DNA of 33,330 nt from Wenzhouxiangella sp. 15190 (GTDB lineage Bacteria > Pseudomonadota > Gammaproteobacteria > Xanthomonadales > Wenzhouxiangellaceae), in NCBI RefSeq assembly GCF_003417465.1, contig NZ_QVMV01000031.1:1-33330 (forward strand), in the 5' to 3' direction. Under the pieces are notes generated by a model. The model saw only the letters and a program-made list of their open reading frames with translations, was not told the DNA's origin and searched no databases. A program made the position numbers and the translations under genes. Within the stretch, counting starts at the first letter, position 1, and each line of letters starts with the position of its first letter. This document shows positions 1 to 33,330 of this stretch, one piece after another.

Positions 1-66
1 CGCCATCAGCCTGCGGAGCAGGCGGGCGGAATATATTTTGACGTGTCGAAGCCCGCACCGCGGCAT
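1..66 (+). repeat. Composite hairpin repeat, copy 1 (left-truncated)
   Basis: A hairpin with stem GCCTGC/GCAGGC and loop GGA (9-23) is followed by GGGCGGAA and TTTTGACGTGTCGA. The same order of parts recurs at 109-180 and, reversed, at 32767-32863. The first 15 bases are identical to the last 15 of the window, so the missing left part of this copy has the same form as the element starting at 33273. A further hairpin, GGCAAC/GTTGCC with a 6-base loop, lies just after it at 70-87. Repeat status is clear from the copies; function is unknown. Confidence 0.75.
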
Positions 67-108
67 CGGGGCAACAGGCTAGTTGCCGACGGGGCATTGA
101 AGGAGCCA

Positions 109-180
109 CCGCAAGAGCGCGCGAAGCGCGCCGGGCGAAACAGCTTTTGAAGTGTCGAGGCTCGCACCGCGGGCGGTGGC
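109..180 (+). repeat. Composite hairpin repeat, copy 2
   Basis: Bases 109-160, read on the minus strand, match 32767-32818 over 52 positions with only five differences. Four of these lie in the small hairpin and compensate each other: this copy has GCGCGC/GCGCGC where the other has GCCTGC/GCAGGC. The part TTTTGAAGTGTCGA followed by CTCGCACCGCGG also matches copy 1 at 38-64. The rest of the 1-248 spacer shows no credible gene. The repeat lies just downstream of the minus-strand gene ending at 249 and could help end its transcript, but no T-run terminator is visible. Confidence 0.75.
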
Positions 181-248
181 GCCAGTACTACAATGCGCCA
201 ACGGGCTGAAGGTGGCCTCCCAAAAGAGCATGGGACAGGCGGGTGGGA

Positions 249-1076
249 TTAACCCTTCCAGGTATGCACCCGCCCGAACAACTCGTTGGTCCCCCAGATC
301 CCCGACCGCATGGCCTCGAGTTCGAGCACCTGCGAGTGGTCGACGAACAGGTTCACCTCCGGTCCGAAGGTTTTTATGTACCACGCGTAGACTTCCGGGT
401 CGGCCGCCTCAAATACCGCCTTGTCCAGGCCGATGCCGTCGGCCAGTTCCGAGATGATGTCGGTGCGCCATTCGCGCACCTGCTCGGTAATGCCTTCCGA
501 TTCCACCATGATGCGATAAGCGCCGGCATCGAGATGACGCTTCGCCTCGCGGATGGCCTGGGCCGGGTCCTGCAGGCCCTGGCTTTCGAGCTGCTCGACG
601 CTGCTGGTGCCGCCGGCGCCGAACTGCACGTTGATCTCCGGTTTGGCCTTCAGGCCGTGCTTGATGACCCGCTCGGTCAGGCGCACCAGATCGTCGGTGG
701 GCATCGCCAGGAAGCCGCTGGAAATTTCGACGATATCGAAACCGAGATTGCGGCACTCGGCCAGGTAGTCGTCGACCTTTTCGGGGCAGCGCACCAGCAC
801 GTATTCGATGAAGCCGCCGGTGGAAACCATCACCTCGTTTTCGTGGCACAGCGCGATGATTTCCGAAAGCGATTCGCGCGGCATCAGGCTGAATGAGCCA
901 CCCGAGAACTTGAGGATGTCGACATAGGCTCCGCAAGTCTCGAAGATGTCGGCCAGGCGTCGTTTGCCGACCGGGTCGTAGTAGGGCCCGCGCATCTCGG
1001 TGATGCCGCGCTCGCGCGGCTTGGTGGCCCGTTGGTTGACGGGCAGAAAGTCGAAGGCGCGTTCGGAACGGCTCAT
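249..1076 (-). CDS. ComA/HSA32-like phosphosulfolactate synthase family protein
   Basis: This 275-residue protein resembles the ComA family, a TIM-barrel enzyme that in methanogens adds sulfite to phosphoenolpyruvate to give phosphosulfolactate, a coenzyme M precursor. Plant heat-stress protein HSA32 belongs to the same family. Supporting stretches are GPYYDPVG, DILKFSGGS, STGGFIEYVL, FDIVEISSGF, KPEINVQFGAGG, and IMVESEGI, in family order. The start at 1076 is chosen because an AAGGAGAG Shine-Dalgarno lies 4-6 bases upstream; an in-frame start at 1112 would add 12 residues without such a site. It stands alone: the upstream neighbour is divergent carbonic anhydrase and no coenzyme M or sulfolactate gene is nearby. 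Family membership is fairly secure; the substrate in this organism is not known. Confidence 0.8.
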   Translation of the reverse strand: MSRSERAFDFLPVNQRATKPRERGITEMRGPYYDPVGKRRLADIFETCGAYVDILKFSGGSFSLMPRESLSEIIALCHENEVMVSTGGFIEYVLVRCPEKVDDYLAECRNLGFDIVEISSGFLAMPTDDLVRLTERVIKHGLKAKPEINVQFGAGGTSSVEQLESQGLQDPAQAIREAKRHLDAGAYRIMVESEGITEQVREWRTDIISELADGIGLDKAVFEAADPEVYAWYIKTFGPEVNLFVDHSQVLELEAMRSGIWGTNELFGRVHTWKG

Positions 1077-1173
1077 GGGACTCTCCTTGCTTTTCAGCTC
1101 GTTGTATCCCAATAGATCCGGGGGTGTGGCAAGAATTTCAACGTTCCGGCTGGAGCCGGCTCAACGGGCGGGA

Positions 1174-1179
1174 TAGAAT
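1174..1179 (+). promoter_or_regulatory. Possible -10 box upstream of carbonic anhydrase
   Basis: TAGAAT lies 37 bases before the chosen ATG, in a GC-rich spacer between divergent genes. No good -35 hexamer stands at 16-18 bases upstream (TGGAGC is the nearest), so this is a weak call. A similar CTAGAATG context occurs at 12585, before the first peptide-binding protein gene. Confidence 0.25.
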
Positions 1180-1216
1180 GCGGCTTCCCCCAAAACGAAT
1201 GCCGGTCTGCAAGCCT

Positions 1217-1816
1217 ATGCCCCACGACCTGATCCGCGGCAACCGCACCTGGGCCGAAGGAATCCGCAACGAGTCCCCTGACTATTTCGAGCGCCTGGCC
1301 GCGGTTCAGAAGCCGGACTATTTCTGGATCGGTTGCGCCGATTCGCGCGTGCCGGCCAACGTCGTGACCGGCCGCGATCCGGGGCGCATTTTCGTGCATC
1401 GCAATATCGCCAACGTGGTTCATCCGGCCGATCTCAACCTGCTCTCCTGTCTGGAGTTCGCCGTCGAGGGCCTGGGCATACGCGATATCGTCGTGTGCGG
1501 ACACTACGGCTGTGCCGGGGTGCGCGCGGCAACCGAGGAGATGGTGCACGGCCTGGCCGATCACTGGGTCGAGCCGATCCGGCGCGTGGCCCGGCGCAAG
1601 GCCGACGAACTCGATGCGATCGGCGACGACGAAACGCGCCTGAACCGCCTGGCCGAGCTCAACGTCATCGAAGGGGTCAGCCGGGTGGCCGAAACGCCGA
1701 TCATCCAGCGCGCCTGGGCCCGCGGCGAGAACGTGGCCGTCCATGGCCTGATCTACGGTCTCAAGGACGGCCTGCTCAAATCCCTGGATTGCTCCATCAG
1801 TCGCGAATCGGCCTGA
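1217..1816 (+). CDS. can: Beta-class carbonic anhydrase
   Basis: This cytoplasmic zinc enzyme interconverts CO2 and bicarbonate. The 199-residue protein has the zinc ligands Cys40, His96 and Cys99, in GCADSRVPAN and VVCGHYGCAGV, and the Asp42-Arg44 dyad of the beta class. Length fits the E. coli Can type. The start at 1217 (MPHDLIRGNRTW) is preferred because homologues begin close to this motif; in-frame upstream codons up to 1124 encode unconserved Arg/Pro-rich sequence. The gene is divergent from the ComA-like gene. Its stop lies six bases from the stop of radC on the other strand, so the two genes converge with almost no spacer and no visible terminator. Confidence 0.95.
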   Translation: MPHDLIRGNRTWAEGIRNESPDYFERLAAVQKPDYFWIGCADSRVPANVVTGRDPGRIFVHRNIANVVHPADLNLLSCLEFAVEGLGIRDIVVCGHYGCAGVRAATEEMVHGLADHWVEPIRRVARRKADELDAIGDDETRLNRLAELNVIEGVSRVAETPIIQRAWARGENVAVHGLIYGLKDGLLKSLDCSISRESA

Positions 1817-1822
1817 ACGGCG

Positions 1823-2497
1823 TCAAACGAGCCCGCGTTCTGCCAGGGATACCACTTCCCCGTCGCCAACGATGAAGTGATCGAGCAATCGGATGTCGAC
1901 CAGTCCGAGGGCGTCGCGCAGCCGGCGCGTGATGGCCAGGTCGGCCTGGCTGGGTTCGGCGATTCCGGATGGATGATTGTGGGCCACGATCAGGGCGGCG
2001 GCGCGGCGGCTCAAAGCTTTTTCGACCACCACGCGCGGGTGCACGTGAGCCGAGTCGATGGTGCCGGCGAACAGTTCGTCGAAGGCGATCACCCGGTGGC
2101 GGGTGTCGAGATGCAGCGCACAGAAGACTTCGTGCGGCCGGTCCCGTAGGGCGGCGCGCAGGTACTCGCGCGTGGCTTGCGGGCTGGTCAGCGGCCGGCC
2201 GCGCTCGAGATTCTCGCGCAGGTGGCGCCGGGCCAGTTCCAGGGCGGCTTGCAGCTGGGCGTACTTGGCCGGGCCCAGGCCGGGTGTGTCGCAGAAACCG
2301 TCGACGTCGGCTTCGAGCAGCCCGCGCAGGCCGCCGTGGTGATTGATCAGGTGGCGGGCCAGGTCCAGCGCGGAGCGGCCGCGGGCACCGGTGCGCAGCA
2401 GGATGGCGAGGAGTTCGGCGTCGCTGAGTCCCGCCGGCCCGCTCGCCAGCAGGCGTTCTCGCGGGCGTTCGGTCATGGGCCAGTCGGCGATTCGCAT
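1823..2497 (-). CDS. radC: RadC-family JAB/MPN domain protein
   Basis: The 224-residue protein has an N-terminal UPF0758-type helix-hairpin-helix region ([14 protein letters not shown], then [12 protein letters not shown]) and a C-terminal JAMM metal-binding motif, HNHPSG followed by a downstream Asp in [11 protein letters not shown]. The family was named for a DNA-repair role in E. coli that later work did not uphold; its biochemical function is unsettled. The start at 2497 ([17 protein letters not shown]) matches the usual N-terminus before the RPRE motif; a start at 2518 would add seven residues. It is divergent from coaBC, the same neighbour arrangement as in Pseudomonas. Confidence 0.93.
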
Positions 2498-2517
2498 AAT
2501 TTCCCTTAAGCTTGGCA

Positions 2518-2537
2518 ACCAGAACCGTTATTCTGGT
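2518..2537. promoter_or_regulatory. Short dyad in the radC-coaBC divergent spacer
   Basis: ACCAGAA and TTCTGGT form a perfect seven-base inverted repeat around CCGTTA, between the radC start (2497) and the coaBC start (2609). The position suits an operator or an overlapping promoter pair. No clear -35/-10 set was found here, and no regulator is known, so this is only a structural observation. Confidence 0.3.
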
Positions 2538-2608
2538 CGGCACGTATGGACCCGGAAATCGGGCCTTGTCCCGCTGCCGCGTAGGAAATCGACTCGACAA
2601 TTCAGTTC

Positions 2609-3841
2609 ATGAGCACGCTAGAAGGGAAGAAAGTGCTGGTTGGCGTGACCGGGGGCATCGCCGCCTACAAGACGCCGGAATTGGTGCGCCGCCTGCGCGA
2701 CGCCGGTGCTCAGGTGCGCGTGGTCATGAGCGTGGGTGCGGAAGCCTTCATTACGCCGCTGACCCTGCAGGCGGTCAGCGGTCATCGTGTTCGAACTCAC
2801 CTGCTCGACCCGGAGGCCGAAGCCGGCATGGGCCATATCGAGTTGGCGCGTTGGGCCGACGAAATCCTGGTCGCACCAGCCACCGCCCACGCCATTGCCC
2901 GTTTCGCCGCCGGCCTGGCCGACGACTTGCTGTCGACCCTGATCGTGGCGACCGAGGCGCGCATCTGGCTGGCGCCGGCCATGAATCGTGTGATGTGGGC
3001 ATCGCCTTCGGTGCGTGACAACTGCGCCGTGCTGGAATCGCGCGGCATGCGCATCCTCGGGCCCGGCGCCGGCTCGCAGGCCTGCGGCGAGCAGGGCCAG
3101 GGTCGCATGCTTGAACCCGGAGAACTGGTGGCCGCCGTGGCCGGACGCGACGGTCGGCTGGCCGGGCTTCGCTTCGTGGTCACCGCCGGGCCCACGCACG
3201 AACCGCTCGATCCGGTGCGTTTCATCGGCAACCGCTCCTCGGGTCGCATGGGTTTTGCCGTGGCGGCCGCCCTGGCCGAAGCCGGGGCTCGCGTCGACCT
3301 CGTGGCCGGGCCGGTGCAGCGCTCCACGCCCCCCGCCGTGCACCGTCACGATGTGCAGACCGCCCGCGAAATGCGCGCTGCTGTCATGGCGCGAATCGAC
3401 GGTGCCGACGGTTTCGTGGGCGTGGCCGCGGTGGCCGACTACCGGCCTGCCGACGAGTCCGGCGACAAGATCAAGAAGTCGGACGAATCCATGGCCGTGG
3501 AATTGGTGCCCAATCCGGATATCCTGGCCGAGGTGGCCGCCCTGCCCGACCGGCCCCGCCTGGTCGTGGGCTTTGCGGCCGAAACACGCGATGTCGAAGC
3601 CGCAGCTCGCGGCAAGCTGAAAACCAAGCGACTGGACCTGATCGCGGCCAATCGGGTCGGGAAGGAGCTGGGCTTCGACTCGGAGGACAATGCGCTGGAA
3701 GTCTTCAGCAGCGACCGTCACTGGAGTCTGGCGCCGCAATCCAAGACGGCCGTGGCGCGCGAACTCGTTGCTATCATCGCCGACTGCATGCTTGAGAGGG
3801 AAAGCCGAGCCAATGAAAGACCTGAAAGTCAGGATTCTTGA
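2609..3841 (+). CDS. coaBC: Bifunctional phosphopantothenoylcysteine decarboxylase/synthetase
   Basis: CoaBC carries out two steps of coenzyme A synthesis: joining cysteine to 4'-phosphopantothenate (CoaB) and decarboxylating the product (CoaC). The N-terminal CoaC half shows the flavoprotein start [11 protein letters not shown], the active-site His in [10 protein letters not shown], the substrate motif APAMNRVMW and the Cys in [13 protein letters not shown]. The CoaB half begins near [18 protein letters not shown] and has the lysine-rich loop KIKK and ANRVG. The 410-residue length is normal. The gene overlaps dut by 29 bases, so the two are almost certainly co-transcribed. Confidence 0.97.
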
Positions 3842-4268
3842 CCCGCGCCTCGGGCGCGATTGGGCCATTCCGGAATACGCGACATCCGGTTCGGCCGGCA
3901 TGGACCTGCGTGCCTGCCTGGACGAGCCGATGAATCTCGCGCCGGGCGAGACCGCACTGCTGCCTTCGGGCATGGCCATCCATCTCGATGACCCCGGACT
4001 CGCAGCGGTATTGCTGCCGCGTTCCGGTCTGGGCCACAAACAGGGCCTGGTGCTGGGCAACCTGGTCGGGCTGATCGACAGCGATTATCAGGGCGAGGTC
4101 AAGATTTCGTGCTGGAATCGCGGGTCGGCCCCCATCGAGATCGAGCCGGGGCAGCGTGTCTGCCAGCTCGTCGTCGTCCCGGTGGTGCAGGTTCGCCTCG
4201 ACATCGTCGATGCGTTCCAGGAAAGCGATCGGGCCGAGGGGGGCATCGGACATACGGGAGTGATCTGA
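3813..4268 (+). CDS. dut: dUTP diphosphatase
   Basis: Dut hydrolyses dUTP to dUMP and pyrophosphate, which keeps uracil out of DNA and supplies dTMP synthesis. The 151-residue trimeric-type protein contains its five motifs in order: [46 protein letters not shown] and, at the C-terminus, a GGIGHTGV arm in place of the usual GGFGSTG. The start at 3813 ([14 protein letters not shown]) matches known Dut N-termini and lies inside the end of coaBC. The downstream AlgC-like gene begins two bases after the stop segment, continuing the operon. Confidence 0.96.
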
Positions 4269-4269
4269 C

Positions 4270-7200
4270 ATGGCGGGCAAGCCGGATTCGGAGAAAACAT
4301 CGGACAAGGGCATTGCCAAGCCACTCGGCCTGGCCCTGATGGGTATCGGCGCGGTGGTGCTCCTGGTCGGCCTGTGGCTCGTCTGGGACACGATGCAGAT
4401 CGAACAGAGCGGTTCCGCCCCCAGCGCCGCAACAAGCAGTATCGATGAAATCGGCAACGGTATCGCGCAAGTACACGAGGCGCTGGCTTCACCGGACGTC
4501 GCGGAATCCGCCCGCGCCGTGCTGGCCGGTGACGACGCCGAGACCGATCGCCTGCGCCAGCGACTGCAGTCCGCCGGCGTCGACGACCTGATCGACGTGC
4601 GGGTGTTTCCGCCCGATATCGAAGACATCGAAACCGGCGAGTACCCCGAGCCGAACTACGGTGTGTTGCAAATGCTGCTGACCGCCCGGCGGCAGGGCAA
4701 TGCGCCGGCTCAAGTGCACTATCGCGGCACGGCCAACGAGAACCTGGCGTTCGCCCAGACGCTGCACCGGCCCGGCTCGGGCGAGCAAGGCGAGGTCGTC
4801 GGCTACCTGTTCGTCCGTCTGCCGGTCAGTGTGGTGACGCGGCGGCTGCCCGAAACGGGTGAGGAGGGCTGGGTTGCCCTGCAGCAGGGCGACTCCGTTA
4901 TCGCCGGCCACGGCTTCCGCGCTGGCGAGGGAACGCCCGATGGACAGGCAGCCATTGCCGGCAGTCAATTGCGCCTGAGTTGGTCAAGCGGTGCGAGCGA
5001 CGCCGGGCCCGATCCTGTCGTCGGCGGTGGTGTGGCGGGGATTGGCCTCCTGCTCGCGCTTGCGGGACTGCTGGCGCTTCGCAAGGCCGGACGACCGTCC
5101 GAGGTTGCAGCGACCAGCCAGCCGGCTGAAGTCGAGGTCCCACCGAAAAAGGAAAAGCCGGCACCGGAAGCGGCCGCTGCCGCTCCTGCCCCCAAGGCGG
5201 GCGGCGGTAACCACAAGGACCTGCCCGACTGGATGCTGGACGAAGCGGCCGGTAGCGACGATGACGGTCCGTTCGCTGAGGCGCCCACCGGCGAGCAATC
5301 CGCTGAGGACGATTCCCTCGACGTTCCGGATCTGGACGAAATCTACAAACAGATCGAGGCCGAGGAAGGCGGGGAGCAGGGTTCGACCGCCGATGATGCG
5401 GGCCTGCCGCCGGGAGAAAGCGGCGCGGGAGCCGCGGCACAAGCGTCCGAGGAATCCCCGGAAGCCGATAGCCTGCTCGAACTCGAGAGCTTCGATTTCA
5501 CCGAGGACTCTGTCGAGCCCGAAGAGGACGAGTTGCCCGCACTCGATGAAGAACTCGAAAGCGGACAATCGGGAGCCAAGGAATCCCGAACCGAGGCATC
5601 TCAAAACGACGAATTCGAAGCCGCGGAAGCCGGGCAGGAAAACACGGGACTCGATCTGGACTTCGCGTTCAGCGATGCCGGGGATCGGCAGGACGAGGAT
5701 CAACCGGACGAGGATCAGCAGGATGAGGTGACGCTCGATTCCGGGCAGGGCTCGATCGACGAACAACACGACGAGCCGGTATCCGAGCCATCCGGCGAAG
5801 ACGCATTCGACTTGGCTTTCGAGGACGAGGATTGGCAGCAACGCTCATCCGACGGGTCGGACGAGCAGGCCGACGAAGAGGATGTTTTCAGCCTAGAAGC
5901 GGCCGCGCTCGAACTCGAGCCCGAGCCGGCTACCGAACCTGAAGCCGAAGCACATCCGGAGCCCGAATCACGAGTACAACCGGAATCGGAATCCAGGCCT
6001 GAACCTGAATCCCAGCCCGAGCCCGTTGCGGCGGCGGCGCCGGAATCCGAGCCGGACACCGGCGACGCAACACCACTGCCCACCGGCATTTTCCGGGCAT
6101 TCGAAATTCGGGGCACGGCTGAAGAAGATCTGAGCGTCCCGATGGCAACCGACATCGGCCAGGCGATCGGGTCGATCGCCGCCGCGCGTGGCTTTTCGCG
6201 TATCGCGGTCGCCCGGGATGGTCGAGTCAGTGGGCCGGTGCTGCTCTCGGCCCTGATCCGCGGCCTGCGTAACAGCGGCATGGACGTCGTCGAGATTGGC
6301 GCCGTGCCCACGCCGTTGCTGTGGTTCGCCGCCACGGAGCTGACCGAAGGTTGCGGCGTGATGGTTACCGCCTCTCATCATCCGCCCGAGTACAACGGTT
6401 TCCGCGTGATGATCGGCGGTGAGCTGGTCGACCGCGAACACATGGCCGAACTGGCGAGGCGCGTGGACGAGAAGGATTTTGCCGAGGGCGACGGCGGCTA
6501 CGAGCAGCAGGATGTTCTGGAGCGCTATGGCAAGCGCCTGACCACCGATATCCAGCTCGAGCGACCGATGAAGGTGGTGGTCGATTGCGGCAACGGCGTT
6601 GGTGGTGCCGTGGTGCCGAAATTGCTGGAGGCGATCGGCGCGGATCTGATCCCGCTCTATTGCGATATCGACGGCGCTTTTCCCAATCACCGGCCGGACC
6701 CCTCGTCACCCGAGGCTCTGGAAGATCTCCGCTTGTGCGTGCGCAATTTCCAGGCCGAGTTGGGCATTGCCTTCGACGGCGACGCCGATCGCCTGGTCCT
6801 GGTCACCCGCAACGGTGAAATCGTCTGGCCCGATCGCCTGTTGATGCTGCTGGCCGGGGAGATCGTGTCGGCGCGCCCGGGGGAGGTCGTGGTGTTCGAT
6901 GTGCGCTGCTCGGGACATCTCCAGCGCATGGTCGAGCGCGCCGGCGGGCAGGGCATCATGACCGCCGCCGGACAGCAGGCGGTCGCGCAACGCCTGCGCC
7001 AGGAGAATGCCCCGCTGGGCGGTGATATGGACGGCCACCTGTTCGTCAACGATCGCTGGTATTCCTTCGATGACGCAATCTATGCGGCGGCCCGCCTGCT
7101 GGAGGTACTGGCCGCCGACACCCGCGAGGTCGATGAAATACTGGCCGAGCAGCCGCAATTCCGTGCCAGCCCGGAGATCACGGTCGACATCGATCGCGAG

Positions 7201-7443
7201 CAGGCGCAGTCAATCGTGGCGCGTCTTGGGCGGGAGGCGGAGTTCGGCGACGCTCAGCTCACGCATGTCGACGGCCTGCGCGCGGACTGGCCCGACCGCT
7301 GGGGGCTAGTGCGCGTGGATGCCGACACCGGTCGCTTGATCCTGCACTTCGGTGCCGACGAGGCGACTGCCCTGGGTCATGTTCGTGGGGAATTCCGCGA
7401 CAAGCTGCTCGAGCTGGAACCCGAACTGCCGCTGCCCTACTGA
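4270..7443 (+). CDS. Membrane-anchored AlgC-like phosphohexomutase with altered active site
   Basis: This 1057-residue protein occupies the algC position after coaBC-dut. Residues 18-39 and 250-270 form two membrane segments that bracket a roughly 210-residue, presumably periplasmic domain. A low-complexity, strongly acidic cytoplasmic linker runs to about residue 605, ending in Pro-Glu-Ser repeats. A four-domain phosphomannomutase/phosphoglucomutase follows (606-1057). The catalytic serine (Ser702 in TASHHP) and metal loop (DGDADR, Asp836/838/840) are present. However, the sugar loop reads GDMDGH (918-923) where AlgC has GEMSGH, and the phosphate loop reads RVDADTG (1015-1021) where AlgC has RASNTTP. 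The family interconverts hexose 1- and 6-phosphates for polysaccharide synthesis. Whether this one does is doubtful. Membrane fusion of this enzyme is known in related bacteria; the linker length and loop changes stand out. Confidence 0.85.
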   Translation: MAGKPDSEKTSDKGIAKPLGLALMGIGAVVLLVGLWLVWDTMQIEQSGSAPSAATSSIDEIGNGIAQVHEALASPDVAESARAVLAGDDAETDRLRQRLQSAGVDDLIDVRVFPPDIEDIETGEYPEPNYGVLQMLLTARRQGNAPAQVHYRGTANENLAFAQTLHRPGSGEQGEVVGYLFVRLPVSVVTRRLPETGEEGWVALQQGDSVIAGHGFRAGEGTPDGQAAIAGSQLRLSWSSGASDAGPDPVVGGGVAGIGLLLALAGLLALRKAGRPSEVAATSQPAEVEVPPKKEKPAPEAAAAAPAPKAGGGNHKDLPDWMLDEAAGSDDDGPFAEAPTGEQSAEDDSLDVPDLDEIYKQIEAEEGGEQGSTADDAGLPPGESGAGAAAQASEESPEADSLLELESFDFTEDSVEPEEDELPALDEELESGQSGAKESRTEASQNDEFEAAEAGQENTGLDLDFAFSDAGDRQDEDQPDEDQQDEVTLDSGQGSIDEQHDEPVSEPSGEDAFDLAFEDEDWQQRSSDGSDEQADEEDVFSLEAAALELEPEPATEPEAEAHPEPESRVQPESESRPEPESQPEPVAAAAPESEPDTGDATPLPTGIFRAFEIRGTAEEDLSVPMATDIGQAIGSIAAARGFSRIAVARDGRVSGPVLLSALIRGLRNSGMDVVEIGAVPTPLLWFAATELTEGCGVMVTASHHPPEYNGFRVMIGGELVDREHMAELARRVDEKDFAEGDGGYEQQDVLERYGKRLTTDIQLERPMKVVVDCGNGVGGAVVPKLLEAIGADLIPLYCDIDGAFPNHRPDPSSPEALEDLRLCVRNFQAELGIAFDGDADRLVLVTRNGEIVWPDRLLMLLAGEIVSARPGEVVVFDVRCSGHLQRMVERAGGQGIMTAAGQQAVAQRLRQENAPLGGDMDGHLFVNDRWYSFDDAIYAAARLLEVLAADTREVDEILAEQPQFRASPEITVDIDREQAQSIVARLGREAEFGDAQLTHVDGLRADWPDRWGLVRVDADTGRLILHFGADEATALGHVRGEFRDKLLELEPELPLPY

Positions 7444-7493
7444 TCGCCGGCAGGTCGCGTCGTTTCAGCCGCGAACAAGCTCAAATCGGCGCC

Positions 7494-8534
7494 TCAACCC
7501 CGAAGCCCTGCATCGGCCTGCGTCATCAGGTAGTCGATCGTGAGGTTGTCGAAAAGCGCCGAGCCGGTGGACACGAAAAGTGCCGGCGATTGTCGCCGGG
7601 AATCGTCGCGGGCCAGCTCGAACAGGTCGGGCAGCTTGTCGATATCAAGGTGGCCATGCGACCGGAACGCCGCCAGGTCGCCGTAGTTGGGACTGTCCTG
7701 GGTGTCGACCGACAACGCGTAATGCGACAGCACTTCCGGGGAGATTTCGCTTTGCCAGTCGGTGTCGGCGCCGACGCTGACCACCAGCCGGGGCCGGTAG
7801 CCCGAGGCGTCGAATATCGGTTGCTCGCTGTCGGTGGCCAGTACCAGCGCATCGCTCGTCGAGGGCAGTTCGCCGGGGTGGAATGTGTCGGTTTCGAGGC
7901 CGGAAAATCGTGATCGCAGGCTCTGTGCCGCCAGCAGTGCGCGCTCTTCGACGATATCGGCAAAGCTGATTCGTTCGGCTTCGCCCAGTGAGGCGGCGAA
8001 CAGTCCGGCGTAGTAACCCACCCGGCCGGAACCGACGATGGCGATGTGGCGTGAATCGGGTGCGAGCAGGCGCAGGCCCGTGGCCACGCAGGCGCCGGTG
8101 CGGGCGGAAGACAAAAGGCAGCCGGCAAAGCCCGCCTCGATGAAGTTTTCCGTGGGGTGCAGGGAAAACGCCTTGCCCACGCTGATTTCGCCGGGCACCA
8201 CTGTGCGCGGCCAGTTGGTGCCGATGATCTTCACCGTCTTGCGTGTGCGCCCGGGAAAACGCACGACACAGGGCATCACCCGGAAGTCCGAGCGCTGTCC
8301 GGGATCGACGAATACCTGTTTTGGCGGCAGTTCCAGGCTCGCCTTGCCGAACGCGATCGACTCGATCGCCTCGAGCAGGGCGTCGAGGTATGCGCGGGGA
8401 TCGGTCGTCAGCGCCCGATGAACCCGACGATCGTCGAAGAAGGTGTACGGCTCGGGATTGAGCCTGAATACCGTTTCGAGATCGTCGTCGAGCCGGTCGC
8501 TCTCCGGTTGCCCGGTCATTCTGGAATTGCTCAC
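7494..8534 (-). CDS. Ornithine cyclodeaminase/mu-crystallin family protein
   Basis: The 346-residue protein shows the OCD/mu-crystallin fold pattern: a substrate half with the conserved SSARTGA (142-148), then an NAD(P)-binding Rossmann motif IVGSGRVG (166-173). Characterised members include ornithine cyclodeaminase, alanine dehydrogenases, ketimine reductases and the siderophore enzyme SbnB, so the reaction cannot be read from family alone. The KIIGTNWP stretch replaces the usual VKVVNxFPGN near the substrate site. Its ATG lies in an ATGA overlap with the stop of the upstream Mur-ligase-like gene, which implies translational coupling and a shared pathway. It converges with the AlgC-like gene across 50 bases with no visible terminator. 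Confidence 0.8.
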   Translation of the reverse strand: MSNSRMTGQPESDRLDDDLETVFRLNPEPYTFFDDRRVHRALTTDPRAYLDALLEAIESIAFGKASLELPPKQVFVDPGQRSDFRVMPCVVRFPGRTRKTVKIIGTNWPRTVVPGEISVGKAFSLHPTENFIEAGFAGCLLSSARTGACVATGLRLLAPDSRHIAIVGSGRVGYYAGLFAASLGEAERISFADIVEERALLAAQSLRSRFSGLETDTFHPGELPSTSDALVLATDSEQPIFDASGYRPRLVVSVGADTDWQSEISPEVLSHYALSVDTQDSPNYGDLAAFRSHGHLDIDKLPDLFELARDDSRRQSPALFVSTGSALFDNLTIDYLMTQADAGLRG

Positions 8535-11209
8535 GGTTCAGCGGTCTCCTCGAGGATTGCAAGCACGACCTTGGGATTGCCCAGGACGACCAGCAGATCG
8601 CCCGGCTGTGTAATTTCGAGGCCGTGCCGAATAGCGGTTTCGGGCTGTGCATGCGTCTCGATACGTTCGGGGTGGGTGCCCGCATCGAGCAGCTCCTTGC
8701 GAAAATGGGCGAGCATGGTTTCTCTCGGGTTGCTCCCGGCATATTGCGGGTTTTCGTCGGCGTAGTCGCTGCAGCCGATGATCAGGCTGTCGAAGCGATC
8801 GGCCAGGTCGCGCACGTTCTCCTCGATGTGCTCACGGTGGCGCGAACCGATCGTCAGGCAGACCAGTCGCTTCTTGCCCTCGATTGGCAGCTTTTCGATG
8901 ACCGAATAGAGTTCGGCCAGGCCGTGGGCGTTCTGGGCAAAATCGGTCAGCAGGGTGAACGGGTAGCCTTCGATGAAGTTGTAGCGGCCTGCGTTGTCCT
9001 CGACCGAATTACTGAATCGCGCCAGGCCTTCGCGAATGAGTCGGTTATCGACGCCGAGCGACCAGCAAAGAGCGGCGGCGAAAGCGGCATTCAGGGTATT
9101 GAAGGGGAGCAGACCGTTCATGACCGCGGGAATGTCGTGTGTCGGCATCAGGCGATCAGAAGTGGAGCCCTGGGCGAACCAGAGGTATTCCCGGCCATCG
9201 TCGGCGCGATCGATCAATACGGCCCGATGGCCGGCGGCGAGATGATCGGCGACGTCCGCGGATTCCGGATTCCTGCTGACCAGGATGGGTCGCGCGCGTT
9301 GGTGGTTCGAGAGCATGGCCAGGCACTGCGGGTTGTCGGCGTTGACGGCCGCATAGCCGTCGGCCAGTTCGAGAACGCGGGACTTGACGGCCGCCAGTTC
9401 CTCGAGCGTGGTAATGCCGTCGACGCCGAGGTGATCGGCGGCGATGTTCAGGCAGGCCGCCGCATCGACCGCTTCCACGGCGGTGCCGAGCGCCTGCAAC
9501 GCGCCCCGGGCCGTTTCCAGCACGGCCGCCCGGGTCCGATCGTCGGCCAGCACGAGGGCGGCGCCGGGTACGCCGGCCACGTCGCCGGCAAGCACGCAGT
9601 CGTCGCCGACGTAGGCGCCCTCGGTCGTGGTCAGGCCCACGACTCCGTACGCGCCGCGCAGGATGGAGGCGGTCATGCGCGAGGTCGTGGTCTTGCCGTT
9701 GGTGCCGGTGATGGCCACGGTCGGTATGCGAACCGGCCGGCCCGACGGAAACAGAGCGTCGAGCAATCGATGGGGCAGTTCGTCGCCGGCCTCCGGGCGT
9801 CCTTCTATATGCGACTGAAGGTCCGGGTCGGGTACGACATCGAGCACGTGGCAATTGGGGGCCGAGGCCTCGCCGGCGGGATCGACCACGGCCAGGTCCA
9901 CGGCCGCGATCTCGTCGAGCCCGAACGCTGCCGCGGCGCGTTCGGCCAGTTCCCGAATCGGTGCGGAAAGACGATCGAGTACATTCTCGAGCGTTCCGCC
10001 GTTGAAGGCTGTGCCCTCGCCTCGCAGCGAAACGTGCCGACCGGCTTCCGGAATGGCCGTCGGCGTCAGGCCGGCAATGGCCAGTCGCGCCTGGACGTCG
10101 CGATCCCCGGCCTCGATCGCTTTCCAGGCCTGTCGCTGGCGCGGCGATTCAGCACAGGCGGCGGCGTGGGCTGTCAATTCAGAAACACTGCGGACGCCGT
10201 CCCCGGTGATCGTCGGCGGGGTGGCACGTGTTGCTGCGACCAGTACGCCGCCAATAAGCAGGCATCGCACGCGATCTCCGGGAACATGTGCTTCCACCCA
10301 GACCTGGCGGTGGTCGACGCTGGCGGCTTGAAAGGCGGCCGTGATCGCCCGTTCTGACGCGAGCGGCTCGAACAGTGCCGTCGATTGACGAGCATGGGCG
10401 AAGGGTTGACGGTAAATGGCCCGCATGGCGATCGGTTTGCCCAGGCGCTCCGCCGCCCGGACGGCCCGGCTCGCCCGGTTCTTGGTGGGGAAATCCGGGA
10501 CCTGGGGCGCTAGCGGCAGGCCGTGGCGACGCAGGTGAGTCACCAGCGCTTCCCGGCTGGCCACGCGCATCAGTTTCTGCTGGTCCAGCCACGGCACCGC
10601 CCCGGCCAGGACGCGTCTGTTGACGCCCTGGCCGATCTGGATGAGTCCGGCGTAAAACGGTCGGGGGCCCGGTGCAGACTCGAAGGGATCCTGGTCCAGC
10701 CGCAGCACGGGCAGTGCGCACGCACGCGCGACGCGGATGATGCGCCGAGTGTCCGGGTGGGGCATGCGAGCGCCGGCGAAGTCGAGAAACTGCTCCAGGT
10801 CGGCGATATCGTCGTGGTTATCGCGCGATGCATCGAAGAGGAAGCGCCCTGCGACTTCGGCGGCCTTCTCCACCGTATCGGGCTCTTCGCAGGGCAGGTT
10901 CACGAAAAACGTGTCGCCCTCTCCGGCATGCGTTTCAATTTGTGGTCGTCCGGCTCGATGCCCGCCCCGTTCGAGCAGACGGGCCATCAGCGACCCGAAC
11001 CATCGGCTAACGCTCTCATTGTCGAGCGAATCGCCGTCTGAGGCTGACGCAGCTTCCTCGAGCAGTCCCTGCCGCGAAAGATGGTGTAGTCGCTCAAGGG
11101 ACGTCGAGCGCTGGGGTGAAACGGCGGTCCGGAGTTCGACCCGGGCGACCGGGGGCGGCCCATAAGGCGAGTGACCGGTTCGAAACCGCGTGCCGACGAG
11201 CTTGAACAT
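8531..11209 (-). CDS. Cyanophycin-synthetase-like Mur ligase with degenerate ATP-grasp domain
   Basis: The 892-residue protein has the layout of CphA: an N-terminal domain, an ATP-grasp domain (about 215-490) and a Mur-ligase domain (about 495-892). The Mur half has a good P-loop, ITGTNGKTTT (500-509), and the CphA stretches VLETARG and NIAADHLGVDGI. Its DYAHNP motif reads DFAQNA. In the ATP-grasp half, the lysine and glycine-rich loop (VKPxDGNHGRGV in CphA) read MRAIYRQPFAHA (from 262). The metal motif EVNAAPG reads DVVPDPD (457-463). This half is therefore probably inactive. CphA polymerises Asp-Arg; this protein more likely ligates one amino acid or peptide. The start at 11209, eight bases after the gshA stop, gives a CphA-like N-terminus; 11263 would overlap gshA. 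Confidence 0.8.
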   Translation of the reverse strand: MFKLVGTRFRTGHSPYGPPPVARVELRTAVSPQRSTSLERLHHLSRQGLLEEAASASDGDSLDNESVSRWFGSLMARLLERGGHRAGRPQIETHAGEGDTFFVNLPCEEPDTVEKAAEVAGRFLFDASRDNHDDIADLEQFLDFAGARMPHPDTRRIIRVARACALPVLRLDQDPFESAPGPRPFYAGLIQIGQGVNRRVLAGAVPWLDQQKLMRVASREALVTHLRRHGLPLAPQVPDFPTKNRASRAVRAAERLGKPIAMRAIYRQPFAHARQSTALFEPLASERAITAAFQAASVDHRQVWVEAHVPGDRVRCLLIGGVLVAATRATPPTITGDGVRSVSELTAHAAACAESPRQRQAWKAIEAGDRDVQARLAIAGLTPTAIPEAGRHVSLRGEGTAFNGGTLENVLDRLSAPIRELAERAAAAFGLDEIAAVDLAVVDPAGEASAPNCHVLDVVPDPDLQSHIEGRPEAGDELPHRLLDALFPSGRPVRIPTVAITGTNGKTTTSRMTASILRGAYGVVGLTTTEGAYVGDDCVLAGDVAGVPGAALVLADDRTRAAVLETARGALQALGTAVEAVDAAACLNIAADHLGVDGITTLEELAAVKSRVLELADGYAAVNADNPQCLAMLSNHQRARPILVSRNPESADVADHLAAGHRAVLIDRADDGREYLWFAQGSTSDRLMPTHDIPAVMNGLLPFNTLNAAFAAALCWSLGVDNRLIREGLARFSNSVEDNAGRYNFIEGYPFTLLTDFAQNAHGLAELYSVIEKLPIEGKKRLVCLTIGSRHREHIEENVRDLADRFDSLIIGCSDYADENPQYAGSNPRETMLAHFRKELLDAGTHPERIETHAQPETAIRHGLEITQPGDLLVVLGNPKVVLAILEETAEP

Positions 11210-11217
11210 ATCGTCGA

Positions 11218-12570
11218 TCAGTAGGCGTGGCGGTGAAACAGTTCGGACAGGTCGCCGTTCCACTCGTTCTCGAAAGCCTCGAGCTTGACCTCGGCGGGCG
11301 TCGTGCCGCGATTGACCACCTTCTGGAGTGACTCGAGAAAGCCACCTTCGTGGTCGCCACTGCCGCTGAGGCGCTGGCGGCGCGCCAGGCCCTGGTGAGC
11401 CAGCTCGAGCAGCTCACCGGCCAGATCGTGCACGGTCCGGCCTTGAATCTCGGCGCGCAGGCCCATCCGGGCTACGTCTCGACGCAGGCGTTCGCGCTCC
11501 TCGGCGCTCCAGTCGCGGGTCATGTCCAGGCAGGCGGCCAGGCTGTCGGCATCGTAGAGCAGCCCCACCCAGAAAGCCGGCAGGGCGCACAGCCGGCGCC
11601 ACGGGCCGCCGTCGGCCCCGCGCATTTCGAGAAAGCGCTTGAGCCGGACTTCGGGAAAGGCGGTGGTGAGGTGATCTTCCCAGTCCGACAGGGTCGGTTG
11701 TTCACCCGGCAGGGCGGGTAGCCGGCCGGCCAGGAAATCGCGAAAGCTCTGTCCAGCGCAGTCGATCATTCGTTCGCCGCGTTTCACGAAATACATCGGC
11801 ACGTCGAGCATGTAGTCGACGTAGCGTTCGAAGCCCATGCCCGATTCGAAGACCCAGGGCAGCGTCCCGGTGCGATCCGGGTCGGTATCGGTCCAGACGT
11901 GCGAGCGGTAGCTAAGAAAGCCGCTGGGCCGACCCTCGACGAACGGCGAGTCGGCGAACAGCGCGGTGGCGATCGGCTGCAGGGCCAACGAGGCGCGGAA
12001 CTTGGCCACCATGTCGGCCTCGCTGGCGAAATCCAGGTTGACCTGCACGGTGCAGGTGCGCTTCATCATGTCGTGGCCGAGCCGGCCGACCTTCGGCATG
12101 TAATTGCGCATGATTACGTAGCGCGCCTTGGGCATCCAGTCGATGTCGTCGAGCGCGGCGGTGGGATGAAAGCCCATGCCGAGAAAGCCGATGCCCAGCG
12201 GCTCGGCCACGGTGCGCACTTCGGCAAGATGCGTGTTGACCTCGTCGCAGGTCTGGTGCAGGTTGTCGAGCAACTCGCCCGACAGTTCGAGCTGGCCGCC
12301 GGGTTCGAGCGTGATCGAGCAGCCGTCCTTCTTGAGCGCGATGGGCAGGCCGTTTTCGAGCACTCGCTCCCAGCCGAAGCCTTCGGCCAGGCCCTCGAGC
12401 AAGACGCGGATGGAGCGCTCACCGTCGTAGGGCAGCGGCTGGAGGGTTTCGGTGCAGAATCCGAATTTCTCGTGCTCGGTGCCGATGCGCCATTCGGATT
12501 CCGGCCTGCAGCCGGATTCGAGCCAGGCAGCGAGCTCACGCTTGTCGGTCAGGATGGTGTCGGGATTCAA
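11218..12570 (-). CDS. gshA: Glutamate-cysteine ligase, plant/proteobacterial type
   Basis: GshA makes gamma-glutamylcysteine from glutamate, cysteine and ATP, the first step to glutathione. [36 protein letters not shown] and [14 protein letters not shown] are hallmarks of the class found in plants and Xanthomonadales rather than E. coli GshA. The reading frame stays open far upstream to 13494, but that part lies over the binding-protein gene and a repeat and is not conserved protein. I place the start at a TTG at 12570 (450 residues), just before NPDTILTDK, which fits family length. No strong Shine-Dalgarno is seen, so the start is uncertain by a few codons. It is the first gene of a three-gene minus-strand operon. 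Confidence 0.9.
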
Positions 12571-12642
12571 GACGCAATCGCCGGCTAGAATGAAGGGCCG
12601 ATTATCCCTTTTTTGTTTCCGCGCTGCATGCGCGTTCGGGAT

Positions 12643-12807
12643 GAAAAGAGGAACCACGGAACACACGGAAGACACGGAATGAATGGTCCTCAACCAGCTT
12701 TGAAGCGATGGGTGTCGGTCCCGAATGCCGGGTGTATGCCTGGTAAGCGGGGAACCTTTTCTTTTCTCCGTTCCGTGCTTTCCGTGTCTTCCGTGGTTCC
12801 AGTTTTC
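12643..12807. repeat. Periodic inverted repeat A (9-base ACGGAA units)
   Basis: Arms 12643-12680 and 12770-12807 are complementary at 32 of 38 positions, with an 89-base middle. Each arm is a tandem array: ACGGAACAC, ACGGAAGAC, ACGGAA on the left and the reverse complement on the right. Mismatches fall mostly in the three-base joints between ACGGAA cores. The left arm lies in the gshA-peptide binding protein spacer; the right arm lies inside the binding-protein signal peptide. Similar sequences generate spurious TEHTEDTE and HGTHGRHG proteins in databases (from memory). Origin and function are unknown. Confidence 0.85.
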
Positions 12808-14307
12808 TTGTTCATGCTGCTGGCAGCCAGCGCAGCCGGAGCAGCGACGCTGCATCGCGGCGTCGGGCCGGAACCGGATTCGCTCGATATTCACACGGCG
12901 CAAAGCCTGTCGGCGCTGAATGTGTTGCGCGACCTGCACGAAGGCCTGTTGACCCTGGACGCCGAAGCCGAGTTGATTCCCGGCGTGGCGAAATCCTGGT
13001 CGGTCAGCGACGACGGCCGGGTCTGGGTGTTCGAACTGGATGAATCGGCCCGCTGGTCGGACGGTGAGCGCATCGTCGCCGATGATTTCGTCGCCGGCTG
13101 GCGGCGCGCCCTCGATCCCGCCACGGCCTCGCCCACCGCCGCGCTGTTCGACGTGGTCGAAAATGCCCATGAACTGCGTACCGGTGAAGTCGAAGCCGAC
13201 CAACTGGGTATCGAGGCGCTCGGCCCCGGCCGGCTTGAAGTGCGCCTGAATCGGCCGCTTTCCTGGTTCGGTGAACTGCTGACCCACCCGGTGACCTATC
13301 CCTGGCCGGGTGAAGGTTCGGCTCGTTTCAGCGGGGCGTTCGTGCTGGCCGGACAGGTGCCTGGTTCGCGGCTCGAACTCGAGCCCAACGAGCACTACCG
13401 CGCCGCCGGCCAGGTGGAACTCGACGGCGTGATTTGGCACGTCATCGAGCAGCCCAACGTCGAGCTCGCGCGCTATCGCGCCGGCCAGCTGCACGTGACC
13501 GAGACCATTCCGCCCGGCCGCATCGACTGGCTGCGCGAGCGGTTCGGCGATGAATTGAGAATCTCGCCCTACCTAGGCAGCTTCTTCCTGGCCTTCAATC
13601 TAAAGCGCGAACCGTTCGCCGATGCGCCGAAACTGCGCCGTGCGTTGAGCCTGGCCATCGACCGCGACATCATCACCGAGCGTGTGCTGGGTTCAGGCGA
13701 GATACCGGCCTGGGGACTGGTGCCGCCGGGCATGCCCGGCTGGCCGGAAGGGCGTGAGCCGCCGCTGCCGGCCGGCGAGCGCCTGGCCGAGGCCGAGCGC
13801 CTTTACCGCCAGGCCGGCTACGGTGAGGACCGGCCGCTCAAGGTCGAGCTGCGTTTCAATACCTCGCTCACCCATCGGCGCATGGCCGCGGCGATCGCGG
13901 CGATGTGGAAGCTGCACCTGGGCGTGCAGACCCGCTTGGTCAACGAGGAGTGGAAGGTCTTCATCGCCAATCGCCGCCAGGGGCGCATTACCGAAGTGTT
14001 CCGCGGCGGGTGGATCGCCGACTGGCGCGATGCCGTCAATTTCCTGCAATTGTTCGAGAGCGACAGCACCGGCAACTACACCTTCTTCGACGACGCGATC
14101 TTCGACGGGTTGATGCGCCGGGCCGAGCGCCAACGCGCTGACGGGCGGTTGAAGACCCTCAGGCAGGCCGAACGTCGACTGCTCGACGAGCAGGTCATCG
14201 TGCCCTTGTACTACTATGTCTCGAGGCATCTCGTGGATCCTCGCGTGCGCGGATTCGAAAACAATCCCATGGACATTCACCTTTCACGTTGGCTGTCGCT
14301 GCTGTGA
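12736..14307 (+). CDS. Peptide ABC transporter substrate-binding protein 1
   Basis: This is a family 5 extracellular solute-binding protein (OppA/DppA type), which captures oligopeptides in the periplasm for the permease encoded downstream. After the signal peptide the mature part opens [15 protein letters not shown], and has the usual [20 protein letters not shown] and [12 protein letters not shown]. From ATG 12736 it is 523 residues, with a signal peptide ending near SAAGA and no lipobox. The hydrophobic stretch [16 protein letters not shown] is encoded by the right arm of repeat A. The only shorter ATG (12814) would leave just a short signal without a positive region. Its stop overlaps the next start (GTGA). 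Confidence 0.9.
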
Positions 14308-16028
14308 GCCGCCTGTGGCCACTTTGCCTGATGCTGCTGCTGGTCGGGTGCAGCGAGCAGTCCGAACAACCGGTCGAGCCGCCGCCGTCCCTGGCGGATC
14401 CGGTAGCGGTGGAACTCGATGCCGACGGCCGCCCGGTTCCCGACATCCTGGCCGAGTCCCAGGTCATCCACCGCGGCAACGGCGAGGAGCCGCAGACCCT
14501 GGACCCGCACCTGGCCGAGGGCGTGCCCTCGACCAACATCCTGCGCGACCTGTTCGAGGGGCTGACCACCACGACCCCCGACGGCCACATCGTGCCCGGC
14601 GCGGCGCAGCACTGGGACATCAGTCGCGACGGGCTGACCTACACCTTCTTCCTGGATCCTGAAGGGCGCTGGAGCAACGGCGAACCGGTTACGGCCGAAG
14701 ACTTCGTATGGTCGTGGCAGCGCGCGGTCGATCCGTCCACCGGGGCTTCTTACGGTCGCATGCTTTCGCCGGTGGCCAATGCCGAGGCCATCTTCGCCGG
14801 AGAACTGCCGCCGGAAGAGCTGGGTGTGACCGCGCTCAATGACTCGACTTTCCAGGTCGATCTCAACCATCCCAGCCCCTATTTCCTGGGCCTGCTGACC
14901 CACCCCACCACCTACCCCGTGTACCGCGAAGCGGTCGAAGCGTATGGCGACAGCCACGTCCGTCCCGGCAACCTGGTCTCCAACGGCGCCTACACGCTTG
15001 AAGAATGGCGCGTGCGATCGAGTATCACGCTGGTGAAGAATCGCGCGTATCGGGCGGCCGATGACGTTATCGTCGAGCGCGTGGTCTTCTACCCCCTCGA
15101 AGACGAGAACACCGAGTTCAATCGCTTTCGTGCCGGTGACCTTCACTGGACCTACCAGGTGCCGTCGAACCGGTTTCAATGGCTCCGGGAAAACCTGGAC
15201 GAGGCGCTGATGGTCACGCCCTGGTTTGGCACCTACTTCTTTTCCTTCAATCTCACTCGCCCGCCCTTCAAGGACAACCTCGCGCTCAGGCAGGCGCTCA
15301 ACCTTGCCGTCGATCGCGAGATCCTGACCGAACGGGTCAGCCGTTTCGGCGAGATCCCGACTTTCAATCTCGTGCCGCCGGGCCTGCCCGAATACGAGCC
15401 ACCGGTCACCGACTGGGCGGACATGACCCAGAAAGAGCGCGAGGACGAGGCGAGACGGCTTTACCGGGAAGCGGGCTACAGCGAGGAAAAGCCGCTTGCG
15501 GTGGAGCTGCGTTACAACGCCTCCGAGAACCATCGCAAGATCGCCGTGGCCATCGCGGCCATGTGGAAGCAGGTGCTCGGCGTTCGCACGCGCCTGATCA
15601 ACGAGGAGTTCCGGGTCTTTCTCCAGAACCGCGCCCAGCGCCGGGTCACCGAGGTGTTCCGTTCCGGCTGGATCGGCGACTACCAGGACGCTTTCACTTT
15701 CCTCGAACTGTTTCACTCCGAGCACGGCCGCAACGACGCCGGCTACGACAACCCGCGATTCGATCGCCTGCTCGAGCGCATTGCCGCCGAACGCGTCCCG
15801 GCCAGTCGCCGCAACCTGATGGCCGAAGCCGAGCGCATGATTTTGGCCGACCAGGTGATCCTGCCGGTGTACAACTACGTCACCAAGCGCTTGATTGACC
15901 CTCGCTTGAAAGGCTGGAAAGAAAATGTCATGGATCACCACCTGACGCGCTATATGTACCTGGTGAGGGCCCGTGAGGCCGGGGAGGAAGAGGACGCCGC
16001 CGAGGAGGCCGAAGGGGAGGAGTCGTGA
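14304..16028 (+). CDS. Peptide ABC transporter substrate-binding lipoprotein 2
   Basis: A second family 5 binding protein follows directly. GTG at 14304, within a GTGA overlap with the previous stop, gives a 574-residue precursor starting [20 protein letters not shown] is a lipobox, so this copy should be a lipoprotein, unlike its neighbour. Family stretches are IHRGNGEEPQTLDPH, GRWSNGEPVTAEDFVWSWQR and LRQALNLAVDREIL. The two proteins align closely along their length and look like a tandem duplication. An acidic C-terminal tail (EAGEEEDAAEEAEGEES) is absent from the first copy. A TTG at 14289 is a less likely start. Confidence 0.92.
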   Translation: MSRLWPLCLMLLLVGCSEQSEQPVEPPPSLADPVAVELDADGRPVPDILAESQVIHRGNGEEPQTLDPHLAEGVPSTNILRDLFEGLTTTTPDGHIVPGAAQHWDISRDGLTYTFFLDPEGRWSNGEPVTAEDFVWSWQRAVDPSTGASYGRMLSPVANAEAIFAGELPPEELGVTALNDSTFQVDLNHPSPYFLGLLTHPTTYPVYREAVEAYGDSHVRPGNLVSNGAYTLEEWRVRSSITLVKNRAYRAADDVIVERVVFYPLEDENTEFNRFRAGDLHWTYQVPSNRFQWLRENLDEALMVTPWFGTYFFSFNLTRPPFKDNLALRQALNLAVDREILTERVSRFGEIPTFNLVPPGLPEYEPPVTDWADMTQKEREDEARRLYREAGYSEEKPLAVELRYNASENHRKIAVAIAAMWKQVLGVRTRLINEEFRVFLQNRAQRRVTEVFRSGWIGDYQDAFTFLELFHSEHGRNDAGYDNPRFDRLLERIAAERVPASRRNLMAEAERMILADQVILPVYNYVTKRLIDPRLKGWKENVMDHHLTRYMYLVRAREAGEEEDAAEEAEGEES

Positions 16029-16030
16029 GG

Positions 16031-16152
16031 GCGCGAAATTCGAAATCCGAAATCCGAAATCCGAAACGGAAAAGCACCACGAAATCAAGCGGCAGCGTTT
16101 TCGTGCTTGGGTTTTCGAATTTGTTTCGGATTTGGTGCTTCGAATTTCGTGC
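16031..16152. repeat. Periodic inverted repeat B (7-base CGAAATC units)
   Basis: The left arm from 16034 is a run of CGAAATT, CGAAATC x3 and CGAAAC. The right arm, ending at 16152, carries the reverse complement in a more diverged form. The outer 14 bases on each side (16031-16044 and 16139-16152) pair with one mismatch. The element fills the spacer between binding protein 2 and oppB, and so interrupts an operon whose other genes mostly overlap. Comparable sequences give EIRNPKSE-type spurious proteins in databases (from memory). Confidence 0.8.
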
Positions 16153-16182
16153 TTTTTGCCAAGATCAAGGGCGATCAGCGCC

Positions 16183-17121
16183 ATGTTGAAATACTCGCTC
16201 CGCAGGTTGGCATCAGCCATCCCGACCCTGTTCCTCCTGATCACCTTCGCTTTCTTCCTGATTCGCATCGCGCCCGGCGGGCCGTTCGATTCGGAGCGGG
16301 CCTTGCCACCGGAGATCGAGGCCAACCTGGCGGCGAAGTATCATCTCGACGAACCATTGGTGTTTCAGTACGGGCGCTATCTGTGGCAGATCGTCAGGGG
16401 TGACCTGGGGCCGTCGTTCCACTATCGCGACTGGTCGGTCAATGATCTGATTGCGCAGGGGGCGCCGGTGTCTTTCGCCCTGGGAGTGGCGGCGTTGTTG
16501 CTGGCGTTGGTCATTGGTGTGATCACTGGCGCATGGGCCGCTCTGCGTCAGAACAAGCCGGTGGATTATACGGTGATGAGTATCGCCATGGTCGGTATAT
16601 CGATTCCGAACTTCGTCATGGCGCCACTGCTAATCCTGTTGTTCGCCATTGTGCTCGGCTGGTTGCCGGCCGGCGGCTGGGCCTTCAGTTTCGACCGAAT
16701 GATACTGCCGGTGATCACGCTCGCCTTGCCGATGATCGCCTATATCGCACGCATCACCCGCGGCTCGATGATCGAGGTCTTGCATTCGAGCTATATCCGG
16801 ACCGTGCGCGCCAAGGGGATGCCGGAAAAGGAAGTGATCCTGCGTCATGCACTCAAGCCCGCGCTGCTGCCGGTGATCTCTTATCTCGGGCCGGCTGCCG
16901 CGGCCATCCTGACCGGTTCGGTGGTGGTCGAGCGCATTTTCACCATTCCCGGCATCGGCTCCTATTTCGTCCAGGGCGCGCTCAACCGTGACTACACGCT
17001 GGTGATGGGCGTGGTCATCCTCTATGGTGTGCTCATCATCCTGTTCAACTTCATGGTCGACCTGCTCTACGCCTGGCTCGACCCGCGCATCCGCTATGAC
17101 GACGGGGAGGCCGAAACTTGA
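16183..17121 (+). CDS. oppB: Peptide ABC transporter permease OppB/DppB type
   Basis: The 312-residue inner-membrane protein starts MLKYSLRRLASAIPTLFLL, the usual OppB N-terminus, with a first membrane helix, the RIAPGGPFDSER periplasmic segment and five further helices. The cytoplasmic EAA loop that docks on the ATPase reads YIRTVRAKGMPEKEVILRHALKP in register (split here by no indel). The frame is open further upstream, but that part is translated repeat B, so ATG 16183 is chosen. Its stop overlaps the oppC start in TTGA. The name follows family resemblance; di- versus oligopeptide preference cannot be told. Confidence 0.93.
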   Translation: MLKYSLRRLASAIPTLFLLITFAFFLIRIAPGGPFDSERALPPEIEANLAAKYHLDEPLVFQYGRYLWQIVRGDLGPSFHYRDWSVNDLIAQGAPVSFALGVAALLLALVIGVITGAWAALRQNKPVDYTVMSIAMVGISIPNFVMAPLLILLFAIVLGWLPAGGWAFSFDRMILPVITLALPMIAYIARITRGSMIEVLHSSYIRTVRAKGMPEKEVILRHALKPALLPVISYLGPAAAAILTGSVVVERIFTIPGIGSYFVQGALNRDYTLVMGVVILYGVLIILFNFMVDLLYAWLDPRIRYDDGEAET

Positions 17122-18026
17122 GTGACGAGGCAACCCGCGACGCCTTCGAGCAGGCGCTCGACACCCGCGAGGTGCGGGGGCGTTCGCTCTACGTCGATGC
17201 CTGGCACCGGCTGCTGAAGAACAAGGCCGCCGTGGCGGCGCTGATCGTCCTGGTTGTGATCGTCGCGCTGGTCAGTTTTGGACCGATGCTGTCGGGGTGG
17301 GATCACGAGATTCCCGACTGGGATCATTACTCCTCGCCACCATCGCTGGAGAATGACCATATCTTCGGCACCGATGCGCTCGGCCGCGATCTTTTCGTGC
17401 GCACCATGATCGGCGGACGCATCTCGCTGCTGGTCGGTTTGGTGGCCACGCTGGTCTCGCTGCTTATCGGCGTGACCTGGGGTGCCTTCGCCGGCTACGT
17501 CGGCGGGCGAGCCGACAACGTGATGATGCGCATCGTCGATGCTGTCTATGCCATGCCCTTCATGTTCTTCGTGATCCTGTTGATGGTGGTGTTCGGGCGC
17601 AACATCTTTTTGATCTTCGTCGCCATCGGTGCGATCAACTGGCTCGACATGGCGCGCATCGTCCGCGGCCAGACCTTGAGCCTGAAGAACAAGGATTTTG
17701 TCGAGGCTGCGCGCGCCAGCGGCGCCACGGAGTGGCAGGTCATCCGCCGCCACATCGTGCCCAACCTGCTCGGCGTGGTCATCGTTTACGTCACACTGAC
17801 CATCCCGCAGGTGATCCTGGTCGAGAGCTTCCTGAGTTTCCTCGGCCTGGGCGTGCAGGAGCCACTGACTTCCTGGGGCGCACTGGTCAACGAGGGTGCC
17901 CAGGAAATGGAAACTGCCCCCTGGTCGTTGCTCTACCCGGCCACCTTCCTGGCGGTAACGCTGTTCGCGTTCAACTTCATCGGCGATGGATTGCGCGACG
18001 CGCTGGATCCGAAGGATCGACAGTGA
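17118..18026 (+). CDS. oppC: Peptide ABC transporter permease OppC/DppC type
   Basis: This second permease subunit is 302 residues. It has an N-terminal cytoplasmic stretch, a first helix near residues 38-56, a periplasmic loop ending HIFGTDALGRDLF (a DppC/OppC signature) and five more helices. The EAA loop reads VEAARASGATEWQVIRRH. Translation should start at TTG 17118, which overlaps the oppB stop by four bases and has GGGAGG about eight bases upstream. It pairs with OppB to form the channel energised by the two ATPases. A long spacer with repeat C follows before oppD. Confidence 0.93.
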   Translation: MSDEATRDAFEQALDTREVRGRSLYVDAWHRLLKNKAAVAALIVLVVIVALVSFGPMLSGWDHEIPDWDHYSSPPSLENDHIFGTDALGRDLFVRTMIGGRISLLVGLVATLVSLLIGVTWGAFAGYVGGRADNVMMRIVDAVYAMPFMFFVILLMVVFGRNIFLIFVAIGAINWLDMARIVRGQTLSLKNKDFVEAARASGATEWQVIRRHIVPNLLGVVIVYVTLTIPQVILVESFLSFLGLGVQEPLTSWGALVNEGAQEMETAPWSLLYPATFLAVTLFAFNFIGDGLRDALDPKDRQ

Positions 18027-18032
18027 AGTTTC

Positions 18033-18209
18033 GAAAACAGAAAATAGTGAATAGAAAATAGATGGAGCCAATGAGCAAGGACCGAACAAGTATGGGAATG
18101 TTTGGTGCCCTATCGAGGGCAGGCGTGGGTGAGTCATCCGGTTTCAATTCGCGTAAGGCGCTTGCGGCGAGTTCGACTTTCTATTTTCTATTTTCTATTT
18201 TCTATTTAC
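18033..18209. repeat. Periodic inverted repeat C (7-base AAAATAG units)
   Basis: Arms 18033-18061 and 18181-18209 pair at 25 of 29 positions across a 119-base middle. The right arm is a run of CTATTTT units, and the left arm is the AAAATAG complement with TGAATAG variants. It fills the spacer between oppC and oppD. The AT-rich arms contrast strongly with the GC-rich genes either side. The same unit recurs in repeats D and E of the atp operon, nearly 10 kb away. Confidence 0.85.
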
Positions 18210-18245
18210 TTTCCCATCTCACTGTCAACCCAATGGCTTCTGGCA

Positions 18246-19226
18246 ATGGCTCTCTTAGAAGTTCGTGACCTAACCGTCTCCTTCGACACCCCCGACGGCG
18301 TCGTGCATGCCGTCAACGGGATCAGTTTCGATCTCGAGCCCGGTGAGACGCTGGGGCTGGTGGGCGAGTCGGGCTCGGGCAAGACGCAGACCGCGCTGGC
18401 GCTGATGGGGTTGCTGGCCGAGAACGGTCAGGCGACCGGCTCGGTGAAGTTCCGCGGCCAGGAACTGCTGGGGATGTCGCTGTCCGAACTGACCCGCGTG
18501 CGGGGCTCGAAGATCTCGATGATCTTTCAGGATCCGGTCTCCTCGCTCAACCCGTACATGACCGTCGGTGACCAGCTTATCGAGGTACTGACCCACCACC
18601 GTAATCTCAAGAAAAAGCCCGCGCGCGAACGGGCCATCGAGATGCTGCGCCAGGTCCAGCTCAGCGACGCCGAGCAGCGCATGCGCCAGTATCCGCACGA
18701 GTTGTCCGGCGGCATGTGCCAGCGCGTGATGATCGCCATGGGGCTTTTGTGCCAGCCCGATCTGCTGATTGCCGACGAGCCGACCACCGCGCTCGACGTG
18801 ACCGTCCAGTCGCAGATCAATTCGCTCATGGGTGAGCTCTCGACCCAGTCGTCGACCGCAATTCTGCTGATCACCCACGACCTGGGCGTGGTCGCCGGTC
18901 TGTGTAATCGCGTCCTGGTTATGTACGCCGGCAAGGAGATGGAAATGGCCGGGGTGGACGAGTTGTTCGCCGACCCGCAGCACCCCTACACCGAAGGGCT
19001 GCTGGCCTCGGTGCCGCGACTGGATCGGCACGATTCGGGCATTATGCACGCCATTCCCGGCAATCCGCCCAATCTGCTCGAGGTGCCGGAGGGTTGCCCC
19101 TTCCGCGATCGCTGTTCCTATGCCTGGGACAAGTGTCGCGCGCTGCCCGAGTTCGAGGAAGTCGGCGAAGGCCGCTTCAAGCGCTGTCATCTCGAGTCGC
19201 TGCCGTCGAAGAAGGAGGCCGGCTGA
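18246..19226 (+). CDS. oppD: Peptide ABC transporter ATPase OppD/DppD type
   Basis: A 326-residue nucleotide-binding subunit with Walker [10 protein letters not shown], signature LSGGMCQR, Walker [14 protein letters not shown] and switch His in LLITHDLG. The C-terminal extension carries the Cys-rich peptide-transporter motif [14 protein letters not shown] plus a later KRCH; in Dpp/Opp ATPases such cysteines have been linked to an iron-sulfur site. The start at 18246 ([16 protein letters not shown]) fits the family; further upstream the frame is translated repeat C. The Shine-Dalgarno is weak. The stop overlaps the oppF ATG by one base (TGATG). Confidence 0.94.
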
Positions 19227-20272
19227 TGCGCAATCCCGTGTTGCAGGTGCGCGATCTCGAGGTGAGCTTCCGCGTCGATACCGGTTGGCTGTTTCATCAC
19301 GACTACCACAGCATCCGGGCCGTCGACGGGGTGAGTTTCGACGTCTACCCCGCCGAGACCCTCGGCGTCGTGGGTGAGTCGGGTTGCGGCAAGTCGACCC
19401 TGGCGCGCGCGATTCTCGGCCTGCAACGGCCCAGGCGCGGCGAAATCCTGTGGCTGGGTGAGGACCTGGTCCAGGTCAGCGAGGAGACGTTGCGAAGGAA
19501 ACGCCGCGAGATTCAGCTCATCTTCCAGGACCCGCAGGGCTCGCTCGACCCGCGCATGACCGTCGGTGACATCATCGCCGAGCCGCTGAAGACGTTCTTT
19601 CCGTCGATGTCGCGCCTGCAGATCCGCGAGCGCGTGACCGGCATCCTCAAGCTGGTGGGTCTGCGGCCCGACCAGATCAACCGCTACCCGCACGAGTTCT
19701 CCGGCGGGCAGTGCCAGCGCGTCGGCATCGCCCGCGCCCTGGTGGTCAACCCGCGCCTGGTCGTCTGCGACGAGCCGGTCAGCGCGCTGGACGTCTCCAT
19801 CCAGGCACAGATCGTGAATCTGCTCAAGGACCTGCAGAAGAAGCTGCAACTGTCGCTGATCTTCATCGCCCACGACCTGTCGATCGTGCGCCACGTTTCC
19901 GACCGCATCCTGGTGATGTACATGGGCAAGGTGATGGAGCTGGCCGACCGTTCCAGCATCTACCGTGAGCCGCGCCACCCCTACACGCGTGCGCTGATCG
20001 AGTCGGTGCCGATTCCCGACCCGGCGCGCGAACGTGCCCGCGCCCGGCGCTCGCTGCAGGGCGACATGCCCTCACCGCTGAATCCGCCCTCGGGCTGCGT
20101 TTTTCGCACACGCTGTCCCTTCGCCACGGAGCTGTGCGCCGAGAAGGTGCCCGAGCTCGAAACCCTGGACAATGGCCACCAGGTCGCCTGCCACCATCAC
20201 CGCGACCTGCCGCCGGCGCCGACGCCGGGCGAAGAGCGTGAGACCGATACTGGAGAGCGAGCACCATCGTGA
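19226..20272 (+). CDS. oppF: Peptide ABC transporter ATPase OppF/DppF type
   Basis: The partner ATPase, 348 residues, has Walker A GESGCGKSTLA, signature FSGGQCQRVGIAR, Walker B LVVCDEPVSALDV and LIFIAHDLS. The N-terminal region contains the OppF-type insertion between beta strands (GWLFHHDYHSIRAVDGVSF). C-terminal cysteines in CVFRTRCPFATELC match the motif in OppD. GGAGG lies about eight bases before the ATG. The gene ends in a GTGA overlap with rsmG, which ties peptide uptake genes to the rsmG-par genes in one transcript. Confidence 0.94.
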   Translation: MRNPVLQVRDLEVSFRVDTGWLFHHDYHSIRAVDGVSFDVYPAETLGVVGESGCGKSTLARAILGLQRPRRGEILWLGEDLVQVSEETLRRKRREIQLIFQDPQGSLDPRMTVGDIIAEPLKTFFPSMSRLQIRERVTGILKLVGLRPDQINRYPHEFSGGQCQRVGIARALVVNPRLVVCDEPVSALDVSIQAQIVNLLKDLQKKLQLSLIFIAHDLSIVRHVSDRILVMYMGKVMELADRSSIYREPRHPYTRALIESVPIPDPARERARARRSLQGDMPSPLNPPSGCVFRTRCPFATELCAEKVPELETLDNGHQVACHHHRDLPPAPTPGEERETDTGERAPS

Positions 20273-20898
20273 ACGCCGATGCACAGCGTGCCAGGCTGGA
20301 TGCCGGCCTGGCGGGTCTCGGACTGACGCTGGATGAGGCGCAAGAGGATTGCCTGATCGACTACCTGGCCCTCCTCTCGCGCTGGAATCGCGCCTATAAT
20401 CTCACCGCCGTCGACGAGCCGACGGCGATGGTCGACCGGCACCTGATCGACAGCCTGAGCATCCTGCCCTGGATCGAGGGCCGCGAGATCGTCGATGCCG
20501 GCACGGGCGCCGGCCTGCCCGGCGTGCCATTGGCGATCGTCTGTCCCGAGCGGCACTTCGTGCTCGTCGACAGCAACGGCAAGAAGGTACGCTTTCTGCG
20601 CCAGGTGCGTCGGGAACTGAATCTCGAGAACATCGAGCCGGTACAGGCCCGCCTGGAAGCATTCGAGCCCGATACCGTGCCCGATCAGGTCGTCGCGCGG
20701 GCCCTGGCGCCGCTGCCCAGGCTGGTCGAGCAGCTCGGCCACCTGCTGGCCGCAGGCGCGACCCTGCTGGCGATGAAGGGCCGGCTCGAAGATGACGAGT
20801 GCGCTGCGGTGGCGGATGCGTACAATGTCGATCGGATCGAACTGAACGTGCCCGGCGCGGATAGCGCCCGCAGCCTGGCCATCCTGAGGAAGTCATGA
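20269..20898 (+). CDS. rsmG: 16S rRNA (guanine-N7) methyltransferase
   Basis: RsmG (GidB) methylates G527 of 16S rRNA using S-adenosylmethionine. The 209-residue protein has LSRWNRAYNLTAV, HLIDSLSILP and the SAM-binding motif VDAGTGAGLPGVPLAI. The start is GTG 20269, overlapping the oppF stop. parA follows in an ATGA overlap. In many gammaproteobacteria mnmG (gidA) lies directly upstream of rsmG; here the opp genes take that place, so mnmG must lie elsewhere or be missing from the window only. Confidence 0.95.
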   Translation: MNADAQRARLDAGLAGLGLTLDEAQEDCLIDYLALLSRWNRAYNLTAVDEPTAMVDRHLIDSLSILPWIEGREIVDAGTGAGLPGVPLAIVCPERHFVLVDSNGKKVRFLRQVRRELNLENIEPVQARLEAFEPDTVPDQVVARALAPLPRLVEQLGHLLAAGATLLAMKGRLEDDECAAVADAYNVDRIELNVPGADSARSLAILRKS

Positions 20899-21728
20899 CA
20901 CAGCGAAAGGCCCGAATCGTGGCCGTAACCAACCAGAAGGGCGGCGTGGGCAAGACCACCACGGCGCTCAACCTTGCTGCCGGCCTGGCCGAACTCAAGC
21001 GGCGCGTGCTGCTGATCGACATCGATCCCCAGGGCAATGCCACCACCGGATCGGGTGTCGAGCTCGAAGAAGGCCAGAACACGCTTTGCGAAGTGTTGAT
21101 GGGCGAGTGCGCGATTTCCGAAGCGGTCGTGCCCGTCGAGGCGATGGGCTTCGACCTGGTGCCGGCCAACGGCGACCTGACCGCCGCGGAGGTGGCGCTG
21201 ATGGACGAAGACGACCGGGCCAGCGTTCTGCGCGGCGTCCTGGCCAATGCCGCCTCGCGTTATCACCACATCATCATCGATTGTCCGCCGTCGCTGAACG
21301 TACTCACCCTCAACGCGCTGACCGCCGCCGACTCGGTACTGATACCGATGCAGTGCGAGTACTATGCGCTCGAGGGGTTGACCGCGTTGCTCAGCACCAT
21401 CGAGCAGATCCAGGATTCGGTCAATCCGGAACTGGAAATCGAGGGCCTGGTGCGCACCATGTTCGATATTCGCAACAACCTCTCCGGCGCCGTGTCGCGT
21501 CAGCTTTCCGAGCATTTCGGCGACAAGCTCTACGCCACGGTGATCCCGCGCAACGTGCGCGTGGCCGAGGCGCCGAGCTACGGTCAGTCGGTGATCCACT
21601 ACGATCGCGATTCGCGCGGTGCCGTGGCCTATCTGGGCCTGGCCGGCGAATACCTCAGGCGCATGGGCGAGGCGACGCGTACGCCCTCGAATACGGCCCA
21701 GGACCTGGCCGCCGAACAACAACTCTAG
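20895..21728 (+). CDS. parA: Chromosome partitioning ATPase ParA (Soj)
   Basis: ParA is a DNA-binding ATPase that moves ParB-bound origin regions during chromosome segregation. The 277-residue protein has the deviant Walker A KGGVGKTT (15-22) with the signature lysine, IDIDPQGNAT, DCPPSLNVLT and PRNVRVAEAPSYGQS, all typical of chromosomal Soj-type ParA. The short N-terminus without a DNA-binding extension also fits the chromosomal type. It begins in an ATGA overlap with rsmG; parB starts 16 bases after its stop. Confidence 0.97.
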   Translation: MTQRKARIVAVTNQKGGVGKTTTALNLAAGLAELKRRVLLIDIDPQGNATTGSGVELEEGQNTLCEVLMGECAISEAVVPVEAMGFDLVPANGDLTAAEVALMDEDDRASVLRGVLANAASRYHHIIIDCPPSLNVLTLNALTAADSVLIPMQCEYYALEGLTALLSTIEQIQDSVNPELEIEGLVRTMFDIRNNLSGAVSRQLSEHFGDKLYATVIPRNVRVAEAPSYGQSVIHYDRDSRGAVAYLGLAGEYLRRMGEATRTPSNTAQDLAAEQQL

Positions 21729-21744
21729 ACCGGAACACACGCCA

Positions 21745-22632
21745 ATGGCCGCTTCACGCAAGAAGAAACCTTTGGGCAAGAACCTCGACGCCCTGCTCGG
21801 AAAGACCCGCGCCGCCGCCGAGCAGGCCAGCCCGGAGGGCGAGCTGACCGGCCTGAAGGAACTGCCGGTCGACGTGATCGAACCCGGTCGCTACCAGCCC
21901 CGGTCGGCCATGGATCCCGACCGCCTGCAGGAGTTGTCGGACTCGATCAAGGAACAGGGTCTGGTTCAGCCGATCGTGGTGCGTCCCCTGGCAAAGCAGG
22001 GCCGCTACGAGTTGATTGCCGGCGAGCGTCGCTGGCGTGCCTGCCGGATGGCCGGCATGGAAACCATTCCGGCCCTGGTGCGCGAGATTGCCGACGAGGC
22101 CACGCTGGCGCTGGCCCTGATCGAGAACATCCAGCGCGAGGATCTCAATCCGCTCGAGGAAGCAGGGGCGCTCAGGCGCCTGATCGAGGAATTCGGCCTC
22201 ACGCACGAACAGGCCGCCCGCAGCGTGGGCCGTTCGCGCACTTCGGTGACCAACCTGCTCAGGCTGATGGAACTCGCACCCGAAGTGCGCGAGATGGTCG
22301 ACAGCAAGCAGATCGACATGGGTCATGCCCGGGCGCTGCTCACGCTCGAGCGCCCCGACCAGATCCGCGCCGCTCACGAGGTGGTCGACAAGGACCTGTC
22401 GGTACGCCAGACCGAGGCCCTGGTGCGGCGCATGCGTGAAGGCGCGCCCGAGCCGAAGAAATCGAAACCCGAGCGCAAGCCCGCCGATATCGAGCGCCTC
22501 GAGCAGGAACTGACTGAATCCCTCTGCGCGCCGGTCAGCGTCAAGCACTCGGCCTCTGGCAAGGGCCAGGTCACCATCAAGTACACCAGCCTTGACGAAC
22601 TCGACGGCCTGCTGGAACGTTTCCGGCGCTAG
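21745..22632 (+). CDS. parB: Chromosome partitioning protein ParB (Spo0J)
   Basis: ParB binds parS sites near the origin and spreads as a CTP-dependent clamp, with ParA as its partner. The 295-residue protein has an N-terminal ParA-stimulating stretch KPLGKNLDALLG, the CTP-binding motifs GERRWRACRMAG and ENIQREDLNPLEEA, a helix-turn-helix (THEQAARSVGRSRTSVTNLLR) and a C-terminal dimerisation segment. The start at ATG 21745 gives the usual basic N-terminus. I found no TGTTTCACGTGAAACA-like parS site in the window. The atp promoter follows. Confidence 0.97.
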   Translation: MAASRKKKPLGKNLDALLGKTRAAAEQASPEGELTGLKELPVDVIEPGRYQPRSAMDPDRLQELSDSIKEQGLVQPIVVRPLAKQGRYELIAGERRWRACRMAGMETIPALVREIADEATLALALIENIQREDLNPLEEAGALRRLIEEFGLTHEQAARSVGRSRTSVTNLLRLMELAPEVREMVDSKQIDMGHARALLTLERPDQIRAAHEVVDKDLSVRQTEALVRRMREGAPEPKKSKPERKPADIERLEQELTESLCAPVSVKHSASGKGQVTIKYTSLDELDGLLERFRR

Positions 22633-22699
22633 AGTTCCGCGTTCGCTTGAACTCCACCCGGGAATTTGACGGTTCCCGGCACGGCGGGCGGCAATCGGC

Positions 22700-22729
22700 T
22701 TGCCGCTCGCTTCTCGCCCCTGCTATAAT
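22700..22729 (+). promoter_or_regulatory. Sigma-70-type promoter of the atp operon
   Basis: TTGCCG (22700-22705) and a perfect TATAAT (22724-22729) are spaced by 18 bases, in the 217-base spacer between parB and atpI. Transcription should begin near 22736, leaving a leader of about 115 bases before the atpI start. This is the best-matching promoter in the window and is well placed to drive all nine atp genes. Confidence 0.75.
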
Positions 22730-22735
22730 TCTCGG

Positions 22736-22849
22736 GATTTGTGGCCACCGGTGGTGCTCAGGGCATCGGCGGTGGCATTTTTGTCGATGCGCGATTCCCG
22801 TATCGGCAAGCCTGGCATCGACGCAGGATAGTGGCAGGGGACCATACAG
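22736..22849 (+). promoter_or_regulatory. Structured atp leader
   Basis: The predicted untranslated leader holds a ten-base palindrome CCACCGGTGG (22744-22753) and a perfect eight-base stem GTCGATGC/GCATCGAC (22783-22790 and 22815-22822) across 24 bases. The stem ends about 27 bases before atpI. No known riboswitch or ribosomal-protein-type leader was recognised. It may only shape translation or stability of the operon message. Confidence 0.35.
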
Positions 22850-23227
22850 GTGCAGGAGAGATTCGCTCACACCGTGGTCTGGCTGCTTCGCCTGCAAGCG
22901 GTGCTCAGCGTGCTCGGCGCGCTTGCCTTCGGCCTGCTGGCCGGCGTCCCCCAGGCCCTTGCGGTGCTCGTCGGGGGCGGCATCGGCGTGTTGTTGACCG
23001 CGGTCAGTGCACTTCGTGCGGGGGCTGCGACCAGCGAGGCTGAGCCTGCGCAGATGATGGCGGCCTTTTACCGCGCCATGGCGCTGAAGCTGGTGCTGGC
23101 GGTGGTGTTGTTCGTCGTCGTCGCCAAATGGTTTGCCGGTTACTTCGCGCCGGTTTTGACAGGATACGTGGCCACCGTGCTGGCCTACTGGATTGCGCTG
23201 CTGCGCCTGGGGCGCGCGGCTGAATGA
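22850..23227 (+). CDS. atpI: ATP synthase assembly protein AtpI
   Basis: AtpI is a small membrane protein encoded first in many atp operons; it aids c-ring assembly but is not part of the finished enzyme. This 125-residue protein has four predicted membrane segments, with the AtpI-type stretch FYRAMALKLVLAVVLF in the second half. Sequence is poorly conserved in this family, so position is a main part of the evidence. The start is GTG 22850, preceded by a purine-rich GCAGGGGA. Confidence 0.88.
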   Translation: MQERFAHTVVWLLRLQAVLSVLGALAFGLLAGVPQALAVLVGGGIGVLLTAVSALRAGAATSEAEPAQMMAAFYRAMALKLVLAVVLFVVVAKWFAGYFAPVLTGYVATVLAYWIALLRLGRAAE

Positions 23228-23230
23228 TGA

Positions 23231-24040
<810 letters not shown>

Positions 24041-24072
24041 TTCGACAAACCCGTAAACCAAGCTCTAAGTAG

Positions 24073-24360
<288 letters not shown>

Positions 24361-24416
24361 TCAGCGCGAGTGACCGTTTACTTCAGACCAAACGCGTATA
24401 ACTGCAGGGGAATGCT

Positions 24417-24890
24417 ATGGATGTCTCGCTAGGCACCCTGATCGGCCAGGCCGGCACCTTCCTGGTGCTGGTGCTGGTCACGATGAAGTACGTCTGGCCG
24501 CCGGTGACCAAGGCCATGGAAGAGCGTCGGCGCAAGATTGCCGAGGGCCTGGCCCAGTCCGAGGAGGCCGAGCAGGCCCTGGACAAGGCCAACGCCGAAG
24601 CCGACGAGATCATCCGCGAGGCCCGTCGCAAGGCCGGTGAGGTCATCGAGCAGGCCAGCCAGCGCGGTAATCAACTCGTCGAGCAGGCCAAGGAAGAGGC
24701 CATTGCCGAACGCGATCGCCAAGTTCAGGCCGCCGAGGCGGAAATCCGCCAGGCGACCAACCAGGCGCGTGAGGCCCTGCGCGAAAGCGTGGCCTCGCTG
24801 GCGATTGCCGGCGCCGGCCGGGTGATCGAGTCCGAGATCGACGACAAGCGGCATCGCGAGATGCTCGACAAGCTGGCCGCGGAACTGTAA
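24417..24890 (+). CDS. atpF: ATP synthase F0 subunit b
   Basis: Subunit b forms the peripheral stalk. The 157-residue protein has one N-terminal membrane helix (LGTLIGQAGTFLVLVLVTMKY in parts) and a long charged coiled coil rich in Glu, Arg and Ala. The start is ATG 24417, with GCAGGGG about six bases upstream. atpH starts three bases after its stop. Two copies per enzyme. Confidence 0.97.
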   Translation: MDVSLGTLIGQAGTFLVLVLVTMKYVWPPVTKAMEERRRKIAEGLAQSEEAEQALDKANAEADEIIREARRKAGEVIEQASQRGNQLVEQAKEEAIAERDRQVQAAEAEIRQATNQAREALRESVASLAIAGAGRVIESEIDDKRHREMLDKLAAEL

Positions 24891-24893
24891 GCC

Positions 24894-25430
24894 ATGCTCA
24901 ACCGGACCACACTTGCCCGACCCTATGCCCGCGCCGCTTTCGAGGCGGCCCGGGATGCCGACGCCTACGATCACTGGAGCGAGGCGCTGGAGTTGGCCTC
25001 CGAGATCGCCGGCGCCGAAGAGATGCGCTACCTCGCCGGCGACCCGCGCGTGAGCGGCGATCGCCTGCTCGAACTGTTCACCGGCATCGGCAAGGACCGT
25101 TTCGACGAGTCGTTCGAGAATTTTCTTCGGGTGGTCATCACCAACGGTCGCCTGGAACTGCTGCCGGAAATCGCGGCCCAGTACGAGCAGTACCGCCGCG
25201 AAGCCGAACAGCGGATCCGGGTCGAGGTGTTTTCGGCCCGGCCCATGGACGACAAACAGTCCAGCGAACTGGCCGAACGCCTCAAGGCCCGCTTCGGGCG
25301 GGAAGTGGACATGCACGTCGAGGTCGACGAATCGCTCATCGGCGGTGCGGTGATCCGCGCCGGCGACGAAGTCATCGACGGCAGCGTGCGCGGGCGTCTC
25401 GAACAGCTGGGCCGACGAATCAACGCATAA
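24894..25430 (+). CDS. atpH: ATP synthase F1 subunit delta
   Basis: Delta joins the peripheral stalk to the top of the alpha-beta head. The 178-residue protein begins LNRTTLARPYARAAFE, a typical OSCP/delta N-terminus, and ends with the conserved DESLIGGAVIRAGDEVIDGS region. It lies immediately after atpF. A 66-base spacer without a notable repeat separates it from atpA. Confidence 0.96.
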   Translation: MLNRTTLARPYARAAFEAARDADAYDHWSEALELASEIAGAEEMRYLAGDPRVSGDRLLELFTGIGKDRFDESFENFLRVVITNGRLELLPEIAAQYEQYRREAEQRIRVEVFSARPMDDKQSSELAERLKARFGREVDMHVEVDESLIGGAVIRAGDEVIDGSVRGRLEQLGRRINA

Positions 25431-25496
25431 ACGGTTCGGTCGCGACAACTATCGGGTCGGCGGCCGGAATGAATTGAATGTTCAAGGATTGCAAAA

Positions 25497-27044
25497 ATGC
25501 AGCAGACCCTAAACCCGACTGAAATTTCCGATCTGATCCGCAAGCGCGTGGAGCAGTTCGAAATCTCCTCCGAAGCGCGCACCGAAGGTACGGTGGTCAG
25601 CGTTTCCGACGGCATTTGCCGCCTCCACGGCCTGGCCGATGCCATGCAGGGGGAGATGATCGAGTTTCCCGACGAAACCTACGGCCTGGCGCTCAACCTC
25701 GAGCGCGACTCCGTCGGCTCGGTGGTGATGGGCGACTACACGCACATCAAGGAAGGCGACACCGTGCGTTGCACGGGCCGCATCCTGGAAGTGCCGGTGG
25801 GCGAGGCGCTGCTGGGCCGCGTGGTCGACTCGCTGGGCAACCCCATCGACGGCAACGGACCGATCGATACCGACAGCACCGAGCCGATCGAGAAGATCGC
25901 GCCGGGGGTGATTGCCCGCCAGGGCGTCGACCAGCCGGTTCAGACTGGCCTGAAATCCATCGATGCCATGGTGCCGATCGGCCGCGGTCAGCGTGAATTG
26001 ATCATCGGCGACCGCCAGACCGGCAAGTCGGCGGTGGCGATCGACGCGATCATCAACCAGAAGGGCAAGGGCATCAAGTGCATCTACGTCGCCATCGGCC
26101 AGAAGGCCTCGTCGGTGGCCTCGGTGGTGCGAAAGCTCGAGGAGCACGGCGCCATGGAGCACACCATCGTGGTCGCTGCCAACGCCTCCCAGTCGGCCGC
26201 GCTCCAGTACATTGCCCCCTACGCGGGCTGCGCCATGGGCGAGTACTTCCGCGACCGAGGCGAAGACGCCCTGATCGTCTACGACGACCTCACCAAGCAG
26301 GCCTGGGCCTATCGCCAGGTGTCGCTGCTGCTGCGTCGTCCGCCGGGCCGCGAAGCCTACCCCGGTGACGTCTTCTATCTCCACTCGCGCCTGCTCGAAC
26401 GCGCCTCGCGGGTGAACGCCGATTTTGTCGAGGAAAAGACCAACGGTAAGGTCAAGGGCAAGACCGGTTCGCTGACCGCGTTGCCGATCATCGAAACCCA
26501 GGCCGGTGACGTGTCCGCCTTCGTGCCGACCAACGTCATCTCGATTACCGACGGCCAGATCTTCCTGGAAACCGACCTGTTCAACGCCGGTATCCGTCCG
26601 GCCATCAACGCCGGCCTGTCGGTTTCGCGTGTTGGCGGTTCGGCCCAGACCAAGATCATCAAGAAGCTCGGCGGCGGTGTCCGTCTGGCCCTGGCGCAGT
26701 ACCGTGAGTTGGCGGCGTTCTCGCAGTTCGCCTCCGATCTCGACGAGCAGACGCGCAAGCAGCTCGAGCGCGGCCAGCGCATCACCGAGCTGATGAAGCA
26801 GCCGCAGTACACGCCGCTTTCGGTGGCCGAAATGGCGGTCAGTCTGTTTGCCGGAAACGAGGGTTACCTCGACGATCTGCCGCTCAACAAGGTAACGGAC
26901 TTCGAGGTGGCGTTGCGCGACTACATGAGCAGCAGCCACGAAGACCTGATGAAGAAGATCAACGAAAAGGGCGACTGGAACGACGAACTCAAGGAAGAGC
27001 TGAAGAAGGCCTGCGAGGAGTTCAAGAAGACCGGCTCGTGGTGA
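25497..27044 (+). CDS. atpA: ATP synthase F1 subunit alpha
   Basis: Alpha carries the non-catalytic nucleotide sites and the arginine finger. The 515-residue protein has Walker A GDRQTGKS (171-178), Walker B ALIVYDDL and the VSRVGGSAQ segment holding the finger residue. Length and sequence are typical of gammaproteobacteria. Three copies per enzyme. Repeat D begins 16 bases after its stop. Confidence 0.98.
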
Positions 27045-27060
27045 GCCAGCCTTCAGTAAA

Positions 27061-27128
27061 TCGTAAATAGTGAATAGTAAATAGGCCCGGCCCAATCGGT
27101 TTTTCTATTTTCTATTTTCTATTTACGA
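27061..27128. repeat. Periodic inverted repeat D (7-base AAAATAG units)
   Basis: Arms 27061-27084 and 27105-27128 pair at 21 of 24 positions around a 20-base middle, the tightest hairpin of the set. The outer TCGTAAATAG is perfectly paired; mismatches fall in the variable first bases of the inner units. It lies between atpA and atpG. No T-run follows in the way expected of a terminator, and the operon clearly continues, so complete termination is unlikely. Confidence 0.88.
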
Positions 27129-27192
27129 GTATCGAAAGCTCCGAAGGCAACAGTACAGATGCCAATAGCGAAATGAATCGAAGGCAGCAAAT

Positions 27193-28056
27193 ATGAGCGG
27201 ATCAAGAGAAATCGTCGGCCAGATCAAGAGCATCAAGAACACGCGCAAGGTCACCAGTGCGCTGGAGATGGTCTCGGCCAGCAAGATTCGCAAGGCGCAG
27301 GACCGCATGGAGGCTTCTCGGCCCTACGCGCGGATGATGCGCCAGGTGATCGGCCATCTGGCGCACGCCAATCCCGAATACCGCCACCCGTTCACGGTCG
27401 AGCGCGAGGAAATCAAGCGCGTGGCCTACATCGTCATGGCGACCGATCGCGGTCTCTGCGGTGGCCTCAACAACACGCTATTCCGCAAGCTCCTCGGCGA
27501 GTTCCGCCAGTGGCAGGAAAAGGGTGTCGAGGTGACGATGGTGCTGGTCGGTCGAAAAGCCGCCCAGTTTTTCCGTCGTGTCCAGATCGAGATTTCCGCC
27601 GCGACCCAGGATCTGGGCGAGCAGCCGCGCCTGGAGGACCTGATCGGTTCGATCAAGGTCGTGCTGGACGGCTACAGGGAAGAAGAGGTCGATCGTGTCT
27701 ACCTGTGCTACAACCGATTCATCAACACGATGACGCAGAAGTCCGTCGTCGAGCCGGTACTGCCGCTGCCACCGGCCGAGGACGAACCCATGCTGCAGTA
27801 CTGGGACTACCTCTACGAGCCCGACGCCGAGCAATTGCTCGACGACGTGCTGACGCGCTATGTCGAGTCACTGATCTACCAGGCCGCCCTGGAAAACGTG
27901 GCCAGTGAACACGCCGCGCGCATGGTCGCCATGAAGAGCGCATCGGACAACGCCAGCGACCTGATCGACGACCTGCAACTAGCTTACAACAAGGCCCGAC
28001 AGGCGGCGATCACGCAGGAGATTTCCGAGATCGTCGGCGGTGCCGCTGCGGTCTGA
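27193..28056 (+). CDS. atpG: ATP synthase F1 subunit gamma
   Basis: Gamma is the central rotor shaft. The 287-residue protein has the conserved N-terminal helix ([20 protein letters not shown]) and C-terminal helix ([17 protein letters not shown]), plus the [11 protein letters not shown] segment. The start is ATG 27193. One copy per enzyme. It is flanked on both sides by periodic inverted repeats (D and E). Confidence 0.97.
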
Positions 28057-28060
28057 TTGC

Positions 28061-28180
28061 GAGTGATAAGTGAATAGAGCAAGAAGAAAATAGAAAATAG
28101 AAAAAAGTAAATAGAAGGTCTAACTGGGCTTTCCTAATCTATTTTCTATTAACTATTTTCTATTTTCTTATCACTATCGT
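28061..28180. repeat. Periodic inverted repeat E (7-base AAAATAG units)
   Basis: The left arm contains GTGATAAG (28063-28070) and then AAAATAG, AAAATAG and TAAATAG units. The right arm 28139-28179 contains CTATTTT units and ends with CTTATCAC (28167-28174), which pairs with the outer GTGATAAG. About 13 extra bases in the left arm make a bulge. It fills most of the atpG-atpD spacer. It shares its unit with repeats C and D but has a different outer flank and spacer, so it is not a simple copy. Confidence 0.85.
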
Positions 28181-28220
28181 TTATTTTTGAAACGAGCTGG
28201 TTCGCTGAAGCGAGCTTTAG

Positions 28221-29639
<1,419 letters not shown>

Positions 29640-29647
29640 GGCCGCGC

Positions 29648-29749
29648 TTCGAGCCCGCTGGCGGCGTTCTCGGGACGGCCGAAATGCTCATGTACTGGCA
29701 TGTACACTGCGCTTCCGGCCGCCCTCGGGCCTTTGCCAGCGAACTCGAA
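29648..29749. repeat. Palindromic repeat F in the atpD-atpC spacer
   Basis: Two arms of about 48 bases pair imperfectly around a central TGTAC-TGGCAT-GTACA (29691-29706). Matching outer parts include TTCGAG/CTCGAA, CGCTGGC/GCCAGCG and GGCCG with AA against CTT-type partners. It is GC-rich and not built of short tandem units, so it belongs to a different class from repeats A-E. Its ATGCTCATGTACTGGCATGTACACTG-like core (split here) resembles palindromes common in related genomes, from memory. Confidence 0.75.
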
Positions 29750-29808
29750 TCACGCCCTCACTCACTAGAGATGACTAGCACGCATAAAGCGGGCCCGGAG
29801 TAGTAAAA

Positions 29809-30234
29809 ATGGCATCAACAATCCATTGCGACATCGTCAGCGCCGAAGCCGAGATCTTCTCGGGCGACGCTGCCATGGTCGTGGTCAGCGGTGAGGAAGG
29901 TGAGCTCGGCATCGCGCCGCGCCACGCTCCGCTGCTGACCCGGCTCAAGCCCGGCCAGGTGCGGGTGGTGTTGCCCGAAGGTGGAGAAGAGTTTTACTAC
30001 ATCTCCGGCGGGCTGCTGGAAGTGCAACCTCATGTGGTCTCCGTCCTGTCGGACACGGCGGCGCGAGCGAGCGACCTGGACGAGGCGGCCGCGCTCAAGG
30101 CCAAGGAAGAGGCCGAAAAGGCGATTTCCGACCGCTCGGCCGATATGGACATCGCGCAGGCTCAGGCCCAGCTCGCGGAAGCCATGGCTCAACTGGCCGC
30201 ACTGGAGCGCTTGCGGAAGAAGCTCAAAAGCTGA
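29809..30234 (+). CDS. atpC: ATP synthase F1 subunit epsilon
   Basis: Epsilon sits on the shaft and can inhibit ATP hydrolysis. The 141-residue protein has an N-terminal beta sandwich ([41 protein letters not shown]) and a C-terminal Ala/Glu/Lys-rich helical hairpin. The start is ATG 29809. It is the last gene of the operon; the terminator lies 47 bases after its stop. Confidence 0.97.
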
Positions 30235-30280
30235 CTGCAACTCGGCCGGTCGATTCCGGCCCGAAAATCGCTATCAAGCA

Positions 30281-30312
30281 ATGCCCCGGGCCCGCGCTCG
30301 GGGCATTTTTTT
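30281..30312 (+). terminator. Intrinsic terminator of the atp operon
   Basis: An eight-base GC-rich stem ATGCCCCG/CGGGGCAT, with a 12-base loop region, is followed directly by a run of seven or more T. This is a textbook rho-independent terminator, 47 bases after atpC. Confidence 0.93.
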
Positions 30313-30379
30313 GTCCGAATGGGGTCTATAAGATAAATCTGGTATTCTGAATCCGCCATAAAAAGGGAAGGAGGAAACC

Positions 30380-30790
30380 ATGGGAATGCACTTTCGCGTG
30401 CTCATCATCATGGTTCTCGTCATCGGGTTTGCGGGGTGCGGCGGAAACGCACTGCCCGACAACGCGCGTCTTTTGAACGCGTTCGAACAGGGGCGGACCG
30501 GCGTCTGGGTCAGCGGGCACGGAACAGTCGCCCAGTTGATCGGCGACGAAACGGTTGCCGGCGAGATTCATCAACGAATCGTGGTCAATATCGACGGCAG
30601 TGTGGACGTGATCGTACGGCACTCCGCGGAAAGTTCACAGCGGGTACCGGCAGAGCAGGGTGATACGGTCGCCTTCCAGGGCCGCTACGAGTGGAATGGC
30701 CGCGGGGGCGTAATCGGGCACACCCACCACGATCCCGAGCAACCAGGCGATGGCGGCTGGATCCGCCATGAGGGCACGACCTACGACTGA
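30380..30790 (+). CDS. DUF3465 family lipoprotein
   Basis: The 136-residue protein has a signal with Cys20 in GFAGC, a slightly atypical lipobox, and then a domain I recognise as DUF3465 by GHGTVAQLIGD, IHQRIVVNI, the YEWNGRGGVIGHTHHDP core and a terminal GWIRHEGTTYD. No biochemical function is known for the family to my knowledge; the paired His in THHDP are suggestive of metal binding only by inference. AAGGAGG lies five bases before ATG 30380, a strong ribosome site. It stands alone after the atp terminator. Confidence 0.85.
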   Translation: MGMHFRVLIIMVLVIGFAGCGGNALPDNARLLNAFEQGRTGVWVSGHGTVAQLIGDETVAGEIHQRIVVNIDGSVDVIVRHSAESSQRVPAEQGDTVAFQGRYEWNGRGGVIGHTHHDPEQPGDGGWIRHEGTTYD

Positions 30791-30823
30791 TCGTTCGGCG
30801 TGGTTGCCGTCAGTAACGCCGGC

Positions 30824-31510
30824 TCAGGGCTCGTCACCGCTGTAGTGGACCGCCTCGGCCCCGGTGATTTCGCCGACGGTCGCCGTTTCGTGCACGAAAA
30901 GCTCGACATCGCGCTCGAACTTCAGGGGGCCTTCGACCGTCACTTCGCGTCCGATGACAATTTTCGGCGGCGAGCCGGCGTTGAAGTTGATGCCCTGGCT
31001 TTTGCGCACGGTCAGCGCACCGGCGATAAAGGCTCCTTCGTCGAGCATGATGCTGCTGTTGTTGGTGACCAGCGACTCGGCGCGACTGTCCCTCATTTCG
31101 ATCGACCCGTTGACCGAGCTCACCTGGCCGTCAATCTCGACGCCATCGGCACTGATCTGCCCGTTGACCGACTCGAGCTCACCGGTTACCCGGCTGCCCC
31201 GACCCAGTTCAATGCGGCCATTGACGCTCGAGACGTCTCCGTCGATCGCCACGCCTTCGCCCAGTTCAATGCGGCCGTTGACATTGCTGATATCGAGCGC
31301 CCGGGAACCGCCGCCAATCTGGATGCGGCCATTGACGTTGCTGATCTCGCCCTTGACCTCGCAATCCGAACCGATCTCGATCCGCCCGTTGATCAGGGAA
31401 ACGTCCCCGTCGTGCGTCGATCCGTCTGCAAGTGTGAAGCTATCCGCCAATGCCGAGCAGGCGCCCAGAACAAGCGCCAGAAGGAGTGCGGTAATCGTGC
31501 GAGTCAACAT
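30824..31510 (-). CDS. Exported SVNGRIELG-repeat protein, beta-solenoid-like
   Basis: The 228-residue protein starts MLTRTITALLLALVLGAC, with LGAC as a likely lipobox (cleavage at ALA-DS is the alternative). It then carries about seven repeats of 18-19 residues of the form S-[VIL]-NGRIELG-x-G-x-x-V-x-G. Alternating hydrophobic residues and regular Gly/Asn point to a short right-handed beta solenoid, in the style of bactofilins or polymer-forming proteins, although bactofilins are cytoplasmic. The start at 31510 has GGAGG eight bases upstream. It lies 68 bases downstream of ttcA on the same strand. I do not recognise a named family. Confidence 0.75.
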   Translation of the reverse strand: MLTRTITALLLALVLGACSALADSFTLADGSTHDGDVSLINGRIEIGSDCEVKGEISNVNGRIQIGGGSRALDISNVNGRIELGEGVAIDGDVSSVNGRIELGRGSRVTGELESVNGQISADGVEIDGQVSSVNGSIEMRDSRAESLVTNNSSIMLDEGAFIAGALTVRKSQGINFNAGSPPKIVIGREVTVEGPLKFERDVELFVHETATVGEITGAEAVHYSGDEP

Positions 31511-31578
31511 GGCTTTGTCCTCCACTGAGTATGGAGCCAAGAATGCACGCTTCCGTCCGGAATCACCAGTGCCTGAAG

Positions 31579-32427
31579 TCATGGCCGTGCCAGCTGCAAG
31601 GAAGCGAAATCGAATAACTCGCGGTCGCACAACTGGGACGGTGCCGCGTTTCCGAGCGCGCGGAAGATCGACATCTTGCGGCCAGGCTTTTCACGTTCCC
31701 AGTCGACCAGCATTTGCTTGATGTTCTGTCGTTCGAGATTGGGCTGGCTGCCGCATAGATTGCAGGGAATGATCGGGTAGTCCCGCACCTTTGCCAGTTC
31801 TTCCAGATCCGACTCGAGGCAATAGGCCAGCGGACGAATGACGATATTCTGTTCGTCGTCGCTGAGCAACTTGGGCGGCATGGCCTTGAGTGCCGCACCG
31901 TGGAACAGGTTGAGAAAAAAGGTCTCGATGATGTCGTCGAGATGATGGCCCAGCGCAATCTTGGTCAGGCCATTTTCGCGGGCATATTCGTAGAGCGTGC
32001 CGCGGCGCATCCGCGAGCACAGCCCGCAGGTCGTCTTTCCTTCCGGCACCACACGCTTGACCACCGAGTAGGTGTCCTTCTCGATGACGTGATAGTCCAC
32101 ACCCAGGGACTCCAGGTACTCGGGCAGGACATGCTCGGGAAAACCGGGTTGTTTTTGATCCAGGTTGACGGCCACCAGCTCGAAATCGATGGGCGCGGCC
32201 TGCTTGAGGCCCAGCAGCAGATCGAGCATGGCGTAGGAATCCTTTCCGCCGGACAGGCACACCATGATCCGGTCGCCGGGTTCGATCATTTCGAAGTCGG
32301 TGACCGCCTGCCCGACCTGGCGCCGAAGGCGCTTGATCAGCTTGTTGGTGTTATATTGTTGCTTGCGTGAATGTGTGTCGTGCGGCTTGTCGTCGACGAT
32401 GGTCAGCGGCACTGTGGCGCGATTCAT
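31579..32427 (-). CDS. ttcA: tRNA 2-thiocytidine(32) synthetase TtcA
   Basis: TtcA thiolates C32 of certain tRNAs, using ATP and an iron-sulfur cluster. The 282-residue protein has the PP-loop SGGKDS and two CxxC pairs, CGLC and CNLC, of the cluster-binding family, together with [18 protein letters not shown]. The start is ATG 32427, 45 bases from the divergent DUF465 gene. Confidence 0.96.
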
Positions 32428-32472
32428 GGCTCAATCCGGAAATGTTCCCAAGCCCCTCATTCTAGCCGCTAA

Positions 32473-32676
32473 GTGACCCAAAACCTCGCCGAAATCACCG
32501 CACGCCTGCACGAGCTCCGCCAGGAGCACCGGGATCTCGACCAGGCCATCGAGCGCATGGCCGACAATCCCGCCGTCGATCAGCTCCGCTTGCGCCGCCT
32601 GAAGAAGCGCAAATTGCGTCTGCGCGACCAGATTGCCTGGTACGAGAGTCGACTGATCCCCGATCTGGATGCCTGA
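32473..32676 (+). CDS. YdcH-like DUF465 protein
   Basis: This 67-residue, highly charged helical protein matches DUF465 (YdcH): an ELRQEHRDLDQAI heptad region, then the hallmark LRRLKKRKLRLRDQIAWY. The family is common in proteobacteria and has no settled function. It starts at GTG 32473 with no obvious Shine-Dalgarno, so the message may be leaderless or nearly so. It is divergent from ttcA. Confidence 0.85.
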   Translation: MTQNLAEITARLHELRQEHRDLDQAIERMADNPAVDQLRLRRLKKRKLRLRDQIAWYESRLIPDLDA

Positions 32677-32766
32677 GTCCGGCTTGCCGGGCAGCCGCCA
32701 GGGGTAGTCGCGGTGCTCAACGCGCTGTGGCACCGCGTGGTCTGGTGCGACCGCACGCGGCGGTGG

Positions 32767-32863
32767 CCTCGACACTTCAAAAGCGGTTTCGCCCGGCCTG
32801 CTTCGCAGGCTCTTGCGGCGAATTCCTTTTGCCTCGCGCGGCAAAAGGAATCAAAAGCGCGCT
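32767..32863 (-). repeat. Composite hairpin repeat, copy 3 (near complete)
   Basis: Read on the minus strand the order is: AGCGCGCTTTTG; a 12-base perfect stem ATTCCTTTTGCC/GGCAAAAGGAAT (32822-32851); a small hairpin GCCTGC-GAA-GCAGGC; then CGGGCGAAA and TTTTGAAGTGTCGAGG. The window end and start together show the same order with different stem sequences. Confidence 0.8.
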
Positions 32864-33035
32864 TAAAAGATATCGGACTCGCCGCAGGAGCAACAGACCG
32901 TGCGGGCTTCAGAATTTTGCCTCCGCCTTCGCTCCTGCTCCGTCTAGACACATGGTGTCTTCGACATCCCTTGGGCGTAATCTGCATTCTGACAGCCCGA
33001 CCTTGATCAACCCCCGCATCGGAAAGCGCCGGGAT

Positions 33036-33113
33036 CCGTAGGATGCGTGAAGTGAAGCGCAACGCATCGGCTGATGCGTCACGGCCCTTGACGGGCCATC
33101 ACGCATCCTACGG
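33036..33113. repeat. Cloverleaf-like GTAGGATGCG palindrome
   Basis: An outer perfect 15-base stem (33036-33050 with 33099-33113, CCGTAGGATGCGTGA and its complement) encloses two hairpins. These are ACGCATC-GGCT-GATGCGT (33062-33079) and GGCCC-TTGAC-GGGCC (33083-33097). GTAGGATGCG-type repeats are widespread in proteobacteria; this copy is unusually complete. Confidence 0.8.
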
Positions 33114-33272
33114 GGCTGTTGGCATTCAACGAGGTCGTGGTAATGGGTCGGGCCACGCCACGCCCCGGATCGAAGCCTCGAAGAATCCGGCCGGGCTCGA
33201 GCAAAGCCCAAGCCGTAATCCTGTGGAGCCACTCCGCTGGAAGGTTCCTGAGTCGAATCCGTCTGTCTTTTC

Positions 33273-33330
33273 AGCGCGCTTTTGGTGACTTTTCTCGCGC
33301 AAGAGAAAAGTTACCCGCCATCAGCCTGCG
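33273..33330 (+). repeat. Composite hairpin repeat, copy 4 (cut by the window end)
   Basis: AGCGCGCTTTTG is followed by a 12-base stem GTGACTTTTCTC/GAGAAAAGTTAC (33285-33296 and 33303-33314, one G-T pair) and then CGCCATCAGCCTGCG, the same 15 bases as at 1-15. Continued with the window start, this gives an element with the same order of parts as copy 3. Confidence 0.8.

Follow-up and report, generated by a model that had tools for sequence, protein, structure and literature searches.

Five inverted arrays of short tandem units in protein-gene spacers of Wenzhouxiangella sp. 15190: probable gene-less hairpin elements of two kinds

The window analysed here, a stretch of 33,330 nucleotides from Wenzhouxiangella sp. 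15190, carries five inverted repeats (A to E) whose arms are built of tandem 9-base (A) or 7-base (B-E) units, all of them in spacers between protein genes, and it raises the question of how a single design can recur with units of unrelated sequence. We consider that A-E are probably small hairpin elements of two parallel kinds, in a gene-less (non-autonomous) form. A full-length element consists of a short-unit array, one small gene and a reverse-complemented copy of that array. The gene of kind 1 codes for IVP, the four-helix "23S rRNA intervening-sequence protein" (PF05635), and the units have 7 or, more rarely, 8 bases; that of kind 2 codes for GxxExxY (PF13366), a second family unrelated to IVP, and the units have 8-10 bases, or 11 at a single plasmid locus. 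B-E are best read as kind 1 and A as kind 2, A-E themselves containing neither gene.

Element A has its left arm, in CACGGAAxA units, at 12643..12679 (forward strand) and its right arm, the reverse complement of the left at 32/37 positions, at 12771..12807 (reverse strand); the left arm matched the GxxExxY locus L123 and the right arm alone matched neither class. Relatives of the oppA gene behind A, matched in four of five stretches, are only 44-46% identical to it. The oppA-oppB spacer holds B, the arms of which (CGAAATC units, 16031..16084 forward and 16099..16152 reverse) are the longest of the five and the most diverged (34/54); its unit is common to the IVP locus L005, with the right arm of which the right arm of B has a longer stretch in common. 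In the oppC-oppD spacer, C has AAAATAG units at 18035..18062 (forward) and 18180..18207 (reverse; 25/28) and its right arm matches the arms of the IVP locus L001. D lies between atpA and atpG, with xxAATAG units at 27061..27084 (forward) and 27105..27128 (reverse; 21/24), and both arms gave IVP-class matches. The atpG-atpD spacer is occupied by E, a hairpin at 28061..28180 that includes an outer AGTGATAAG/CTTATCACT stem and two arrays of AAAATAG units at 28084..28115 (forward) and 28138..28169 (reverse; 28/32). By eye, the outer end of E is like the right end of L001.

These identities come from an ungapped comparison of each left arm with its reverse-complemented right partner; the counts made by eye in the first-pass annotation were 32/38 for A, 25/29 for C and 21/24 for D. 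Its description of five inverted repeats with tandem-unit arms in three unit families is likewise upheld, the families being CACGGAAxA (A), CGAAATC (B) and xxAATAG (C-E, as a single family). The inverted-repeat scores (A 27, B 23, C 22, D 18, E 24) compare with shuffle maxima of 10-16, none of 100 dinucleotide shuffles per stretch reached the observed inverted-repeat or tandem score, and at least one arm of each element was recovered independently by TRF. RNA folds of four of the elements, namely B, D, E and A minus the end of its right arm, were stabler than 200/200 shuffles (z -3.5 to -6.1). Low-complexity spurious reading frames, which had been expected from such DNA, do run through the arms.

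Arrays of this design recur in the same genome. In the 433 kb read (14% of the genome), we found 48 arrays (period 7-10) that are paired with an inverted counterpart, two of which (L239 and L251) are apparently plain coding DNA and probably not elements; 200 kb of E. coli K-12 contained none. One class only, IVP or GxxExxY, was matched by 41 of the 48 inverted arms, and the class follows the unit: 7-base units and GTTGGCTG go with IVP, 9- and 10-base units and ACGCAAAG with GxxExxY. Gene calls and neighbour strands came from a rough custom ORF caller. As to a random spread over coding and non-coding DNA, which the first-pass annotation had named as an objection to a shared mechanism, 35/48 inverted arms lay outside these calls, a lower figure because some arms, those of A and B among them, are included in called frames. 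Each main unit family has several dispersed copies within this 14% of the genome, so that spread within families seems to occur, and a few families recur with conserved outer ends inside one genome. By eye, gene-less copies of the same family mostly show no relation in their loops, inner sequence being common only to the GTTGGCTG copies. The earlier argument that common descent by copying does not explain the shared design holds for the copying of one family, beside which this spread within families seems to occur as well.

The arrays are linked to genes. All five IVP genes of the same genome lie between inverted arrays (L001-L005; inverted-repeat scores 21-43), two of these loci carrying units of the window (AAAATAG, CGAAAT). 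A score of at least 17, a threshold set after the first scores, was reached in the family sample by 29/39 IVP loci versus 3/46 atpG/oppB control loci, one of these three being the window's own D/E; the 39 loci derive from 41 places (L026 and L027 were below the cut-off and were dropped) and the 46 controls from 60 (14 were dropped for short flanks). Of the 80 named IVP loci taken across phyla, which are the best 80 of at least 579 confirmed stretches, 58 passed versus 3/137 control points. There are orthologues among these best 80 of at least 579 and cluster counts are therefore also given, 32 of 46 flank clusters passing by their first member and 34 by any. Still within the best 80 of at least 579, the 61 loci with strong arrays have a period of 7 in 54, 8 in 6 and 9 in one, and both neighbours (the longest ORF per side) are co-directional with IVP in 56/80 loci and 32/46 clusters. 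The test was failed by 10/39 family loci and by 22/80 named loci (best 80 of at least 579), and some IVPs are flanked by direct, not inverted, arrays; five of 30 plasmid records with IVP were fetched. Only 17/39 IVP and 9/34 GxxExxY loci lie beyond the 95th percentile of mismatched flank pairs, because the loci have units in common.

GxxExxY is flanked in relatives by 8-10-base arrays, and 33 of the 34 usable loci of the family sample scored at least 17 (controls again 3/46); 44 places had been reduced to 35 by the removal of eight fragments and one contig-end, and to 34 by one short flank. In the phylum sample, for which 29 of 43 places were scored, 25 of the 29 from one family, 23/29 loci passed versus 2/57 control points, at least two of the 23 (L337, L343) on a non-array-like alignment. 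Six of eight plasmid records with GxxExxY were fetched and only two of these six loci passed (L154, L329); one plasmid locus has an 11-base unit. From its structural model, GxxExxY is predicted to be of the PD-(D/E)XK nuclease fold, the structural neighbours being only weak PD-(D/E)XK matches (best E 0.015, none at E ≤ 0.001). Toxin-antitoxin-like genes are also found between arrays. The first-pass annotation had thought of a mechanism that generates inverted arrays and knew of no described system with these properties; the latter view, and a process of pure array generation, are not supported in that form, as the main unit families recur and the arrays form the arms of elements that, in full length, carry a gene for IVP or GxxExxY.

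Orthologous spacers exist in empty, hairpin and full states. In related species, the accB-accC spacer has 9-11 bases, contains a hairpin without a gene or houses an entire IVP element. Among 58 loci, chosen and not sampled (30 best matches to a filled site, 20 hand-picked, mainly because part of the element was missing or split in their matches, and 8 named), 39 have an IVP element, 7 a short hairpin and 12 a short spacer, two of the 58 (L159, L322) looking like one genome. One pair with 388/390 bases identical in accC and 273/282 in accB has different accB-accC occupants. Unit number differs among relatives, as had been anticipated: in the oppC-oppD spacer, an identical loop is enclosed by arms with differing unit counts. 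The arms are concerted in the orthologous set (own 24.1 versus cross 19.7; 0/20,000 permutations), a comparison in which relatedness confounds orthologous arms. By eye, neither a clean insertion scar nor a target-site duplication, the mark of mobile copies that the first-pass annotation had set against its own idea, was seen at filled and short spacers or at family copies, the flanks of which are old and diverged.

We suggest that such elements spread into spacers, in many cases within operons, or did so in the past, and would be tolerated there by folding out as hairpins; the likeliest reason for this tolerance would be RNase III cleavage of the transcript, by analogy with rRNA intervening sequences (IVSs). 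The encoded protein may use the repeated unit as its binding platform; covariation between protein and unit is weak (Mantel r 0.10, 211/5000 permutations). Arm slippage, combined with hairpin-templated correction or with selection for pairing, would keep each arm matched to the other as the unit drifts, and such correction during drift could be how one design came to have many unrelated units. Selection of a sense-strand RNA hairpin is not supported: on the gene strand of IVP elements, G-U arm mismatches are fewer than A-C mismatches, which argues against part of the spread and tolerance step. The counts are 85 versus 146 in 58 named IVP loci and 56 versus 105 with one named locus per cluster (34 loci; both sets from the best 80 of at least 579), 46 versus 56 in 29 family IVP loci and 13 versus 63 in 39 non-independent accB-accC elements; 33 GxxExxY loci gave 64 versus 59.

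Slippage in place could also be invoked by itself, the arrays then being microsatellite-like simple sequence repeats (SSRs), one arm inverted by template switching and the genes accidental passengers. Unit numbers that differ between orthologous copies, concerted evolution of the arms and mostly unrelated loops all suit this explanation, and in the accessible text of PMC4692102 the heptamer SSR excess was already tied to slippage. We nevertheless judge it quite unlikely, since the enclosed genes are non-random (IVP in 58/80 loci, best 80 of at least 579, versus 3/137; GxxExxY in 23/29 versus 2/57 control points), unit length tracks the gene family, a few unit families turn up repeatedly in a single genome with their outer ends conserved, and the E. 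coli sample has 0 in 200 kb. It is highly improbable that the arrays are G-quadruplexes or other non-B DNA selected for regulation, as for GGGAATC in Xanthomonas: AAAATAG, CGAAATC and CACGGAA are without runs of three G and yet have the same design, and the earlier authors, in the text accessible, could identify no role in gene regulation (PMC4692102), although their CD spectroscopy and four-unit preference (PMC4692102, same text) and the presence of the accB-accC element across many species would fit.

Finally, A-E could be MITE- or REP-like elements that an unrelated transposase (Y1/RAYT or other) or a reverse transcriptase in trans mobilises, with IVP and GxxExxY as cargo. The genome under study (G000) has three matches to Y1_Tnp (PF01797), the excess of antisense-strand G-T-pairing mismatches could reflect single-strand processing, and toxin-antitoxin-like genes, too, lie between arrays. 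The presence of the enzymes supports neither mover: reverse transcriptase (PF00078) is found in 12/43 family genomes and has no match in G000, the Y1 transposase is found in 19/43, G016 (99% complete) is without PF00078 and PF01797 yet has two IVP and three GxxExxY matches, and G034, G035 and others with IVP or GxxExxY matches have no Y1 transposase match. We regard this explanation as unlikely.

The reading of A-E as gene-less hairpin elements can be extended, tentatively and with rather less than even confidence, to a phylum-spanning and unrecognised class of mobile hairpins, of which rRNA IVSs would be the special case landed in 23S, whose arms would be the platform of IVP or GxxExxY, which would be copied in the form of a single folded strand, probably the antisense one, with neither reverse transcriptase nor a known transposase involved, and whose unit would be re-invented by slippage and hairpin-templated repair. 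If this extension is true, the excess heptamer repeats of bacterial genomes would largely be the remains of such elements. Three loose ends would meet, namely the origin and function of rRNA IVSs, the bacterial heptamer excess and the roles of IVP and GxxExxY, each gaining a testable partner (protein, arms, landing sites); the elements would account for many low-complexity spurious frames and represent a force reshaping operon spacers (accB-accC, atpA-atpG-atpD, the opp operon). We know of no role for the TIGR02436 (four helix bundle) and TIGR04256 (GxxExxY) families; for IVP, structures have been solved (2gsc and 2rld).

Among known systems, Drosophila Foldback elements, which are moved by a DNA transposase, also have terminal inverted repeats of tandem subrepeats; they are eukaryotic and much larger. 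REP and REPIN sequences are dispersed short palindromes in spacers and are not known to have tandem-unit arms; matches to Y1, the transposase of their RAYT partner, are present in G000 but absent from several genomes holding A-E-like elements. As in MITEs, gene-bearing loci (GxxExxY for A, IVP for B-E) have arms matching those of A (left), B (left), C (right), D and E, but internal sequence, by eye, is unlike among copies except in the GTTGGCTG family. Diversity-generating retroelements (DGRs), with their Avd protein, do not correspond either, G000 having no PF00078 match and four of its IVPs falling below the Avd (L001) or bAvd (L001, L003) cut-offs.

A GxxExxY gene beside a reverse transcriptase has been described (PMC8934634, accessible text). 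Heptamer arrays are known from Xanthomonas and Nostoc, where intergenic GGGAATC and GGGGA(C/T)T arrays, with 70 and 75 inverted pairs in two Xanthomonas genomes, were read as quadruplex-forming SSRs, generally without mobile-element association and with their role left open (PMC4692102, accessible text); the window units, without GGG, lack such G-tracts, and "S23", "four-helix", "intervening" and "xcc0516" are absent from the main text of that paper. In Beggiatoaceae, TAACTGA forms many intergenic arrays, some in operons, for which mobility is considered by the author; these sets are direct (169) with one indirect, and the accessible text (PMC4679880) is without "S23", "intervening" and "four helix". 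Among the papers listed, none was recognisable as connecting such arrays with IVP or GxxExxY, most subscription journals and all bioRxiv preprints being outside the scope of the search.

The 23S rRNA IVSs are a further close counterpart. In Coxiella, for example, an S23/IVP gene lies between inverted terminal repeats with a long stem (28 bp), and the accessible text describes IVSs as sporadic, with reported excision by RNase III and with unclear origin and function (PMC4990558). Full-length relatives of the window elements (L001-L005) similarly have a PF05635 gene between inverted repeats; unlike IVSs, the elements described here lie in protein-operon spacers, with tandem-unit arms and abundant gene-less copies. 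A-E are in protein-gene spacers and no fetched locus matched E. coli 23S by blastn (two rRNA-bearing E. coli stretches were left out), and tandem units are not mentioned for the Coxiella stem, compared here by description, in the accessible text (PMC4990558). Heptamer arrays and rRNA IVSs are each already known, their link appears to be new, and elements of the A-E type may be related to bacterial rRNA intervening sequences.

The five inverted repeats of short tandem units that the first-pass annotation had read from the window, A (12643-12807), B (16031-16152, oppA-oppB spacer), C (18033-18209, oppC-oppD), D (27061-27128, atpA-atpG) and E (28061-28180, atpG-atpD), were confirmed by TRF and direct reading, with arm identities of 32/37, 34/54 (ungapped), 25/28, 21/24 and 28/32, respectively. 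For every stretch, the inverted and the tandem score both lay above those of all 100 dinucleotide shuffles; RNA folding, carried out for B, D, E and nearly the whole of A, gave structures whose stability exceeded that of all 200 shuffles. C, D and E belong to one unit family, so that there are three families among the five, as had been claimed. Within 12613-12888, the reading frame of an oppA-like gene passes through the right arm of A, where its translation is hydrophobic and signal-peptide-like; this arm may have been taken into the signal peptide.

Low-complexity frames can adjoin 'four helix bundle' genes, which prompted a PF05635 search for the 23S rRNA intervening-sequence protein (IVP, S23). 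The genome has five matches, and 0/14 control genomes have any. All five IVP genes are flanked by inverted arrays, with one distinct unit per gene: AAATAGT (as in C-E), CGAAAT (as in B; tandem score weak, inverted score the highest of the five), GGTTGGCT, GTCTGTG and AGTGTGA. B and the IVP locus L005 have in common the unit and a longer right-arm stretch. Within the Wenzhouxiangellaceae, 23/43 genomes have an IVP match (21 above cut-off) and 29/43 a match to GxxExxY (PF13366); the scanned proteins carry the NCBIfam names TIGR02436 and TIGR04256. The inverted-repeat score (IR), a local alignment of the upstream with the reverse-complemented downstream sequence, is at least 17 in 29/39 IVP loci and 33/34 usable GxxExxY loci versus 3/46 atpG/oppB control loci, one of which is the window itself (medians 23, 29 and 12). 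Mismatched flank pairs have medians of 11 (IVP) and 13 (GxxExxY), with 95th percentiles of 24 and 31 that only 17/39 and 9/34 loci exceed, this upper tail being high because units are common to different loci. Units are mostly of 7-8 bases at IVP genes and of 8, 9 or 10 at GxxExxY genes (CGCAGATGAA, ACGCAAAG, CACCGAAGA). By eye, units often combine a conserved core with one or two positions that vary freely, a pattern that fits protein binding to the core.

Some IVP genes (L009, L014, L030, L038) have direct rather than inverted arrays (AACTGAA, AAACCGG); nearby in L038 lies GGCGGTAGCGTG, which we take to be an ops-like motif and which hints at polysaccharide loci. In L005, L025 and L040 (genomes G000, G034 and G039), an IVP that is diverged and shorter, and whose arms are long and CGAAATC-like, lies close to the same neighbour, a gene that by eye is RidA-like; this element is old and shared by the three genomes. 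Small toxin-antitoxin-like genes may also ride between arrays. In L003 (655-1378, contig G000:C22), two same-direction GTCTGTG-type arrays enclose a nucleotidyltransferase gene together with an NTase_sub_bind gene (weakly HepT-like), adjacent to an IVP element. On the same contig, L004 (1897-2987) has two toxin genes beside an IVP element, one BrnT-like and paired with a ribbon-helix-helix-like gene, the other ParE-like and paired with a ribbon-helix-helix gene; CTTCACA arrays bound each pair.

A census of the window and a further 400 kb, together 433 kb or ~14% of the genome, found 92 arrays, 48 of them of period 7-10 with an inverted partner and in about nine unit families (by eye); 200 kb of E. 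coli K-12 contained none of this kind. Beyond five shuffles each, 41/48 arms match those of family IVP loci (period 7, 22 arms; GTTGGCTG, 6) or GxxExxY loci (period 9, 5; period 10, 6; ACGCAAAG, 2). The left arm of A matches GxxExxY, and its right arm is among the 7/48 matching neither class. Copies within one unit family have their outer ends in common, e.g. AACCACGGAA...TTCCGTGGTT, and mostly not the loop.

Across the genus, the operon spacers corresponding to those of the window contain arrays of AAAGGTA, GAGGGAGA, TCAGGGG or CGAAATC units, a GxxExxY element, or nothing; in oppC-oppD of four relatives the loop is homologous and the number of arm units varies. In atpA-atpG of G037 and G025 (L052, L057), a one-sided array of four GTCCCGA units, without a clear left arm, directly precedes atpG. 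Among 58 accB-accC spacers chosen within the order, 39 hold IVP elements (419-470 bases), 7 short hairpins of GGGACCC-like or other units (96-140 bases), and 12 are short (11 of 9-11 bases, one of 59). Loci L307 and L289, identical at 388/390 bases of accC and 273/282 of accB, have a gene-less GGGACCC hairpin in one and a GGGAATC IVP element in the other; L315 (10-base spacer) and L304 (IVP element) have 379/390 and 271/300 bases of these genes in common. The accB-accC IVP is closely homologous to XCC0516, the structure of which is solved (2gsc). At 35/39 filled IVP sites (e.g. L275-L298, L212) the spacer end CCC, mostly the right-arm end, abuts the accC start codon, and these sites lack the purine-rich stretch present in a subset of the short spacers (GGAG in L310). 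Left arms of the 39 orthologous elements score 24.1 against their own right arm versus 19.7 against others', an excess reached by 0/20,000 permutations; the two arms of an element thus appear to evolve together, relatedness contributing to the signal.

Scanning GTDB species genomes yielded at least 579 IVP loci, of which the best 80 make up the set of named loci; their titles include lineages that we take to be Pseudomonadota, Campylobacterota, Bacteroidota, Gemmatimonadota, Nitrospirota, Planctomycetota, Bacillota, Gracilibacteria, WOR-3, Cloacimonadota and Lentisphaerota. With IR of at least 17 and a tandem score of at least 9, 58 of these best 80 pass versus 3/137 control points within the same loci (tandem of at least 11 alone, 61/80 versus 12/137; IR alone, 61/80 versus 9/137). 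Many of the 80 are orthologous, and 32/46 first members of flank clusters pass. The 61 strong arrays have period 7 in 54 loci, 8 in 6 and 9 in 1. Of 30 plasmid records with an IVP match, five loci were fetched, four from cyanobacteria and one from Gemmatirosa, and every one has inverted arrays (IR 21-35); the gene lies between cas6 and cas4 in Anabaena and between two ribonucleotide reductase genes in Nostoc edaphicum. For GxxExxY, IR is at least 17 in 23/29 loci of a phylum sample versus 2/57 control points, although 25/29 belong to a single family and two or more of the passes are not array-like; only 2/6 plasmid loci fetched pass (Gemmatirosa L154, Bernardetia L329).

Genes and arrays are linked, the classes differ in unit length, and the elements are dispersed and differ in occupancy between species. 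They would spread into spacers and be carried inside operons; both neighbours are co-directional with the IVP gene in 56/80 named loci (by longest ORF). We know of no catalytic role for IVP. In GxxExxY, D, E and K residues occupy invariant columns and the predicted fold gives only weak PD-(D/E)XK nuclease matches, so that hairpin cutting by this protein would be a natural guess. For the GxxExxY of L106 (1501-1836), Pfam matches to phage endonuclease I (E 0.009) and a TnsA-like nuclease domain (E 0.09) are weak and below cut-off, and the model of its relative in L117 weakly matches PDB 2okf, an fdxN-element excision controlling factor (E 0.075). Judged by presence, neither reverse transcriptase nor Y1 transposase is needed, since the family genome G016 has no match to either (PF00078 for the former). 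In G037, nine PF00078 matches lie within about 29 kb (C1:3792391-3820990), four with identical scores and several of them fragments.

Borrowing from rRNA IVSs, for which RNase III cutting is described (PMC4990558), the element could be tolerated through such cutting. On the gene strand, arm mismatches of 34 clusters are of A-C type in 105 cases versus G-U type in 56, an excess absent in the family IVP and GxxExxY sets taken alone; it speaks against a sense-RNA role, as if the antisense strand folds.

Inverted heptamer arrays of Xanthomonas have been described as quadruplex-forming repeats, their function left open (PMC4692102). Beggiatoaceae are known to carry TAACTGA arrays (PMC4679880), and S23-bearing rRNA IVSs have been described from several bacteria (PMC4990558). 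Because heptamer arrays and rRNA IVSs are known, and among the matches listed by our literature search we recognised no work joining these with the TAACTGA arrays, we file A-E as IVS/MITE-like hairpin elements and keep a bolder reading beside this.
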